A DNA stretch of 64,000 nucleotides from Thermus arciformis (GTDB lineage Bacteria; Deinococcota; Deinococci; Deinococcales; Thermaceae), in contig NZ_FNBC01000006.1 in assembly GCF_900102145.1 (NCBI RefSeq), forward strand, positions 1 through 64,000, written 5' to 3'. The translations under genes were made by a program, and so were the position numbers. Below, piece by piece: positions 1 through 64,000 of the stretch (within the stretch, counting starts at the first letter, position 1; each line of letters opens with the position of its first letter). The notes beneath the pieces were generated by a model. It worked only from the letters and a program-made list of their open reading frames with translations, had not been told where the DNA came from and searched no databases.

Positions 1-2
1 GC

Positions 3-83
3 CGGGTCCTTGCCCAGGACCCCGAGACCCTCAGGCGGCACACCCTGTTCCACTGGTGGCCTAGGACGAAGGAATTAGCATAA
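3..83 (+). CDS. C-terminal end of a cut-off upstream gene (uncertain)
   Basis: The third frame is open from the window edge to a TAA at 81-83 and would encode the last 26 residues of a protein ending in WWPRTKELA. Composition is plausible for a real C-terminus, but there is too little to identify a family. A small inverted repeat (GGTCCT/AGGACC) lies near positions 5-21. The stop sits 11 nt before the next start. Confidence 0.3.
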   Translation, partial: RVLAQDPETLRRHTLFHWWPRTKELA

Positions 84-94
84 AAGGGTATCAA

Positions 95-1354
95 ATGGGC
101 ATTCCCGTGTATTGGCGTCTGGGTGCTTTGGCATTGCTGGCAGCCCTGGGGGCTTGTTCCGGCCCTCAAGGCGTGGTTCCCAACATGGTGGTCCCGGGCC
201 CCCGGGACGATGCCGGGGGCGACCCCGCCCAGGCCTGCGGCGAGGTGGCCAAGGCCGCCATGGGCCCGAAGGGGGGCATCCTGGTCTGGAACACCGCGGA
301 CACCCTCTTCGTGCAGCTTTCCGGGGTCTCCCCTTACCAACTCACGGAAAGCCACGCCTACGCGGGCACCGCGGCCCCGGGAAACTGGTGGAGCTACCCC
401 GCCCAAGCGGTGCACGACCCCTACGTGGACACCTTCACCTACGCCTTCCCCCTGGCGGACCTGGGCGCCAACCCCGGGGACAGCCTCCACGTGGCCGGCT
501 ACGCCTTTCTCCTGAGCCCAAGCTACAGCTTCGCCGAGGGCCAGGGCCATTTGGAGTACACGGTACAGGCCTGCCAGAACACCCCACCCCCGCCCGGCAA
601 GGACATCGTGGTGTTTAACGACATCAACCCCTTTGACAACACCGCCATGGCCAACCCCAACAACCAGCTCATGGCCCGCAACCTGGTGAACTACACCACC
701 GCAGGCCCCCGGGGCGCAGGCACCAAGGTGCTCTTTGACCGGGGCCGCAACTCCGTGTGCGGGGGCATGGGGGAGTGCAGCGATGCGGGCCTGGCCACGT
801 TCCGGAGCGTGATCCAAGGCGAGGGCTTTACCATTGAGGAGCTCAACTCCACCCAGGGATCCATCACCGCCTTGCCCCTCGAGGTCAAGGTCATCTTCCT
901 CTGGAACCCCCGCGAGACCTTCACCAACGGGGAGATCAACGTGCTCAAACAGTTTGCCGACGAAGGGGGGCGCGTGGTCTTCATCGGCGAGTGGCAGGGA
1001 TATTACGACGCCATCACCCTGGAGAACGACTTCCTGGGCAAGATGGGGGCGGTGATGACCAACACCGGCCAGGCGGTGGACTGCGGTTACAACACCTTGC
1101 CCCAGGCCTCCTTGCGTCCTCACCAGATCACTCAGGGCATGACCAACGTAACCATGGCCTGCTCCTCGGTGCTGGTGCCTGGGCCGAACGACTACCCCCT
1201 CTACTACGACTCCACCAACTCCAAGGTCCTCTCGGCGGTGGCCACCATTGACCCCACGCCCTTACCCCTCAACCACGTGGCGCCCCAGCAGGTCCAGGTG
1301 GCCCCCCAGGGCCTCGCTCCCCTCCTGAACCCCCGATCCTCCACGGGCTACTGA
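95..1354 (+). CDS. Predicted lipoprotein with a GATase/IFT52-like domain
   Basis: This is a 419-residue exported protein. The N-terminus has a short hydrophobic segment followed by the lipobox LGAC at residues 18-21, so it should be cleaved and lipidated at Cys21. Residues of about 170-380 resemble the GldG/IFT52 type of class I glutamine-amidotransferase-like fold: a strand followed by VLFDRGRNSVC, then VIFLWNPRETFT and a GGRVVFIGEW turn. A catalytic triad is not evident, so it is probably a binding or scaffold module. The ATG at 95 is used; a GTG at 107 would also leave a complete signal peptide. There is no strong Shine-Dalgarno, but a TAAAAG hexamer at 81-86 could act as a -10. The specific function is unknown. 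Confidence 0.7.
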   Translation: MGIPVYWRLGALALLAALGACSGPQGVVPNMVVPGPRDDAGGDPAQACGEVAKAAMGPKGGILVWNTADTLFVQLSGVSPYQLTESHAYAGTAAPGNWWSYPAQAVHDPYVDTFTYAFPLADLGANPGDSLHVAGYAFLLSPSYSFAEGQGHLEYTVQACQNTPPPPGKDIVVFNDINPFDNTAMANPNNQLMARNLVNYTTAGPRGAGTKVLFDRGRNSVCGGMGECSDAGLATFRSVIQGEGFTIEELNSTQGSITALPLEVKVIFLWNPRETFTNGEINVLKQFADEGGRVVFIGEWQGYYDAITLENDFLGKMGAVMTNTGQAVDCGYNTLPQASLRPHQITQGMTNVTMACSSVLVPGPNDYPLYYDSTNSKVLSAVATIDPTPLPLNHVAPQQVQVAPQGLAPLLNPRSSTGY

Positions 1355-1364
1355 GCGCAAAAAC

Positions 1365-1394
1365 AAAACCTCCCGCCTCGAGGCGGGAGGTTTT
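1365..1394. terminator. Bidirectional terminator, perfect 30-bp palindrome
   Basis: The 15-nt arm AAAACCTCCCGCCTC is followed directly by its exact reverse complement, giving A-runs on one side and T-runs on the other. It lies between the plus-strand lipoprotein gene and the minus-strand tRNA-Ala, and can end transcripts arriving from both sides. Confidence 0.85.
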
Positions 1395-1395
1395 C

Positions 1396-1471
1396 TGGTG
1401 GAGCCGAGGGGATTCGAACCCCTGACCTCCTGAGTGCGATTCAGGCGCGCTCCCGACTGCGCCACGGCCCC
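1396..1471 (-). tRNA. tRNA-Ala (anticodon CGC)
   Basis: The reverse complement folds into a complete cloverleaf. The acceptor GGGGCCG pairs with CGGCTCC, the anticodon stem CCTGA/TCAGG encloses the loop ATCGCAC (anticodon CGC, reading GCG), and the T-loop GTTCGAATC is present. The 3' CCA is encoded. Confidence 0.95.
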
Positions 1472-1508
1472 GCGCGCCCTATATGGTACCGAGGGGCTTG
1501 GGCCTTGT

Positions 1509-1847
1509 CTAGTCCCCCTCCTTGAGCCGCACCTCCACCCGGCCCTTCTTGTCCTTCACGGAGAGCTTGGCCTTGGCCTTGCCCTTGCGGTACTCCGCCT
1601 TCCACTCGTCCTTCTTGACCTCGTACTTCACCCGCACCCAGCCCCGGCGGCGGAGGTCCTCGTCGTGGTAGCGGAAGATGGCCTCGGGCCGGGAGTAGCC
1701 GTAGACCACCACAATGCCCTGGGGCTCGGCCACCCGCTCCACCACCACCGCCTGGGGGAAAAGGTCAAAGGCCAAGGTGGCGGTGAGGCGCACCTCCAGG
1801 GCCCACGCCAGGGCCAAAAAGGGCAGAAGGATGGGCCAGCGCTTCAT
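1509..1847 (-). CDS. Small exported basic protein, function unknown
   Basis: This 112-residue protein begins with a typical signal peptide (MKRWPILLPFLALAWA) with a probable cleavage after Ala-Trp-Ala. The mature part is short and ends in a Lys/Glu-rich, strand-forming stretch (residues 75-112), which suggests a small periplasmic or surface beta protein. I do not recognise the family. A GAGACT hexamer ends 6 nt upstream of the ATG, a possible leaderless promoter, and the gene stands alone between tRNA-Ala and the divergent Rad52-like gene. Confidence 0.65.
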   Translation of the reverse strand: MKRWPILLPFLALAWALEVRLTATLAFDLFPQAVVVERVAEPQGIVVVYGYSRPEAIFRYHDEDLRRRGWVRVKYEVKKDEWKAEYRKGKAKAKLSVKDKKGRVEVRLKEGD

Positions 1848-1898
1848 GCCCCCAGTCTCCCGCCCTAAGGGGGTCTTTAGGATGAGAGAACGCTAAAG

Positions 1899-1904
1899 TA
1901 CACT
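1899..1904 (+). promoter_or_regulatory. -10 element TACACT of the Rad52-like gene
   Basis: TACACT lies 7 nt before the ATG at 1912, and a weak TTTAGG lies 17 nt further upstream. The spacing predicts a leaderless mRNA. Confidence 0.5.
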
Positions 1905-1911
1905 TGGGGTT

Positions 1912-2546
1912 ATGGACGAAGTCTGGCGCAAGCTGGCCGAGCCCTTCCCCAAAGGGGAGGTGCAGTGGCGCATAGAGGCCCTCTCCCGGGACAAGAAGCG
2001 GGCCCTCGTGGTCCCCTACGTGGACGCCCGCACCGTCTTGGACCGCCTGGACAAGGTGGTGGGCCCTGAGGGCTGGCACGACGCTTACGAGGTGCTGGCC
2101 GATGCGGAAAGGGCGGTGAAGGACGAGCGCGGGGAGCGCCAGGAGCGGGTGGTGGAGGTGAAGTGCCGCCTCACCGTCCTCGGGGTGACCAAGGAAGATG
2201 TGGGCGAGGGGGACTCCCTGAAGGCCGCCTTCTCCGACGCCCTCAAGCGGGCGGCGGTGAAGTTCGGGGTGGGGCGCTACCTCTACCGCCTGGAGAAGCA
2301 GTGGGTGGACTACGACCCCGAGAAGGGCCGCTTCACCCCCCCAAGCCTCCCCGAAGGGGAGGGGGAAGCCCCCGAGGAAGAGGAGAAGCCCGAGGCCTAC
2401 CGCCTCATTGACCAGCTCCTGGAAAGGCTGAAGGAGAAGGGCCTGGGCAAGGAGGCGGCCCGGATCATCACCAAGTACGGGGGCTACGGCAAGACCCCCG
2501 AGGAGACCCGCAGGCTCTACGGGGAGCTCCGCAACTTGCTCAAGGG

Positions 2547-2550
<4 letters not shown>
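1912..2550 (+). CDS. Rad52/Rad22-family single-strand annealing protein (DdrA-like)
   Basis: This is a 212-residue protein. Residues 1-150 match the Rad52/Rad22/DdrA domain: the conserved VPYVDARTVLDRLDKVVGPE stretch, a GWHDAYEV strand, KCRLTVLGV, and the basic helix SDALKRAAVKFGVGRYLYRL typical of the family. After an acidic linker (about 153-165), a small helical C-terminal domain follows (residues 165-212). Proteins of this family bind single-stranded DNA or 3' ends and anneal complementary strands in double-strand break repair; in Deinococcus, DdrA protects 3' ends. The stop overlaps the start of the phosphatase gene (ATGA), so the two are co-translated. The exact role here is inferred. 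Confidence 0.75.
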
Positions 2551-4104
<1,554 letters not shown>

Positions 4105-4130
4105 CGCCATCTATCCCATAAAGAGCGGGA

Positions 4131-4159
4131 CTACACCGATAGCCCCCGGCACGGTGTAG
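4131..4159. terminator. Inverted repeat after rsmA (terminator or operator)
   Basis: CTACACCG at 4131-4138 is repeated inverted as CGGTGTAG at 4152-4159 around a 13-nt loop. A second, shorter repeat (TACAC/GTGTA) straddles the rsmA stop at about 4090-4103. No T-run follows, so it may be a weak terminator or a protein-binding site ahead of the nqo promoter. Confidence 0.4.
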
Positions 4160-4189
4160 CCTTACCCTCTTGTCCCGGGCCTGGGGTAG

Positions 4190-4195
4190 TAAGAT
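4190..4195 (+). promoter_or_regulatory. Possible -10 element of the nqo operon
   Basis: TAAGAT lies in the only non-coding stretch before the complex I genes; the same hexamer appears as a -10 candidate at 49772-49777. TTGTCC at 4170-4175 could be a -35 but the 14-nt spacing is short. It would give a leader of about 70 nt. Downstream, GCGGGGCT (4210-4217) pairs with AGCCCCGC (4232-4239), and CGTG (4241-4244) with CACG (4253-4256), just before the ribosome binding site AGGAGGGG. Confidence 0.35.
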
Positions 4196-4270
4196 GGGCA
4201 GGAACTCGGGCGGGGCTTTTGGGGTGTTGGGAGCCCCGCTCGTGAAGAGAGGCACGAAAGGAGGGGAACC

Positions 4271-4630
4271 TTGGCGCCCATCGCGGAGTACGTGAACGTC
4301 CTAATCTACCTGGGGGTGGCCCTCTTCATCGGGGTGGCGGCCCTTTTGGTGGGGGCCCTCCTCGGCCCCAAGAAGCCGGGGCGGGCCAAGCTCATGCCCT
4401 ACGAGTCGGGGAACGACCCCGCCGGGGAGGTGAAGCGCTTTCCCGTCCACTTCTACGTGGTGGCCATGCTCTTCATCCTCTTTGACGTGGAGGTGGCCTT
4501 CCTCTGGCCCTACGCCGTGAGCGCAGGGGGGCTTGGCCTCTACGGGTTCCTCGGGGTCTTGGGCTTCACCCTGCTCCTCTTCGTGGGCTTCCTCTACGAG
4601 TGGTGGAAGGGGGTGATGCGGTGGCACTGA
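4271..4630 (+). CDS. nuoA: NADH-quinone oxidoreductase subunit A (Nqo7)
   Basis: This is the first gene of the complex I operon: 119 residues and three membrane helices, part of the membrane arm near the quinone site. The loop containing [11 protein letters not shown] and the acidic helix segment [11 protein letters not shown] are family signatures. The start is a TTG at 4271 preceded by a strong Shine-Dalgarno AGGAGGGG at 4259-4266; no ATG or GTG fits. It overlaps nuoB by 10 nt. Confidence 0.96.
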
Positions 4631-5166
4631 AGGACCTCTTTGAGCGGGACGTCCAGGAGCTGGAGAGGGAGGGGATCCTCTTCACCACCTTAGAGAAGCT
4701 CGTGGCCTGGGGGCGGAGCAACTCCTTGTGGCCCGCCACCTTCGGCCTCGCCTGCTGCGCCATTGAGATGATGGCCTCCACGGACGCCCGCAACGACCTC
4801 TCCCGCTTCGGGAGCGAGGTCTTCCGGGCAAGCCCCCGCCAGGCGGACGTGATGATCGTGGCCGGGAGGCTTTCCAAGAAGATGGCCCCGGTGATGCGCC
4901 GGGTCTGGGAGCAGATGCCCGACCCCAAGTGGGTGATCTCCATGGGGGCCTGCGCGAGCTCGGGGGGGATGTTTAACAACTACGCCATCGTGCAGAACGT
5001 GGACTCCGTGGTGCCCGTGGACGTCTACGTGCCCGGCTGCCCCCCCAGGCCCGAGGCCCTGATCTACGCGGTGATGCAACTCCAGAAGAAGGTGCGGGGC
5101 CAGGCCTACGACGAAAGCGGCAGGAAGCTTCCGCCCGTGGCCGCCTGGAAGCGGGCGAGGGGGTGA
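4621..5166 (+). CDS. nuoB: NADH-quinone oxidoreductase subunit B (Nqo6)
   Basis: This 181-residue hydrophilic subunit holds iron-sulfur cluster N2, which passes electrons to quinone. Cluster ligands Cys45, Cys46, Cys111 and Cys140 are all present in the motifs [17 protein letters not shown] and VPGCPPRP. The GTG at 4621 is chosen over an upstream GTG at 4600, because it gives the usual N-terminus ([10 protein letters not shown]) and a short overlap with nuoA. Confidence 0.97.
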
Positions 5167-5169
5167 GGC

Positions 5170-5790
5170 ATGCGGCTTGAACGCGTCCTGGAAGAGGCCC
5201 GGGCCCAGGGCTACCCCATAGAGGACAACGGCCTCGGCAACCTCTGGGTGGTCCTGCCGAGGGAGCGCTTCAGGGAGGAGATGGCCCGGTACAAGGAGAT
5301 GGGCTTCAACTACCTGGCGGACATCGTGGGCCTGGACTACCTGACCTACCCCGACCCCCGTCCCGAGCGCTTCGCCGTGGTCTACGAGCTCGTCTCCCTC
5401 CCGGGCTGGAAGGACGGGGACGGGAGCCGCTTCTTCGCCCGGGTCTACGTGCCCGAGAAGGACCCCAGGCTCCCCACGGTCACCGACCTCTGGGGGAGTG
5501 CCAACTTCCTGGAACGGGAGGTCTACGACCTCTTCGGCATCGTCTTTGAGGGCCACCCCGACCTCCGCAAGATCCTCACCCCGGAGGACCTCGAGGGCCA
5601 CCCCCTGCGCAAGGACTTCCCCTTGGGGGAGACCCCCACCCTCTTCCGCGAGGGGCGGTACATCATCCCCAGCGAGTTCCGGGCGGCCATCACCGGCAAA
5701 GACCCCGGCCTCACCCACTACCGGGGCGGGGCCCGCAAGGGGTACAAGGCGCTTTGGGCCGACCTCGTCAAGGCCAAGGAGGCCAAATGA
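5170..5790 (+). CDS. nuoC: NADH-quinone oxidoreductase subunit C (Nqo5)
   Basis: This 206-residue 30-kDa-type subunit belongs to the quinone-reducing module. The family signature [20 protein letters not shown] (residues 115-134) and the following RKDFPLGE are intact. It starts 3 nt after nuoB and its stop overlaps the nuoD start (ATGA). Unlike in E. coli, C and D are separate genes. Confidence 0.96.
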
Positions 5791-7007
5791 AGGAGTACCT
5801 GGACCTGGATCCCCAGGGGGTGGAGGAGCCCAAGGAGCTCCGCACCGAGGTGATGACCCTGAACGTGGGGCCCCAGCACCCCTCCACCCACGGGGTGCTC
5901 CGCCTCGTGGTCACCCTCTCCGGCGAGGAGGTCTTGGACCTCGTCCCCCACATCGGCTACCTCCACACGGGCTTTGAGAAAAACATGGAGAACCGGACGT
6001 ATACGCAGGTGATCACGTATACGCCCCGGATGGACTACCTCCACTCCTTCGCCCACGACCTGGCCTACGCCCTGGCGGTGGAGAAGCTGGTGGGGGCGGT
6101 GGTGCCCCCCCGGGCGGAGACCATACGGGTCATCCTGAACGAGCTTTCCCGCCTGGCGAGCCACCTGGTCTTCCTGGGGACGGGGCTTTTGGACCTCGGG
6201 GCCCTCACCCCCTTCTTCTACGCCTTCCGCGAGCGCGAGACCATCCTGGACCTCTTTGAGTGGGTCACGGGCCAGCGCTTCCACCACAACTACATCCGCA
6301 TCGGCGGGGTGAAGGAAGACCTCCCCGAGGAGTTCGTCCCCGAGCTCAGGAAGTTCCTGGAGGTCATGCCCCACCGCATTGACGAGTACGAGGCCCTCTT
6401 CGCCGAAAGCCCCATCTTCTACGAGAGGGCCCGGGGCGTGGGGGTGATCCCTCCTGAGGTGGCCATTAACCTCGGCCTTACCGGGGGGTCCCTAAGGGCG
6501 AGCGGGGTGAACTACGACGTGCGCAAGGCCTACCCCTACTCGGGCTACGAGACCTACACCTTTGACGTGCCCCTGGGGGAGAGGGGGGACGTGTTTGACC
6601 GGATGCTCATCCGCATCCGGGAGATGCGGGAGTCGGTGAAGATCATCCGGCAGGCCCTGGAACGGCTGGAACCGGGCCCCGTCCGCGACCCCAACCCCCA
6701 GATCACCCCGCCCCCCCGCCCCCTCCTGGAGACCTCCATGGAGGCGGTGATCTACCACTTCAAGCACTACACCGAGGGCTTCCACCCCCCCAAGGGGGAG
6801 GTCTACGTGCCCACGGAGTCGGCCCGGGGGGAACTCGGCTACTACGTCGTCTCCGACGGCGGCTCCATGCCCTACCGGGTCAAGGTGCGGGCGCCGAGCT
6901 TCGTCAACCTGCAAAGCCTCCCCTACGCCTGCAAGGGGGAGCAGGTCCCCGACATGGTGGCCATCATCGCCAGCCTTGACCCCGTGATGGGGGACGTGGA
7001 CCGCTAA
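5787..7007 (+). CDS. nuoD: NADH-quinone oxidoreductase subunit D (Nqo4)
   Basis: This is the 49-kDa subunit that forms the quinone pocket with NuoB; 406 residues from the ATG at 5787. The loop [13 protein letters not shown] near the N-terminus carries the quinone-contacting His, and the C-terminus ends in the conserved DPVMGDVDR. An in-frame upstream start at 5754 would run back into nuoC and is rejected in favour of the 4-nt ATGA overlap. Confidence 0.96.
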
Positions 7008-7017
7008 GGGAGGGAAG

Positions 7018-7563
7018 ATGGGGTTCTTTGACGACAAGCAGGACTTCCTAGAGGAGACCTTCGCCAAGTACCCGCCGGAAGGGCGCCGCGCCGCCATCAT
7101 GCCCCTCCTCAGGCGGGTGCAGCAGGAGGAAGGCTGGATCCGGCCCGAGCGCATAGAGGAGATCGCCCGCCTCGTGGGCACCACCCCCACGGAGGTCATG
7201 GGGGTGGCGAGCTTTTACTCCTACTACCAGTTCGTGCCCACGGGGAAGTACCACCTCCAGGTCTGCGCCACCCTAAGCTGCAAGCTCGCCGGGGCCGAGG
7301 AGCTTTGGGACTACCTCACCGAGACCCTGGGCATCGGCCCGGGGGAGGTGACCCCGGACGGGCTTTTCAGCGTGCAGAAGGTGGAGTGCCTGGGAAGCTG
7401 CCACACCGCCCCCGTAATCCAGGTGAACGACGAGCCCTACGTGGAGTGCGTGACCCGGGCGAGGCTTGAGGCCCTTCTCGCGGGCCTCAGGGCGGGGAAG
7501 CGGCTTGAGGAGATTGAGCTTCCCGGCAAGTGCGGCCACCACGTGCACGAGGTGGAGGTATGA
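7018..7563 (+). CDS. nuoE: NADH-quinone oxidoreductase subunit E (Nqo2)
   Basis: This 181-residue 24-kDa-type subunit has a thioredoxin-like fold binding the [2Fe-2S] cluster N1a with Cys83, Cys88, Cys124 and Cys128 (motifs CATLSC and CLGSC). Cys144 and Cys172 are also present, the pair reported to form a disulfide in the Thermus protein. AGGGAGG lies just upstream, and the stop overlaps nuoF (ATGA). Confidence 0.97.
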
Positions 7564-8876
7564 CGGGCCCCATCGTTTCCGGACTAGACCCTAGGTTTGA
7601 ACGGACCCTCTACGCCCACGTGGGGAAGGAGGGGTCCTGGACCCTGGACTACTACCTCCGGCACGGGGGGTACGAGACGGCAAAGCGCGTCCTTAAGGAG
7701 AAGACCCCGGACGAGGTCATAGAGGAGGTGAAGCGCTCGGGGCTACGGGGCCGGGGCGGGGCGGGCTTCCCCACGGGGCTCAAGTGGAGCTTCATGCCCA
7801 AGGACGACGGGAAGCAGCACTACCTCATCTGCAACGCCGACGAGTCCGAGCCCGGGAGCTTCAAGGACCGCTACATCCTCGAGGACGTCCCCCACCTCCT
7901 CATTGAGGGGATGATCCTCGCCGGGTACGCCATCCGGGCCACGGTGGGCTACATCTACGTCCGCGGGGAGTACCGCCGGGCGGCGGACCGGCTAGAACAA
8001 GCCATCAAGGAGGCCCGGGCCCGGGGCTACCTGGGGAAGAACCTCTTCGGCACGGACTTCTCCTTTGACCTCCACGTCCACCGGGGGGCCGGGGCCTACA
8101 TCTGCGGCGAGGAGACGGCCCTCATGAACTCCCTGGAGGGCCTCAGGGCAAACCCCCGCTTGAAGCCCCCCTTCCCCGCCCAGGCGGGGCTTTGGGGCAA
8201 GCCCACCACCATCAACAACGTGGAGACCCTGGCCTCCGTGGTGCCCATCCTGGAGCGGGGGGCGGACTGGTTCGCCCAGATGGGCACGGAGCAGTCCAAG
8301 GGGATGAAGCTCTACCAGGTCTCGGGGCCCGTCAGGCGGCCTGGGGTCTACGAGCTCCCCATGGGCACCACCTTCCGCGAGCTCATCTACGAGTGGGCGG
8401 GCGGGCCCCTGGAGCCCATCCAGGCCCTCATCCCCGGGGGGTCCTCCACCCCGCCTCTGCCCTTCACGGACGAGGTCCTGGACACCCCCATGAGCTACGA
8501 GCACCTCCAGGCCAAGGGCTCCATGCTGGGGACCGGGGGGGTCATCCTCATCCCCGAGCGGGTGAGCATAGTGGACGCCATGTGGAACCTCACCCGCTTC
8601 TACGCCCACGAGTCCTGCGGCAAGTGCACCCCCTGCCGGGAAGGGGTGGCGGGGTTCATGGTGAACCTCTTCGCCAAGCTCGGCCGGGGCGAGGGGGAGG
8701 AGAAGGACGTGGAGAACCTGGAAGCCCTCCTGCCGCTCATTGAAGGGCGGAGCTTCTGCCCCCTGGCGGACGCGGCGGTGTGGCCGGTGAAGGGCTCGCT
8801 AAGGCACTTCAAGGACCAGTACCTGGCCCTGGCGCAAACGAAGCGCCCGGTGCCCAGGCCTTCCCTCTGGAGGTGA
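7560..8876 (+). CDS. nuoF: NADH-quinone oxidoreductase subunit F (Nqo1)
   Basis: This 438-residue subunit binds NADH and FMN and is the electron entry point of complex I. The glycine-rich FMN/NADH loops [13 protein letters not shown] (61-73) and [13 protein letters not shown] (177-189) are visible. Cluster N3 ligands Cys353, Cys356, Cys359 ([12 protein letters not shown]) and Cys400 are present. The ATG at 7560 is chosen because it gives a 4-nt overlap with nuoE. Confidence 0.97.
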
Positions 8877-8877
8877 C

Positions 8878-11229
8878 ATGGTAAGGGTTAAGGTGAACGA
8901 CCGCGTGGTGGAGGTGCCTCCGGGGACGAGCGTCATGGACGCCGTCTTCCACGCGGGGTACGACGTGCCCCTCTTCTGCTCGGAGAAGCACCTCTCCCCC
9001 ATCGGGGCCTGCCGCATGTGCCTGGTGCGGGTGGGCCTTCCCAAAAAGGGCCCCGACGGAAAGCCCCTCCTCAACGAGAAGGGCGAGCCCGAGATCCAGT
9101 GGCAGCCCAAGCTTGCGGCGAGCTGCGTGACGGCGGTGGCGGACGGGATGGTGGTGGACACCCTCTCGGACGTGGTGCGGGAGGCCCAGGCGGGGATGGT
9201 GGAGTTCACCCTCTTAAACCACCCCTTAGACTGCCCCACCTGCGACAAGGGCGGGGCCTGCGAGCTCCAGGACCGCACCGTGGAGTACGGGCTTTACGAG
9301 AAGTACTACCAGAAGGACCCCCTCTCCCTCCCCGTCTACACCCGCTTTGAGTTCACCCGCCGCCACGTGGACAAGCACCACCCCCTCTCCCCCTTCGTCA
9401 TCCTGGACCGGGAGCGGTGCATCCACTGCAAGCGGTGCGTGCGCTACTTTGAGGAGGTGCCCGGGGACGAGGTCCTGGACTTCATTGAGCGGGGGGTGCA
9501 CACCTTCATCGGCAGCATGGACTTCGGCCTCCCCTCGGGCTTCTCCGGGAACATCACGGACATCTGCCCCGTGGGGGCCCTTCTGGACCTCACCGCCCGC
9601 TTCCGCGCCCGCAACTGGGAGATGGAGGAGACCCCCACCACCTGCGCCCTCTGCCCCGTGGGGTGCGGGATCACCGCCGACACCCGTAGCGGCGAGCTCC
9701 TCAGGATCCGGGCCCGGGAGGTCCCCGAGGTCAACGAGATCTGGATCTGCGACGCGGGCCGCTTCGGGCACGAGTGGGCGGACCAAAACCGCCTCAAGAC
9801 CCCCCTGGTGCGGAAAGAGGGAAGGCTCGTGGAGGCCACCTGGGAGGAGGCTTTCCTCGCCCTCAAGGAGGGCCTGAAGGGGGCGAGGGGCGAGGAGGTG
9901 GGGCTTTACCTGGCCCACGACGCCACCCTCGAGGAAGGCCTCCTCGCCGCCGAGCTCGCCAAGGCCCTGAAGACCCCCCACCTGGACTTCCAGGGCCGCA
10001 CCGCCGCCCCGGCGAGCCTCTTCCCGGCGGCCACCCTGGAGGACCTCCTCCGGGCGGACTTCGCCCTGGTCCTCGGCGACCCCACGGAGGAAGCCCCCAT
10101 CCTCCACCTCCGCCTCTCCGAGTTCGTGCGGGGCCTCAAGCCCCCCTACCGCTTCGCCCACGGCACCCCCTTCGCCGACCTGCAGATCAAGGAAAGGATG
10201 CCCCGCCGCACGGACAAGATGGCCCTCTTCGCCCCCTACCGCGCCCCCCTCATGCGGTGGGCCGCCCTCCACGAGGTCCACAGGCCCGGGGAGGAGCGGG
10301 AAATCCTCCTCGCCCTCCTCGGGGAGAAGGAGGGGAGCGAAATGGTGGCGAAGGCGAAGGAGGCCTGGGAGAAGGCGAAGGCCCCGGTGCTCCTCCTCGG
10401 GGCCGGTGTCCTCCAGGACGCCGTGGCCGCGGAAAGGGCCCGCCTTCTCGCCGAGCGCAAGGGGGCCAAGGTCCTCGCCATGACCCCGGCGGCGAACGCC
10501 CGGGGCCTCGAGGCCATGGGGGTCCTCCCCGGGGCGAAGGGGGCCTCCTGGGACGAGCCCGGGGCCCTCTACGCCTACTACGGCTTCGTGCCCCCGGAAG
10601 AGGCCCTTAAGGGCAAGCGCTTCGTGGTGATGCACCTAAGCCACCTCCACCCCCTGGCGGAGCGCTACGCCCACGTGGTCCTCCCCGCCCCCACCTTCTA
10701 CGAGAAGCGGGGGCACCTGGTGAACCTGGAGGGCCGGGTCCTCCCCCTAAGCCCCGCCCCCATAGAGAACGGGGAGGCGGAGGGCGCCCTCCAGGTCCTC
10801 GCCCTCCTCGCCGAGGCCCTGGGGGTGAGGCCCCCCTTCCGGCTCCACCTCGAGGCCGAGCGGGAGCTCAAGGCCCGCAAGGTGCCCGGGCCCATGGGCC
10901 TCCTGGCCTTCCGCACCCGCGCCTTGAGGCCGAGGGCCCAAGGGGGCGCCCTCTACCTCCGCCCCGGCATGTGGAAGGCCCACCAGGCCGTGGGCAAGGC
11001 GGCGGAGGCGGCGGCGCCCGAGCTTTGGGCCCACCCCGAGACCGCCCGGGCCGAGGTCCTCCCCGAAGGGGCGCGGGTGGCGGTGGAGACCCCCTTGGGC
11101 CGGGTGGAGGCCCGGGTGGTCCACCGGGAGGACCTCCCCAAGGGGTTCCTCTACCTCTCGGGTCTGGGCGCGGCCGCCGGGCGCCTCGTGGAAGGCCGGG
11201 TGCTGGTCCCCGCAGGAGGTGAAGCGTGA
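8878..11229 (+). CDS. nuoG: NADH-quinone oxidoreductase subunit G (Nqo3)
   Basis: This 783-residue subunit carries most of the hydrophilic-arm clusters. Ligands visible are Cys34/45/48/83 (N1b), His115/Cys119/122/128 (N5), Cys181/184/187 with Cys230 (N4), and Cys256/259/263/291, which bind the extra cluster N7 found in Thermus and some other bacteria. The C-terminal 450 residues are molybdopterin-oxidoreductase-like but without cofactor function in this family. The stop overlaps the GTG of nuoH. Confidence 0.97.
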
Positions 11230-12323
11230 CCTGGTCCTACCCCGTAGACCCCTATTGGATGGTGGCCCTGAAGGCCCTCTTGGTGGTGGTGGGCCTCCTC
11301 ACCGCCTTCGCCTTCATGACCCTCATTGAGAGGAGGCTCCTCGCCCGCTTCCAGGTGCGCATGGGGCCCAACCGGGTGGGGCCTTTCGGCCTCTTCCAGC
11401 CCATCGCCGACGCCATCAAGAGCATCTTCAAGGAAGACCTGGTGGTGGAGCGGGCCGACAAGGTCCTCTTCGTCCTCGCCCCCCTTCTGGGGGTGGTCTT
11501 CGCCCTTTTGGCCTTCGGGGCCATCCCCTTCGGCCCCCCGGGGAGCTTCTTCGGCTATAGCCCTTGGGTGGTGAACCTGGACCTGGGCCTCCTCTACCTC
11601 TTCGCCGTGAGCGAGATGGCCATCTACGGCATCTTCCTGGCGGGCTGGGCCTCGGGGAGCAAGTATAGCCTCCTTGGCTCCCTTCGCTCCTCGGCGAGCC
11701 TGATCTCCTACGAGCTCGGCTTAGGCCTCGCCCTCCTTGCCCCCGTCCTCCTCGTGGGGAGCCTCAACCTGAACGACCTCGTGAACTGGCAGAAGGAAAA
11801 CGGCTGGCTCCTCCTCTACGCCTTCCCCGCCTTCTTGGTCTACGCCATCGCCGCCCTGGCCGAGGCCGCCCGCACCCCCTTTGACCTCCCCGAGGCGGAG
11901 CAGGAGCTGGTGGGGGGGTACCACACGGAGTACAGCTCCATCAAGTGGGCCCTCTTCCAGATGACGGAGTACATCCACTTCATCACCGCCAGCGCCCTCA
12001 TCCCCACCCTCTTCCTGGGCGGCTGGACCATGCCTGTCCTCGAGGTTCCCTACCTCTGGATGTTCCTCAAGATCGCCTTCTTCCTCTTCCTCTTCATCTG
12101 GATCCGGGCCACCTGGTTCCGCCTGCGCTACGACCAGCTCCTCCGCTTCGGCTGGGGCTTCCTCTTCCCGGTGGCCCTCCTCTGGTTCCTCGTCACCGCC
12201 TTTGTGGTGGCCCTGGACCTCCCCAGGACCTACCTCCTCTACCTCTCCGCCCTGAGCTTCCTCGCCCTCATGGGGGCGGTCCTTTACACCCCCAAGCCCG
12301 TGCGCAAAGGAGGTGGCGCATGA
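11226..12323 (+). CDS. nuoH: NADH-quinone oxidoreductase subunit H (Nqo8)
   Basis: This 365-residue membrane subunit joins the hydrophilic and membrane arms and contributes the quinone chamber. The segments [20 protein letters not shown] and [19 protein letters not shown] are the two family signatures, the second containing the acidic residues of the proton path. GTG start at 11226 with GTGA overlap to nuoG; ATGA overlap with nuoI. Confidence 0.97.
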
Positions 12324-12868
12324 CCCTGAAGGCCCTCGCCCAAAGCCTCGGCATCACCCTCAAGTACCTCTTCTCCAAGCCCGTGACCGTCCCCTACCCC
12401 GACGCCCCCGTGGCCCTGAAGCCCCGCTTCCACGGGCGGCACGTCCTCACCCGCCACCCGAACGGCCTGGAGAAGTGCATCGGCTGCTCCCTCTGCGCCG
12501 CCGCCTGCCCCGCCTACGCCATCTACGTGGAGCCCGCGGAGAACGACCCGGAAAACCCGGTCTCCGCGGGGGAGCGCTACGCCAAGGTCTACGAGATCAA
12601 CATGCTCCGGTGCATCTTCTGCGGCCTCTGCGAGGAGGCCTGCCCCACGGGGGCCATCGTCTTGGGCTACGACTTTGAGATGGCCGACTACCAGTACTCC
12701 GACCTCATCTACGGCAAGGAGGACATGCTGGTGGACGTGGTGGGCACCAAGCCCCAGCGCCGGGAGGCCAAGATGACGGGCAAGCCGGTGAAGGTGGGCT
12801 ACGTGGTGCCCTACGTGCGGCCCGAGCTGGAGGGCTTTAAGGCCCCCACGGAAAGGAGGAAGCCGTGA
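12320..12868 (+). CDS. nuoI: NADH-quinone oxidoreductase subunit I (Nqo9)
   Basis: This 182-residue ferredoxin-like subunit holds two [4Fe-4S] clusters, N6a and N6b, with [12 protein letters not shown] (Cys53/56/59/63) and [12 protein letters not shown] (Cys98/101/104/108). It relays electrons from NuoG to NuoB. The correct start is the ATG at 12320, overlapping the nuoH stop; the frame stays open far upstream inside nuoH, so longer predictions are wrong. Confidence 0.97.
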
Positions 12869-13398
12869 GCCCCTTGGAAGGCCTGGCCCTCTTCCTCCTC
12901 CTCCTGAGCGGGGTCCTGGTGGTGACCCTAAGAAACGCCATCCACGCCGCCTTGGCCCTGATTCTGAACTTTCTTGTGCTGGCCGGGGTCTACGTGGCCC
13001 TGGACGCCCGCTTTTTGGGCTTTATCCAGATCATCGTCTACGCCGGGGCCATCGTGGTCCTCTTCCTCTTCGTCATCATGCTCCTCTTCGCCGCCCAGGG
13101 AGAGGTGGGCTTTGACCCCCTGGTGCGCTCCAAGCCCCTCGCCGCCCTCTTGGCCTTAGGGGTGGCGGGGGCCCTCCTCTCGGGGCTTTGGGGGCTGAGG
13201 CCCGCCTTCACCCAGGACCTTAAAGGCGGCCTTCCCCAGGCCCTGGGGCCCCTCCTCTACGGGGACTGGCTCCTCGTCCTTCTCGCGGTGGGCTTCCTCC
13301 TCATGGCCGCCACGGTGGTGGCCGTGGCCCTGGTGCAGCCCGCCCGTCCCCTGGACGCCCTGCCCCGGGAAGAGCGGGAGAGGGAGGTGGTGCGGTGA
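12865..13398 (+). CDS. nuoJ: NADH-quinone oxidoreductase subunit J (Nqo10)
   Basis: This 177-residue protein has about five membrane helices. The third helix carries the [20 protein letters not shown] stretch that forms the pi-bulge and water-wire helix in the family. GTG start with GTGA overlap to nuoI, preceded by AAAGGAGGAAG; GTGA overlap to nuoK follows. Confidence 0.95.
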
Positions 13399-13682
13399 GC
13401 TACCTCCTCGCCTCCGCCCTCCTCTTCGCCCTCGGGGTCTACGGGGTCCTCACCCGGAGGACCGCCATCCTGGTCTTCCTCTCCATTGAGCTCATGCTGA
13501 ACGCGGCCAACCTCTCCCTGGTGGGCTTCGCCCGGGCCTACGGGCTCGAGGGCCAGGTGGCGGCCCTCATGGTCATCGCCATCGCCGCCGCCGAGGTGGC
13601 CGTGGGCCTCGGCCTCATCGTGGCCATCTTCCGCCACCGGGAAAGCACCGCGGTGGACGACCTTTCCGAGCTTCGGGGGTAA
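13395..13682 (+). CDS. nuoK: NADH-quinone oxidoreductase subunit K (Nqo11)
   Basis: This 95-residue subunit has three membrane helices; its conserved membrane glutamates are in [11 protein letters not shown] and AAAEVAVGL. It is homologous to MrpC of cation antiporters. GTG start overlapping nuoJ by 4 nt. Confidence 0.96.
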
Positions 13683-13684
13683 GC

Positions 13685-15505
13685 ATGGCGCTTCTCGGGA
13701 CGATTCTCCTGCCCCTCTTCGGCTTCGCCCTTCTAGGGCTATTGGGCAAACGGATGAACGAGCCCCTCCCCGGGGTCCTGGCCTCGGGGCTCGTTTTGGC
13801 CTCCTTCCTCCTGGGGGCGGGGCTTCTCCTCTCGGGCGGGGCCCGGTTCCAGGCGGAGTGGCTTCCCGGCATCCCCTTCAGCCTCCTTCTGGACTCTCTC
13901 TCCGGCTTCATGCTCCTCATCGTCACCGGCGTGGGCCTCCTCATCCACGTCTACGCCATCGGCTACATGGCGGGGGACCCGGGCTACAGCCGCTTCTTCG
14001 CCTACTTCAACCTCTTCATCGCCATGATGCTCACCCTGGTCCTCGCCGACAGCTACCCGGTGATGTTCATCGGCTGGGAAGGGGTGGGCCTGGCGAGCTT
14101 CCTCCTCATCGGCTTCTGGTACAAAACCCCCCAGTACGCCGACAGCGCCCGCAAGGCCTTCATCGTGAACCGCATCGGCGACCTGGGCTTCATGCTGGGG
14201 ATGGCCATCCTCTGGGCCCTCTTCGGGACCCTCTCCATCAGCGAGCTCAAGGAGGCCATGGAGGGCCCCCTGAGGAACCCCAGCCTCCTCGCCCTGGCGG
14301 GCCTCCTCCTCTTCCTCGGGGCCGTGGGCAAAAGCGCCCAGATTCCCCTCATGGTCTGGCTTCCCGACGCCATGGCCGGCCCCACCCCCGTCTCCGCCCT
14401 GATCCACGCGGCCACCATGGTGACGGCCGGGGTCTACCTCATCGCCCGGAGCTCCTTCCTCTATAGCGTTCTCCCCGACGTCTCCTACACCATCGCCGTG
14501 GTCGGCCTCCTCACCGCGGCTTATGGGGCGCTTTCCGCCTTCGGCCAGACGGACATCAAGAAAATCGTCGCCTACTCCACCATCAGCCAGCTCGGGTACA
14601 TGTTCCTGGCGGCCGGGGTGGGGGCCTACTGGGTGGCCCTCTTCCACGTCTTCACCCACGCCTTCTTCAAGGCCCTCCTCTTCTTGGCCTCGGGCAGCGT
14701 GATCCACGCCCTGGGGGGCGAGCAGGACGTGCGCAAGATGGGAGGCCTCTGGAAACACCTCCCCAAGACCCGCTGGCACGCCCTCATCGGGGCCTTGGCC
14801 CTGGGCGGCCTTCCCCTGCTTTCCGGCTTCTGGTCCAAGGACGCCATCCTCACCGCCACCCTCACCTACCCCTTCGGGGGGGTGGGCTTCTACGTGGGGG
14901 CGCTCCTCGTGGCGGTCCTCACCGCCATGTACGCCATGCGCTGGTTCGTCCTGGTCTTTTTGGGGGAGGAAAGGGGCCACCACCACCCCCACGAGGCCCC
15001 GCCGGTGATGCTCTGGCCCAACCACCTCCTGGCCCTGGGTTCGGTCCTCGCGGGGTACCTGGCCCTGCCCCACCCCCTGCCTAACCTCCTGGAACCCTTC
15101 CTGAAGCCCGCCCTGGCGGAGGTGGAGGCCCACCACCTCTCCTTAGGGGCGGAGTGGGCCCTCATCGCCCTCTCCGGGGCGGTGGCCCTTCTGGGGCTTT
15201 GGGGGGGCTACGTCTTCTTCCAGCGCAAGGCCCTCCCCGCTTGGTACCTGGCCTTTGAGGCGGCGAGCCGGGAGGCCTTCTACGTGGACCAGATGTACAA
15301 CGCCCTCGTGGTGAACCCCTTGAAGGCCCTGGCGGAGGCCCTCTTCTACGGGGACCGGGGCCTCCTGGGGGGTTACTTCGGCCTGGGCGGGGGGGTAAGG
15401 AACCTGGGCCAGGCCCTGGCCCGCCTGCAGACCGGCTACCTTAGGCTTTACGCCCTGCTTTTCGTGCTGGGGGCGCTTCTGCTTCTGGGGGTGATGCGGT
15501 GGTAG
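13685..15505 (+). CDS. nuoL: NADH-quinone oxidoreductase subunit L (Nqo12)
   Basis: This 606-residue antiporter-like proton channel lies at the far end of the membrane arm. The broken-helix core contains the proton-path glutamate in [19 protein letters not shown] and the lysine in [19 protein letters not shown], and the C-terminus forms the long lateral helix that braces the arm. It overlaps nuoM by 7 nt. Confidence 0.97.
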
Positions 15506-16908
15506 TCCTGGCGATCCTTCTGCCCCTTCTCTTCGGGGCCCTCCTCCTCTTGGGCCTCCCCCGGGCTCTGGGGGTCCTGGGGGCGGGCCTGAGCCTCCTT
15601 TGGAACCTTTACCTCTTCCTCACCCACCCCGGCGGGGTGGCCCACGCCTTCCAAGCCCCCCTCCTCCCCGGGGCGGGGGTGTACTGGGCCTTCGCTCTGG
15701 ACGGGCTTTCCGCGCTTTTCTTCCTCACCATCGCCCTCACCGTCTTCCTGGGGGCCCTGGTGGCGAGGGTGGAGGGGCGCTTTTTGGGCCTCGCCCTCCT
15801 CATGGAGGGGCTTCTCCTCGGCCTCTTCGCCGCCCGGGACCTCCTCGTCTTCTACCTCTTCTTTGAGGCCCCCCTCATCCCCGCCCTCCTCATGCTCCTC
15901 TTCTACGGGGGCCAGAACCGGGTGAAGGCCCTCTACACCTTCCTCCTCTTCACCCTGGCGGGCTCCTTGCCCATGCTCGCCGCCGTCCTCGCGGCGCGGG
16001 CCCTGGGGGGAAGCCCCTCCTTCCTCCTGGAGGACCTCCTGGCCCACCCGGTGGGAGGGAGCGCGGCCTTCTGGGTCTTCCTGGGCTTCGCCCTGGCCTT
16101 CGCCATTAAAACGCCCCTCTTCCCCCTCCACGCCTGGCTTCCCCCCTTCCACCAGGAGAACCACCCCTCGGGCCTCGCCGACGCCCTGGGCACCCTCTAC
16201 AAGGTGGGGGTCTTCGCCTTCTTCCGCTTCGCCATCCCCCTGGCCCCCGAGGGCTTCGCGCAAACTCAGGGCCTCCTCCTCTTCCTCGCCGCCCTTTCCG
16301 CCCTCTACGGGGCCTGGGTGGCCTTCGCCGCCAAGGACTTCAAGACCCTTCTGGCCTACGCCGGGGTCTCCCACATGGGGGTGGCGGCCTTGGGGGTCTT
16401 CTCGGGAACCCCGGAAGGGGCCATGGGGGGGCTATACCTCCTGGCGGCCAGCGGGGTCTACACCGGGGGGCTTTTCCTCCTCGCGGGAAGGCTTTACGAG
16501 CGGGTGGGCACCCTGGAGATCGGGCCCTACCGGGGCCTGGCCCAGAGCGCCCCGGGCATGGCCGCCTTGGCCCTCTTCCTCTTCCTCGCCATGGTGGGCC
16601 TCCCCGGGCTTTCCGGCTTCCCCGGGGAGTTTCTGACCCTCCTCGGGGCCTACAAGGCGAGCCCCTGGCTTGCCGCCTTGGCCTTCCTCTCGGTGATCGG
16701 CTCCGCGGCCTACGCCCTCACCGCCTTCCAGAAAACCTTCTGGGAGGAGGGGGCGAGGGCCGTGGAGGACCTCAAGGGAAGCGAGTGGGGCTTCGCCCTC
16801 CTCTCGGGGGCGGCCCTGGTCCTCATGGGGGTCTTCCCCGGGTACTTCCTCCAAGGGCTTAGGCCCCTGGCGGAGGCCTTCGCCAAGCTCCTCGGAGGTG
16901 GCGCATGA
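15499..16908 (+). CDS. nuoM: NADH-quinone oxidoreductase subunit M (Nqo13)
   Basis: This 469-residue antiporter-like membrane subunit is the second proton channel. The key glutamate lies in [20 protein letters not shown], and the lysine and TP-loop region in [19 protein letters not shown] start at 15499 overlapping nuoL; ATGA overlap with nuoN. Confidence 0.97.
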
Positions 16909-18182
16909 CCCTCTTGGTCCTCACCCTCTTCTCCGTGGCCCTGACCCTCCTGGGCTTTTTCGTATCCGTTTCCGTGTTTAAGAGGCTCACCATCCTGGGG
17001 CTGAGCCTCGCCCTGCTTTCCCTCCTCCTCACCTGGGGCAAGCCCTTCGCCCTGGGGCCCTACAGGGTGGACGGCGTCTCCCAGGCCTTCACCCTCTTCG
17101 CCCTCCTGGGGGCGCTTTGGACGGTGGGGCTGGTGCGCTCCAGGCGGTTTGAGTTCCACCTCCTGGTGCTCTACGCCGCCTTGGGGATGCACCTCCTCGC
17201 CTCCACCCAGAACCTCGTCCTGATGCTGGTGGCCCTCGAGGCCCTCTCCCTCCCCCTCTACGCCCTCGCCACCTGGCGGCGGGGGGAGGGGCTGGAGGCC
17301 GCCCTCAAGTACTTCCTCCTGGGGGCTTTGGCCGCCGCCTTCTTCCTCTACGGGACCGCCCTCCACTACGGGGCCACGGGGAGCCTCGTCCTCGGCGCCC
17401 CCGGGCAAGGCCCCCTCTACGCCCTGGCCCTGGGCCTCCTCCTGGTGGGCCTGGGCTTCAAGGCGGCCCTGGCGCCCTTCCACTTCTGGACCCCCGACGT
17501 CTACCAGGGAAGCCCCACCCCCGTGGTCCTCTTCATGGCCACGGGGGTGAAGGCCGCGGCCTTCGCCGCCCTCCTCCGGGTGGCCGCACCCCCCGAGGCC
17601 CTCGCCCTTCTCGTGGCCCTCTCCGTGGTGGTGGGGAACCTCGCGGCCCTGGCGCAGAAGGAGGCCAAGCGGCTTCTCGCCTACTCCTCCATCGCCCACG
17701 CCGGGTACATGGCCCTCGCCCTCTACACCGGGAACGCCCAGGCCCTGGGCTTCTACCTCCTCACCTACGTCCTGGCCACGGGGCTCGCCTTCGCCGTCCT
17801 CTCGGAGATCTCCCCCGACCGGGTGCCCCTGGAGCGCCTCAAGGGCCTCTTCCACCGGGACCCCCTCCTGGGCCTCGCCCTCTTCGTGGCCGCCCTTTCC
17901 CTCCTGGGCCTGCCGCCTTTGGCGGGGTTTTGGGGGAAGTACCTGGTCTTCGCCGAGGCCGCCAAGGCGGGGCAGTGGGGGCTATTGGTCCTGGCCCTGG
18001 TCACCAGCGCGGTGAGCGCCTACTACTACCTGGCCCTGGGGCTTGCCGTCTTCGGGCGGGGAGAGGCCGAGGCCAGGCCCCGCCCCCTGGCCCGGGGTGT
18101 GGCCCTCCTGGCGGCCCTCCTCCTTCTCCTCCTCGGCCTCCTGCCGGGAAGCGTCCTCCCCGCCTTGGCCCAGGGGGGCTAA
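16905..18182 (+). CDS. nuoN: NADH-quinone oxidoreductase subunit N (Nqo14)
   Basis: This is the last gene of the complex I operon, a 425-residue antiporter-like proton channel. Characteristic segments are MLVALEALSLPLYALA, the KAALAPFHFWTPDVYQGSPT loop, and LLAYSSIAHAGYMALAL. The accessory subunits Nqo15 and Nqo16 reported for Thermus complex I are not in this window. Confidence 0.96.
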   Translation: MTLLVLTLFSVALTLLGFFVSVSVFKRLTILGLSLALLSLLLTWGKPFALGPYRVDGVSQAFTLFALLGALWTVGLVRSRRFEFHLLVLYAALGMHLLASTQNLVLMLVALEALSLPLYALATWRRGEGLEAALKYFLLGALAAAFFLYGTALHYGATGSLVLGAPGQGPLYALALGLLLVGLGFKAALAPFHFWTPDVYQGSPTPVVLFMATGVKAAAFAALLRVAAPPEALALLVALSVVVGNLAALAQKEAKRLLAYSSIAHAGYMALALYTGNAQALGFYLLTYVLATGLAFAVLSEISPDRVPLERLKGLFHRDPLLGLALFVAALSLLGLPPLAGFWGKYLVFAEAAKAGQWGLLVLALVTSAVSAYYYLALGLAVFGRGEAEARPRPLARGVALLAALLLLLLGLLPGSVLPALAQGG

Positions 18183-18200
18183 CCCAAAAGGCTTCCGCTC

Positions 18201-18225
18201 GGGGGCGGGGGAGTTCCCCGCCCCC
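18201..18225 (+). terminator. Terminator-like hairpin after the nqo operon
   Basis: GGGGGCGGGG is followed by a 5-nt loop GAGTT and the exact complement CCCCGCCCCC. The stem is very strong, but only a poor T-run (CTTGT) follows, so it may terminate or protect the mRNA 3' end. Confidence 0.7.
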
Positions 18226-18269
18226 CTTGTCCTCCGGAGGCCGGGAGGCCTAAAGTGGGGACAGGACCC

Positions 18270-18650
18270 ATGGAAGACCCTCTGGCCCGCCTCCCCAAGG
18301 CCCTTTTGCACAAGGACCCCCTGGCCTACGTGCGCCTCGGGGCCGAGGCTTGGCGCCGGGAGCTTCGGGGAAGCTGGCTCTTGGGTGTGGCGAGCGGCTT
18401 CCTTTGGCCCGAGGCCCCGCCCCCCAAGGACCCGGAGGCCCTCTTCCGCCGCATGGAGGGCGCCTGGCAGGAGGCGGAGGCCTACTTTTGGGAGACGGGC
18501 CTGGACTTTCCCCTCCTGGTGAGCGAGTGGGCCCGGGAGGCCCTGGAGCCCCTCCTCCACCGCAAGCGCCTCCCCCCCTACCCCTCCTTGCGCGGGGCCT
18601 TCGCGCGGGGCCTCGCCCTGGGAAGGCGGGTCCGCGGGGGGCTCCCCTAG
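18270..18650 (+). CDS. Small acidic/basic helical protein, unknown function
   Basis: This 126-residue soluble protein is rich in Arg, Ala and Leu, with several Trp and no signal peptide or membrane segment. I do not recognise the family. Two starts are possible: the ATG at 18270 with TAAAGT at 18251-18256 as a -10 (near-leaderless), or a GTG at 18255 with GGGAGG 6 nt upstream. Its stop is nested with the arginase stop in a shared CTAG, so the two genes converge with a 4-nt overlap. Confidence 0.55.
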   Translation: MEDPLARLPKALLHKDPLAYVRLGAEAWRRELRGSWLLGVASGFLWPEAPPPKDPEALFRRMEGAWQEAEAYFWETGLDFPLLVSEWAREALEPLLHRKRLPPYPSLRGAFARGLALGRRVRGGLP

Positions 18651-19510
18651 AGGATCCGCTTGCCAAGAAGGCTTAAGGCCAGGCCCACCATCATCTCCGC
18701 CGTGCGGTTCTTCTCGTCCAGGATGGGGTTCACCTCCACCAGGTCCAGGCTTTGCACCCTCCCCGAATGGGCCAGAACCTCCATGAGGAGGTGGGCCTCC
18801 CGGTAGGTGAGCCCCCCGGGCACCGGGGTGCCCACCCCGGGGGCCAGGGCGGGGTCCAGGACGTCCGCGTCCAGGGAGACGTGGAGGGGAAGCCCCTCCA
18901 GGTAGGCCAGGGTCTCCTCGGCGATGCGGGCCATCCCCAGGCGGTCCACCTCGTGCATGGTGTACACCCGGACCCCCATCTCCTTGAGGAGGCGCTTTTC
19001 CCCGGGGTCCAGGCTCCGCACCCCGATGAGGACCACGTCCTTGGGGTCCACCGCCTGGAAGGCCTCGGTGAGCCGCGGGTGGCCCAGGCCGCAAAGCACC
19101 GCCAGGGGCATGCCGTGGATGTTGCCGGAGGGGCTCGTCTCGGGGGTGTTGAAGTCCGCGTGGGCGTCCACCCAGATGACCCCGATCCGCCCCCGGGCCA
19201 CCCCGGAAACCGAGCCCATGGAAAGGGAGTGGTCCCCCCCGAGGACGATGGGGAAGACCCCCTCAAGCCCCCTAAGCCGGTCCCGGAGTTCCAGGGCCGC
19301 CTGGCGGATCTCCTCCAGGTAGGGGCCCTTCCGCTTCCTCAGGGTCTCGGCCAGGGGCACCCGCACGTCTCCCAGGTCCTCCACGGCCAGGCCCAAGGCC
19401 TCGAGCTCCTCCAGAAGCCGGGCGTAGCGGAGGGCGGAGGGCCCCATGTCCACGCCCCGCCTTCCCGCCCCAAGGTCCATGGGCAAGCCCAAGACGGCCA
19501 CGCGCTCCAT
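18647..19510 (-). CDS. rocF: Arginase
   Basis: This 287-residue ureohydrolase converts arginine to ornithine and urea. The manganese-binding motifs are complete: GGDHSLSMG around residues 94-102, DAHADFN around 118-124, and SLDADVLDP around 222-230. NTPETSPSGNIHGMPLA is arginase-like and the length fits arginase rather than agmatinase. The gene stands alone on the minus strand; no other arginine catabolic gene is adjacent. Confidence 0.93.
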   Translation of the reverse strand: MERVAVLGLPMDLGAGRRGVDMGPSALRYARLLEELEALGLAVEDLGDVRVPLAETLRKRKGPYLEEIRQAALELRDRLRGLEGVFPIVLGGDHSLSMGSVSGVARGRIGVIWVDAHADFNTPETSPSGNIHGMPLAVLCGLGHPRLTEAFQAVDPKDVVLIGVRSLDPGEKRLLKEMGVRVYTMHEVDRLGMARIAEETLAYLEGLPLHVSLDADVLDPALAPGVGTPVPGGLTYREAHLLMEVLAHSGRVQSLDLVEVNPILDEKNRTAEMMVGLALSLLGKRIL

Positions 19511-19584
19511 GGCCCAGAGGGTACCAGAAAGCCCTATGCGTTGCTCGGGAAGTTTATGCCCTAGGAAGGGCGGGCCTTCCGCGC

Positions 19585-19590
19585 TATACT
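19585..19590 (+). promoter_or_regulatory. -10 element TATACT of the DUF177 gene
   Basis: TATACT ends 7 nt before the ATG at 19598, predicting a leaderless transcript. No good -35 was seen. Confidence 0.6.
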
Positions 19591-19597
19591 CATAAGG

Positions 19598-20134
19598 ATG
19601 GACTACGCCAAGGTGACGAGGATCAACCTGGCCCGGCTTCTAAAGGAGGGGGGAACCGCCCGCGCCTCCGGGGTGGTGGAGGAGGCCTTCTGGGTGGGGG
19701 AGGAGCGGTTTCCCCTAGAAGGGGAGGCCTCCTGGAAGGTGGCCGTCTCCTCCGTGGGGGGGAACGAGTACTGGCTTTCCGGGGAGGTGGAGGGGGTGGT
19801 GTACATGGAGTGCCGCCGCTGCCTGAAGCCCACCCCCACCCCCGTGCACGCCCACTTCCAGCACATGCTCCGGTACGAGCAGGGCCTCGAGGGGGTGGTC
19901 TTCCACGAGGAGGACGAGGACGAGTACTACGCCTTCGGGGAGCCCGACTTGGACCTCCTCCCCTTCCTCACCGAGGCCTTCGTGACGGAGATGCCCTACA
20001 CCGTGCTCTGCGAGGAGGGGTGCAAGGGGCTTTGCCCGGTGTGCGGCGCGGACCGCAACCTGGTGGACTGCGGCCACGAGGCGGAAACCCCACACCCCTT
20101 CCAGGCCCTTAAGGACCTCCTTCCGGAACTCTAG
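19598..20134 (+). CDS. DUF177 family protein (YceD-like)
   Basis: This 178-residue protein has the DUF177 pattern: a CRRCLKP motif near residue 71 and a C-terminal zinc-ribbon-like cluster [17 protein letters not shown] at about 145-161. The gene sits directly upstream of rpmF, as it commonly does in bacteria, and family members have been linked to 23S rRNA accumulation. The start is fixed by the promoter spacing. Confidence 0.85.
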
Positions 20135-20143
20135 GGCTTCTGC

Positions 20144-20149
20144 TATACT
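20144..20149 (+). promoter_or_regulatory. -10 element TATACT upstream of rpmF
   Basis: TATACT lies 17 nt downstream of a weak TTCCGG (20121-20126). It gives a leader of about 40 nt containing GGGG-CAAG-CCCC, a small hairpin ahead of the rpmF ribosome site CGGAGG. Confidence 0.5.
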
Positions 20150-20193
20150 ACCAGGGGTTTAGCGGGGCAAGCCCCCCGCGCGGAGGATGGGAG

Positions 20194-20376
20194 ATGGCCA
20201 AGCACCCTGTACCGAAGAAAAAGACCTCTAAGGCGCGGCGCGACGCCCGCAGGAGCCACCACGCCCTCACCCCCCCCACCCTGGTCCCCTGCCCCGAGTG
20301 CAAGGCGATGCGCCCCCCCCACACCGTCTGCCCGGAGTGCGGCTACTACGACGGGCGCAAGGTGCTGGAAGTCTAG
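20194..20376 (+). CDS. rpmF: 50S ribosomal protein L32
   Basis: This 60-residue ribosomal protein begins [20 protein letters not shown], the standard L32 opening. It has a four-cysteine zinc ribbon: CPEC at residues 30-33 and CPEC at 46-49. A hairpin terminator follows. Confidence 0.97.
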
Positions 20377-20394
20377 ACCGGGTCAAGACTCCGG

Positions 20395-20424
20395 GGCCCC
20401 GCACCCCGGGGCCTCAGCTTTTTT
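20395..20424 (+). terminator. Rho-independent terminator after rpmF
   Basis: GGCCCCG pairs with CGGGGCC around a 5-nt loop, and a run of six T follows at 20419-20424. It separates rpmF from the fab operon. Confidence 0.85.
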
Positions 20425-20437
20425 CACTCCTGAAGGA

Positions 20438-20443
20438 TATAGT
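20438..20443 (+). promoter_or_regulatory. -10 element TATAGT of the fab operon
   Basis: TATAGT lies between the rpmF terminator and fabH. The resulting short leader contains GGGAGG at 20456-20461, 6 nt before the fabH ATG. Confidence 0.55.
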
Positions 20444-20467
20444 GAAGGCCATGACGGGAGGTCGGCC

Positions 20468-21436
20468 ATGAGCGGCATCCTGGCCCTTGGGGCCTACGTG
20501 CCCCAAAGGGTCATGAAAAACGAGGAGTTTGAGGCCTACCTGGACACCTCCGACGAGTGGATCGTCACCCGCACCGGGATCCGGGAACGGCGCATCGCCG
20601 CGGAGGACGAGTACACCTCGGACCTGGCCTTTAGAGCGGTGGAGGACCTCCTAAGGAGGCACCCCGGGGCCCTCGAGGGGGTGGACGGGGTCATCGTGGC
20701 CACCAACACCCCGGACGCCCTCTTCCCCGACACCGCCGCCCTGGTGCAGGCCCGCTTCGGCCTCCAGGCCTTCGCCTACGACCTCCTCGCGGGCTGCCCC
20801 GGGTGGATCTACGCCCTGGCCCAGGCCCACGCCCTGGTGGAGGCGGGGCTTGCCCGCAAGGTGCTGGTGGTGGGGGCGGAGGCCCTTTCCAAGATCCTGG
20901 ACTGGAACGACCGGGCCACCGCCGTCCTCTTCGGGGACGGGGGCGGGGCGGCCGTGGTGGGAAGGGTCAGGGAGGGGTTTGGCTTTAAGTCCTTCGTCCT
21001 AGGGGCGGACGGCACGGGGGGCAAGGAGCTCTACCACGCCTGCGTGGCCCCTCGCTTGCCCGACGGCACCTCCATGGAAAGGCGCCTCTACATGAACGGG
21101 CGGGAGGTCTTCAAGTTCGCCGTGCGGGTGATGAACACCGCCACCCTCGAGGCCATAGAGAAGGCGGGCCTCACCCCCGAGAAGATCCGCCTCTTCGTCC
21201 CCCACCAGGCGAACCTCAGGATCATTGACGCCGCCCGGGAGCGCCTGGGCCTTCCCTGGGAAAGGGTGGCGGTGAACGTGGACCGCTACGGCAACACCTC
21301 CACGGCCTCCATCCCCTTGGCCCTCAAGGAGGCGGTGGACGCGGGCCGGATCCGGGAGGGGGACCACGTCCTTCTGGTCTCCTTCGGGGCGGGGCTCACC
21401 TGGGCCGCCGCCGTCCTCACCTGGGGGGGGGCCTGA
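20468..21436 (+). CDS. fabH: 3-oxoacyl-ACP synthase III
   Basis: This 322-residue enzyme starts fatty acid synthesis by condensing an acyl-CoA primer with malonyl-ACP. The catalytic triad is visible as Cys110 (DLLAGCPGW), His246 (VPHQANLRI) and Asn276 (GNTSTASIP). It is the first gene of the fab cluster and overlaps fabD by 1 nt (TGATG). No plsX gene precedes it. Confidence 0.96.
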   Translation: MSGILALGAYVPQRVMKNEEFEAYLDTSDEWIVTRTGIRERRIAAEDEYTSDLAFRAVEDLLRRHPGALEGVDGVIVATNTPDALFPDTAALVQARFGLQAFAYDLLAGCPGWIYALAQAHALVEAGLARKVLVVGAEALSKILDWNDRATAVLFGDGGGAAVVGRVREGFGFKSFVLGADGTGGKELYHACVAPRLPDGTSMERRLYMNGREVFKFAVRVMNTATLEAIEKAGLTPEKIRLFVPHQANLRIIDAARERLGLPWERVAVNVDRYGNTSTASIPLALKEAVDAGRIREGDHVLLVSFGAGLTWAAAVLTWGGA

Positions 21437-22353
21437 TGTACGCCGCCCTCTTCCCCGGGCAGGGCTCCCACCGGGTGGGGATGGGCAGGGCCCTCTACGA
21501 GGCCTCCCCCGCCGCCAAGGAGGTCCTGGACCGGGCCGAGGCCGCCCTACCCGGCCTCCTCAAGCTCATGTGGGAGGGCCCCGAGGAGGCCCTGACCCTC
21601 ACGGAGAACCAGCAGCCCGCCCTCCTCGCCGCAGGCTACGCCGCCTACCGGGCCTTTTTGGAGGCGGGGGGAAAGCCCCCCGCCCTCGCCGCCGGGCACT
21701 CCTTAGGGGAGTGGACGGCCCACGTGGCCGCGGGCACCCTGGAGCTGGAAGACGCCCTAAGGCTCGTGCGCCTCAGGGGCAGGTACATGCAGGAGGCCGT
21801 CCCCGTGGGGGAGGGGGCCATGGCCGCCGTCTTGAAGCTTCCCCTGGAGGAGGTCCAAAAGGCTTTGGAGGGCCTTAAGGGGGTGGAGGTCGCCAACCTC
21901 AACGCCCCGGAGCAGACGGTGATCTCCGGGAGGAAGGAGGCGGTGGAGGAGGCGGCGGAAAGGCTCAAGGAGAGGCGGGCCCGGGTGGTCTTCCTCCCCG
22001 TCTCCGCCCCCTTCCACTCCTCCCTCATGGCCCCCGCGCGAAAGCGGCTGGCCGAGGACCTGGCCCAGGTTCCCCTGAAAAGGCCCCGCTTCCCCGTCTA
22101 CTCCAACGTCACCGCGAGGCCCGAGGAGGACCCGGAGCGGATCCGGGCGCTTCTCCTGGAGCAGATCACCGCCCCGGTGCGCTGGGTGGAGGTCCTAAGG
22201 GACATGGAGGCGAGGGGCGTCAAGCGCTTTTTGGAGTTCGGAAGCGGGGAGGTGCTTAAGGGCCTCGTCCTCCGCACCCTGAAGGAGGCCCAGGCCCTAA
22301 GCGTCCAGGACCCGGAAAGCCTGAGGAAAGCCCTGGAGGTGGAAGATGCGTAA
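21436..22353 (+). CDS. fabD: Malonyl-CoA:ACP transacylase
   Basis: This 305-residue enzyme loads malonyl groups onto acyl carrier protein. It shows the N-terminal FPGQGS motif, the nucleophile Ser89 in GHSLGEW, and His194 in SAPFHSSLM. It overlaps fabG by 8 nt. Confidence 0.96.
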
Positions 22354-23083
22354 GGCCCTCGTCACCGGAGCAAGCCGCGGCATCGGGCGGGCCATCGCCC
22401 TGAGGCTCGCGGAGGACGGCTTCGCCCTGGCCATCCACTACGGGAAGAACCGGGAGCAGGCGGAGGAGGTGGCGGAAGAGGCGAGGCGCCGGGGAAGCCC
22501 CCTGGTGGCGGTCCTCGGGGCGAACCTCCTGGAGGCCGAGGCGGCCACGGCCCTCGTCCACCAGGCGGCGGAGGCCTTAGGGGGCTTGGACACCCTGGTG
22601 AACAACGCCGGCATCACCCGGGACACCCTCCTCGTGCGCATGAAGGACGAGGACTGGGAGGCGGTCCTCGAGGCCAACCTCTCCGCCGCCTTCCGCACCA
22701 CCCGGGAGGCGGTGAAGCTCATGATGAAGGCCCGCTTCGGCCGCATCGTGAACATCAGCAGCGTGGTGGGGATCCTGGGCAACCCCGGCCAGGCCAACTA
22801 CGTGGCCTCCAAGGCGGGGCTCATCGGCTTCACCCGGGCGGTGGCCAAGGAGTACGCCCAGCGGGGGATCACGGTGAACGCCGTGGCCCCGGGCTTCATT
22901 GAGACGGAGATGACGGAAAGGCTCCCCCAGGCGGTGAAGGAGGCCTACCTGAGGGAGATCCCCGCCGGGCGCTTCGGCCGCCCTGAGGAGGTGGCCGAGG
23001 CCGTGGCCTTCCTGGTTTCGGAGAGGGCGGGCTACATCACCGGCCAGACCCTCTGCGTGGACGGGGGGCTTACCCCCCACTGA
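22346..23083 (+). CDS. fabG: 3-oxoacyl-ACP reductase
   Basis: This 245-residue short-chain dehydrogenase reduces 3-oxoacyl-ACP with [17 protein letters not shown] (7-18) binds the cofactor, NNAGITRD follows at 86-93, and the active site comprises Ser138, Tyr152 and Lys156. The C-terminal [13 protein letters not shown] is typical of FabG. Confidence 0.96.
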
Positions 23084-23115
23084 GGTCGTGCTAAAATCCC
23101 CCCGGGAGGTTTTCC

Positions 23116-23358
23116 ATGACGGAGCAGGAGATCTTTGAGAAGGTGAAGGCGGTGATCGCGGACAAGCTCCAGGTGGAGCCGGAGAAGGTGAGCCTCGAGG
23201 CCCGCTTCGTTGAGGACCTCGGGGCCGACAGCCTGGACACCGTGGAGCTCATCATGGGCCTGGAGGACGAGTTCGGCCTGGAGATCTCCGACGAGGAGGC
23301 CGAGAAGATCCGCACCGTCAAGGACGCGGTGGAGTACATCAAGGCCAAGCTGGGCTAG
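23116..23358 (+). CDS. acpP: Acyl carrier protein
   Basis: This 80-residue acidic helical protein carries growing acyl chains. The phosphopantetheine attachment site is Ser39 in [18 protein letters not shown] lies upstream of the ATG. It is the fourth gene of the fab cluster. Confidence 0.97.
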
Positions 23359-23397
23359 GGGGCCCCGGCAAGGGTACAAGGGGCTTGCGACGCGGAT

Positions 23398-23416
23398 GGG
23401 GCGCGAAGGGCGCCCC
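23398..23416 (+). terminator. Hairpin after acpP
   Basis: GGGGCGC, a 5-nt loop and GCGCCCC are followed by a T-rich stretch (GCCTTTCCCTTTTC). It probably ends acpP transcripts ahead of the separate fabF promoter. Confidence 0.65.
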
Positions 23417-23435
23417 GCCTTTCCCTTTTCCCGGG

Positions 23436-23441
23436 TATACT
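23436..23441 (+). promoter_or_regulatory. -10 element TATACT of fabF
   Basis: TATACT ends 6 nt before the ATG at 23448, so fabF is expected to have its own leaderless mRNA. Confidence 0.6.
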
Positions 23442-23447
23442 ACCCCC

Positions 23448-24674
23448 ATGCGACGCGTGGTGGTCACCGGCCTGGGCGCCCTCACCCCCATCGGCGTGGG
23501 GCAGGAGGCCTTCCACAAGGCCCAGCTTGCGGGCAAAAGCGGGGTCAGGCCCATCACCCGCTTTGACGCCTCGGCCCTCCCCGTGCGCATCGCCGCCGAG
23601 GTGGACGTGGACCCCGAGGCCTACATTGACAAAAGGGAGCTTAGGCGCCTGGACCGCTTCGTCCAGTACGCCCTCATCGCCGCCCACCTGGCTCTGGAGG
23701 ACGCGGGGCTTTCCCCGGAGGAGCTGGACCCGGAACGGGTGGGCACCCTGGTGGGCACGGGGATCGGGGGCATGGAGACCTGGGAGGCCCAGAGCAAGGT
23801 CTTCTTGGAGAGGGGCCCAAACCGCATCAGCCCCTTCTTCATCCCCATGATGATCGCCAACATGGCCTCGGCCCACATCGCCATGCGCTACGGCTTCATG
23901 GGGCCTTCCTCCACCGCCGTCACCGCCTGCGCCACCGGCTCGGACGCCCTGGGGCAGGCCCTGCGCATGATCCAGCTCGGCGAGGCGGACGTCGTCCTCG
24001 CCGGGGGAACGGAGGCCGCCATCACCCCCATGGCCATCGGGGCCTTCGCGGTGATGCGGGCCCTTTCCACCAGGAACGAGGAGCCCGAGAAGGCGAGCCG
24101 CCCCTTCACCCTAAGCCGGGACGGGTTCGTCATGGGGGAGGGGGCCGGGGTCTTGGTCCTGGAGGCGTACGAGCACGCGAAGAAGCGGGGGGCCCGCATC
24201 TACGCCGAACTTGCGGGCTTTGGCCGGAGCGCCGATGCCCACCACATCACCGAGCCCCACCCCGAGGGGAAGGGTGCCGCCTTGGCCATGCGCCGGGCCC
24301 TGGAGGACGCCAAGGTGGCCCCGGAGCAGGTGGGCTACATCAACGCCCACGGCACCTCCACCCCCGTGGGGGACCGGGCGGAGGTCCTGGCCATCAAGCA
24401 GGTTTTCGGGGAGCACGCCAAAAGGCTCATGGTCTCCAGCACCAAGAGCATGACCGGCCACCTCCTGGGGGCGGCGGGGGGCATTGAGGCCATCGCCACG
24501 GTCCAGGCCCTCTACCACGGGGTCATCCCCCCCACCATCAACCTCGAGGACCCCGACCCCGAGCTGGACCTGGACTTCGTCCCCGAGCCCCGGGAGGCCA
24601 GGGTGGACTACGCCCTCTCCAACTCCTTCGCCTTCGGCGGGCAAAACGCCGTCCTCCTCTTCAAGAGGGTCTAG
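23448..24674 (+). CDS. fabF: 3-oxoacyl-ACP synthase II
   Basis: This 408-residue elongating condensing enzyme has the thiolase fold, with Cys161 (TACATGSDA), His301 (NAHGTSTPVGD) and His338 (KSMTGHLLGAAG). The frame is open back to 23385, but the ATG at 23448 matches the usual N-terminus MRRVVVTGLG and the leaderless promoter. It is followed directly by the dNTPase gene with no gap. Confidence 0.96.
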   Translation: MRRVVVTGLGALTPIGVGQEAFHKAQLAGKSGVRPITRFDASALPVRIAAEVDVDPEAYIDKRELRRLDRFVQYALIAAHLALEDAGLSPEELDPERVGTLVGTGIGGMETWEAQSKVFLERGPNRISPFFIPMMIANMASAHIAMRYGFMGPSSTAVTACATGSDALGQALRMIQLGEADVVLAGGTEAAITPMAIGAFAVMRALSTRNEEPEKASRPFTLSRDGFVMGEGAGVLVLEAYEHAKKRGARIYAELAGFGRSADAHHITEPHPEGKGAALAMRRALEDAKVAPEQVGYINAHGTSTPVGDRAEVLAIKQVFGEHAKRLMVSSTKSMTGHLLGAAGGIEAIATVQALYHGVIPPTINLEDPDPELDLDFVPEPREARVDYALSNSFAFGGQNAVLLFKRV

Positions 24675-25805
24675 ATGCTTTTCCCCCGGGAAAGGCTTTT
24701 GGCGCTGGAGGCCGAGCGCCTCGCCCCCTACGCGCAAAAGGGCCTGGACACCTGGGGGCGCCACTACCCCGAGCCCGAGTCCCCCTACCGCACCCCCTAC
24801 CAGAAGGACCGGGACCGGATCCTCCACACCACCGCCTTCCGCCGCTTGGAGTACAAGACCCAGGTCTTTCCCAACTGGGCGGGGGACTACTACCGCACCC
24901 GCCTCACCCACACCCTGGAGGTGGCCCAGGTCTCCCGGTCCATCGCCCGCGCCCTCGGCCTCAACGAGGACCTCACCGAGGCCATCGCCCTCTCCCACGA
25001 CTTGGGCCACCCTCCCTTCGGCCACACGGGGGAGCACGTCCTGAACACCCTCATGCAGGACCACGGGGGGTTTGAGCACAACGCCCAGGCCCTAAGGATC
25101 CTCACCCACCTGGAAGTGCGCTACCCCGGCTTCCGCGGCCTCAACCTCACCTACGAGGTCCTGGAGGGGATCGCCACCCACGAGGCCGCCTACAGCCCGG
25201 GCTTCAAGCCCCTCTACGAGGGGCAGGGGACCCTCGAGGCCCAGGTGGTGGACCTCTCCGACGCCATCGCCTACGCCGCCCACGACCTGGACGACGGGCT
25301 ACGAAGCGGCCTTTTGGCCCCGGGGGAGCTTTCCGAGGTGGCCTTTCTCCAGGCCCTGGCCCGGGAGGAGGGGCTGGACCTGGAAAGGCTCACGGAGCTC
25401 GGGCGGAGGGTTTTGGTGCGCCAGCTTCTGGGCTACCTCATCACCCAGGCCACCCTGGCCACCCACGAAAAGGTGGAGGCCGCCGGGGTCCAAAGCGCCG
25501 AGGCCGTGCGCCGCCACCCAAGCCGCCTCGCCGCCTTGGGGGAGGAGGCGGAAAAGGCCCTCAAGGCGCTCAAGGCCTTCCTCATGGAGCGTTTCTACCG
25601 CCACCCCGAGGTCCTCAGGGAAAGGCGCAAGGCGGAGGCGGTGCTGGAAGGCCTCTTCGCCGCCTACACCCGCTACCCCGAGCTCCTTCCCCGGGAGGTG
25701 CAGGCCAAAATCCCCGAGGAGGGGCTAGAGCGGATAGTGTGCGACTACATCGCCGGGATGACGGACCGCTACGCCCTCGAGGCCTACCGCAGGCTCTCCC
25801 CCTGA
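24675..25805 (+). CDS. dgt: dGTPase-like deoxynucleotide triphosphohydrolase
   Basis: This 376-residue HD-domain enzyme removes triphosphate from dNTPs. The HD metal ligands are seen in TRLTHTLEVAQ, SHDLGHPPFGHTGE and a later Asp in DLSDAIAYAAHDLDD. RDRILHTTAFRRLEYKTQVF is the family N-terminal signature. A broad-specificity dNTPase of this family is known from T. thermophilus. It immediately follows the fabF stop, which suggests co-transcription. Confidence 0.9.
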   Translation: MLFPRERLLALEAERLAPYAQKGLDTWGRHYPEPESPYRTPYQKDRDRILHTTAFRRLEYKTQVFPNWAGDYYRTRLTHTLEVAQVSRSIARALGLNEDLTEAIALSHDLGHPPFGHTGEHVLNTLMQDHGGFEHNAQALRILTHLEVRYPGFRGLNLTYEVLEGIATHEAAYSPGFKPLYEGQGTLEAQVVDLSDAIAYAAHDLDDGLRSGLLAPGELSEVAFLQALAREEGLDLERLTELGRRVLVRQLLGYLITQATLATHEKVEAAGVQSAEAVRRHPSRLAALGEEAEKALKALKAFLMERFYRHPEVLRERRKAEAVLEGLFAAYTRYPELLPREVQAKIPEEGLERIVCDYIAGMTDRYALEAYRRLSP

Positions 25806-25841
25806 GGGCGGCACGTTCCGGCGGGACGAAGGGAGGCGGGG

Positions 25842-25847
25842 TAGACT
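25842..25847 (+). promoter_or_regulatory. -10 element TAGACT of lysN
   Basis: TAGACT ends 6 nt before the GTG at 25854. This supports that GTG rather than the ATG at 25848, which touches the hexamer. Confidence 0.6.
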
Positions 25848-25853
25848 ATGGGG

Positions 25854-27047
25854 GTGAAACCCCTAAGCTGGTCCGAGGCGTTCGGTAAAGGCGCGGGAAG
25901 GATCCAGGCCTCCACCATCCGGGAGCTGCTCAAGCTCACCCAGCGCCCCGGCGTCCTGAGCTTCGCCGGGGGGCTCCCCGCCCCGGAGCTCTTCCCCAAG
26001 GAGGAGGCGGCGCAAAAGACGGCGGCGATCCTAAGGGAGAAGGGCGAGGTGGCCCTTCAGTACGGGCCCACGGAGGGCTACTTCCCCTTGCGGGCCTTCG
26101 TGGCGGCGTGGCTTGGGGTGGCCCCCGAGGAGGTCCTCATCACCACGGGAAGCCAGCAGGCCCTGGACCTCGTGGGCAAGGTCTTCCTGGACGAGGGAAG
26201 CCCCGTGCTGCTGGAGGCCCCAAGCTACCTGGGGGCCATCCAGGCCTTCCGCCTCCATGGCCCCCGCTTCCTCACGGTGCCCACCGGGGAGGAGGGCCCG
26301 GACCTGGACGCCCTGGAAGAGGTCCTCAAGAGGGAGCGCCCCCGCTTCCTCTACCTCATCCCCTCCTTCCAGAACCCCACGGGGGGCCTCATGCCCCTTC
26401 CCGCCCGGAAGCGGCTTTTGGAGAGGGTCATGGAGCGGGGCCTCGTGGTGGTGGAGGACGACGCCTACCGGGAGCTCTACTTCGGGGAGGCGCGCCTCCC
26501 AAGCCTCTTTGAGCTCGCCCGGGAAGCGGGCTACCCCGGGGTCATCTACCTGGGAAGCTTCTCCAAGGTCCTCTCCCCCGGGCTTCGCGTGGCCTTCGCC
26601 GTGGCCCACCCGGAGGCCCTGCAGAAGCTCGTCCAGGCCAAGCAGGGGGCCGACCTCCACACCCCCATGCTCAACCAGATGCTGGTCCACGAGCTCCTAA
26701 AGGAGGGCTTCTCCGAGCGCTTGGAGCGGGTCCGCAGGGTCTACCGGGAAAAGGCCCAGGCCATGCTGGAGGCCCTGGACCGGGAGGTGCCCAAGGAGGT
26801 GCGCTACACGAGGCCCAAGGGCGGGATGTTCGTCTGGATGGAGCTCCCCAAGGGCCTTTCCGCCGAGGGCCTCTTCCAAAAGGCCCTCGAGGAGAACGTG
26901 GCCTTCGTGCCGGGAGGCCCCTTCTTCGCCAACGGGGGCGGGGAGAACACCCTGAGGCTCTCCTACGCCACCCTGGACCCGGAGAGGATCATGGAGGGCG
27001 TGCGGCGGCTCGGGCGGGCCTTAAAGGGGCTCTTGGCGTTGGTCTAG
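25854..27047 (+). CDS. lysN: 2-aminoadipate transaminase LysN
   Basis: This 397-residue PLP enzyme (fold type I) converts 2-oxoadipate to 2-aminoadipate in the Thermus lysine pathway and has broad aminotransferase activity. It shows the N-terminal SFAGGLPAPELFP, IPSFQNPTGG, EDDAYREL, and the PLP lysine in GSFSKVLSPGLR. I recognise it as very close to characterised T. thermophilus LysN, which begins MKPLSWSEAFGKG; that N-terminus requires the GTG at 25854. Its end overlaps the convergent nuclease gene by 27 nt. Confidence 0.92.
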   Translation: MKPLSWSEAFGKGAGRIQASTIRELLKLTQRPGVLSFAGGLPAPELFPKEEAAQKTAAILREKGEVALQYGPTEGYFPLRAFVAAWLGVAPEEVLITTGSQQALDLVGKVFLDEGSPVLLEAPSYLGAIQAFRLHGPRFLTVPTGEEGPDLDALEEVLKRERPRFLYLIPSFQNPTGGLMPLPARKRLLERVMERGLVVVEDDAYRELYFGEARLPSLFELAREAGYPGVIYLGSFSKVLSPGLRVAFAVAHPEALQKLVQAKQGADLHTPMLNQMLVHELLKEGFSERLERVRRVYREKAQAMLEALDREVPKEVRYTRPKGGMFVWMELPKGLSAEGLFQKALEENVAFVPGGPFFANGGGENTLRLSYATLDPERIMEGVRRLGRALKGLLALV

Positions 27048-27710
27048 GAAGAGGAGGGGCTCTCTTCTTCTCAGCTCCTCCACCAGGGCGTCTAAAAAGG
27101 CTTCTCCCCCCGCCACCGCCTCCTCGGGCCTCAGCAAAAAAGGCCCTCGGCGGGTGTCTATCTCCAAAACCCAGCAACCCTCCACGAGGCCTTGGGCCCA
27201 GAGGGGAGGGCGTCTTTGCGCAAGGGCGGCGAGTCCCTGCTTGAAGCGGGCGTAGATAGGGGCAAGCTCATTTTCCCGGGGAGGTTGGTAAACGCCTCCC
27301 TTTCGCTTGGTAGGCGCCCCGTAGTCCAGAACCACAACATACCCTACCACCACCTCGGGAAAAAGGAGTTGGACGGAGGAGACCTCTCCCACCAGATCGT
27401 CCAGGCGGTTAGGCCAGGACCCCGAGGGATTTTTCAGGATGGACTTCAGGGAAATGAGAAGCCGCGGTTTCTTGGGTAAGGAGGAACCCGCTGGGTACAC
27501 CAACCCCAGGTCCCATTTTTTCTCCCGGGCCAAACCGGGTACGGAAACCTCCTGCTCCAAGTAGGGCCAAAGATGTGGGGGTAAGCGCTCCCGCAAGCGC
27601 TCCTCCAAATACCCCGCCAAAACCCCCTGGCGCCCGCTATCCTGGGAGGAGGTCCGTATCATGTTTTCTAAAAGCCTTTTCAATCTAACGGCGAGGATGG
27701 GGGGCTCCAT
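27021..27710 (-). CDS. Probable type II restriction endonuclease partner of the adjacent methyltransferase
   Basis: This 229-residue protein has no family I can name. It contains an Asp in KKWDLGLVYPAG (about residue 60), then a core strand RLLISLKSILKN with Ser-x-Lys, and a conserved-looking block NRLDDLVGE, a spacing compatible with PD-(D/E)xK nucleases of the S-x-K type. The start is the ATG at 27710, with GGAGGT 5 nt upstream, inside the last 26 nt of the methyltransferase gene; a second ATG at 27662 lacks such a site. Codon use and GC are lower than in neighbouring genes, suggesting horizontal acquisition. The nuclease role is inferred from position and motif, not proven. Confidence 0.55.
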   Translation of the reverse strand: MEPPILAVRLKRLLENMIRTSSQDSGRQGVLAGYLEERLRERLPPHLWPYLEQEVSVPGLAREKKWDLGLVYPAGSSLPKKPRLLISLKSILKNPSGSWPNRLDDLVGEVSSVQLLFPEVVVGYVVVLDYGAPTKRKGGVYQPPRENELAPIYARFKQGLAALAQRRPPLWAQGLVEGCWVLEIDTRRGPFLLRPEEAVAGGEAFLDALVEELRRREPLLFLDQRQEPL

Positions 27711-28574
27711 CCAAGACCTCCAGGGAGAACCCGGGGACTTCCTTGGCAAAGCGCTCTTTGGCCAGCTGAGCGTACCGCGGCACGAGCTCCACGCCCAAAG
27801 CCCTCCTCCCCCACCTCGCCGCGGCGATGAGGGTGGTCCCGGTGCCCGCGAAGGGGTCCAACACCACGTCCCCCACGAAGCTGAACATCCGCACCAAACG
27901 CTCGGCGAGCTCCAAAGGGAAGGGGGCGGGGTGGTCCTTGGTGCTCTCCCCGGGGATGTCGTCCCAGATCTGCCGGAAGAAGCGGTGAAAGTCCTCCTTG
28001 GGAAGGCGGCTCTTCTCCCGCTGCTCCGGCGTGGGCCTGCGGTACCCCCCGGGCTTCCTTTGCATGAGGACGTACTCAATCTCCGTCTTGATGATGGCCC
28101 CGGGCTCGTAGGGCTTGCCCAGGAAAACGCCCCGCCCCTCCACCTCGAGGCTGGCGTTGGTGTGCTTGTGCCAGATGATGGGGTTCAGGTTGTCAAAGCC
28201 CATCTTGCGGCAGCGCACCTGGATGTCGGCGTGGAGGGGGAAGACGAGGTGCCGCCCATAGCGGCGCCTCGCCACGGCCACGTCCCCCACCACGACGACG
28301 AGCCTCCCCCCGGGGACGAGCACCCGGTGGACCTCCCGCCACACCCGGTCCAGCTCGTCCAGGAAGGCCTCGTAGTCCTCCACGTGGCCGAGTTGCCCCG
28401 GGACGTCCTCGTAACGCTTCAGGGTCCAGTAGGGCGGGGAGGTCACCACCAGGTGGACCGAGGCCTCGGGGAGGGAGGCCAGCACCTCCCGAGCGTCCCC
28501 CACGTGGAGGCGGTGAACCCCGGAAGGGGTGCCCTCCCCTTCTAAAAGCAGCTCTTCGGGCCTCGCGAGGGAGC

Positions 28575-28578
<4 letters not shown>
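27685..28578 (-). CDS. DNA methyltransferase, beta class with SPPY motif (N4-cytosine or N6-adenine)
   Basis: This is a 297-residue SAM-dependent DNA methyltransferase. The catalytic motif TSPPYW is near the N-terminus (about residues 45-50) and the SAM motif DPFAGTGTT is near the C-terminus, the beta-class order. TSPPYW is most common in N4-cytosine enzymes such as M.BamHI, but the target base is not certain. The ATG at 28578 overlaps the rluD stop (ATGA) and is preceded 8 nt upstream by TATACT. The gene overlaps the putative nuclease by 26 nt, a compact restriction-modification arrangement. Confidence 0.85.
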
Positions 28579-29510
<932 letters not shown>

Positions 29511-29528
29511 GATAAGGGGAGAAAACCC

Positions 29529-30362
29529 CTACATGAAGCGCTTCCTGCGCTTGTAGGCCTTGACCTCCTTGAAGCTCTTCCGCCCCCCGCCCTTGGCCAC
29601 CCCCAGGTAGAACTCCTGCACATCGGGGTTCTCCAGGAGGCTCTTCTGGTCCCCTTCCAGGACGATGCGCCCCGTCTCCATGATGTAGCCGTAGTGGGCC
29701 ACGGAAAGGGCCATCCGGGCGTTTTGCTCCACCACCAGGACCGTGACCCCCTCCTCGGCGTTCACCCGGGCCACGATCCCGAAGATCTCCCGCACGAGGA
29801 GGGGGGCAAGGCCCAAGGAAGGCTCGTCCAGAAGGAGAAGGCGGGGCCTGGCGAGGAGGGCCCGGCCGATGGCCAGCATCTGCTGCTCCCCTCCCGAGCA
29901 GTACCCCGCGAGCCGGTGCCTGAGGTCGGCCAGGCGGGGGAAGTAGTGGTAGATCCGGTCCAGCTCCTCCTTGAGGTTCACGCCCCTTCGGGTGAGGGTG
30001 CCCACCTTGAGGTTCTCCTCCACCGTGAGGTGCTTGAAGACGCGGCGCCCCTCCAGGACCTGCACGATGCCCAGCTTGACGATCTCCTCGGGAGGGCGGC
30101 CCTGGATGGGCGTTCCCCGGTAGAGGATCTCCCCCCGCACCACCTCCCCGTCCTCGGGGATGAGGAGGCCGGAGATGGCCCTAAGGGTGGTGGTCTTCCC
30201 CGCGCCATTGGGGCCCAGGAGGGCGGTGATCCTCCCCTCGGGCACCTTCAGGGAGACCCCGCGGAGCACCTGGATGATGTCGTGGTAGACCACCTCAATG
30301 TTGTTGACGAGGAGGAGGATGGGGCCGAGGTCCTCAGGGCGGGTGGGGTTAAGGGTGTCCAT
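29529..30362 (-). CDS. livF: Branched-chain amino acid-type ABC transporter ATP-binding protein LivF
   Basis: This 277-residue ATPase has Walker [11 protein letters not shown], the signature CSGGEQQMLAIGRAL and Walker B LLLLDEPSLGLAP. The C-terminus has an extra basic tail after about residue 255. It is the last gene of the minus-strand transport operon, separated from the binding-protein gene by a strong palindrome that probably lowers its expression. Confidence 0.92.
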   Translation of the reverse strand: MDTLNPTRPEDLGPILLLVNNIEVVYHDIIQVLRGVSLKVPEGRITALLGPNGAGKTTTLRAISGLLIPEDGEVVRGEILYRGTPIQGRPPEEIVKLGIVQVLEGRRVFKHLTVEENLKVGTLTRRGVNLKEELDRIYHYFPRLADLRHRLAGYCSGGEQQMLAIGRALLARPRLLLLDEPSLGLAPLLVREIFGIVARVNAEEGVTVLVVEQNARMALSVAHYGYIMETGRIVLEGDQKSLLENPDVQEFYLGVAKGGGRKSFKEVKAYKRRKRFM

Positions 30363-30376
30363 GGCCTTTCAGGGAA

Positions 30377-30400
30377 GGGGCCCGGGGCGCCCCGGGCCCC
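30377..30400 (-). terminator. 24-bp perfect palindrome between livJ and livF
   Basis: The arm GGGGCCCGGGGC is followed directly by its exact complement. It lies just after the livJ stop and before livF, without a T-run, so it is more likely a 3' stabiliser or partial terminator than a full stop. Confidence 0.6.
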
Positions 30401-30406
30401 TGGGGT

Positions 30407-31603
30407 TTACTTGCCGTAGTGCACCTTGCGGAAGAGGGCCGAGGTGAAGGGCTCGGAGACGGGGACGAAGCGGCCCCCCTTGGCCTCGAGGATCCGGAGG
30501 CCCTCCGCCCCGGTGTGCTCGCTCTTGGTGAAGTCAATCTCAATACCCTGCTTGGTGGAAACGGCGAAACCCGGCTTAAAGGCGTTGGGCCCGTTCATGC
30601 CGACGATGGCCTGGTACACGGTCTCGTTGGTGACCCGCTTGAACCGCTCCTGGGCCCTGCGGATGGCCTCCACGGCAATGGCCGCGGCGAGCATCCCATT
30701 GGTGTAGTTGGTGCTCTCGGCGATGGCCTGGGGCCGGCCGTACTTCTGGGCGATCTCCTTCTGCAGGCGGATGCCCGGCGCGTCCTCGTGGTACATGTAG
30801 AAGCTCGTGGCCCAGAGGAAGCCCTCCGCCGCGTCCCCCGCCAGCTTGATGAGGTCGGGGCCTCCCGTGTAGTGGGCCCCCAGGTGGCGCATCTTCAGGC
30901 CCAGACGCTTGGCGTCCTTGAGGATGTTGGCCACGGGACCGGCCACGTTCTGGTGGACCACGTACTCCACCCCCGCCTGCTCAAAGCGCTTGAGGAGGGC
31001 GGTGTTGTCCAGGTTGCCGCTCCCCACCTCCTGGACGTCCACGATCTGAAGCCCGAGCTCCCGGGCGGCCTTCCTCGCGTCCTCCACCGGGGCCCGGCCG
31101 AAGGGGGAGGGGTTCACCACCAGGGCCACCTTGGCCCCCTTCTTCTGCTTGGCGATGTACTCCAGGAGGGCCACCACCTGCTCCGAGTAGGTGGAGGTGG
31201 GGATGAAGAAGTAGTCGTTGTTGGGGGGGTCCACAAGCTCCACGTGCATGGAGGCGGGGATGGTGGGGATCTTGAGCTCCTGGATCAGGGCCTTGAGCTG
31301 CAGGTTCGCCCCGGTGGAGTAGGAGAGGAAGACGGGGATCTTGAAGCGGTCCACCGCCTCCTCAAAGAAGCGCTGGGTGTTGGCGTTGTTGTACTGGTCG
31401 TCCCGCACCACGCAGTTGAAGACCACCCCGGGCACGAGCTTCCGCTCGTTGGCCCACTTGCAGTAGTCCTCCACCGCCGCCCCGTAAGGGGCCCCAGCGT
31501 CCGAGGTGGGCCCGGTGATGGCCCCCGACCAGAAGAGGGTCACCTGCTGCTGGCCCAAGGCCAACCCTAAAACCGCCGCGATGCCTGCCAGTGTCCTCCG
31601 CAT
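30407..31603 (-). CDS. livJ: ABC transporter substrate-binding protein, branched-chain amino acid type
   Basis: This 398-residue exported protein has a signal peptide (MRRTLAGIAAVLGLALG, cleaved about residue 17-18; no lipobox Cys) and the two-lobed Leu/Ile/Val-binding fold starting with VTLFWSGAITGPTSDAGAPY. The ligand may not be an amino acid: an acyl-CoA ligase is encoded in the same operon, as in operons for aromatic acids or other carboxylates. Hairpins flank the gene on both sides. Confidence 0.88.
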   Translation of the reverse strand: MRRTLAGIAAVLGLALGQQQVTLFWSGAITGPTSDAGAPYGAAVEDYCKWANERKLVPGVVFNCVVRDDQYNNANTQRFFEEAVDRFKIPVFLSYSTGANLQLKALIQELKIPTIPASMHVELVDPPNNDYFFIPTSTYSEQVVALLEYIAKQKKGAKVALVVNPSPFGRAPVEDARKAARELGLQIVDVQEVGSGNLDNTALLKRFEQAGVEYVVHQNVAGPVANILKDAKRLGLKMRHLGAHYTGGPDLIKLAGDAAEGFLWATSFYMYHEDAPGIRLQKEIAQKYGRPQAIAESTNYTNGMLAAAIAVEAIRRAQERFKRVTNETVYQAIVGMNGPNAFKPGFAVSTKQGIEIDFTKSEHTGAEGLRILEAKGGRFVPVSEPFTSALFRKVHYGK

Positions 31604-31620
31604 ACGTTCCCTCCCTTCAC

Positions 31621-31640
31621 CAACCCCATGAGGGGGGTTG
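31621..31640 (-). repeat. Hairpin between livM and livJ
   Basis: CAACCCC and GGGGTTG form a 7-bp stem around a 6-nt loop immediately after the livM stop. It may be a processing or attenuation site upstream of livJ. Confidence 0.45.
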
Positions 31641-31641
31641 C

Positions 31642-32709
31642 CTAGTACCTAAAGGGCCAGGTGCGGAAGTAGCTTCGCACCAGGCGCCACCAGTTGTAAA
31701 GCCCCCTAGGCTCAAACACCAGGAAGAGGACGATGACGAGGCCGAAGGCGAAGGGACGGAGGGCGCTCGCCACGTCCACCCCAGCCACGCTGAAGCCCAG
31801 GGCCTTGATGAGGTTGGAAAGGGCCTCCATGTTCACGTCCAGAAGCTCCAAAAAGGCGGGCCCCAGGAAGCTTCCCACCAGGGTCCCGAGCCCCCCCACG
31901 ATGGCCATGGCCAGGAGCTTGATGGAGACGGCGAAGGTGTAGTCCTCTATGACCACCGCCCGGGAGAGGTAGGCGTAAAGCACCCCGGCCACCCCGGCGT
32001 AGAAGGCCCCCAGGGCGAAGGCGAAGAGCTTGGTGCGCCCCGGGTCCATGCCCATGGCGTCCGCCGCCCGGTCGTTGTCCCGCACGGCCACCAGGGCCCT
32101 CCCGTACCTGGTGCGCAGAAGGTTGCGCCAGAAAAGGGCCAGAAGGACCAGCACGGCGAGGCTCACGTAGTACCAGAAGTGGTAGTGGTTGCGGAAACCC
32201 ACCTCGTACCCCAGAAAGCTCACCCGGGGCAGGTCCATGGCCCCCCCCTGCCGTAAAAGGGGCATATGCCCCACGGTCCATTCAAAGACCATCTGGAAGG
32301 CCAGGGTGGCCATGGCCAAATAGAGGTGCTTCACCCTAAGGCTCGGGATGCCCACAAGAAAACCGAAGAAGGCCGCCACCAGGCCCCCCAAGGGAAGAAC
32401 CAGCCAGAAGGGCAGGCCCTGGGGGGCGAGAAGGGCCGCGGTGTACGCCCCCACCCCCATGAAGGCCGCCTGGCCGATGTTGATGAGCCCCGCATACCCC
32501 GTGGTGACGTTGAGCCCCAAGACGGCGAGGCTGTAGACCAGGATCAGGTCCAGGATGAAGACCTGAGTGCGGGAAAGAAACTGGGGGAGCACCAGGAGAA
32601 AGGCCAGGAAGAGGAGCAGAGAGACCAGCTCCCGGTGAGTGGCGAAGAGGCTCGCGTCCTCCTCGTACCGGGTGCGGTAGTTTCCGGTCTGGGCCCAGGG
32701 GTTCTTCAT
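31642..32709 (-). CDS. livM: Branched-chain amino acid-type ABC transporter permease LivM
   Basis: This 355-residue membrane protein has about ten helices and the LivM signatures NVTTGYAGLINIGQAAFMG and the EAA-like loop DNDRAADAMGMDPGRTKLFA. It overlaps livH by 4 nt (ATGA). Confidence 0.92.
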   Translation of the reverse strand: MKNPWAQTGNYRTRYEEDASLFATHRELVSLLLFLAFLLVLPQFLSRTQVFILDLILVYSLAVLGLNVTTGYAGLINIGQAAFMGVGAYTAALLAPQGLPFWLVLPLGGLVAAFFGFLVGIPSLRVKHLYLAMATLAFQMVFEWTVGHMPLLRQGGAMDLPRVSFLGYEVGFRNHYHFWYYVSLAVLVLLALFWRNLLRTRYGRALVAVRDNDRAADAMGMDPGRTKLFAFALGAFYAGVAGVLYAYLSRAVVIEDYTFAVSIKLLAMAIVGGLGTLVGSFLGPAFLELLDVNMEALSNLIKALGFSVAGVDVASALRPFAFGLVIVLFLVFEPRGLYNWWRLVRSYFRTWPFRY

Positions 32710-33599
32710 ACGCGCTCAATCTCCTCCGTGCCGAAAAGCCCGTGGGGCTTGAACCAAAGGACGAGAAGGAGGACCAGGAAGGGGAAGACGTCCCGGGTTC
32801 CCCCGCCGGGGACAAAGGGGTCCAGGTAGCCCGCCGCCAGGTTCTCCAAGACGCCGATGATGATCCCCGCCACCACCGCCCCGGGGATGGAGTCCAGCCC
32901 CCCCAGGATGACCACGGGGAAGACCTTAAGGCCAATGTGCACCAGCCCGTCCAGGTTCAGGCCGGAGATGGTGCCCACCACGATCCCCGCCGCCGCCGCG
33001 GTGAGCCCTGCCGCCGCCCAGGCCAGGGCGAAGACCTTCTCCACGGAAACCCCGAGGCTTAAGGCCGCCATCTGGTCGTCGGCCACGCTCCGCATGGCGA
33101 TCCCTAAGGTGGAGCGCTGGAAGAACCAGGTGAAGAGGACGAGGAAGCCCAGGGTAAAGGCCACGGCGAGAAGCTGGGCGTAGGAAACCTGCACCCCAAG
33201 GACGCTCACCCCCCCAGGGGGCAGGAAGGCGGGGTAGCTGAAGTTGCCCGCCCCGAAGGGGGTGAGGTGGATCAAGCCGTCAAGGAGGGAGGCGAGGCCG
33301 ATGGTGGCCATGATGACCGAGATGATGGGCTGGCCCACCATGCGCTTCAGGAAGACCCGCTCCACCCCGAAGCCCAACAGGGCGGTGAGGGCCAAGGCCA
33401 AGGCCGCCGCCAGCAAGAAGGGGGCGCCCAAGGAGGCCATGGCCCAGTAGGCCAGGAAGGCCCCGATGGCGATGAACTGCCCCTGGGCGAAGTTCACCAC
33501 CCGGCTCGCCTTGTAGATGAGGACGAAGCCCAAGGCGGCGAGGGCGTAGACGAGCCCCAGCACCACCCCCGAGAAGAGAAGCTGCAGGAAGAAGCTCAC
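32706..33599 (-). CDS. livH: Branched-chain amino acid-type ABC transporter permease LivH
   Basis: This 297-residue permease has about eight helices, with VNFAQGQFIAIGAFLAYW near the N-terminus and DDQMAALSLGVSVEKVFALA as the cytoplasmic coupling loop. The GTG at 33599 overlaps the acyl-CoA ligase stop (GTGA); the frame runs 9 codons further upstream into that gene, which I reject. Confidence 0.92.
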   Translation of the reverse strand: MSFFLQLLFSGVVLGLVYALAALGFVLIYKASRVVNFAQGQFIAIGAFLAYWAMASLGAPFLLAAALALALTALLGFGVERVFLKRMVGQPIISVIMATIGLASLLDGLIHLTPFGAGNFSYPAFLPPGGVSVLGVQVSYAQLLAVAFTLGFLVLFTWFFQRSTLGIAMRSVADDQMAALSLGVSVEKVFALAWAAAGLTAAAAGIVVGTISGLNLDGLVHIGLKVFPVVILGGLDSIPGAVVAGIIIGVLENLAAGYLDPFVPGGGTRDVFPFLVLLLVLWFKPHGLFGTEEIERV

Positions 33600-35530
33600 G
33601 CGGGCACCTCCTCCCTCAGGTCCCACACGGGCACCCGGGCCCGAAGCCGCTGGACGCTCCCGTCTTGGTAGCGGTACTCCGCCTCCACCTCCACCTCCTG
33701 GGCGCCGGAGTAGAGGGCCTCCACCAGGGGGGCGTACTTCTTGGCGATGAGGCCCCGGCGCACCTTGCCCGTGCGGGTAAGCTCCTCGTCGTCGGCGTCA
33801 AGGAGCTTGTAGAGGAGGACAAAGCGGCGGACCCTAAGCTCCTCCGGAAGCCCCTGGTTCACCTTCTCCACCTCCTTGCGGATGAGCTCGGCCACCTCGG
33901 GCTTCAAGGAGAGGTCCAGGTAGGTGGTGTAGGCCAGGCCCCGGTCCTCGGCCCACTTGCCCACGGTCTGGGGGTCTATGTTGAGGAAGGCCGCCAGATA
34001 GGGCTTCCGGTCCCCGAAGACCACCGCCTCCTTGATGTAGGGGGAGAACTTGAGCTTGTTCTCCACGAACTGGGGGCTGAAGACCGTGCCCTTCTCCGTG
34101 CGCATCACGTCGGAGAGGCGGTCAATGACCACCAGGTGGCCGTCCTCCGTGAGGTAGCCCGCGTCCCCGGTGTGGAGCCACCCGTCCCCGAAGGTCTCCT
34201 GGGTGGCCTCGGGCCTCTCCCAGTACCCGGCGCAAACGGCGTCGGAGCGGCAGAGGATCTCCCCCTCCTCGCTGATCCGCACCTCCGTCCCGGGGATGGG
34301 GAGGCCCACGGTCTCGTGGCGCACGTCCCCATCCCGGTGGACGAAGGCGATGCCGATGATCTCCGTCTGGCCGTAGATCTGCTTGAGGTTGACCCCGATG
34401 GCGTGGAAGAAACGGAAGACGTCGGGGCCCAAAGCGGCCCCCCCGGTGTAGGCCCGGCGGAGGCGGAGGAAGCCCAGCTGGTCCCGCAAGGGCTTGAAGA
34501 GGACCTGGTCGGCGAACCAGTAGGCGAGGCGAAGCCCTAGGGGCATGGGCTTCCCCCGCATGCGGTAGTCCGCCGCCCAGTAGCCGAGGCGCAAAAGCCG
34601 CTCGTAGACAAAGCGGTTGAAGGCGTAGCTTTCCGAGATCCGCACCCAGATCTGGCTCTGGATCCCCTCCCAGACCCTGGGCGGGCTGAACATCACGTGG
34701 GGGCCGATCTCCTTGAGGTCCTGCATGGCGGTCTCCACGGCCTCGGGGAAGTTCACGGCGAACCCCCCGGTGAGGGCCATGGCCACGGACATCATCTGCT
34801 CCCCGATCCAGGCCAGGGGGAGGAAGGAGAGGTAGTCGTCCGTGGGGAGGAGGGGGTCCACCTCCTGCAGGGCCACCCCCATGTGGATGAGGTTGCGGTG
34901 GCGGAGCATGGCCGCCTTGGGGCGCCCCGTGGTGCCGGAGGTGGAGGAGAGGTGGCAGACCTCCTCGGGGTTCGCTTCCAGGAGGAGCTTCTCCACCGCG
35001 TCCGGGTGCTTCCTCCGGTGCTCCCGCCCCCGCTCCAGCACCTCGGCGAAGGAGAGGAGCCAGGGGTCCTTGTAGCCCCGCATCCCCTTCTCGTCCTCGT
35101 AGATCACGTAGCGAACGTGGGGGATCTCGCTTCGGATCTCGTAGAGCTTGTCCACCTGCTCCTGGTCCTCGGCGAGGACCACGCTCGCCCCCGTGTACTG
35201 GAGCATGTAGGCGATCTCGGGGGGGAGGCTGCTCTGGTAAACCCCCACGCTGATCCCCCGCACCGCCTGGGCCCCGAGCTCGGCGTAGAGCCATTCGGGG
35301 ATGTTGTCGGCGATGACGGCGAGCCGCTCCCCCGGCCCAAACCCCAGGGAGAGGAGGCCGTGGGCGAAGAGGAGGACGTTCTCGTAGTACTGGGCGTAGG
35401 TGATCTCGTTCCAGATGCCGTAGTCCTTCTCCCGGAGGGCCACCCGGTCCCCTTCCTGCTCCGCCCTTAGCCTCAGGAGCTGGGGCAGGGTGTAGCGCTT
35501 CATCTCGTAGGAGGGCCTCAAGGCCTTCAC
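33596..35530 (-). CDS. AMP-dependent acyl-CoA synthetase (long-chain or aryl acid type)
   Basis: This 644-residue adenylate-forming ligase activates a carboxylic acid to its CoA thioester. It has the P-loop TSGTTGRPKAAML (about residue 195-207), YGQTE (about 385), and DGWLHTGDAGYLTEDGHL with the hinge DRLSDVMRTEKG. Length and motifs match the long-chain acyl-CoA synthetase class. It lies between livG and livH with 4-nt overlaps on both sides, so uptake and CoA activation of the same substrate are plausible. Confidence 0.9.
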   Translation of the reverse strand: MKALRPSYEMKRYTLPQLLRLRAEQEGDRVALREKDYGIWNEITYAQYYENVLLFAHGLLSLGFGPGERLAVIADNIPEWLYAELGAQAVRGISVGVYQSSLPPEIAYMLQYTGASVVLAEDQEQVDKLYEIRSEIPHVRYVIYEDEKGMRGYKDPWLLSFAEVLERGREHRRKHPDAVEKLLLEANPEEVCHLSSTSGTTGRPKAAMLRHRNLIHMGVALQEVDPLLPTDDYLSFLPLAWIGEQMMSVAMALTGGFAVNFPEAVETAMQDLKEIGPHVMFSPPRVWEGIQSQIWVRISESYAFNRFVYERLLRLGYWAADYRMRGKPMPLGLRLAYWFADQVLFKPLRDQLGFLRLRRAYTGGAALGPDVFRFFHAIGVNLKQIYGQTEIIGIAFVHRDGDVRHETVGLPIPGTEVRISEEGEILCRSDAVCAGYWERPEATQETFGDGWLHTGDAGYLTEDGHLVVIDRLSDVMRTEKGTVFSPQFVENKLKFSPYIKEAVVFGDRKPYLAAFLNIDPQTVGKWAEDRGLAYTTYLDLSLKPEVAELIRKEVEKVNQGLPEELRVRRFVLLYKLLDADDEELTRTGKVRRGLIAKKYAPLVEALYSGAQEVEVEAEYRYQDGSVQRLRARVPVWDLREEVPA

Positions 35531-36288
35531 GCTTCCACCCCCAGATAGGCCTCCTGCACCCTGGGGTTCTTCGCCACCTCCTCGGGCCTCCCCTCGGCGA
35601 TGACCTGGCCGAAGTCCAGGACGTAGACCCGGTCGGAGATGTCCATGACCACCCCCAGGTCGTGCTCAATGAGGATCACCGTGGTGCCCCGGGCCCGGAT
35701 CTCCAGGACGAAACGCACCATGTCCTCCTTTTCCTCGAGGGTCATCCCGGCCATGGGCTCGTCCAGGAGGAGGAGCTTGGGGGAAAGGGCCAGGGCCCGG
35801 GCCACCTCCACCCGCTTCCTCACCCCGTAGGGGAGGTTCCCCACCAGGGCCTTGCGGTAAGGCTCCAGCTCCATGAAGTCAATGACCTCCTCCACGGCCC
35901 GGCGGTTTTCCACCTCCTTTTTCAGGGCCTTCCCGTAGAAGACCCCGGCGGCGAGGAGGCCGTAGCTCAGGTGGGTGTGCCGGGCCAGCATGAGGTTTTC
36001 CAGCACGGTGAGGCCTGAGAAGAGCTCTATGTTTTGAAAGGCGCGGGCGACCCCCAGCTTGGTGATGGCGTGAGGGCTCGCCCGGGTGATCTCCTGCCCC
36101 TCAAAGAGGATGCGTCCTCGCTGGGGATGGTAGAAGCCGGAGATGCAGTTCAAAAGGCTCGTCTTCCCCGCCCCGTTGGGCCCGATCACCGAGACGAGCT
36201 CCCCCCTTTCCACCCGCAGGGAGACCCCGGCGAGGGCCGCCACGCCGCCAAAGGTTAAGGTGATGCGCTCCACGGAAAGCTGGGCCAC
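35527..36288 (-). CDS. livG: Branched-chain amino acid-type ABC transporter ATP-binding protein LivG
   Basis: This 253-residue ATPase has Walker [17 protein letters not shown], the signature LPYGVRKRVEVARAL and Walker B LLLLDEPMAGM. It is the first gene of the operon. GTG start at 36288 with GGGAGGAG upstream. The promoter and operator candidates lie within 60 nt. Confidence 0.93.
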   Translation of the reverse strand: MAQLSVERITLTFGGVAALAGVSLRVERGELVSVIGPNGAGKTSLLNCISGFYHPQRGRILFEGQEITRASPHAITKLGVARAFQNIELFSGLTVLENLMLARHTHLSYGLLAAGVFYGKALKKEVENRRAVEEVIDFMELEPYRKALVGNLPYGVRKRVEVARALALSPKLLLLDEPMAGMTLEEKEDMVRFVLEIRARGTTVILIEHDLGVVMDISDRVYVLDFGQVIAEGRPEEVAKNPRVQEAYLGVEA

Positions 36289-36300
36289 GGGCTCCTCCCT

Positions 36301-36310
36301 AACGACCGTT
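36301..36310. promoter_or_regulatory. Inverted-repeat operator candidate AACGACCGTT
   Basis: AACG-AC-CGTT lies just downstream of the livG -10 on the minus strand, at or next to the transcription start. It fits the AACGNNCGTT core that I recall for the TetR-family repressor PaaR of T. thermophilus. A repressor here would block livG operon initiation. The regulator is not in this window. Confidence 0.45.
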
Positions 36311-36318
36311 TACCGGGG

Positions 36319-36347
36319 AGTATAGGGGAGGCCAGCGAGGTTGTCAA
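36319..36347 (-). promoter_or_regulatory. Strong sigma-A promoter of the livG operon
   Basis: On the minus strand there is a perfect TTGACA (36342-36347), a 17-nt spacer and TATACT (36319-36324). It is the best-matching promoter in the window and gives a leader of about 25 nt with a ribosome site. Confidence 0.8.
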
Positions 36348-36398
36348 CGCCGTGGGGGCTTGCCTGCAAAAATCCGTTAGGCCAGACTCCGCCTCCCT

Positions 36399-36409
36399 TA
36401 TGCTACACT
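36399..36409 (+). promoter_or_regulatory. -10 candidates of the rnpA/rpmH operon
   Basis: Overlapping hexamers TATGCT (36399-36404) and TACACT (36404-36409) lie about 40 nt upstream of the rnpA start. CGTTAGG occurs at 36375-36381 and again at 36410-36416, flanking them. No convincing -35 was found. Confidence 0.4.
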
Positions 36410-36447
36410 CGTTAGGGTGTCGGGGGCCCAAGGCCCCAGGGAGGGAA

Positions 36448-36939
36448 ATGGATGAAAAGGACCTGGCAGCCCAACCGGAGGAAGCGGGCCAAGACCCACG
36501 GCTTCCGGGCCCGCATGAGGACCCCAGGCGGCAGGAAGGTGCTGAAGCGCAGGCGGCAGAAGGGCCGCTGGCGCCTCACGCCCGCGGTGCGGAAGCCCTA
36601 AGCCCCAAGCCCCCCACCCCGGGGGGCAAGCTCCTTTCGCTGAAGGGCGACCGGGCCTTCCAGCGCCTCCGCAAGGGAAAGGCGGGAAGGGGCCGCTACG
36701 TGAGCGTGAAGTGGCTTCCCGCCTCCGAGCTTCGCGTGGGCATCGTGGTCTCCAAGAAGGTGGGCAAGGCGGTGGTGCGCAACCGCATCAAGCGGCGGCT
36801 TAGGGAGGTCCTCCGCCGCCTCCACCTTCCCAAGGCCCACCTCCTCCTGGTGGCGAGCCCCGAGGCCCGGGAGGCGGACTTCGCCGCCCTCTTCCAGGAC
36901 GTGGTGCGGGCCTTGAGGAAAAGCGGGCTGGTACAATAG
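36448..36939 (+). CDS. rnpA: Ribonuclease P protein component, extended Thermus type
   Basis: This is the 163-residue protein subunit of RNase P, which processes tRNA 5' ends. The RNA-binding core is residues of about 60-163, with the family signature [12 protein letters not shown]. The first ~55 residues are a Pro/Glu-rich extension that no ordinary RnpA has; it exists because the gene starts 4 nt before rpmH and contains that whole gene in another frame. The ATG at 36448 has GGGAGGGA just upstream, serving both starts. This arrangement has been described for Thermus. The frame is open further upstream to 36352, but that extension lacks a ribosome site. Confidence 0.93.
36452..36601 (+). CDS. 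rpmH: 50S ribosomal protein L34, nested inside rnpA
   Basis: This 49-residue basic ribosomal protein begins [20 protein letters not shown], the L34 signature, and ends in VRKP. It is fully inside the rnpA coding region in the +1 frame relative to rnpA, with start codons only 4 nt apart and one shared Shine-Dalgarno. Absence of the usual separate rpmH confirms this is the true gene. Confidence 0.95.
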
Positions 36940-36944
36940 GCGGC

Positions 36945-37193
36945 GTGCGCGGCTTGCTGATCCTTCTGGTGAAGGCCTACCGGCGCTTCCTCTCCCCCCT
37001 CAAGCCCAAGACCTGCCGCTTTCACCCCACCTGCTCCGCCTACGCCCTCGAGGCCCTGGAGCGCCACGGGGCCTTCTGGGGCAGCTACCTGGCGGCAAGG
37101 CGCCTCCTCCGGTGCCACCCCCTAAACCCCGGAGGGCTGGACCCCGTGCCCCTCGTCTTCCCGCCCCGGCGGGCCAAGGAGGAGGCCCGATGA
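36945..37193 (+). CDS. yidD: Membrane protein insertion efficiency factor YidD
   Basis: This 82-residue peripheral membrane protein has the YidD signature [15 protein letters not shown] followed by [17 protein letters not shown]. It normally sits between rnpA and yidC, as here, and helps membrane protein insertion. GTG start 5 nt after rnpA; stop overlaps yidC (ATGA). Confidence 0.95.
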
Positions 37194-38479
37194 GAAGCCT
37201 GGCTTTGGCCCTCCTCCTGGTCCCCGCCTTGGCCCTGGAGGCCACCTTCAAGGACGTGGATGTGAACGGGGACGGCGTGCCGGAGAAGGTGGCCGTCACC
37301 AACCTCATGGACCTGGCCTTCAACGAGGCAGGCCAGGTGGTGGGCTGGTACGTGAAGACCTACAAAGGAACGGCCTTCAACGACTACACCCGCGCCCCCA
37401 ACCTGAGCCCAAACGGCCCGGTGGTGGCCCCCGAGGGCTTCACCCCAAAGAAGGCGGAGTTCGCCGTGGAGAATGGCCGCCTTCTCGCCCGCTTTCAAGG
37501 CCAGGAGGGTACCCTCACCTACCGCATAGAGAAGGGGCGCTACACGGTGAGCGTGGAGGCGGACTTCCCCCTCACCCTGCGGCTTTCCGCCCAGGGCGCC
37601 TCCAAAATCCTCCTGGAAGGCCAGAAGGAGCCCCTGCCCAGCGGGGAGGGCCAGGCCCGCTACCTGGCCTGGCAGACCCGGCCCAAGGCGGGCTACGCCC
37701 TGGTGGCCTTCGCCGAGAGGCCCTTTGCGGCCAAGCTTCTCGGAAAGGGGGGGGAAGTGGACCTCCGCCCCGGGGAGGCCCTGAAGGTCTACGGGGGCCA
37801 GAACGAGCTCGTCCGCTTCCACGTGGAAGGCCTCCTTCCTCTCCCCGGCCTCTTCGCCCCCAACATTTGGGGCCAGCTCTCCCTAGGCCTTCTCTGGCTC
37901 ATGGAGACCGCCTTCCGCTACACGGGGAGCTGGGGCCTGGCCATCCTCTTCCTCACCCTGGTGGTGCGGCTTCTCCTCTGGCCCCTCATGCACCAGCAGT
38001 TCAAGAGCATGGCGGAGATGCAACGCCTCCAGCCCCTCATCCAGAAGATCAACGAGAAGTACAAGGACGACCCCAACAAGCGGGCGGAGGCCACCATGAA
38101 GCTCTACCAGGAGCACAAGGTGAACCCCGCCGCGGGCTGCCTGCCCCTTTTGGTCCAGATGCCCATCCTCTTCATCCTCTGGAAGGTGATCGCCAACTAC
38201 GAGTTCGGGCAGGGCTTCCTCTGGATCCCCGACCTGGCCCTCCCCGACCCCTTCTACATCCTCCCCGCCCTCTACGTGGCCAGCACCTTCCTCTCCACCT
38301 GGGTTTCCGCCCACGGGAACAAGGACCTCATCCGCCAGAGCCTCTTCATGAACCTCATCTTCATCTTCCTCGTCTTGCAGTTCCCCTCGGGGGTCACCCT
38401 CTACTGGGTGCTTTCCAACCTCATCGGCCTCCTCCAGCAGTGGCTCATCAACAAGAGCCTGAAGCCGGTGACGGCGTAA
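37190..38479 (+). CDS. yidC: Membrane protein insertase YidC
   Basis: This 429-residue insertase has an N-terminal signal or anchor ([15 protein letters not shown]), a periplasmic beta domain (about residues 20-210), then the five-helix Oxa1 core beginning at about 225 with the conserved Arg in [40 protein letters not shown] is a second signature. The ATG at 37190 overlaps yidD; an open frame from 37112 is a read-back into yidD. Confidence 0.96.
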
Positions 38480-38488
38480 ACTGGGCTT

Positions 38489-39076
38489 ATGGACGAGAAG
38501 AAAAAGAACATTGACGACCTCCTCGCCGACCTCGGGGTGCTGGAGGAGGCCCCCGTGGAGGTGGGGCTCAAGGAGGCGGGAAAGGAGGAAAGGCCCAAAA
38601 GCCCCAAGGAGGTGCTGGAGGGCTTTCTGGTGGGGCTTCTCCTGCGCCTGGACCCGGGGTACCACGTGGAGGTGCGCCAGGAGGGGAACCTCCTCAAGGC
38701 CGAGGTCAAAGGGGGAGACCTGGGCCGCTTCATCGGCAAGGAAGGCCGGACCCTGAAGGCGGTGGAGTACCTGGCGGGGGTGGTCCTGGCCAAGCACTTC
38801 GGGGGGGAGTACCGCGTGGTCCTGGACGCCGCGGGCTACCGCAGGCGCCGGGAGGAGAGGATCCGCAAGCTGGCCGAGGAGGCCGCCCTCACCGTGGAGC
38901 TCACGGGCGAGCCCCTGCCCCTCCCCCCCATGCGCCCCTCGGAAAGGCGCATCGTGCACATGCTCCTCAAAAACCACCCCAAGGTGACCACGGAAAGCCA
39001 AGGGGAGGGGGAGGAACGGCACGTGGTGGTCTACCCCCGTGATAAGGCTCCTCCGGGAACTGGAAAGGAGGCTTGA
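38489..39076 (+). CDS. jag: KH/R3H RNA-binding protein Jag (KhpB)
   Basis: This 195-residue protein has the Jag arrangement: a short acidic N-terminal Jag-N-like part, a type II KH domain with GRFIGKEGRTLKAVEYLAG (about residues 78-96), and an R3H domain with PLPPMRPSERRIVHMLL. It binds RNA and is regularly linked to yidC. Its end overlaps prmC. Confidence 0.92.
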   Translation: MDEKKKNIDDLLADLGVLEEAPVEVGLKEAGKEERPKSPKEVLEGFLVGLLLRLDPGYHVEVRQEGNLLKAEVKGGDLGRFIGKEGRTLKAVEYLAGVVLAKHFGGEYRVVLDAAGYRRRREERIRKLAEEAALTVELTGEPLPLPPMRPSERRIVHMLLKNHPKVTTESQGEGEERHVVVYPRDKAPPGTGKEA

Positions 39077-39896
39077 GGCCGCGGGCCTCCCCAGGGGCGA
39101 AGCCTGGGACCTTTTGGGCCTGGCCACGGGCCTTCCCCGGAAGGCCCTTTTCCTAAAGCTTCGGGAGCCCCCGCCCCCGGGAAGCGAGGCCCGGGCCATG
39201 GCCTTGCTGGAAAAGCGGCTTTCGGGCTACCCCCTCCAGTACCTCCTGGGGGAGGTGGAGTTCTTCGGCCTGCCCCTCCGGGTGGAGGAAGGGGTGCTCA
39301 TCCCCAGGCCCGAGACGGAGGGGCTGGTGGCCCTGGCCCTGGGGCTTCCCCTCCCCCCAAGGCCGCGCATCCTGGACGTGGGCGCGGGCACGGGGGCCAT
39401 CGCCTTGGCCCTGAAGCGGCACCTGCCCGAGGCGGAGGTCTACGCCACCGAGGTGGACCCCAAGGCCCTGGCCCTGGCGGAGGAGAACGCCAGGCGCCTG
39501 GGGCTTCCCGTGGCCTTTCTCCCCGCCTCCTTGACCGGGGGGCTCAGGGGCCTGGACCTGGTGGTGGCCAACCCCCCTTACCTCCCCGAGGCCTACCGGG
39601 AGAGCGCCCCCAAGGAGCTCGCCTTTGAAAACCCCCTGGCCCTCTACGCCGGGCCGGAAGGCCTCTCGGTGGCCCGCCCCCTGGCCCAGGAGGCCTGGGA
39701 GGCCCTTCGGGCGGGGGGCTTCCTCCTCCTGGAGCTCGCCCCGGAAAACGTCCACCTCCTCGCCCAGGAGCTTCGGGAAAGGGGCTGGGAGGGGGTGGAG
39801 GTGCTAAGGGACCTCGCGGGTCGGGACCGGTACCTCCGGGCCCGGAGGCCCCCCGAGAAGCCCGAAGGCGAGGAGGGGCCGCTCGCTGGTCCGTAG
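39039..39896 (+). CDS. prmC: Peptide chain release factor glutamine methyltransferase
   Basis: This 285-residue enzyme methylates the GGQ glutamine of release factors. SAM motif DVGAGTGAIALAL and catalytic VVANPPYLP are present, and the N-terminal helical substrate-binding domain with GYPLQYLLGEVEFFG and LIPRPETE is intact. The GTG at 39039 lies 38 nt inside jag. The last 93 nt overlap the convergent DUF3084 gene. Confidence 0.93.
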   Translation: MIRLLRELERRLEAAGLPRGEAWDLLGLATGLPRKALFLKLREPPPPGSEARAMALLEKRLSGYPLQYLLGEVEFFGLPLRVEEGVLIPRPETEGLVALALGLPLPPRPRILDVGAGTGAIALALKRHLPEAEVYATEVDPKALALAEENARRLGLPVAFLPASLTGGLRGLDLVVANPPYLPEAYRESAPKELAFENPLALYAGPEGLSVARPLAQEAWEALRAGGFLLLELAPENVHLLAQELRERGWEGVEVLRDLAGRDRYLRARRPPEKPEGEEGPLAGP

Positions 39897-41174
39897 CTCC
39901 TGCACGGCCACCACCCCCACCCGCACCACCCCCCTCTTTCCCTCCAGGAGGGCCAGGCCCCGGGCCAGTTCCTCGGGGGAGGGGAAGGTAGCGTACTCGG
40001 GGGGAAAGCCCGCCTCCAGGAGCCGCTCCCGGGCCTCCTTCCCCAGGCGCTCCAGGACCTCTTGGTTCTTGGCCGGGGTGGAAAGCCGAAAGGTGGCGCT
40101 GGCCAGGACCTTTCCTTTCTCGGCCACCCGCCTTTCGGGGTAAAACCGCACCCGAACCAGAAGCCGCCCCTCCTGGTAGCCCGCCCCCTCGAGGACCGCC
40201 ACCCCGGGGCCCCGCACCTCCTCCTCCAGGAGGAGCTCCACCCCCCGGAAGCCCTGGGAAAGGGCCCGGCGCTCCGCCACCCGCTCCAGGACCACCCGCC
40301 CCTCCTCCGCCCCCAGGCGGACCTCCCCCAGGGAAAGCCCCTGGCTGAGGCGGGCCAGGCGGGCGGAAAGCTGGCCCCGCTCCCCTTGCAAGACCTCCGC
40401 CTGTTGCACCAGGTCCCGCACCCGCTCCTCGGCCCGGCGGAGCTCCTTCCGGGCCTCCTCCAGGCGGGCCCTTAAGGCCTCGGCCTCCGCCTTGAGGGCC
40501 TGGCGCTCCTTCTGGGCCTCCCCCAGCCTGGCCTCCAGGAGGGTCAAGTCGGCCTCGAGGCGGGCCTTTTCCCTTTCCAGGCGTTTCCTTTCCGCCTCCG
40601 CCCGGCGCACCGCCTCCTCCAGGGCCTTGAGGGCCTCCGCCCTCTGGGCGAGAAGGCCCTCCTTCTCCCGGAGGGCCCTTTCCCGCTCCTCCAGGAGGGC
40701 GGTGAGCCGCTTCTTTTCCGCCTCCAAAGCCCTCACCCGGGCCTCCAGGGCGCTGGCCTCGGCCTGAAGGCGCTTCCTTAAGGCGGCCGCCTCCTCTAGG
40801 GCCCGGGAGAGCTCCTTGGCCTCGGAGCGGAGGGCGTTGAGCTCGGCCAGGGCCCGGGAGGCCTCGGCCTCCAGGGCCTCCTTGGCGCGAAGGAGGGCGT
40901 CCCGCTCCGCCTTAAGCCCGTCCCGCTCCTTGCGGACAGCCTCCGCCTCGAGGATGGTCACCCGGGCCTCCCGGAAAACCAGGAGAAAGCCCAGGTAGCT
41001 GAAAAGGGCGATCCCCACCCCGGTGAACACCGCCACCAGGGTGGCCGTCTGCCGGGGCCTCAGGCCGAAGAGGCGGTAGTGGCGCTTCCCGGCCCACTTG
41101 GCCACCTTGTCCCCCAGGTAGGCCACGAAGGCCGAGAGGAAGAGGATGAGGAAAAGAAGCGCCCAGAAGGTCAT
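39804..41174 (-). CDS. DUF3084 coiled-coil membrane protein
   Basis: This 456-residue protein has one hydrophobic segment at residues 1-20 and a second at about 45-70, followed by a very long Glu/Arg/Leu coiled coil (about 75-290) and a globular C-terminal domain. This matches DUF3084, a family without a known role, often predicted to be involved in the cell envelope or in chromosome or cell-division scaffolding. It lies next to the LptB-like ATPase gene, which ends immediately before it starts. Confidence 0.8.
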   Translation of the reverse strand: MTFWALLFLILFLSAFVAYLGDKVAKWAGKRHYRLFGLRPRQTATLVAVFTGVGIALFSYLGFLLVFREARVTILEAEAVRKERDGLKAERDALLRAKEALEAEASRALAELNALRSEAKELSRALEEAAALRKRLQAEASALEARVRALEAEKKRLTALLEERERALREKEGLLAQRAEALKALEEAVRRAEAERKRLEREKARLEADLTLLEARLGEAQKERQALKAEAEALRARLEEARKELRRAEERVRDLVQQAEVLQGERGQLSARLARLSQGLSLGEVRLGAEEGRVVLERVAERRALSQGFRGVELLLEEEVRGPGVAVLEGAGYQEGRLLVRVRFYPERRVAEKGKVLASATFRLSTPAKNQEVLERLGKEARERLLEAGFPPEYATFPSPEELARGLALLEGKRGVVRVGVVAVQELRTSERPLLAFGLLGGPPGPEVPVPTREVP

Positions 41175-41903
41175 CTAAAGCTCGTAGTCCTCTCCCAGGT
41201 AGTGCCGCCTCACCCCCTGGTCCTGGGCGAAGGTCTTGGGGTCGCCGTGGAAGAGGATCTCCCCGTCGTACATCACGTAGACCCGGTCGGTGATGGCCAA
41301 AGTCTCCCGCACGGCGTGGTCCGTGATGAAGACCCCCACGCCGCGCCTCTCCCGGAGCTCGGCGATGACCTTCTGGATCTCCTTGACGTTCTTGGGGTCC
41401 ACCCCGGTGAAGGGCTCGTCCAGGAGGATGAAGTCGGGGTCGGTGGCGAGGGCGCGGGCGATCTCCAGCCTGCGCCTTTCCCCACCGGAGAGGGCGTAGG
41501 CCATCCGGTCCCTGAGGTGGTGGATGGCGAGCTCCTCCAGGAGGGCCTTGGCCTTCTCCAGCCGCTCCTTTTTGGAAAGCGGCTGGAACTCCAGGATGGC
41601 CAGGAGGTTCTCCAAGACCGTCATGCGCCGGAAGGCGCTGGGCTCCTGGGGGAGGTAGCCGAGGCCGAGCCGGGCCCTTTGGTACATGGGCAGGCGGCCG
41701 ATCTCCTGCCCCTTGAGGAAGATCCGCCCCGCGGTGGGCCGGATGAACCCCACCACCATGTAGAAGGTGGTGGTCTTCCCCGCCCCGTTGGGGCCGAAGA
41801 GGGCCACGATCTCGCCCCGCCTGAGGTGGAGGTCCACCCCCTTCACCACCTCCTTCGGGCCGTAGCGCTTCCTGAGTCCTTGGGCCATGAGCTCGCCGTC
41901 CAT
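41175..41903 (-). CDS. lptB: LptB-like ABC transporter ATP-binding protein
   Basis: This 242-residue ATPase has Walker [14 protein letters not shown], the signature [15 protein letters not shown] and Walker [14 protein letters not shown]. The Q-loop region [14 protein letters not shown] is characteristic of LptB, which drives lipopolysaccharide export. Thermus lacks classical lipopolysaccharide, so the cargo here is probably another envelope glycolipid. The next gene downstream, DUF3084, is not a known Lpt partner. Confidence 0.88.
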
Positions 41904-41942
41904 TGCCCCTCAGCGTAAGGCTCGGCCTTTAACCCCGGATGA

Positions 41943-41948
41943 GATAAT
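41943..41948 (+). promoter_or_regulatory. -10 element GATAAT of gltX
   Basis: GATAAT ends 9 nt before the gltX ATG at 41958, consistent with a leaderless or very short leader. Confidence 0.5.
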
Positions 41949-41957
41949 GGGCGAGGT

Positions 41958-43364
41958 ATGGTGGTGACCCGCATCGCCCCAAGCCCCACGGGGGACCCCC
42001 ACGTGGGCACGGCCTACATCGCCCTCTTCAACTACGCCTGGGCCCGGAAGAACGGGGGGCGCTTCATCGTGCGCATTGAGGACACGGACCGCACCCGCTA
42101 CGTCCCCGGGGCCGAGGAGAGGATCCTCGCCGCCTTGAGGTGGCTTGGCCTCACCTACGACGAGGGCCCCGACGTGGGCGGCCCCCACGGGCCCTACCGC
42201 CAGTCGGAACGGCTTCCCCTTTACAAGGGGCACGCCGAGGAGCTCCTCAAGCGGGGGTGGGCCTACCGGGCCTTTGAGACCCCGGAGGAGCTAGAGCAAA
42301 TCCGCAAGGAAAAGGGGGGCTACGACGGGAGGGCCCGGAACATCCCCCCCGAGGAGGCCGAGGAGCGGGCGAGGCGGGGCGAGCCCCACGTGATCCGCCT
42401 CAAGGTGCCCCGCCCCGGGACCACGGAGGTCAAGGACGAGCTACGGGGGGTGGTGGTCTACGACAACCAGGAGATCCCCGACGTGGTCCTCCTCAAGTCC
42501 GACGGCTACCCCACCTACCACCTGGCCAACGTGGTGGACGACCACCTCATGGGGGTCACGGACGTGATCCGGGCGGAGGAGTGGCTCGTCTCCACCCCCA
42601 TCCACGTCCTCCTCTACCGGGCCTTCGGCTGGGAGGCGCCTAGGTTTTACCACATGCCCCTCCTCCGCAACCCCGACAAGACCAAGATCTCCAAGCGCAA
42701 GAGCCACACCTCCTTGGACTGGTACAAGGCGGAGGGGTTTCTGCCCGAGGCCCTGAGGAACTACCTCGGCCTCATGGGGTTTTCCATGCCCGACGGGCGG
42801 GAGATCTTCACCCTCGAGGAGTTCATCCAGGCCTTCACCTGGGAAAGGGTCTCCCTGGGGGGGCCCGTCTTTGACCTGGAGAAGCTCCGCTGGATGAACG
42901 GGAAGTACCTCCGGGAGGTGCTCTCCCTGGAGGAGGTGGCCGAGAGGGTCAAGCCCTTCCTCCGGGAGGCGGGGCTTTCCTGGGAGAGCGAGGCCTACCT
43001 GAGGCGGGCGGTGGAGCTCATGCGCCCCCGGTTTGACACCCTGAAGGAGTTCCCGGAGAAGGCCCGCTACCTCTTCACCGAGGACTACCCCGTTTCGGAG
43101 AAGGCCAAGAGGGCGCTGGAGGAGGGGCTTCCCCTCCTCAGGGAGCTTTACCCCCGCCTAGAGGCCCAGGAGGAGTGGAGCGAGGCCGCCCTCGAGGCCC
43201 TCCTCCGGGGCTTCGCCGCGGAGAAGGGGGTCAAGCTCGGCCAGGTGGCCCAGCCCCTCCGGGCGGCCCTCACGGGGAGCCTGGAGACCCCGGGCCTCTT
43301 TGAGATCCTGGCCCTCCTTGGGAAGGGGCGGGCGCTTTCCCGCCTGGCGCGGGTCCTCTCGTGA
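41958..43364 (+). CDS. gltX: Glutamyl-tRNA synthetase
   Basis: This 468-residue class I synthetase charges tRNA-Glu. The HIGH-type motif is in IAPSPTGDPHVGTAY (residues 6-20) and the KMSKS-type motif is KISKRK (about 243-248). Length and sequence match the well-studied T. thermophilus enzyme. Confidence 0.97.
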   Translation: MVVTRIAPSPTGDPHVGTAYIALFNYAWARKNGGRFIVRIEDTDRTRYVPGAEERILAALRWLGLTYDEGPDVGGPHGPYRQSERLPLYKGHAEELLKRGWAYRAFETPEELEQIRKEKGGYDGRARNIPPEEAEERARRGEPHVIRLKVPRPGTTEVKDELRGVVVYDNQEIPDVVLLKSDGYPTYHLANVVDDHLMGVTDVIRAEEWLVSTPIHVLLYRAFGWEAPRFYHMPLLRNPDKTKISKRKSHTSLDWYKAEGFLPEALRNYLGLMGFSMPDGREIFTLEEFIQAFTWERVSLGGPVFDLEKLRWMNGKYLREVLSLEEVAERVKPFLREAGLSWESEAYLRRAVELMRPRFDTLKEFPEKARYLFTEDYPVSEKAKRALEEGLPLLRELYPRLEAQEEWSEAALEALLRGFAAEKGVKLGQVAQPLRAALTGSLETPGLFEILALLGKGRALSRLARVLS

Positions 43365-43383
43365 AGAAAACCGCAAACCCGGG

Positions 43384-43389
43384 TATACT
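43384..43389 (+). promoter_or_regulatory. -10 element TATACT of the small exported protein
   Basis: TATACT ends 7 nt before the ATG at 43397, a leaderless arrangement. Confidence 0.6.
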
Positions 43390-43396
43390 CAGGGGG

Positions 43397-43837
43397 ATGA
43401 AGCGGCTTCTTCTCGCCCTCGGCCTCCTCCTGGGCCTCGCCCACGCCCAGGGGGCCATCGGGATGCGCTTCGGCTACGGGGAAGGCCTCGGCCTCACCTT
43501 CGGGGCCGGGGTGGAAAACCGCCTGCGGCAAAACCTTTCGGGTCGGCTCCTCGCGGAGCTTGCCCCGGCGGCCCCGGGGCTTGCCCTGGAAGCGAGCCTC
43601 CTCTTCAAGCCGGACCTGGGCCAGTACGACCCCAGCCTCCAGGGCCTCCTCCCCTACTTCGGCGGGGGCCTAAGCGGCCTCGTGGGGCCCGCGCCCACCC
43701 TGGGGGTGAGCTTCACCCTGGGGCTGGAAGGGCTTTTAGACCCTTACACGGGCCTTTTCGCCGAGGGCACCTACGTCTACGGGTTCGCGGAGTTTCCCAA
43801 GGTCTGGCGCCTGGCCCTGGGGGCGAACTTCCGCTAG
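43397..43837 (+). CDS. Exported glycine-rich beta-structured protein (outer-membrane-like)
   Basis: This 146-residue protein has a signal peptide MKRLLLALGLLLGLAHA, cleaved before Gln18. The mature part alternates hydrophobic and small residues in short strands (MRFGYGEGLGLTFGAGVE, LGVSFTLGLEGL, LFAEGTYVYGF) and ends in an aromatic-containing strand, like a small outer-membrane beta barrel. No family is recognised. The ATG at 43397 is set by the promoter; the frame extends 12 codons upstream. It abuts ftsY without a gap. Confidence 0.7.
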   Translation: MKRLLLALGLLLGLAHAQGAIGMRFGYGEGLGLTFGAGVENRLRQNLSGRLLAELAPAAPGLALEASLLFKPDLGQYDPSLQGLLPYFGGGLSGLVGPAPTLGVSFTLGLEGLLDPYTGLFAEGTYVYGFAEFPKVWRLALGANFR

Positions 43838-44755
43838 ATGGCCGGTTTCTTTGAGCGCCTAAAGGCGGGCCTCGCCAAGACCCGAGAGAGGCTCCTCAAG
43901 GCCATCCCCTGGGGCGGCGACCCCGAGGAGGTCCTGGAGGAGCTGGAGATGGCCCTCCTCGCCGCCGACGTGGGCCTCGAGGCCACGGAAGAACTCCTGA
44001 AGGAGGTTCGGGCCTCGGGGCGCAAGGACCTGAAGGAGGCGGTGAAGGAGAAGCTCGTCCAGATGCTGGAGCCGGACGAGCGGCGGGCCACCCTGCGCAA
44101 GCTCGGCTTCAACCCGCAAAAGCCCAAGGCCGTGGAGCCCAAGGGGCGCGTGGTCCTGGTGGTGGGGGTGAACGGGGTGGGCAAGACCACCACCGTCGCC
44201 AAGCTGGGCCGCTACTACCAAGGCCTGGGCAAAAAGGTGCTCCTCTGCGCCGGGGACACCTTCCGCGCCGCGGGGGGCACCCAGCTCGCTGAGTGGGGGA
44301 AGCGCCTCGGGATCCCGGTGATCCAAGGGGCGGAGGGCGCCGACCCCGCCGCCCTCGCCTTTGACGCCGCCCAGGCCAGGAAGGCCCGGGGCCTGGACCT
44401 CCTCTTCGTGGACACCGCGGGCCGCCTCCACACCAAGCAGGGCCTCATGGAGGAACTCAAGAAGGTGAAGCGGGCCATCGCCAAGGCCGACCCCGGGGAG
44501 CCTGGGGAGGTGTGGCTCGTGCTGGACGCCGTCACCGGGCAAAACGGCCTGGAGCAGGCCAAGCGCTTCCACGAGGCCTTGGGCCTCACCGGGGTCATCG
44601 TCACCAAGCTGGACGGGACGGCGAAGGGCGGGGTCCTGGTCCCCATCGTCCGCACCCTCAAGGTGCCCATCCGCTTCGTCGGCGTGGGGGAAGGCCCGGA
44701 CGACCTCCAGCCCTTTGACCCCGAGGCCTTCGTGGAGGCCCTCCTCGAGGCCTAA
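43838..44755 (+). CDS. ftsY: Signal recognition particle receptor FtsY
   Basis: This 305-residue SRP-family GTPase docks ribosome-SRP complexes at the membrane. The N domain covers about residues 1-85, with an amphipathic start MAGFFERLKAGL for membrane binding. The G domain has GVNGVGKTTTVAKLG (109-123), DTAGRLHTK and TKLDGTAKGG. It lacks the long acidic A domain of E. coli FtsY. Confidence 0.96.
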   Translation: MAGFFERLKAGLAKTRERLLKAIPWGGDPEEVLEELEMALLAADVGLEATEELLKEVRASGRKDLKEAVKEKLVQMLEPDERRATLRKLGFNPQKPKAVEPKGRVVLVVGVNGVGKTTTVAKLGRYYQGLGKKVLLCAGDTFRAAGGTQLAEWGKRLGIPVIQGAEGADPAALAFDAAQARKARGLDLLFVDTAGRLHTKQGLMEELKKVKRAIAKADPGEPGEVWLVLDAVTGQNGLEQAKRFHEALGLTGVIVTKLDGTAKGGVLVPIVRTLKVPIRFVGVGEGPDDLQPFDPEAFVEALLEA

Positions 44756-44803
44756 GCGCCCGCCTTCCCAAGGCCCCTTGAGAACCCTTTGCCGGGGCCC
44801 CCG

Positions 44804-44821
44804 TGCTGGCTTGCGCCAGCA
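44804..44821. repeat. REP-like hairpin, copy 1 (CTGGCTTGCGCCAG core)
   Basis: TGCTGGC-TTGC-GCCAGCA forms a perfect 7-bp stem. The same 14-nt core occurs at 62550-62563 in another intergenic region. It borders a probable gene remnant on the minus strand. Confidence 0.5.
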
Positions 44822-44893
44822 TGTGAAAACCCTCCGCCCCTCTTCCCAATAGAAGTCCTCCCCCTCCTTAAGCTCCAGGGAAGCCTCCTCCAT
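44822..44893 (-). pseudogene. Truncated DUF5522-like gene remnant
   Basis: On the minus strand an ATG at 44893 opens 24 codons containing EDFYWEEGRRVFT, which resembles the start of DUF5522 proteins. In that family this is followed by a histidine and cysteine cluster (CC..CRHCPY). Here the similarity stops exactly where the hairpin 44804-44821 begins, and the frame then runs into ftsY antisense. I interpret this as a remnant, probably not functional. Confidence 0.4.
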
Positions 44894-44909
44894 GGCCCCA
44901 GTTTGGGAG

Positions 44910-44915
44910 TATGCT
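44910..44915 (+). promoter_or_regulatory. -10 element TATGCT of the dsbB-like gene
   Basis: TATGCT ends 7 nt before the GTG at 44923. It argues against the in-frame ATG at 44911, which lies inside the hexamer. Confidence 0.55.
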
Positions 44916-44922
44916 ACCCCCT

Positions 44923-45333
44923 GTGAAGCGCGCTCCCCTTCTCCTCGCCTTCGCCTGGGTGGTGGCCCTGGTGGCCACCCTGGGAAGCCTCTACTACTCC
45001 GAGGTGCGGCTCTTCCTGCCCTGCGAGCTCTGCTGGTACCAGCGGATCTTCATGTACCCCCAGGCGGTGATCCTGGGCCTTGCCCTTTGGCGGCAGGACT
45101 TCGGGATCTGGCCCTACAGCCTGGCCCTCTCCCTCCTCGGCGGAAGCGTGAGCGCCCTCCACCTCACCCAGGAGTGGTTCCCGGGGCTCTTCCCCCTGGC
45201 CTGCAAACCCCCCGTGCCCTGCAGCGTGGAGTACATCCCCCAGTTTCCCATCCCCCTGCAAGCCCTCATCGCCTTCCTCCTCATCGCCTTCAGCATGGCC
45301 CTCCTTTCCCGGGAAGCCCGCGGTAGGGGATGA
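44923..45333 (+). CDS. Disulfide bond formation protein, DsbB/BdbC family
   Basis: This 136-residue protein has four membrane helices and reoxidises a periplasmic thiol oxidase by passing electrons to quinone. The first redox pair is in [10 protein letters not shown] and the second is the cysteine pair in [13 protein letters not shown], so both disulfides of the family are present. The short length fits BdbC. It overlaps rnhA by 4 nt. Confidence 0.9.
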
Positions 45334-45815
45334 AGCGGGTGGCGCTTTTCACCGACGGGGCCTGCCTGGGAAACCCCGGCCCCGGGGGGTGGGCGGCCCT
45401 CCTCCGCTTTAACGCCCACGAGAGGCTCCTCTCCGGGGGAGAGCCTTGCACCACCAACAACCGCATGGAGCTCAAGGCGGCCATAGAGGGCCTGAAGGCC
45501 TTGAAGGAGCCCTGCGAGGTGGACCTCCACACCGACAGCCACTACCTCAAGAAGGCCTTCACGGAAGGCTGGCTAGAAAGATGGCAAAAAAGTGGCTGGA
45601 GGACGGCGGAGGGCAAGCCCGTGAAAAACCGCGACCTCTGGGAGGCCCTCCTCCTCGCCCTGGCCCCCCACCGGGTGCGCTTCCACTTCGTGAAGGGGCA
45701 CACGGGCCACCCGGAGAACGAGCGGGTGGACCGGGAGGCGAGGCGCCAGGCCCAAGCCCAGGCCAAGACGCCCTGCCCGCCCCAGGTCCCCACGCTTTTC
45801 CACGAAGAGGCATAA
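45330..45815 (+). CDS. rnhA: Ribonuclease HI
   Basis: This 161-residue enzyme cleaves RNA in RNA-DNA hybrids. The catalytic residues are Asp9 ([16 protein letters not shown]), Glu47 (NNRMELKA), Asp69 (HTDSHYL) and Asp134 (NERVDREAR), with His124 in KGHTGHPEN. The ATG at 45330 overlaps the dsbB-like gene stop; the form I remember from HB8 has a few more residues at the N-terminus, which this sequence does not support. Confidence 0.96.
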
Positions 45816-45821
45816 AAGCGT

Positions 45822-45827
45822 TATAAT
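45822..45827 (+). promoter_or_regulatory. -10 element TATAAT of the carboxylase gene
   Basis: A consensus TATAAT ends 6 nt before the ATG at 45834; leaderless. Confidence 0.65.
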
Positions 45828-45833
45828 CGGGCC

Positions 45834-47495
45834 ATGCTGGAAACCGCCCTGCGCCCGGAGGACCGGGAAAGCCCCGCCTTCAAGGCCAACAAGGACGCCT
45901 GGGTGGCCCTGGTGCGGGACTTCAGGGAAAGCCTGGAAAGGGTGCGCCAAGGCGGCGGCCCCAAGGCCATAGAGCGCCAGCACAAAAAGGGCCGCCTCAC
46001 CGCCAGGGAGCGCATTCAAAAGCTCATTGACCCCGGCACGGAGTTCTACGAGCTCATGGCCTTCGCCGGCTTGGGCATGTACGAGGAGTGGAGCGGGGCC
46101 CCGGCGGGGGGGGTCATCACGGGGATCGGGCAGATCGCGGGCCGGGACTGGATGATCATCGCCAACGACGCCACGGTGAAGGCCGGGGCCTTCTTCCCCA
46201 TCACCGCGAAGAAGGTGATCCGGGCCCAGACCATCGCCCTGGAAAACCGCATCCCCACGGTCTACCTGGTGGACTCCGCCGGGGTCTTCCTGCCCCTCCA
46301 GGACGAGGTCTTCCCCGACCAGGACGACTTTGGCCGCATCTTCTACCTGAACGCCCGCATGTCGGCCCTGGGGATCCCCCAGATCTCGGCCATCATGGGG
46401 AACTGCGTGGCCGGGGGGGCCTACCTCCCGGTGATGACGGACGTCCTCATCATGACGGAGGGGAGCGGCCTCTACCTCGCGGGCCCCGCCCTGGTGAAGG
46501 CGGCCATCGGCCAGGAGGTCTCTTCCGAGGAGCTCGGGGGGGCGAGGATGCACCTCGAGGTCTCGGGGACGGTGGACTTCTACGAGCCCACGGACGAGGC
46601 GGCTTTGGCGCGCATACGGGAGCTCGCCGCCCTCTACCCGCCCCCCCGCCTCGCCCCCTGGGCGGAAGGGCGGAAGGCGCCAAGGGAGCCCCTCTACCCC
46701 ATAGAGGACCTCTACGGCCTCGTCTCCCCCGACGGCTCCCGGCCCTACGACCTCAAGGAGGTGATCGCCCGGATCGTGGACGGCTCGGAGTTTCTGGAGT
46801 ACAAGGGGGGGTACGGGGAGACCCTGGTCACGGGCTTCGCCCGGATCGGGGGCTTTCCGGTGGGCATCGTGGGGAACCAGCGCCTCGTCCTGAAGAAGAA
46901 GGGGCGGATTGAGGTGGGGGGGGTCATCTACGCCGAGGCGGCGGACAAGGCGGCCCGGTTCATCCTCGAGGTCAACCAGATGAACATCCCCCTCCTCTTC
47001 CTCCAGGACGTGACGGGCTTCATGGTGGGCAAGGAGTCGGAGCAGGCGGGGATCATAAGGCGGGGGGCCAAGCTGGTGAACGCCGTCAGCAACTCCGTGG
47101 TGCCCAAGATCACCCTGATCCTCGGGGGGTCCTTCGGGGCGGGGAACTACGCCCTCGCGGGCAAGGCCTACGCCCCCCGGTTCCTCTTCGCCTGGCCCAG
47201 CGCCAAGTACGCCGTGATGGGCGGGGCCCAGGCGGCGAAGACCCTTCTGGAGCTTGAGGTGGAGAAGCTCAGGCGGGAAGGGAAGGAGCCCTCGGACGAG
47301 GAGCTCAAGGAGCTTTACGAGCGCATCAAGGGCCGCTACGAGGAGACCCTGGACCCCCGGTACGCCGCCGCGAGGCTTTGGGTGGACGCCGTCATCTTCC
47401 CCCACGAGACCCGGAAGTGGCTCATCCGGGCCCTCGAGGCCTGCGCCCTGAACCCCGAGCGGGAGCCCTTCCGCATCGGGGTCTTCCAGGTGTAG
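45834..47495 (+). CDS. mccB: Methylcrotonyl-CoA carboxylase, carboxyltransferase (beta) subunit
   Basis: This 553-residue carboxyltransferase moves carboxyl from biotin to 3-methylcrotonyl-CoA in leucine breakdown. PAGGVITGIGQIAGRD, DSAGVFLPLQDEVFPD and MGNCVAGGAYLPVM form the acyl-CoA and biotin sites; the FLPLQDEVFPD segment is typical of methylcrotonyl- rather than propionyl-CoA carboxylase. HMG-CoA lyase follows, supporting this assignment. The biotin carboxylase subunit is not in the window. Confidence 0.88.
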   Translation: MLETALRPEDRESPAFKANKDAWVALVRDFRESLERVRQGGGPKAIERQHKKGRLTARERIQKLIDPGTEFYELMAFAGLGMYEEWSGAPAGGVITGIGQIAGRDWMIIANDATVKAGAFFPITAKKVIRAQTIALENRIPTVYLVDSAGVFLPLQDEVFPDQDDFGRIFYLNARMSALGIPQISAIMGNCVAGGAYLPVMTDVLIMTEGSGLYLAGPALVKAAIGQEVSSEELGGARMHLEVSGTVDFYEPTDEAALARIRELAALYPPPRLAPWAEGRKAPREPLYPIEDLYGLVSPDGSRPYDLKEVIARIVDGSEFLEYKGGYGETLVTGFARIGGFPVGIVGNQRLVLKKKGRIEVGGVIYAEAADKAARFILEVNQMNIPLLFLQDVTGFMVGKESEQAGIIRRGAKLVNAVSNSVVPKITLILGGSFGAGNYALAGKAYAPRFLFAWPSAKYAVMGGAQAAKTLLELEVEKLRREGKEPSDEELKELYERIKGRYEETLDPRYAAARLWVDAVIFPHETRKWLIRALEACALNPEREPFRIGVFQV

Positions 47496-47506
47496 GGGGG
47501 GAAGGC

Positions 47507-48361
47507 ATGGAGGCCAAGTGGGTGGAGTGCCCCAGGGACGCCTGGCAGGGGTTTTCCCGCTTCATCCCCACCGAGGAGAAGGTGGCCTTCCTGAAGGGGC
47601 TTCTCGCGGCGGGCTTCCGCCACCTGGACCTCACGAGCTTCGTCTCCCCCAAGTGGGTGCCGCAGATGGCGGACGCCGAAGCGGTGTTAAGCGCCCTCCC
47701 GCCCCCAGGGGGGCGCACCTACCTCGCCATCGTGGCCAACGAGAAGGGCCTGGAAAGGGCCCTCGCCACCCCCAACCTCACCCACGTGGGCTACCCCTTC
47801 TCCCTCTCCGAGACCTTCCAGCGGAGGAACACGAACCGCTCCATAGAGGCCTCCTGGCCCCTGGTGGCGGAGATGGTGGAGAGGACGCGGGGGCGGCTTG
47901 GCCTCGTGGTCTACCTCTCCATGGCCTTCGGCAACCCCTACGGGGACCCCTGGGGCGTGGAAGCGGTGCTGGAGGCCATCGGGCGGCTAAGGGAGCTGGG
48001 GGTGCGGGAGATCGCCCTGGCGGACACCTACGGGGTGGCGGAGGCCCAGCGCATCCGCGAGGTGCTGGAGAAGGCGGTGGCCCGCTTCGGCCCAGGGGGC
48101 CTCGGGGCCCACCTCCACGCCCGGCCCGAAGAGGCCTTGGCCAAGGCGGAGGCCGTCTTGGAGGCCGGGGTCTTCTGGTTGGAAGGGGCCCTGGCGGGGG
48201 TGGGGGGGTGCCCCTTCGCCGGGGACGAACTGGTGGGCAACCTGCCCACGGAAAGGGTCCTCCCCTTCCTGGAGGCCAGGGGACTCGCCACGGGGGTGGA
48301 CCTAAGCCGCCTCCCCCATTTGGCGGAGGAGGCGGCGCGGCTTAAGCTCCGGTACGCCTAA
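47507..48361 (+). CDS. Hydroxymethylglutaryl-CoA lyase
   Basis: This 284-residue TIM-barrel enzyme splits HMG-CoA into acetyl-CoA and acetoacetate, the last step of leucine degradation. It has TSFVSPKWVPQMADAE and the catalytic cysteine loop GVGGCPFAGDELVGN. The ATG at 47507 is 11 nt after the carboxylase stop, with GGGGGGAAGG upstream. Its TAA overlaps the stop of the convergent oxidoreductase gene. Confidence 0.9.
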   Translation: MEAKWVECPRDAWQGFSRFIPTEEKVAFLKGLLAAGFRHLDLTSFVSPKWVPQMADAEAVLSALPPPGGRTYLAIVANEKGLERALATPNLTHVGYPFSLSETFQRRNTNRSIEASWPLVAEMVERTRGRLGLVVYLSMAFGNPYGDPWGVEAVLEAIGRLRELGVREIALADTYGVAEAQRIREVLEKAVARFGPGGLGAHLHARPEEALAKAEAVLEAGVFWLEGALAGVGGCPFAGDELVGNLPTERVLPFLEARGLATGVDLSRLPHLAEEAARLKLRYA

Positions 48362-49308
48362 AAAGTCAGGACGACCTTCCCCCGCCCGTGGCCCGAATCC
48401 ATGCGGGCGTGGGCCTTGCGCAGGTTTTCCAAGCCGAAGGGCAGGACCTCGGCGAGGAGGGGCTTCGCCTGGCCCCGCTCAAAGAGGGGGCGCATCTCCT
48501 CCAGCCGCTTCCGCTCCCGGGTGAGGAAAACCCCGTAGAGGGTCTGGTTCTTGGTGTAGAGCCCGGAAAGGTTCCCCTGGGGAGGCAGGATGGTGGCGAT
48601 GCGGCCAAAGGGACGCACCACGGGGATCACCCGCTCCACCAGGTTCTCCCCCGCCGTCTCAAAGGCGGCGTCCACCCCCTGGCCCTCCGTGGCCCGGAGC
48701 ACCTCCTCCTGCCAAGGGCCCCGGTAGTCCAGGGCGAGGTCCGCCCCCAGTTCGGTGAGCACGGGAAGGTTCTCCCGGCTGGCCGTGGCGACGACGAAGG
48801 CCCCGGCCGCCTTGGCAAACTGCACGGCAAAGGAACCCACGCCGCCCACGCCCCCCATGACGAGGACCACTTCCCCAGGGCGCACCGCCAAGCGGCGCAC
48901 CACCGCTTCCCAGGCGGTTCCCCCCGCCAGGGGAATGGCCGCCGCTTCAGCGAAGGAGAGGTTCTTGGGCTTCCGGGCCACGAGGTTGGCGGGCACCGGG
49001 GTGTACTCCGCGTACGTCCCGTGGGGGTTGCCGAAGATCTCCGGGGTGTAGTAGACCTCGTCCCCCTCCCGGAGGTCCCTCACCCCAGGGCCCACCTTGG
49101 CCACCACCCCAGCGGCGTCGTACCCCAGAACGAAGGGGGGTTCCACCCCCGCCCAACGGCCAGCGGCCCGGATCTTGGCGTCCACGGGGTTCACGGCCAC
49201 GGCCAGGTTCCTCACCAAGACCTCCCCGGGCCCAGGCTCGGGCACGGGGAGGTCCCGCTCCTCCAGCATCTCTAGCCCGCCGAAGTCCTTGAGCACCACC
49301 GCGCGCAT
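48358..49308 (-). CDS. Zinc-free MDR-family NADPH:quinone oxidoreductase-like protein
   Basis: This 316-residue medium-chain dehydrogenase/reductase has an N-terminal GroES-like domain and a Rossmann domain with VLVMGGVGGVGSFAVQFAKA (about residues 147-166). Cysteine zinc ligands are absent, as in quinone oxidoreductases. The substrate is unknown; quinones or enones are typical. GGGAGG occurs upstream of the start. Confidence 0.82.
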   Translation of the reverse strand: MRAVVLKDFGGLEMLEERDLPVPEPGPGEVLVRNLAVAVNPVDAKIRAAGRWAGVEPPFVLGYDAAGVVAKVGPGVRDLREGDEVYYTPEIFGNPHGTYAEYTPVPANLVARKPKNLSFAEAAAIPLAGGTAWEAVVRRLAVRPGEVVLVMGGVGGVGSFAVQFAKAAGAFVVATASRENLPVLTELGADLALDYRGPWQEEVLRATEGQGVDAAFETAGENLVERVIPVVRPFGRIATILPPQGNLSGLYTKNQTLYGVFLTRERKRLEEMRPLFERGQAKPLLAEVLPFGLENLRKAHARMDSGHGRGKVVLTF

Positions 49309-49321
49309 AGGCTAGCCTCCC

Positions 49322-49356
49322 GAAAAAAACCTTAAAGGGGGGCTGAGCCCCCCTTT
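49322..49356 (-). terminator. Terminator of the DUF3197-like gene
   Basis: AAAGGGGGGC, a 3-nt loop and GCCCCCCTTT form a 10-bp stem; on the minus strand a run of seven T (49323-49329) follows after AAGG. It ends transcripts of the gene at 49370-49765. Confidence 0.8.
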
Positions 49357-49369
49357 GTGAAGAAGGTTC

Positions 49370-49765
49370 CTAAGCCGCCTGCTTGAGGTAGATCCCGGGG
49401 TCCGTGGGGTTGGCGATGGCGTTCACCCGCTTGACGATCTCCTCCGAGGGGTAGCCGAGGAGGGCGGTGAGCTCCCCCGGGGAGACCACGGCCTCGTAGA
49501 ACCTCCTAGCGCCCCGCTCCAGGAGAAGGCCCACCAGCTCGGAAAGGGCCTCCTCCCCCCCGGGGAAGGCGGGGCCGAAGGCGTCGGGGACGAGGAGGTC
49601 CTTCTTGCCCCCGTGGAGGAGGAGGGCGTAGCGGGCCCGGTCCCTTCGGTCCTGCCAGTCGGTGATGAGGTAGACCTTGGCCTCGGAAAGCTTCTGGCCG
49701 CCCAAGGCCGCCTTCAGGGCCTCGAGGCTCGCCCTAGGCGCGGCGCGCATGCCCACGCGTTCCAT
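49370..49765 (-). CDS. DUF3197-like small protein
   Basis: This 131-residue soluble protein is compact and without signal or membrane segments. I recognise it as probably DUF3197, a small family restricted to Thermus and Deinococcus with no known function. TAAGAT at 49772-49777 ends 6 nt before the ATG, and a terminator follows, so it is a single-gene, leaderless unit. Confidence 0.7.
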   Translation of the reverse strand: MERVGMRAAPRASLEALKAALGGQKLSEAKVYLITDWQDRRDRARYALLLHGGKKDLLVPDAFGPAFPGGEEALSELVGLLLERGARRFYEAVVSPGELTALLGYPSEEIVKRVNAIANPTDPGIYLKQAA

Positions 49766-49771
49766 GCCCCC

Positions 49772-49777
49772 ATCTTA
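49772..49777 (-). promoter_or_regulatory. -10 element TAAGAT of the DUF3197-like gene
   Basis: TAAGAT on the minus strand ends 6 nt before the ATG at 49765; leaderless. It lies in the 9-nt gap after the DinB-like gene. Confidence 0.5.
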
Positions 49778-50290
49778 CCCCTCCCCGGGAGGGGCAAAGC
49801 TCCCCAGGAGCTTGCGGGCGTAGATCACCTGCCCGGCGTGGTGCTGGGCGTGCTCCACCAGGTGATGGAGGACGTGGGCCCGGGGGGCTTCCACCCCCTG
49901 GCCTCCCACGGGGACGGGCTTCCCTAAATCCTCCTCCCCCACGCCCAAAAAGGCGGAAAGGAGCCCTTCCCAGGCCTCCCGGAAGCGGGCCACCACCGCC
50001 TCCTTGGGCTCAGGTTCCCCCAGAAGCTCCCACTCCCTGCCCCGTCTTGCCCACTCGGGGAGGTCCAGGCCCAGGGCGTAGTGGGCGAGGCGCAAGGAGC
50101 TTCCCGTGATGTGGCGCACCAGGCCCCCGATGGGGTTCACCCCCTCCTTGGGCCGCCACCAGAAGCCTTCCTCGGGAAGGTCAAAGGCCCACCTCTTTAG
50201 GTGGAGGGCCACTTCCTCTAGGCCCCGGACCCAGGCCGAGACCGCCGGGGGGACCCCCGGCACCAGGGGTTCCAGAAAGGGCGCAGGCAT
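49775..50290 (-). CDS. DinB/YfiT-like metal-binding four-helix protein
   Basis: This 171-residue protein has the DinB fold pattern: an N-terminal helix, GGLVRHITGSSLRLAHYAL in the middle and HHLVEHAQHHAGQVIYARKL near the C-terminus, giving the three histidines that bind a divalent metal. The family includes thiol-dependent transferases and stress proteins; the substrate here is unknown. TAGCAT at 50297-50302 ends 6 nt before the ATG. Confidence 0.82.
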   Translation of the reverse strand: MPAPFLEPLVPGVPPAVSAWVRGLEEVALHLKRWAFDLPEEGFWWRPKEGVNPIGGLVRHITGSSLRLAHYALGLDLPEWARRGREWELLGEPEPKEAVVARFREAWEGLLSAFLGVGEEDLGKPVPVGGQGVEAPRAHVLHHLVEHAQHHAGQVIYARKLLGSFAPPGEG

Positions 50291-50296
50291 ACCCCC

Positions 50297-50315
50297 ATGC
50301 TACACCCTGTAGACT
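50297..50315. promoter_or_regulatory. Divergent -10 pair: DinB-like gene (minus) and zinc-ribbon gene (plus)
   Basis: Minus TAGCAT (50297-50302) ends 6 nt before the DinB-like start and plus TAGACT (50310-50315) ends 7 nt before the GTG at 50323. Both genes are thus likely leaderless from a 32-nt intergenic region. Confidence 0.5.
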
Positions 50316-50322
50316 GGCCCCC

Positions 50323-50523
50323 GTGGAGGCGCTGGGCTTGATCCTCCTGGCGGGGGCGGCGTACCTCCTCTGGCGGGGGCGGGCCCCCCGGGGTTGCCCC
50401 CGGTGCGGCCTGCCCAGGGCCTTGGCCCTGGAGGTCCTCCGCCACCGGCGCTTCTGCCTCCACGTGGCCTTCCGCGCCTGCCCCTTTGACCCCAGGCGGG
50501 GGCTTTACCGCCAGCGGCGATGA
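50323..50523 (+). CDS. Small membrane-anchored zinc-ribbon protein
   Basis: This 66-residue protein has one N-terminal hydrophobic helix (residues 2-17), then CPRC (25-28) and two later cysteines (about 45 and 53), which could bind one metal ion. The GTG start is supported by the leaderless -10. Its stop overlaps the YkgJ-family gene, so the two are co-translated. The family is not recognised. Confidence 0.65.
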   Translation: MEALGLILLAGAAYLLWRGRAPRGCPRCGLPRALALEVLRHRRFCLHVAFRACPFDPRRGLYRQRR

Positions 50524-51125
50524 GGGTGGAGGAAGCCCACCAGGCCTTGGACCAAGACCTCGCGGACTACCTGGAGGGGAAGGGCGTGCGACCCTCCTGC
50601 AAGGCGGGGTGCTTCGCCTGCTGCTTCGGCTGGGTTACCCTAAGCCGCCTCGAGGGAGAGGCCCTCCTCCCCCACCTCACCGAGGCGCAGAAGGCCCGCC
50701 TCCTGGAGGAAGGCCCAAGGCGCCTCGCCCTCCTGGCCTGGGGCAAGGACCAGAAGGACTTCCCGAGCCGCTTCTTCCGAAGCCGCACCCCCTGCCCCCT
50801 CCTGGAAGGGGGGCTTTGCGGGGTCTACCCCCATAGGCCCCTCGCCTGCCGGGGGCTTCTCACGGAAGGGGACCCCGCCTTTTGCGCCCCCGAGGCCAAG
50901 CCCCCCCAAGGCCACTTCCTCCCCGTGCCCTGGCGCATGGCCCGCCTCAGGATGGAGGCCCTATGGGAGGAGGAGCGAGCCCGTTACGGCTTTCTTCTCC
51001 TCGGGGAGCTTGCGGGCCTCCTCTACCTCCTCCTGCGGGGGCTTCCCGAGGGGCGGGAGGCGGTGGAGGCCCTCCTGGAAGACCTCGGCGTCCTGGGGGG
51101 GCGGTGGGGGTTCCAGGTGGTGTAA
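50520..51125 (+). CDS. YkgJ-family cysteine cluster protein
   Basis: This 201-residue protein has the YkgJ pattern: CKAGCFACCFGWVTL near residues 27-41, CPLLEGGLCGVYPHRPLACR around 92-111, plus a later Cys. The cluster is thought to chelate zinc or iron. The role is unknown in the family. It overlaps the membrane zinc-ribbon gene by 4 nt; a bidirectional terminator follows. Confidence 0.85.
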   Translation: MRVEEAHQALDQDLADYLEGKGVRPSCKAGCFACCFGWVTLSRLEGEALLPHLTEAQKARLLEEGPRRLALLAWGKDQKDFPSRFFRSRTPCPLLEGGLCGVYPHRPLACRGLLTEGDPAFCAPEAKPPQGHFLPVPWRMARLRMEALWEEERARYGFLLLGELAGLLYLLLRGLPEGREAVEALLEDLGVLGGRWGFQVV

Positions 51126-51127
51126 AA

Positions 51128-51149
51128 GGGGCGGCCCAAGGGCCGCCTT
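51128..51149. terminator. Bidirectional terminator between the ykgJ-like gene and tRNA-Ser
   Basis: GGCGGCCC and GGGCCGCC form a stem of 7-8 bp with a tight loop. On the minus strand CCCCTTTTAC follows, so it ends tRNA-Ser transcripts and possibly those of the plus-strand gene. Confidence 0.65.
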
Positions 51150-51150
51150 C

Positions 51151-51242
51151 TGGCGGAGGGGGCGGGATTCGAACCCGCGAGGCCCCTTGCGGGGCCTACC
51201 GGTTTTCGAGACCGGCCCGTTCAACCGCTCCGGCACCCCTCC
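51151..51242 (-). tRNA. tRNA-Ser (anticodon CGA)
   Basis: This class II tRNA has acceptor GGAGGGG/CCCCTCC, anticodon stem CCGGT/ACCGG around CTCGAAA (anticodon CGA, reading TCG), a long variable arm GGCCCCGCAAGGGGCC, T-loop GTTCGAATC, discriminator G and an encoded CCA. Its first 22 nt also encode the end of the tilS fusion gene. Confidence 0.95.
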
Positions 51243-52750
51243 CTGCGCCGGGCAAAGAAGTCCCTTAAGAGCTTAGCACACTCCCCTTCCCGCACGCCAC
51301 CCTTCATCCTCCGGCCGTCGCCGAAGCGGGTGAGGGCCCCTTCCTTGAGGTTCTCCGTCCCGTAGACCACCTCCACCCCGGCCTCGAGGAGGGCATGGTG
51401 GCACATGCGGCAGGGCTCGAGGGTCACGTAGACCCGCCCCCCCCGGGCCTCCTTGCCCGCCTGGCGCAGGAGGAGGGCCTCCGCGTGGGCCGTGGGGTCC
51501 CCCGAGGCCTCCACCCGGTTGTGGGCGGTGTAGACCCGCTCCCCCACCACAAGGACCGCCCCCACGGGCACCTCCCCCTCCCCGAAGGCCTTCCTCGCCT
51601 CCTCCAGGGCGAGGCCCATCCAGCGCTCTTCGGGAGGCGGGGGGTAGAGGCCGTAGACCTCCTCTACCCTTTGGCCCTCCCCCCGCACGGGCCAGAGGGG
51701 CCTGAGCTCCTTGGGCACCCCCTTCTCCGCCAGGAACTCCACCAGGCGCTTGCGGCCAAAGGGCCTCTCCAGGTAGTCCCCGGGCCTCGCCCGGCGGAAG
51801 CCTGGGGGCAGGGGCACCTTGGGGGCGGGGGGGATGAGGAAAAGGGCCCCCCCCTGCCTGCGGGCGGTGTGCCCCCCGGGAAGGGTGCCCGCCTTCCCCC
51901 GCAAGGCCTCCTCCAGAAGGAGGACAAGCCGCTCCTCGGGGCGGAGGTCCAAGGCCTCCAGCACCCGGCGCAAGGCCCTCCGGCGCAGGGCCTCGGGAGC
52001 GTGGAGGAGAGGGGCCACCCGGTAGGCGGGGACGAAGAAGCGAGGGTCGGGGAGGAGGCGGGCTTGGGCCTCCCGCTCCAGAAAGCCCTCCTCGGCCTCC
52101 CGCGCCCGGGCGAAGCGGTAAAAGGCCTCCCGGGCCCGGGGAAAGCGCCTAAGGAGGAGGGGAAAAACCATGAGGCGCAGGTAGTTCCGGTCCAGGGAGA
52201 GGTCCTGGTTCGTGGGGTCCTCCCGCCAGGCCTCCCCCAGGGTCAGGAGGTAGTCCCTCAGCGCCTCCCGGGGGAAGGGAAGGAGGGGGCGGACCACGAG
52301 CCCCTCCTTTTCCCGGACGCCGAGGCCCCGGGCCGTGCCCTGGAGGAGCTTGAGGAGAACGGTCTCCGCCTGGTCGTCCAGGGTGTGGGCGGTGAGGATG
52401 GCCTTGGCCCCCCGCTCCTTGGCCACCCGGTGCAAAAAGGCGTAGCGGATCTCCCGGGCCAGGGCCTCGAGGTTCTCCCCCCTCGCCTCGGCCACCTTGG
52501 CCACCTCCACCCGCTCGCCCACGAAAGGGAAGCCCAGCCGCTCGGCCAAGGCCCGAACGAAGGCCAGGTCCTCGGGGCTTTCGGGGCGGAGGCCGTGGTC
52601 CAGATGGGCCACCACCCCCCACCGGCCCACCCGCTTCACCAGGTGGGCCAGGGCCACGGAGTCCCCTCCCCCCGAGACGGCGAGGACCAAGGGGTCCTGG
52701 GGGGCGAGGCGGGAAAGGCGCTCCCGGAAGGCCTCTTCAAGCGGACGCAA
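51221..52750 (-). CDS. tilS: tRNA(Ile)-lysidine synthase TilS fused to a TadA-like tRNA/nucleoside deaminase
   Basis: This is a 509-residue bifunctional protein. The N-terminal part (residues 1-330) is TilS, which converts C34 of tRNA-Ile to lysidine: PP-loop SGGGDS at 26-31 and HLDHGLRPES. The C-terminal part (about 370-500) is a zinc-dependent deaminase of the TadA type: HAE at 422-424 and PCRMC at 446-450, normally making inosine at tRNA-Arg A34. Both modify anticodon position 34. The final codons and stop lie inside the tRNA-Ser gene. Confidence 0.92.
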   Translation of the reverse strand: MRPLEEAFRERLSRLAPQDPLVLAVSGGGDSVALAHLVKRVGRWGVVAHLDHGLRPESPEDLAFVRALAERLGFPFVGERVEVAKVAEARGENLEALAREIRYAFLHRVAKERGAKAILTAHTLDDQAETVLLKLLQGTARGLGVREKEGLVVRPLLPFPREALRDYLLTLGEAWREDPTNQDLSLDRNYLRLMVFPLLLRRFPRAREAFYRFARAREAEEGFLEREAQARLLPDPRFFVPAYRVAPLLHAPEALRRRALRRVLEALDLRPEERLVLLLEEALRGKAGTLPGGHTARRQGGALFLIPPAPKVPLPPGFRRARPGDYLERPFGRKRLVEFLAEKGVPKELRPLWPVRGEGQRVEEVYGLYPPPPEERWMGLALEEARKAFGEGEVPVGAVLVVGERVYTAHNRVEASGDPTAHAEALLLRQAGKEARGGRVYVTLEPCRMCHHALLEAGVEVVYGTENLKEGALTRFGDGRRMKGGVREGECAKLLRDFFARRREGCRSG

Positions 52751-53135
52751 GCCCCGCCACCTCCGCCTTCAAGGTGGAGAGGCAGCAGCGCCCCCGGGGG
52801 TTCCGCTGGTCGCAGGCGCACCGCTTGGCCCTCACCCCCTCCTCCACCTGGGCCACGGGGTCCAGACCCCGGGCGAGGGCCTCCCGCAGGGACTCCCGGG
52901 TCCAGTCAAAGCAGTAGCAGACGAGGGAGGCCCCCTTGTCGTAGACGGGAAAGCGCACCTCCTCCAGGAGGTAGACCCCTTCGGCCCCGTAGTAGACCAC
53001 GGGGCAGCCGGGGTCTTGGCAGAGGTAGTGGGGGCTTTGGGGGTCCAGGCGGGCCAGGGCCTTGCCCACCAGGAAGTTCTTCACGGTCTTGAGGGGCACC
53101 TCCAGGCCTTCCCTCCCGTTTTGCGGGCAGCGCAT
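52737..53135 (-). CDS. CopZ N-terminal-domain-like iron-sulfur/zinc protein
   Basis: This 132-residue protein resembles the N-terminal [2Fe-2S]/zinc domain of Archaeoglobus CopZ: a PLKTVKNFL stretch, CQDPGCPVVYYGAEGVY around residues 39-55, and LVCYCFDWTRESLREAL around 71-87. Additional cysteines follow in RCACDQRNPRGRCC near the C-terminus. The copper-binding domain of CopZ is absent, so the role may be iron-sulfur or redox storage rather than copper. It overlaps the start of tilS by 14 nt and has a divergent leaderless promoter. Confidence 0.72.
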   Translation of the reverse strand: MRCPQNGREGLEVPLKTVKNFLVGKALARLDPQSPHYLCQDPGCPVVYYGAEGVYLLEEVRFPVYDKGASLVCYCFDWTRESLREALARGLDPVAQVEEGVRAKRCACDQRNPRGRCCLSTLKAEVAGLASA

Positions 53136-53141
53136 GGCTCC

Positions 53142-53151
53142 AGTCTACTAT
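53142..53151. promoter_or_regulatory. Overlapping divergent -10 elements
   Basis: Minus TAGACT (53142-53147) ends 6 nt before the CopZ-like start at 53135. Plus TACTAT (53146-53151) ends 9 nt before the CDGSH start at 53161. The hexamers share 2 bp inside a 25-nt intergenic region, so the two promoters should compete. Confidence 0.55.
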
Positions 53152-53160
53152 CATGGGGCC

Positions 53161-53370
53161 ATGCGCATCCGCTTTCGGGAAAACGGGCCCTACGTGGTGG
53201 AGCCCCCTCCGGGGGCCAAGGTCCGGTTCAACGGGGAGGAGCTCCCCCTGCCCAAGGGTAACCTGGCCCTTTGCCGTTGCGGGGCTTCCCAAAAGAAGCC
53301 CTTCTGCGACGGCAGCCACAAGGCCCTGGGCTTCCAGGCGGAGGCGGGCGAGATGCGGGCAGAAAGGTAA
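53161..53370 (+). CDS. CDGSH iron-sulfur protein (mitoNEET family)
   Basis: This 69-residue protein carries one CDGSH motif, CRCGASQKKPFCDGSHK at about residues 38-54, binding a [2Fe-2S] cluster with three Cys and one His. It matches the soluble single-domain NEET proteins known from Thermus. The ATG at 53161 is chosen by the promoter; the frame is open upstream into the divergent gene. A hairpin terminator follows. Confidence 0.92.
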   Translation: MRIRFRENGPYVVEPPPGAKVRFNGEELPLPKGNLALCRCGASQKKPFCDGSHKALGFQAEAGEMRAER

Positions 53371-53376
53371 AGGCGA

Positions 53377-53399
53377 GGCCCCGGGGGGTTCCCGGGGCC
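53377..53399. terminator. Bidirectional terminator between the CDGSH gene and tRNA-Val
   Basis: GGCCCCGGG, a 5-nt loop and CCCGGGGCC form a 9-bp stem lying between the CDGSH stop and the 3' end of the minus-strand tRNA-Val. T-runs are weak on both sides. Confidence 0.65.
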
Positions 53400-53402
53400 T
53401 TG

Positions 53403-53479
53403 TGGTGGGCGCGAGTGGACTTGAACCACCGACCCCTACCGTGTCAAGGTAGTGCTCTGGCCACCTGAGCTACGCGCCC
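53403..53479 (-). tRNA. tRNA-Val (anticodon GAC)
   Basis: Acceptor GGGCGCG/CGCGCCC, anticodon stem CTACC/GGTAG with loop TTGACAC (anticodon GAC, reading GTC), T-loop GTTCAAGTC, discriminator A and an encoded CCA. It lies 7 nt downstream of tRNA-Cys on the same strand. Confidence 0.95.
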
Positions 53480-53486
53480 TTGCCTT

Positions 53487-53561
<75 letters not shown>

Positions 53562-53630
53562 AAGCCGTAAGCTATGGTAGCACGCCCGCGCAAACCCTGT
53601 CAAGGAAAGCCCTTCCTCAGGGGAAAATGC

Positions 53631-53636
53631 TATGAT
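53631..53636 (+). promoter_or_regulatory. -10 element TATGAT of the 2-phosphoglycerate kinase gene
   Basis: TATGAT ends 8 nt before the ATG at 53645; leaderless. Confidence 0.5.
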
Positions 53637-53644
53637 GCCAGGCA

Positions 53645-55075
53645 ATGGGCGAGGTCTTCGTGCGCCTCAAGCGGGGCCGCTGGCCCCTTTCCAAGGGCCT
53701 TCTGGTGGAGGCCCTTCTGCCCCTAGGGGTGCCCCTCGAGGCCGCCCAGGCCGTGGCCCACACCGTGGAAGAGCGCCTCAAGGAGGAAGGGCGCAAGGAG
53801 GTGGGGCCCAAGGCCTTGCGGCAGGTCTTCCTGGAGGAGGTGGCGGGGGCATTGGGCCCGGAGGTGGCGGAAAGGCTCTCCCGGCAGACCCTTCCCTTTG
53901 AGGAGATCCTCGTCCTGAGGGGCAAGCGCCAGAGGCCCTTTTCCAAAGGCCTCCTCGCCCAAAGCCTCGAGGAAGCGGGCTTTCCCTTAAAGGAGGCCCA
54001 CGCCCTGGCCAAGGCGGTGGAGCGCCGCCTGAGGGAGATGGGGGTGAAGAGGATCTCCGCCCGCCGCCTGGAGGAGCTCGTGGCCGAGGAGGTGGCCCGG
54101 GCCAAGGGGAAGGGGGCGGGGGAGCGCTACCTCAAGCGCCAGGCCTTCGCCGGGGAGCTCTTCGTGGAGGAGGAGGGGGGCGAGCCCCGCATGCCCTTTT
54201 CCAAAGGCATCCTGGCCCAGTCCCTCATGGGCATCGGCCTCTCCCCGGAGCAGGCCTACCGCCTGGCCCGGGAGATGGAGCGGGCCCTGCGCCAGGAGGG
54301 GCGGCGGGTGGTGGGGCGCACGGAGCTCCGGGAACGGGTGTACCAGGCCCTCCTCAAGGAGGTGGGGGAGGAAGCGGCCCGCCGCTACCTCCTCCTGAGG
54401 AGCCTCAGGCGGAGCGCCCGGCCCGTGCACATCCTCATCGGGGGGGTCACGGGGGTGGGGAAAAGCGTCCTGGCCTCGGCCCTGGCCTACAGGCTGGGCA
54501 TCACCCACATCGTCCCCTCGGACGCCGTGCGGGAGGTCTTCCGGGCGAGCCTCTCCCAGGACCTCCTCCCCACCCTCCACCTCTCCACCTTTGAGGCCTG
54601 GAAGGCCCTCACCCCAGGCCTCCCCCGGGAGGAAAGCCACGAGGCCCGGGTCCTGCAGGGGTTTTTGGACCAGGTGGCCCGGGTGGCGGTGGGCCTCCGG
54701 GCCATCCAGGAGCGGAGCGCCCTGGAGGGCACCTCCATCGTCCTGGAGGGGGTCCACGTGGTGCCCCGTTACCTGGACCACCCCCACCGGGGGAAGGTCC
54801 TCACCGTGCCCATGCTGGTGGTCCTCCACGACGAGAAGCTCCACCGGGACCGCTTCCTCCTGCGCGACCGGGAGACGGGCCACGCCCGCCCCCAGGAGAA
54901 ATACCTAAAGCACTTCCCCGAGATCCGCCTCATCCAGGAGCACCTCCTCCTCCTGGCCCAGGAGGAAGGGATCCCCGTCATCCCCGGGGAGGACCTGGAC
55001 GAGGCGGTGGAAAAGGCCCTGGAGGTCCTGGTGGCCTACCTCGAGGCCCAAAGCCCGGAGGGTGCCCGTGCTTGA
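53645..55075 (+). CDS. 2-phosphoglycerate kinase with three N-terminal ATP-cone-like repeats
   Basis: This 476-residue protein has a C-terminal P-loop kinase domain (GGVTGVGKSVLASALA at about 266-281, then PSDAVREVFR) matching 2-phosphoglycerate kinase, which makes 2,3-bisphosphoglycerate in methanogens. The N-terminal half contains three copies of an ATP-cone-like unit starting PLSKGLL (about 14), PFSKGLL (about 97) and PFSKGIL (about 187), each followed by a helix pair. Usually one cone is present. Its role in Thermus is not established; compatible-solute or phosphoglycerate metabolism is an inference. Confidence 0.8.
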   Translation: MGEVFVRLKRGRWPLSKGLLVEALLPLGVPLEAAQAVAHTVEERLKEEGRKEVGPKALRQVFLEEVAGALGPEVAERLSRQTLPFEEILVLRGKRQRPFSKGLLAQSLEEAGFPLKEAHALAKAVERRLREMGVKRISARRLEELVAEEVARAKGKGAGERYLKRQAFAGELFVEEEGGEPRMPFSKGILAQSLMGIGLSPEQAYRLAREMERALRQEGRRVVGRTELRERVYQALLKEVGEEAARRYLLLRSLRRSARPVHILIGGVTGVGKSVLASALAYRLGITHIVPSDAVREVFRASLSQDLLPTLHLSTFEAWKALTPGLPREESHEARVLQGFLDQVARVAVGLRAIQERSALEGTSIVLEGVHVVPRYLDHPHRGKVLTVPMLVVLHDEKLHRDRFLLRDRETGHARPQEKYLKHFPEIRLIQEHLLLLAQEEGIPVIPGEDLDEAVEKALEVLVAYLEAQSPEGARA

Positions 55076-55406
55076 GGCCCTGGCCTTCCCCCTCCTCTTG
55101 GCCCTCGCCCTTCGGCTGGAAAGGCGGCTTCCCCTCTGGGCCCTGGGGGTGTGGCTCAACCTCCTCTGGTTCGTCTACGAGAACGAGTGGGGCTCGGGGT
55201 GGCTCGCCTACCTGCGGGGCCTGGGGGCGGGCTTCTTCCTGGCGGCGGGCTACGGGAGGCCGGGCCTCGCCTGGGCCCTCACCCCCTGGCCCCTCCTCCT
55301 CTACCTGCGCCTGGACCTGAGGGAAGCCCTGCTTTACCTCCCCGCCATGGGGGAAGGCCTCCTCCTCGGGGCCCTCCTCTACCTGGCGGGCTTCCGCAGG
55401 CGGTAG
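55062..55406 (+). CDS. Small integral membrane protein, unknown function
   Basis: This 114-residue protein has about four membrane helices, rich in Leu, Trp and Gly. It starts with a GTG inside the last 14 nt of the kinase gene, so it is co-translated, and its end overlaps the convergent membrane protein gene by 28 nt. The family is not recognised. Confidence 0.6.
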   Translation: MPVLEALAFPLLLALALRLERRLPLWALGVWLNLLWFVYENEWGSGWLAYLRGLGAGFFLAAGYGRPGLAWALTPWPLLLYLRLDLREALLYLPAMGEGLLLGALLYLAGFRRR

Positions 55407-55675
55407 GCCAAATAGGGAAGCCCGAGGCCCAAGGCCCCGCCCAAAAGGGCGTGGAGGGGGTAGCCGAAGAGGACCTGCAGGAGGAGGTACAGGGCCAAAA
55501 GCCCGAGAAAGAGGGGCACGGGGAAGGGCCTCTCGCCGTAGGCCAAGCCCGCCCCTCCCAAGGCCAGGCCCAAGGCCAGGGCGATGCCCTCCTGGTTCGG
55601 GCGGAACCAGAGGAAGTACACGTACCCCGCCACCCCCAAGAGGGAAAGGGCCTGGGCCAGGCGGTTGGGGTCCAT
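55379..55675 (-). CDS. Small integral membrane protein (98 aa)
   Basis: This 98-residue protein starts MDPNRLAQALSLLGVAGYV and has about four hydrophobic helices separated by short charged turns. The ATG at 55675 overlaps the upstream gene stop by 1 nt (TGATG); the much longer open frame upstream is antisense-like sequence. It forms a pair with the next membrane protein. Function unknown. Confidence 0.65.
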   Translation of the reverse strand: MDPNRLAQALSLLGVAGYVYFLWFRPNQEGIALALGLALGGAGLAYGERPFPVPLFLGLLALYLLLQVLFGYPLHALLGGALGLGLPYLAYRLRKPAR

Positions 55676-55983
55676 CACGCCTTCACGAAACGGGCCACCA
55701 GGAGCTGGGAGAGGACGAGGGCCACGCCCCCCCAGGCCACCTGGGGCTCCCGCCCCAAAAAGCCCATGATCGCCGAGAAGACCCCGGCCAGGAGGAAGAA
55801 GGGCACGTACCTGGGGCTCACGGTGAGGCCCAGGACGAAGGCCACCAAAAACCCCGCCACCCCAGGGGGGAGGCTCGCCCCCAAGGCCAGGAAGAGGAGC
55901 ATGAGGGCGATGGTGATGGCCCCGGCCAGGTAGTAGGCCCCGGGAAAGGGCTCGGGGACTTTCTTGCGGGCGCGCTCGGCCAT
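55675..55983 (-). CDS. Small integral membrane protein (102 aa)
   Basis: This 102-residue protein has a cationic N-terminus (MAERARKKVPEPFPGAYY) and about three or four helices (GAITIALMLLFLALGASL, FLVAFVLGLTV, FFLLAGVFSAIMGFL). It is co-transcribed with the following 98-residue membrane protein. Family unknown; the start is the ATG at 55983, 12 nt after thrC on the same strand. Confidence 0.65.
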   Translation of the reverse strand: MAERARKKVPEPFPGAYYLAGAITIALMLLFLALGASLPPGVAGFLVAFVLGLTVSPRYVPFFLLAGVFSAIMGFLGREPQVAWGGVALVLSQLLVARFVKA

Positions 55984-55995
55984 GCCCCAAGGCTA

Positions 55996-57051
55996 TCACA
56001 AAAGCCCCGCGGCCGCGGCCACCGCCTCGAGGCGGGCGGGCACGGGCGGGGGAAGCTCGGCCACCCTCTCGGCGGTGGCCGGGTCCTTGAGGCCGTGGCC
56101 CGTGAGGGTGAGGACCACGGTGCTCTCCGGCTCAAGCCTCCCCTCCCGCAACAGCTTGAAGACCCCGGCCATGGCGGCGGCGCTCGCGGGCTCGCAGAAG
56201 ATGCCTTCCTCCCGGGCCAGATAGCGGTAGGCGAAGAGGATCTCCTCGTCCGTCACCGCCTCTATGACCCCCCCCGACTCCTCCTTGGCCCGGATGGCCC
56301 CTTGCCAGCTCGCCGGGTTGCCGATGCGGATGGCGGTGGCCAGGGTCTCGGGGCGCTCCACCGGGCGGCCCAGGACCAAGGGGGCCGCCCCCGCCGCCTG
56401 GAAGCCGAGCATCTTGGGAAGCCTTTTGGCCTTCCCCAAGGCGAAGTACTCCTTGTAGCCCATCCAGTGGGCGGTGATGTTCCCCGCGTTCCCCACGGGG
56501 AGGGCGTGATAGTGAGGGGCGTCCCCGAGCTCGTCCACCACCTCAAAGGCCAGGGTCTTCTGGCCCTCCAGGCGGTGGGGGTTCACGGAGTTCACCAGGG
56601 CCACGGGGTAGGCCTCCGTGAGCTTTTGGGTGAGGCGGAGGGCGTCGTCAAAGTTCCCCTCCACCTGGACGATCCTCGCCCCGTGCACCAGGCTCTGGGC
56701 CACCTTGCCCAAGGCCACGTACCCCGCGGGGAGGACCACGATGGCCAAAATCCCGGCCCTTGCGGCGTAGGCGGCGGCGGAGGCCGCGGTGTTCCCGGTG
56801 CTCGCGCAGGCCACCGCCTTCGCCCCCCCTTCCACCGCCTTGGAGACGGCCAGGGTCATCCCCCGGTCCTTGAAGCTTCCCGTGGGGTTTAAGCCCTCGT
56901 ACTTGGCGAAAAGCTGGATGCCCTTCCTCCGCGCCTCCTCCGGGCCCTTCAGGGGGATGAGGGGGGTGGAACCCTCCAGGAGGCTTACGACCGGCGTCTT
57001 CTCCGAGACCGGGAGGAGGTCCCGGTAGCGCTCCATGAGGGGAAGCCGCAT
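55996..57051 (-). CDS. thrC: Threonine synthase
   Basis: This 351-residue PLP enzyme (fold type II) converts O-phosphohomoserine to threonine. The PLP lysine is Lys61 in [10 protein letters not shown], and [19 protein letters not shown] and [15 protein letters not shown] bind the cofactor phosphate and ring. Length matches the T. thermophilus enzyme. Homoserine dehydrogenase lies two genes upstream on the same strand. Confidence 0.96.
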
Positions 57052-57082
57052 GGCCCCATGCTCCGGCCTTAAGGCCTCGCCG

Positions 57083-57646
57083 TCAAGGGAGGAAAAGGCC
57101 CCGGGTCTCCAGGACGAAGCCGGGAAGCTCGGGGTCTAAGGGCACCCGTTCCGGCCCCTGGTGGCCCTCCACCCCTCCTGGGCGGAAGACCTCCACCCGG
57201 TGGAGGTAAGGGTCCAGGAGGACCACGAGGCGCACCCCGTTCGCCAGATACCAGGGCGCCTTCTGCCGGAGCTCCTCGAGGCCCTGGCTTCTGGAGCGCA
57301 CCTCAAACACCGCGTCCGGGGCCAGGGGAGGAAACCCTTCCCGCGCCTCTTGGGAGAGGGCCTGCCACCTCTCGCCCAGGAGGAAAGCGGCGTCCGGAGC
57401 GAGGACCGAGCCGTCGGGGAGTTTGAACCCCGTGGAGGCGTCAAAGACCACCCCCAGGCCCCGCGCCTCGTTCCAGCGGTAAAGCTGGCCAAGGACGGCG
57501 GCGCTGATCCGCCCGCTTTCCCCGCCCGTGGGGGACACGGCCAGCCTCCCGTCGGCCAGGCGCTCAAACTGCCAGCCCGGGTTGCTCTCGGAAAGGAGGC
57601 GGAGCTCCTCATCGCTCACGGGGCGCAGGAGGTCCAGAAGGGGCAC
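57083..57646 (-). CDS. Uma2 family protein (DUF820, PD-(D/E)xK-like)
   Basis: This 187-residue protein has the Uma2 pattern: [31 protein letters not shown], and [26 protein letters not shown] followed by [10 protein letters not shown]. The fold is that of restriction-type nucleases, but cellular function is unknown. The usual Glu-x-Lys is replaced here by Glu-Val-Arg, so activity is uncertain. It starts with GTG, 6 nt after TAGAAT (57653-57658), and is inserted between hom and thrC. Confidence 0.82.
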
Positions 57647-57650
57647 GCCC

Positions 57651-58649
57651 TCATTCTACCCCCGGCCAGGGGCTTCCCTCCTCCAAAGGGGGCCTTGCCC
57701 GGGGGACGGGGAGGTGCCCCGGGGCCCCGGAGAGGAAGCGGAGGAGGTCGGCGAAAAGCCCGCTCGCCGTGGCCCCGCCCCCCGCCCCGGGCCCCGTGAC
57801 GAAGGCCTCCCCCAAAGGCCTGGCCCTGACCCAGAGGGCGTTGCCCCGGGCCCTCGCCAAGGGGTGGTCCTGGGGAAGGCGCCTTGGGGCCACCACCGCC
57901 CGCCACCTCCCCCCTTCCCCGAAGAGGCTCGCCACGAGGCGCACCCTCTCCCCCCGGGCCTCGGCCTCCCGTAGGGCCTTTGGGGTGAGGCGGGCGATGC
58001 CTTGGGCCTCCACCTCGGCGAAGGGGAAGCCGGGGTCCACGAGGAGCCGGGCGAGGAGGGTGAGCTTGTGGGCGGCGTCTATCCCCTCCACGTCCAAGGT
58101 GGGGTCGGCCTCGGCGTAGCCCAGGCGCTGGGCCTCGGCCAAAGCCTCGGCGTAGGTCCGGCCTTTCTCCATCTCCTGGAGGATGTAGAGGGTGGTGCCG
58201 TTCAGGAGGCCGTGGAGCTCCAAGGGCTCGCTTCCCCTCAGGGTCTCCAGGAAGGAGAGGGCGGGGGTGCCCGCCATGACGCTTGCCTCGCAGTAGATGA
58301 GCCCTTCCTCGGCGAAGGGCCTTAAGGACTCCCAGGCCTCGGCGAGGAGGGCCTTGTTGGCGGTGATGAGGGGGATGCCGGCCTCGAGGGCGGGGAGGAC
58401 GAGCCTAAGGGGGGCCTCCACCCCCCCCATGGCCTCCACCACCAAGTCGGCCTCCAGGAGGTCAAAGGGCTCGGCGCGAAGGAGTTCCTGGGGGATGGCC
58501 CTGGGCTTCTTCGGGTCCCGCACCAAGACGCCCAGGAAGCGGGGGACGACCCCGAAAGCGGAAAGCTCTTCCGCCCGCTCCAACACGAGGTTGTAGAAGG
58601 CGCTCCCCACGGTGCCGCCCCCCAAGAGGGCGATCCTTAAGGCCTCCAT
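57651..58649 (-). CDS. hom: Homoserine dehydrogenase
   Basis: This 332-residue enzyme reduces aspartate semialdehyde to homoserine for threonine and methionine synthesis. It has the NAD(P)-binding GGGTVGSAFYNL near residue 10, the middle ITANKALLAE, and the active-site segment ADPTLDVEGIDAAHKL. It lacks a C-terminal ACT regulatory domain, as in the Thermus enzyme. Confidence 0.95.
   Translation of the reverse strand: MEALRIALLGGGTVGSAFYNLVLERAEELSAFGVVPRFLGVLVRDPKKPRAIPQELLRAEPFDLLEADLVVEAMGGVEAPLRLVLPALEAGIPLITANKALLAEAWESLRPFAEEGLIYCEASVMAGTPALSFLETLRGSEPLELHGLLNGTTLYILQEMEKGRTYAEALAEAQRLGYAEADPTLDVEGIDAAHKLTLLARLLVDPGFPFAEVEAQGIARLTPKALREAEARGERVRLVASLFGEGGRWRAVVAPRRLPQDHPLARARGNALWVRARPLGEAFVTGPGAGGGATASGLFADLLRFLSGAPGHLPVPRARPPLEEGSPWPGVE
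57653..57658 (-). promoter_or_regulatory. -10 element TAGAAT of the Uma2 gene
   Basis: TAGAAT on the minus strand overlaps the hom stop codon and ends 6 nt before the GTG at 57646. Uma2 and thrC may therefore be transcribed independently of hom. Confidence 0.45.
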
Positions 58650-58656
58650 GTGGGGG

Positions 58657-58662
58657 ATTATA
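58657..58662 (-). promoter_or_regulatory. -10 element TATAAT of hom
   Basis: A consensus TATAAT on the minus strand ends 7 nt before the hom ATG at 58649; leaderless. Its -35 region (58680-58685) lies in the GCTAAGCT repeats of the toxin-antitoxin promoter. Confidence 0.65.
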
Positions 58663-58679
58663 CCCCTTGCGCTTTGTTA

Positions 58680-58699
58680 GCTAAGCTCGCTAAGCTAAG
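58680..58699. promoter_or_regulatory. GCTAAGCT repeats, operator candidate of the phd/vapC unit
   Basis: GCTAAGCT occurs at 58680-58687 and 58689-58696 with a 9-nt period, and GCTAAG again at 58694-58699. The repeats lie just before the antitoxin GTG, where Phd-type antitoxins bind for autoregulation, and also cover the hom -35. Confidence 0.45.
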
Positions 58700-58702
58700 T
58701 CC

Positions 58703-58933
58703 GTGAAGGCCTTCACCGTGCACCAGGCCAAGACCCACCTCTCCCGCCTCCTGAAGGCCGTGGAGGAGGGGGAGGAGGTGGTGATCCTGAGGGGCAAAAC
58801 CCCTGTGGCCAGGCTCGTCCCCTACCGCAAGGGGAAGCGCCCCCTGGGGTTTGTCCCGGGGAGGCTACCCGAGAGCTTCTTTGAACCCCTTCCCGAGGAG
58901 GAGCTCGCCCTGTGGGAAGGCGCTACCTCCTAG
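58703..58933 (+). CDS. Antitoxin, Phd/YefM family
   Basis: This 76-residue protein has the Phd/YefM DNA-binding N-terminus (VHQAKTHLSRLLKAVEEGEE and VILRGKTPVARLVPY) and a C-terminal acidic tail that would neutralise the toxin. The GTG start follows the GCTAAGCT repeats by 6 nt. It overlaps the PIN toxin gene by 22 nt. Confidence 0.9.
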   Translation: MKAFTVHQAKTHLSRLLKAVEEGEEVVILRGKTPVARLVPYRKGKRPLGFVPGRLPESFFEPLPEEELALWEGATS

Positions 58934-59304
58934 ACACCCACGTCCTCATCTGGGCCCTCACGGAACCCGAGCGGCTGAGCCCCAGGGTCCGGTCCCTTTT
59001 GGAGGACCCCGACACCCCCCTTCTCGTCTCCTCGGCCAGCGCCTGGGAGATGGCCACCAAGCACCGCCTCGGGAAGCTTTCCGGCGCCGAGGCGGTCTTG
59101 GAGGGCCTGGAAGGCCACCTCTCCCGCCTGGGGGCCGAGGAACTTCCCATAAGGCTTACCCACGCCCTCCTGGCGGGAAGGCTTCCCGGGGAGCACCGGG
59201 ACCCCTTTGACCGCATCCTGGCCGCCCAGAGCCTGGTGGAAGGCCTCGTCCTCCTCACCACCGACCGCGCCTTCCACACCTTCGGCGTGGAGACCCTGTG
59301 GTGA
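58912..59304 (+). CDS. vapC: PIN-domain toxin, VapC family
   Basis: This 130-residue ribonuclease toxin has the PIN acidic residues in YLLDTHVLIWAL (Asp8), SSASAWEMATKHRLGKL (the conserved Glu), and HRDPFDRILAAQ and TTDRAF. It pairs with the Phd-type antitoxin upstream, a common hybrid type. The GTG at 58912 is chosen for the overlap. The stop overlaps queG. Confidence 0.9.
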   Translation: MGRRYLLDTHVLIWALTEPERLSPRVRSLLEDPDTPLLVSSASAWEMATKHRLGKLSGAEAVLEGLEGHLSRLGAEELPIRLTHALLAGRLPGEHRDPFDRILAAQSLVEGLVLLTTDRAFHTFGVETLW

Positions 59305-60437
59305 AGGACCTCCTGGAGGAACGGGCGCGGGCGCTCGGCCTCCTCTTCGCCTGGGCCCCCCTGGACCTGCCCCCAAAGGCCGAGGCCCGCCACCGGGCCT
59401 GGCTGGAGGCGGGCCGCCACGGGGGGATGGCCTACCTGGAGTCCCCGGAGCGCTTCCACCCTAGAAGGCGCTTCCCCTGGGCAAAAAGCGCCCTCCTCCT
59501 CTTTGCCCCCTACGCCTACCCCGACCCCGGGACCCCCCCAGGGGGCCTCCGGGTGGGCCGGGTCGCCCGCTACGCCTGGACGCGGGACTACCACCTGGTC
59601 CTGGGGGAGGCGCTGAAGGCCCTGGAGGAGGTGGCGAGGGGCCTCGGCCTCGAGGCCAAGGGCTACGTGGACCACGGGCCCCTGCCCGAGCGCACCCTCG
59701 CCGCCCTCTCCGGGGCGGGCTGGATCGGGAAAAGCGGCTACTTCCTCTCCCAGGCCTTCGGGGTCCACGCCTTTATCGGCGTCCTCCTCACCTCCCTGGA
59801 GGTGGAGCCCGCCCCCCTCTACCCTAGCCGTTGCGGCCGCTGCGCCCGCTGCCTTATGGCCTGCCCCACGGAGGCCCTCCTCGGGGACGGCACCCTGGAC
59901 GCCAGGCGGTGCGTGAGCTACCTGACCATTGAGCACAAGGGCTTTATTCCCCCCTCCCTCTGGCCGGGGATTGGGGAGTGGCTTTTCGGCTGCGACCTCT
60001 GCGGGGAGGCCTGCCCCTGGGAGAGGTTCGGCAAAGTCTGGAAGGCCTTAAGGCCCGAGCCCGAGCTCGCCCACCCGGACCTTCTGGACTTCTTCCGCCT
60101 CTCGGGGCGGGCCTTCGGGAGGAAGTACGCGGGCACCGCCTTCCTGCGGGCGGGAAAGCCCCGCCTGGCCCGGAACGCCCTCATCGTCCTCTTCAACCTG
60201 GGCCTGGGGGAGGCCCTCTCCCTGGAGGCGGCCAAGGACCCGAGCCCCCTGGTGCGGCGCACCGCCCTCCACGCCCTCTTCCGGGCCGGGAGGGGGGTGG
60301 AGGGGTTTTTGCAGGATCCCGAGCCTAGGGTGCGGGCCGAGGCGTTAGCCCTGCTGGGGGAAGCGCCCGGTGCGGTAGACCTTCTCCAAGATGGGGGGAA
60401 GCCCCCAGGCCCGGAGGTCAAAGAGGAGGGGGCCTAG
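59298..60437 (+). CDS. queG: Epoxyqueuosine reductase QueG
   Basis: This 379-residue enzyme reduces epoxyqueuosine to queuosine in tRNA, using cobalamin and two [4Fe-4S] clusters. It has CGRCARCLMACPTEAL (about residues 179-194), then CDLCGEACPW (about 233-242), and a C-terminal HEAT-like repeat region (about 290-360). GTG 59298 or 59301 overlaps vapC. The last 93 nt overlap the convergent phosphoesterase gene. Confidence 0.93.
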   Translation: MVKDLLEERARALGLLFAWAPLDLPPKAEARHRAWLEAGRHGGMAYLESPERFHPRRRFPWAKSALLLFAPYAYPDPGTPPGGLRVGRVARYAWTRDYHLVLGEALKALEEVARGLGLEAKGYVDHGPLPERTLAALSGAGWIGKSGYFLSQAFGVHAFIGVLLTSLEVEPAPLYPSRCGRCARCLMACPTEALLGDGTLDARRCVSYLTIEHKGFIPPSLWPGIGEWLFGCDLCGEACPWERFGKVWKALRPEPELAHPDLLDFFRLSGRAFGRKYAGTAFLRAGKPRLARNALIVLFNLGLGEALSLEAAKDPSPLVRRTALHALFRAGRGVEGFLQDPEPRVRAEALALLGEAPGAVDLLQDGGKPPGPEVKEEGA

Positions 60438-61049
60438 GTCGTAGGCCACTTTAAGGAAGCGGGCCTCGAGGGTCTCTGTGTCCAGCACCATGGCGTCCGC
60501 CCCGTGCTCCCCGGTGAGGCTTAGGCCCACGCTCCCCGGGTCGGCGACAAGCCCCTTCCCCACCCGCCGCGCCAGGGGAAGGTGGCTTCCCCCGAGGAGC
60601 AAGGCCTCCGCCCCGTACCGCTCCAGAAAGAAAGCGAGGTCCCGCGTGGGGCCCAGAAGGTCCATCCGCCCCTCGGGGTCCCCCGGCTTCCCGTGGAAGG
60701 CCACGAGGCGCCTCCCCCCGTAGGACTTGCGGTGGGAAAGCCTGAGGCTGCGGAGGTAGGCGAGCTCCTTCTCCCCGAGCTGCGCCCGGGTCCACTCCAG
60801 GGTGGCCTTGCCCACCCCCTCGGGCAGGGGCTCGGGGAAGGGGTAGGCGACCCTTAGGTCCCAGGCCCCGGCGATGGCGGGAAGCCCTTCCTTCCAGATC
60901 CGGTGGATCACCTGCCTAGGGTGGGGCCCGTAGCCCACCAGGTCCCCGAGGACCAGGACCTCGTCCACCCCCTCGGCCCGTAGGGCCTCCAGGGCGGCCT
61001 CGAGGGCGGGGAGGTTGGCGTGGATGTCCGAGAGGACCCCAAGGCGCAT
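60345..61049 (-). CDS. Metallophosphoesterase, YfcE/phosphodiesterase-like
   Basis: This 234-residue enzyme has the compact calcineurin-like motif order: LSDIHANLPALEAAL (residues 5-19), VLGDLVGYGPHP (around 33-44), AGAWD (the GNHD position, with Asn and His replaced), and VAFHGKPGDPEG and GGSHLPLARR. The altered GNHD motif is unusual and may change the metal site. The ATG at 61049 is chosen; the frame stays open far upstream but reads antisense to lnt. Confidence 0.8.
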   Translation of the reverse strand: MRLGVLSDIHANLPALEAALEALRAEGVDEVLVLGDLVGYGPHPRQVIHRIWKEGLPAIAGAWDLRVAYPFPEPLPEGVGKATLEWTRAQLGEKELAYLRSLRLSHRKSYGGRRLVAFHGKPGDPEGRMDLLGPTRDLAFFLERYGAEALLLGGSHLPLARRVGKGLVADPGSVGLSLTGEHGADAMVLDTETLEARFLKVAYDLGPLLFDLRAWGLPPILEKVYRTGRFPQQG

Positions 61050-61107
61050 GGCCCCATTCTCCCACCTCCGCCGCCAAAACCCGGTGAAAAAGGCCCGCCA
61101 AGCCCTT

Positions 61108-61113
61108 ATGGTG
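61108..61113 (+). promoter_or_regulatory. -10 candidate TATGGT of lnt
   Basis: TATGGT ends 5 nt before the GTG at 61119. It supports this start over the open frame from 61020. The match is weak. Confidence 0.35.
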
Positions 61114-61118
61114 GAAGG

Positions 61119-62450
61119 GTGCGGGCCTTGGTCTTGGGCCTCCTCCTCGCCCTCACCCTCCCCCCCTTTCCCCTGGGCTTCCTCGCCCCCTTCGTCCTCG
61201 CCTTCCTCCTCAAGGGGGGCTTCCGGGAGGGGTTCTGGGCGGGCCTCGGGTTCTGGGGGCTCCACCTGGTCTGGCTTCCCCAAAGCTTCGCCCAGAACTT
61301 CGGGCCCTGGGGGGCGGTGCCCTTTTTGCCCCTCGTCCTCGTCAAGGCCCTCTCCTTCGGCCTCCTCTTCGCCCTCACCCCCAACGCCCCCATGCGCCTC
61401 GGGGGGTGGGTTCTCCTGGAGTGGCTCACGGAGCAAGGAGAACTCGCCTTCCCCTGGGGGTTTCTGGGCTATGCCCTGGTGGAGGCCCCGGGGAGGGTGC
61501 TGGCCGCCTGGGGCGGGGTCTACTTCCTCTCCCTCCTGGTCCTCCTCGTGGCCTATGGCCTTCGGGCGAGGCGGCCATGGGTCCTCCTCCTTTGGGCCCT
61601 CCTCTGGCTCCTTCCCCTCCCCGAGGCGCACCCCGAGGGCAAGGCCCTTTTGGTCCAGGGGAACATCAACCCCTTAAGGAAGTTCCAGGGGGAGCTGGAC
61701 GAGGCGGTCTACCTAAGGCTCACCGAGGCGGGGCTTCGGGCCCACCCCGAGGCGGACCTCGTGGTCTGGCCCGAGACCGCGGTCTGGCGGATCCCCCAGG
61801 AGACGGAGGCCCTCCTCCAAGGCCGCCCCCTCCTCACCGGCCTCAACCTCCTCGGCCCCAACCGGGCGGTGCTCTACCGGGAAGGCAGGGTCCTCGGCCA
61901 CTACGACAAGACCCGCCTCGTCCCCTTCGGGGAGCGCTTTCCCTTCCGGGAGGCCCTGGGAGGGGTCTACGCCTTCTTCTTCCGGGCCATGGGGCTTGGG
62001 GACCTCCAAGACCGCACCCCTGGCGAGAAGGTGGCCCCCATCGGGCCCTACGGCGTCCTCATCTGCTACGAGTCCGTCTTTCCCTCCGTGGCCCGGGGCC
62101 TGGCGCGGGAAGGGGCCAGGGTCCTCGTCCTCCTCACCAACGACGCCTGGTTCGGCCCCTCCTTCGGGGGCAGACAGCACTTCGCCCTGGGACGCCTAAG
62201 GGCGGTGGAGACGGGGCGGTGGCTCCTCAGGGCCGGGAACGACGGGATCACCGCAAGCGTTGACCCCTTCGGCCGGGTGGTGGCGGAAATCCCGCCCCAC
62301 CAAGAGGGCTTCCTCCTCGCCCCTTACGCCTTAAGGACGGGCCTCACCCCTTACGCCCGCTTCGGGGACTGGGCGGTGGGCCTGGCGTTGACCATCTTCC
62401 TCCTTGGCCTTATCCTTAGGGTGCGTCCGCCGGGGTGGCGGAACCGGTAG
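61119..62450 (+). CDS. lnt: Apolipoprotein N-acyltransferase
   Basis: This 443-residue membrane enzyme adds the third acyl chain to lipoproteins. It has about six N-terminal helices and a nitrilase-like periplasmic domain with the catalytic Glu219 (WPETAVW), Lys264 (HYDKTRLVPFGE) and Cys316 (LICYES). The GTG at 61119 removes an unlikely proline-rich extension. The last codons and TAG fall inside tRNA-Leu, overlapping it by 22 nt. Confidence 0.94.
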   Translation: MRALVLGLLLALTLPPFPLGFLAPFVLAFLLKGGFREGFWAGLGFWGLHLVWLPQSFAQNFGPWGAVPFLPLVLVKALSFGLLFALTPNAPMRLGGWVLLEWLTEQGELAFPWGFLGYALVEAPGRVLAAWGGVYFLSLLVLLVAYGLRARRPWVLLLWALLWLLPLPEAHPEGKALLVQGNINPLRKFQGELDEAVYLRLTEAGLRAHPEADLVVWPETAVWRIPQETEALLQGRPLLTGLNLLGPNRAVLYREGRVLGHYDKTRLVPFGERFPFREALGGVYAFFFRAMGLGDLQDRTPGEKVAPIGPYGVLICYESVFPSVARGLAREGARVLVLLTNDAWFGPSFGGRQHFALGRLRAVETGRWLLRAGNDGITASVDPFGRVVAEIPPHQEGFLLAPYALRTGLTPYARFGDWAVGLALTIFLLGLILRVRPPGWRNR

Positions 62451-62515
62451 ACGCGGCAGACTCAAAATCTGCTGTCCGCAAGGACGTGCGGGTTCGAGTC
62501 CCGCCCCCGGCACCA
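62429..62515 (+). tRNA. tRNA-Leu (anticodon CAA)
   Basis: This class II tRNA has acceptor GCCGGGG/CCCCGGC, anticodon stem GCAGA/TCTGC with loop CTCAAAA (anticodon CAA, reading TTG), a long variable arm TGTCCGCAAGGACGT, T-loop GTTCGAGTC and an encoded CCA. Its first 22 nt are shared with the end of lnt. Confidence 0.95.
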
Positions 62516-62518
62516 AGG

Positions 62519-62536
62519 GGCCCCGAAAGGGGCCTT
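62519..62536 (+). terminator. Terminator after tRNA-Leu
   Basis: GGCCCC-GAAA-GGGGCC forms a 6-bp stem with a stable tetraloop, followed by TTGTTT. It ends transcription of lnt and tRNA-Leu. Confidence 0.7.
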
Positions 62537-62544
62537 GTTTCATT

Positions 62545-62568
62545 CCAGGCTGGCTTGCGCCAGTCTGG
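62545..62568. repeat. REP-like hairpin, copy 2 (CTGGCTTGCGCCAG core)
   Basis: CCAG-G-CTGGC, loop TTGC, GCCAG-T-CTGG forms a 10-bp stem with one G-T pair. It shares a 14-nt core with 44805-44820 and lies between the tRNA-Leu terminator and the end of the minus-strand fusion gene. Confidence 0.5.
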
Positions 62569-62579
62569 GGGTTTCCGCG

Positions 62580-63329
62580 CTATCCCTTGTCCCAAAGGGC
62601 GAGGACGTAGCCTTCCGCCACAAAGAAGCGGGGCGGGCTTCCCAAAGCCTCCCGGAAGAGGCCTTCCAGGGCCTCCAAGGAGAACCTCCGCCCCAGGAGC
62701 GGCCCCACCTCCTCCTCCCGGTAAGGCCACTCCAAGACGGCCACGCGCCGGGCCACCCGGGAGGCCTCCCGGAGGGCGGGAACGGGGTCCAGGTGGTGGA
62801 GGGCGAGGCCGAAGAAGGCGAGGTCAAAGCTCCCGTCGGGGAAGGGCAGGGCCTCGGCCCGCCCCTCCACGAACCGGGCCCCCTTCACCTTGGCCCGGGC
62901 CACCTCCAGGCGGTCCGCCCTGGGGTCCAGGCCCACGACGAAGAGGCCCAAGGCGGCGAAGGCCTCGGCGAAGACCCCGGTGCCGGTGCCGATGTCCAAG
63001 ACGCTTTTCGCCTTCAGGCCCTCCAGGGCCTTCCTAGCGATCTCCCCCGGAGGAAAGCGCTTAAGCCTTTCCTCCTTGCGGAAGGGGTCCCCTGCCTCGC
63101 AGGCGTTGGTAAGGAGGGCCCACATCACCAACGCCCCCTCCTCCGCCGCCTTCTGGAAGGCCCTTTGCAGGGTGAGGAAGACCTCCTCCTCCTCCCCGGA
63201 AACCTCCGAGTGGGTGGGGAAGACGCGGTAGCTCGCCCCGCTTTCCTCCAGGGCCAGGAGGGCTTTCTCCACCGCCCTGTAGTCCCCCTGGAGGAGAGGG
63301 TAAAGGGCGAAAAGGGCCTTCACCGCCAT
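62580..63329 (-). CDS. Thiamine-binding-like (YkoF/MTH1187) domain fused to a SAM-dependent methyltransferase
   Basis: This is a 249-residue two-domain protein. Residues 1-85 resemble the YkoF/MTH1187 ferredoxin-like fold that binds thiamine or a pyrimidine (ALYPLLQGDYRAVEKALLAL, then ASYRVFPTHSEVSG and VFLTLQRAFQKA). Residues 100-249 are a class I methyltransferase with LDIGTGTGVFAEAFAAL at about 111-127 and LDPRADRLEVARAKV. The GRAEALPFPDGSFDLAFFGL stretch is UbiE-like. I have not seen this fusion described. It overlaps the upstream methyltransferase gene by 10 nt. Confidence 0.75.
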   Translation of the reverse strand: MAVKALFALYPLLQGDYRAVEKALLALEESGASYRVFPTHSEVSGEEEEVFLTLQRAFQKAAEEGALVMWALLTNACEAGDPFRKEERLKRFPPGEIARKALEGLKAKSVLDIGTGTGVFAEAFAALGLFVVGLDPRADRLEVARAKVKGARFVEGRAEALPFPDGSFDLAFFGLALHHLDPVPALREASRVARRVAVLEWPYREEEVGPLLGRRFSLEALEGLFREALGSPPRFFVAEGYVLALWDKG

Positions 63330-63958
63330 CTCCCCAAGTATAGGGCGGGGCGGTTCCCCGCGCGCCTTCCCGCCTGGTCCGCCTCCTCGTAGGGGGGATG
63401 GGCCTCGGGGGCGAGAAACACCGCTTCCCCTTCCGCCTCAGGAGGCCCCAGGAGGGCCTTCAGGTCCTCCCGGGCGAGGAAGCGGGCCTGGGTCCAGGGG
63501 AGGACGCCCTTTTCCCCAAGCCTGCGGTAGAGGGCGGCCCACGGGGAGAGGGCCTCGAGGACCCCCACCACGAGGGCCCCGCCCGGACGGAGGACGCGCC
63601 GGGCCTCGAGGAGGACCCGCCCCACGTCCTCCACGAACTCCAGGGCGGTGAAGAGGAGGACCACGTCAAAGCTCCCGTCGGGAAAGGGCAGGGCCTCGCC
63701 CCAAGCCCGCACCCAGGTGGCCTCGGGGGCCCGCCTCTTCCCCACGGCGAGCATGGCCTCGGAGGGCTCCACCCCCACCTTTTGGGGATAGGGAAGGCGC
63801 CTAAGCCAGTACCCGGTCCCCGCGCCCACCTCGAGGAGGCTCTCCCCCGGGGGAAGGAGCCCCTTTAGGGCCCTCTCCTCCTCGGCGATGACGTAGGCCC
63901 CCAAGGGGGTCTCGTACCAGGCCTCGTAGGCCTCGGCCAAGGAGGCGAAGGGGTCCAC
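63320..63958 (-). CDS. SAM-dependent methyltransferase (UbiE-like)
   Basis: This 212-residue class I methyltransferase has LLEVGAGTGYWLRRLP at residues 41-56, VEPSEAML as the acidic ribose-binding motif, and GEALPFPDGSFDVVLLFTAL. The small-molecule substrate is unknown. It starts with GTG at 63958, 6 nt after TAGACT, and is co-translated with the fusion methyltransferase downstream. Confidence 0.85.
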   Translation of the reverse strand: MDPFASLAEAYEAWYETPLGAYVIAEEERALKGLLPPGESLLEVGAGTGYWLRRLPYPQKVGVEPSEAMLAVGKRRAPEATWVRAWGEALPFPDGSFDVVLLFTALEFVEDVGRVLLEARRVLRPGGALVVGVLEALSPWAALYRRLGEKGVLPWTQARFLAREDLKALLGPPEAEGEAVFLAPEAHPPYEEADQAGRRAGNRPALYLGRWR

Positions 63959-63962
63959 GCCC

Positions 63963-64000
63963 CTAGTCTAGCCGCACCACCACGCCCTCGTCCGGGCGCA
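63963..64000 (-). CDS. C-terminal end of a cut-off gene
   Basis: On the minus strand an open frame enters from the window edge and ends RPDEGVVVRLD with a TAG at 63963-63965. The short spacing to the next gene suggests a real gene end, but the family cannot be identified from 11 residues. Confidence 0.45.
   Translation of the reverse strand, partial: RPDEGVVVRLD
63965..63970 (-). promoter_or_regulatory. -10 element TAGACT of the methyltransferase pair
   Basis: TAGACT on the minus strand ends 6 nt before the GTG at 63958 and shares a base with the stop of the preceding gene; leaderless. Confidence 0.5.

Follow-up and report, generated by a model that had tools for sequence, protein, structure and literature searches.

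A YkoF-type repeat joined to a class I methyltransferase in the genus Thermus

Analysis of a 64,000-nucleotide stretch of Thermus arciformis DNA, referred to here as the window, revealed a gene whose product joins one YkoF-type repeat to a class I SAM methyltransferase domain. We regard it as virtually certain that this joined protein is real and that its architecture is conserved in Thermus. The first-pass annotation of the window had described a YkoF-like N-terminal domain fused to a methyltransferase, and this description is borne out by an open reading frame of 249 aa, by matches to both PF07615 and PF08241, and by the presence of the gene in 22 of 27 Thermus genomes. Both domain families are known, but their combination is new and, as far as we have seen, belongs to one genus only. 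No description of a YkoF-methyltransferase fusion was found in the literature searched.

Gene order and distribution in Thermus

The features of the locus are collected in Table 1. No linker separates the YkoF repeat from the methyltransferase domain. Immediately upstream lies a second methyltransferase gene, MT2, which had already been noticed as an overlapping neighbor and which, according to the ORF coordinates, shares 10 bases with the start of the fusion gene. MT2 occupies this upstream position in all 22 genomes that carry the full fusion, and the order GH13, MT2, fusion recurs in 28 of 28 loci compared (the partial loci L006 and L070 included), these synteny loci having been drawn from overlapping genome sets and thus not amounting to 28 independent species. 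In the genome from which the window derives, a TtuA-like tRNA thiolation gene (PF22082, PF01171) is situated upstream of the GH13 gene. Elsewhere in the window, at 58703-59304, two short overlapping ORFs resemble a Phd/PIN-type antitoxin-toxin pair, as judged by eye from the sequence.

Table 1. Positions of the fusion gene, its domains, and its neighbors in the window
Feature	Position	Strand	Basis and remarks
Fusion gene, YkoF-type repeat plus class I SAM methyltransferase	62580..63329	-	ORF, 249 aa; Pfam
YkoF/MTH1187-type repeat, residues 1-83	63081..63329	-	PF07615, PF01910, PDB profile, hhalign
Methyltransferase domain, residues 84-249	62583..63080	-	PF08241; alignment with 10 free-standing relatives; model pLDDT
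MT2, second methyltransferase gene, 212 aa	63320..63958	-	ORF; Pfam; PDB match 2gs9 (TT1324)
GH13 (alpha-amylase family) gene, last 38 bases	63963..64000	-	Remainder lies past the window, L071:13963-15549
tRNA gene	62429..62512	+	Rfam RF00005, 59.6 bits; converges on the fusion gene, between it and lnt

A six-frame search of 50 Thermaceae genomes returned matches at E <= 1e-25 in 23, every one of them Thermus, and none of the 23 genomes from other Thermaceae genera matched at this threshold. The full fusion is present in 22 of the 27 Thermus species genomes, and the arrangement is thus not confined to one strain; its closest named relative, from T. parvatiensis, is 98% identical to the protein encoded in the window. 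G053, a genome resembling T. composti (L006), retains residues 106-249 only, and four other Thermus genomes (G047, G052, G061, and G064, the last just 65% complete) gave no match at E <= 1e-25. The fusion was not seen in the sampled genomes of other phyla, and none of 38 matching plasmid records covers 80% of the fusion query.

The losses within Thermus can be followed in several cases. In G061 (L103, 1501-1700), only about the first 56 residues of MT2 remain between the GH13 gene and the tRNA/lnt region, which indicates that a deletion took most of MT2 and the whole of the fusion gene and left GH13 in place. In the T. composti-like locus L006 (near 3894-4423) and in L070, recombination between MT2 and the fusion gene has left a single short, frameshifted remnant that no longer contains the YkoF part. 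In five of the 27 Thermus genomes, including the 65% complete G064, the fusion gene is absent or broken; it is thus not essential, and we conclude that it is dispensable.

The conserved order and tight spacing of GH13, MT2, and fusion, together with the joint absence or breakage of both methyltransferases in the near-complete genomes G047, G052, and G061, might suggest that the fusion and MT2 form a methyltransferase pair acting on a sugar or glycan product tied to the operon's GH13 enzyme. Joint loss is what linkage predicts in any case, however, and in G061 GH13 survived the deletion that took the entire fusion gene and the greater part of MT2. Moreover, no glycosidase occurs among the scanned neighbors of the free-standing relatives described below. 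We therefore consider a role in sugar or glycan methylation improbable.

The two domains and their nearest known relatives

On the full protein, the PF07615 (Ykof) model scores 20.9 bits over residues 4-66, slightly below its cut-off of 21, and on the isolated N-domain it scores 24.3 bits, above that cut-off, which is exceeded in 20 of 27 Thermus genomes. The N-domain of the window reaches 19.8 bits against PF01910 (Thiamine_BP), for which the cut-off is 24.9; matches to this model occur in eight of 27 Thermus genomes, five of the eight lying above the cut-off. In an alignment of 21 Thermus N-domains, which omits L058 (N-domain the same as that of L057), L070 (no N-domain), and L018 (the window itself), every row matches PF07615 at E <= 0.01 and 19 of the 21 also match PF01910 at that threshold; two rows reach the BMC model as well (best E 0.0093).

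When the profile built from these 21 rows was searched against all PDB sequences, YkoF was recovered as the top match (1s99, E 8.8e-11, with both repeats aligned; 1s7h, E 3.8e-10), followed by SP2199 (2ibo, 4.2e-4) and 1yqh (1.3e-3), with the remaining matches at E >= 0.039. Alignment of the Thermus N-domains by hhalign with four canonical YkoF repeats from two other Deinococcota genomes yielded a probability of 97.6%. On the strength of these sequence comparisons we classify the N-domain as YkoF-like.

Structure prediction is less telling for this domain. Modeled alone from a six-row alignment, it is all-helix with a mean pLDDT of 62.6; in the full-length model its elements are predicted as E4-10 H17-30 E33-35 H47-63 E67-73 at a pLDDT of about 45-65. 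The 50 Foldseek matches listed for the full-length model include methyltransferase-type structures (best 3dh0) and none for the N-domain.

The nearest known relative of the N-domain is YkoF of Bacillus subtilis (1s99, 1sbr, 1s7h; PF07615), each repeat of which is homologous to it by sequence profile. The two have in common a core of LYP, S/T41, and G45, and column comparison places the retained YkoF core positions of the Thermus domains at L9, Y10, P11, S/T41, G45, and L54. The Thermus protein nevertheless differs from YkoF in having one repeat per chain rather than two in tandem, with the methyltransferase attached from residue 84 onward, and in lacking both a YkoE-type transporter and the histidine that is invariant in YkoF. 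This histidine, at position 67, is present in four of four Deinococcota YkoF repeats and, in the profile alignments, in both B. subtilis repeats, but each of the 21 Thermus domains has L, V, or T instead. Many polar or aromatic residues are invariant across the 21 Thermus rows (R35, T39, H40, E42, W70, T74, N75, and C77), and R35, T39, E42, W70, and N75 are invariants of the Thermus repeat's own.

A second point of comparison is the MTH1187/TM0486/SP2199 family (PF01910), whose members likewise have a single repeat and whose model, as noted, matches 19 of the 21 Thermus domains; the MTH1187-type structures SP2199 and 1yqh are the ones recovered by the Thermus profile. Proteins of this family are free-standing, unlike the Thermus repeat, and the N-domain of the window falls below the family cut-off. 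TM0486 is reportedly linked to oxidative conditions.

Both halves of the fusion are under purifying selection of similar strength, with median pairwise dN/dS values of 0.245 for the N-domain (codons 1-80) and 0.219 for the methyltransferase (codons 86-230) across 171 pairs from 19 sequences, a set that leaves out L058, L063, L069, and L070. We rejected the possibility that the N-terminal part is a spurious extension, since residues 1-85 show no gaps in the alignment of 21 Thermus sequences and evolve under purifying selection. As a separate observation, the fusion at L069 (G048) spans 261 columns for 248 query residues, corresponding to an insertion of roughly 12-13 residues.

Residues 111-195 of the C-terminal half match PF08241 (Methyltransf_11) with 73.7 bits against a cut-off of 21.2. 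The half contains SAM motif I as LDIGTGTG at residues 111-118, conforming to D-x-G-x-G-x-G, as well as a family motif, LEWPYREE, at residues 199-206, and most of the domain is modeled at pLDDT > 90 in the full-length prediction. These features place it among the class I SAM methyltransferases. The earlier description of the domain as UbiE-like holds at the level of this superfamily and fails for UbiE/MenG itself, since TIGR01934 scores 45.5 bits against a curated cut-off of 158.35. MT2 is nearly identical to TT1324 (PDB 2gs9, E 7e-130) and, like the fusion, is a class I methyltransferase of the same operon. It is a distinct enzyme, however, without a YkoF repeat, and its identity with the fusion amounts to 39% across about 98 residues.

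Free-standing relatives and the origin of the fusion

The relatives of the methyltransferase half outside Thermus are free-standing enzymes that are 38-47% identical to it and share its motifs, the L-E-W-P stretch being present in 16 of 16 rows of an alignment of the fusion with free-standing relatives. These 'LEWPYREE' methyltransferases (PF08241) are found in Acidobacteriota, Chloroflexota, Calditrichota, and others, and no named family was found for them beyond PF08241. Their distribution is patchy: searches with the full-fusion profile detected non-Thermus matches in three of 111 genomes of the Deinococcota, the phylum of the window, and in three of 400 genomes from the phylum of L012 (a Thermoflexales record), five of 396 Acidobacteriota (the phylum of L007), one of 388 Pseudomonadota (that of L009), and one of 40 Calditrichota (that of L011). 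Four of the 13 matches are genomes that had already supplied the loci L012, L007, L009, and L011. All 13 begin at positions 79-84 of the fusion profile, and thus the fusion point corresponds to the native start of the enzyme.

We also considered whether a separate YkoF gene adjoins the free-standing enzymes. When YkoF profiles were compared with ORFs of at least 60 aa, no YkoF gene was detected around 19 free-standing loci, a set from which the general methyltransferase at L017 was left out; the only match over 20 loci was L095, which is the canonical YkoF locus itself, and an adjoining partner was accordingly rejected. The free-standing enzymes therefore differ from the fusion in having neither a YkoF repeat nor a YkoF gene next to them. 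Among ten genomes with a free-standing enzyme, PF01910 at E <= 0.001 is without a match in seven, with two clear matches and one weak match in the others. Taken together, the 19 loci and these seven genomes indicate that the enzyme generally needs no YkoF partner. Because the fusion was seen only in Thermus and its relatives in the other phyla sampled are free-standing, we conclude that a methyltransferase that already existed, with a patchy distribution, gained its YkoF repeat in Thermus.

Possible roles of the YkoF-type repeat

The first-pass annotation had suggested that the N-domain senses or presents a thiamine-related pyrimidine for methylation. By this account, thiamine, HMP, or a related pyrimidine would bind to the YkoF repeat and would then either be methylated by the methyltransferase or act as its switch. 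The homology to YkoF is real, and YkoF binds the HMP part of thiamin (PMC5627462). Furthermore, at L095, in a genome of the same order as the window, a canonical two-repeat YkoF adjoins a TENA_THI-4 protein, an ABC permease, and an NMT1/THI5 protein, a neighborhood that fits HMP-type salvage, as expected. Methylation of such a pyrimidine also has a parallel, in that a methyltransferase is listed in a cluster for bacimethrin, a thiamin antivitamin (PMC12345177).

The Thermus data do not support this proposal. The GH13-MT2-fusion operon contains no thiamine gene, and the company that YkoF keeps, whether a YkoE-type or thiamine/HMP transporter or TenA, does not occur there. None of the 27 Thermus genomes has YkoE (PF09819), a search of the window for a TPP riboswitch gave nothing at the gathering score, the YkoF-invariant histidine has been lost from all 21 Thermus domains, and the same enzyme family is present in genomes that lack a PF01910 match. 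We accordingly judge the binding of such a pyrimidine, coupled to its methylation or to a switch, to be decidedly improbable, and a vitamin-gated methyltransferase, in which the repeat would sense a thiamine-related pyrimidine on the enzyme itself or hold it as substrate, to be highly improbable. If the latter were true, methylation would follow or modify the vitamin B1 pool.

Alternatively, the repeat might be a purely structural element, added in a thermophile for dimerization or stability and binding no ligand. The loss of the histidine, the presence of just one repeat, and the capacity of free-standing enzymes to work without it are all compatible with such a role. On the other hand, the polar and aromatic residues that are invariant in 21 rows seem more than a bare scaffold would need, and the N-domain and the enzyme half have similar dN/dS values. 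For these reasons we view a structural element as a rather unlikely alternative.

Our best guess, which we put forward tentatively, is that the repeat binds a ligand and serves a methyltransferase of small molecules as a dimerizing or allosteric module. The architecture from which this guess starts we consider virtually certain: a single, presumably ferredoxin-like repeat of the YkoF type was joined, in a Thermus ancestor or in the early history of the genus, to the first residues of an existing 'LEWPYREE' methyltransferase, within an operon holding a GH13 glucosidase and a second methyltransferase. The C-terminal domain would bind SAM and methylate a small soluble molecule, and the YkoF repeat would act as a dimerizing, small-ligand-binding module. 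The two repeats of YkoF form one continuous sheet through edge-strand contact (PMC3779223), and by analogy the repeats of two Thermus chains might pair to give the two-repeat unit that YkoF holds in one chain. A ligand bound at the paired repeats could then tune or position the catalytic domain, much as ACT-type domains do on other enzymes.

For this dimerizing or allosteric module, the ligand has probably drifted from thiamine or HMP. As to the substrate, a thiol or sulfur metabolite is a weak favorite, because thiol or sulfur genes flank four of the 19 free-standing loci. Genes for thioredoxin or glutaredoxin, rhodanese, and AhpC-TSA or OsmC occur near L012, L016, and L098, and in a genome of the same order as the window a Sulf_transp and DUF6691 pair (L094:5120-7204) lies upstream of the free-standing methyltransferase on the same strand. 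The neighbors scanned at the remaining 15 loci include no thiol or sulfur genes and nothing consistent.

The scope of these findings is narrow, comprising one genus and a dispensable gene. The YkoF/MTH1187 superfamily to which the repeat belongs is widespread, however, and is poorly understood outside HMP transport. A natural enzyme fusion offers a handle on the role of the YkoF domain, because any effect of a ligand on methyl transfer could be measured.
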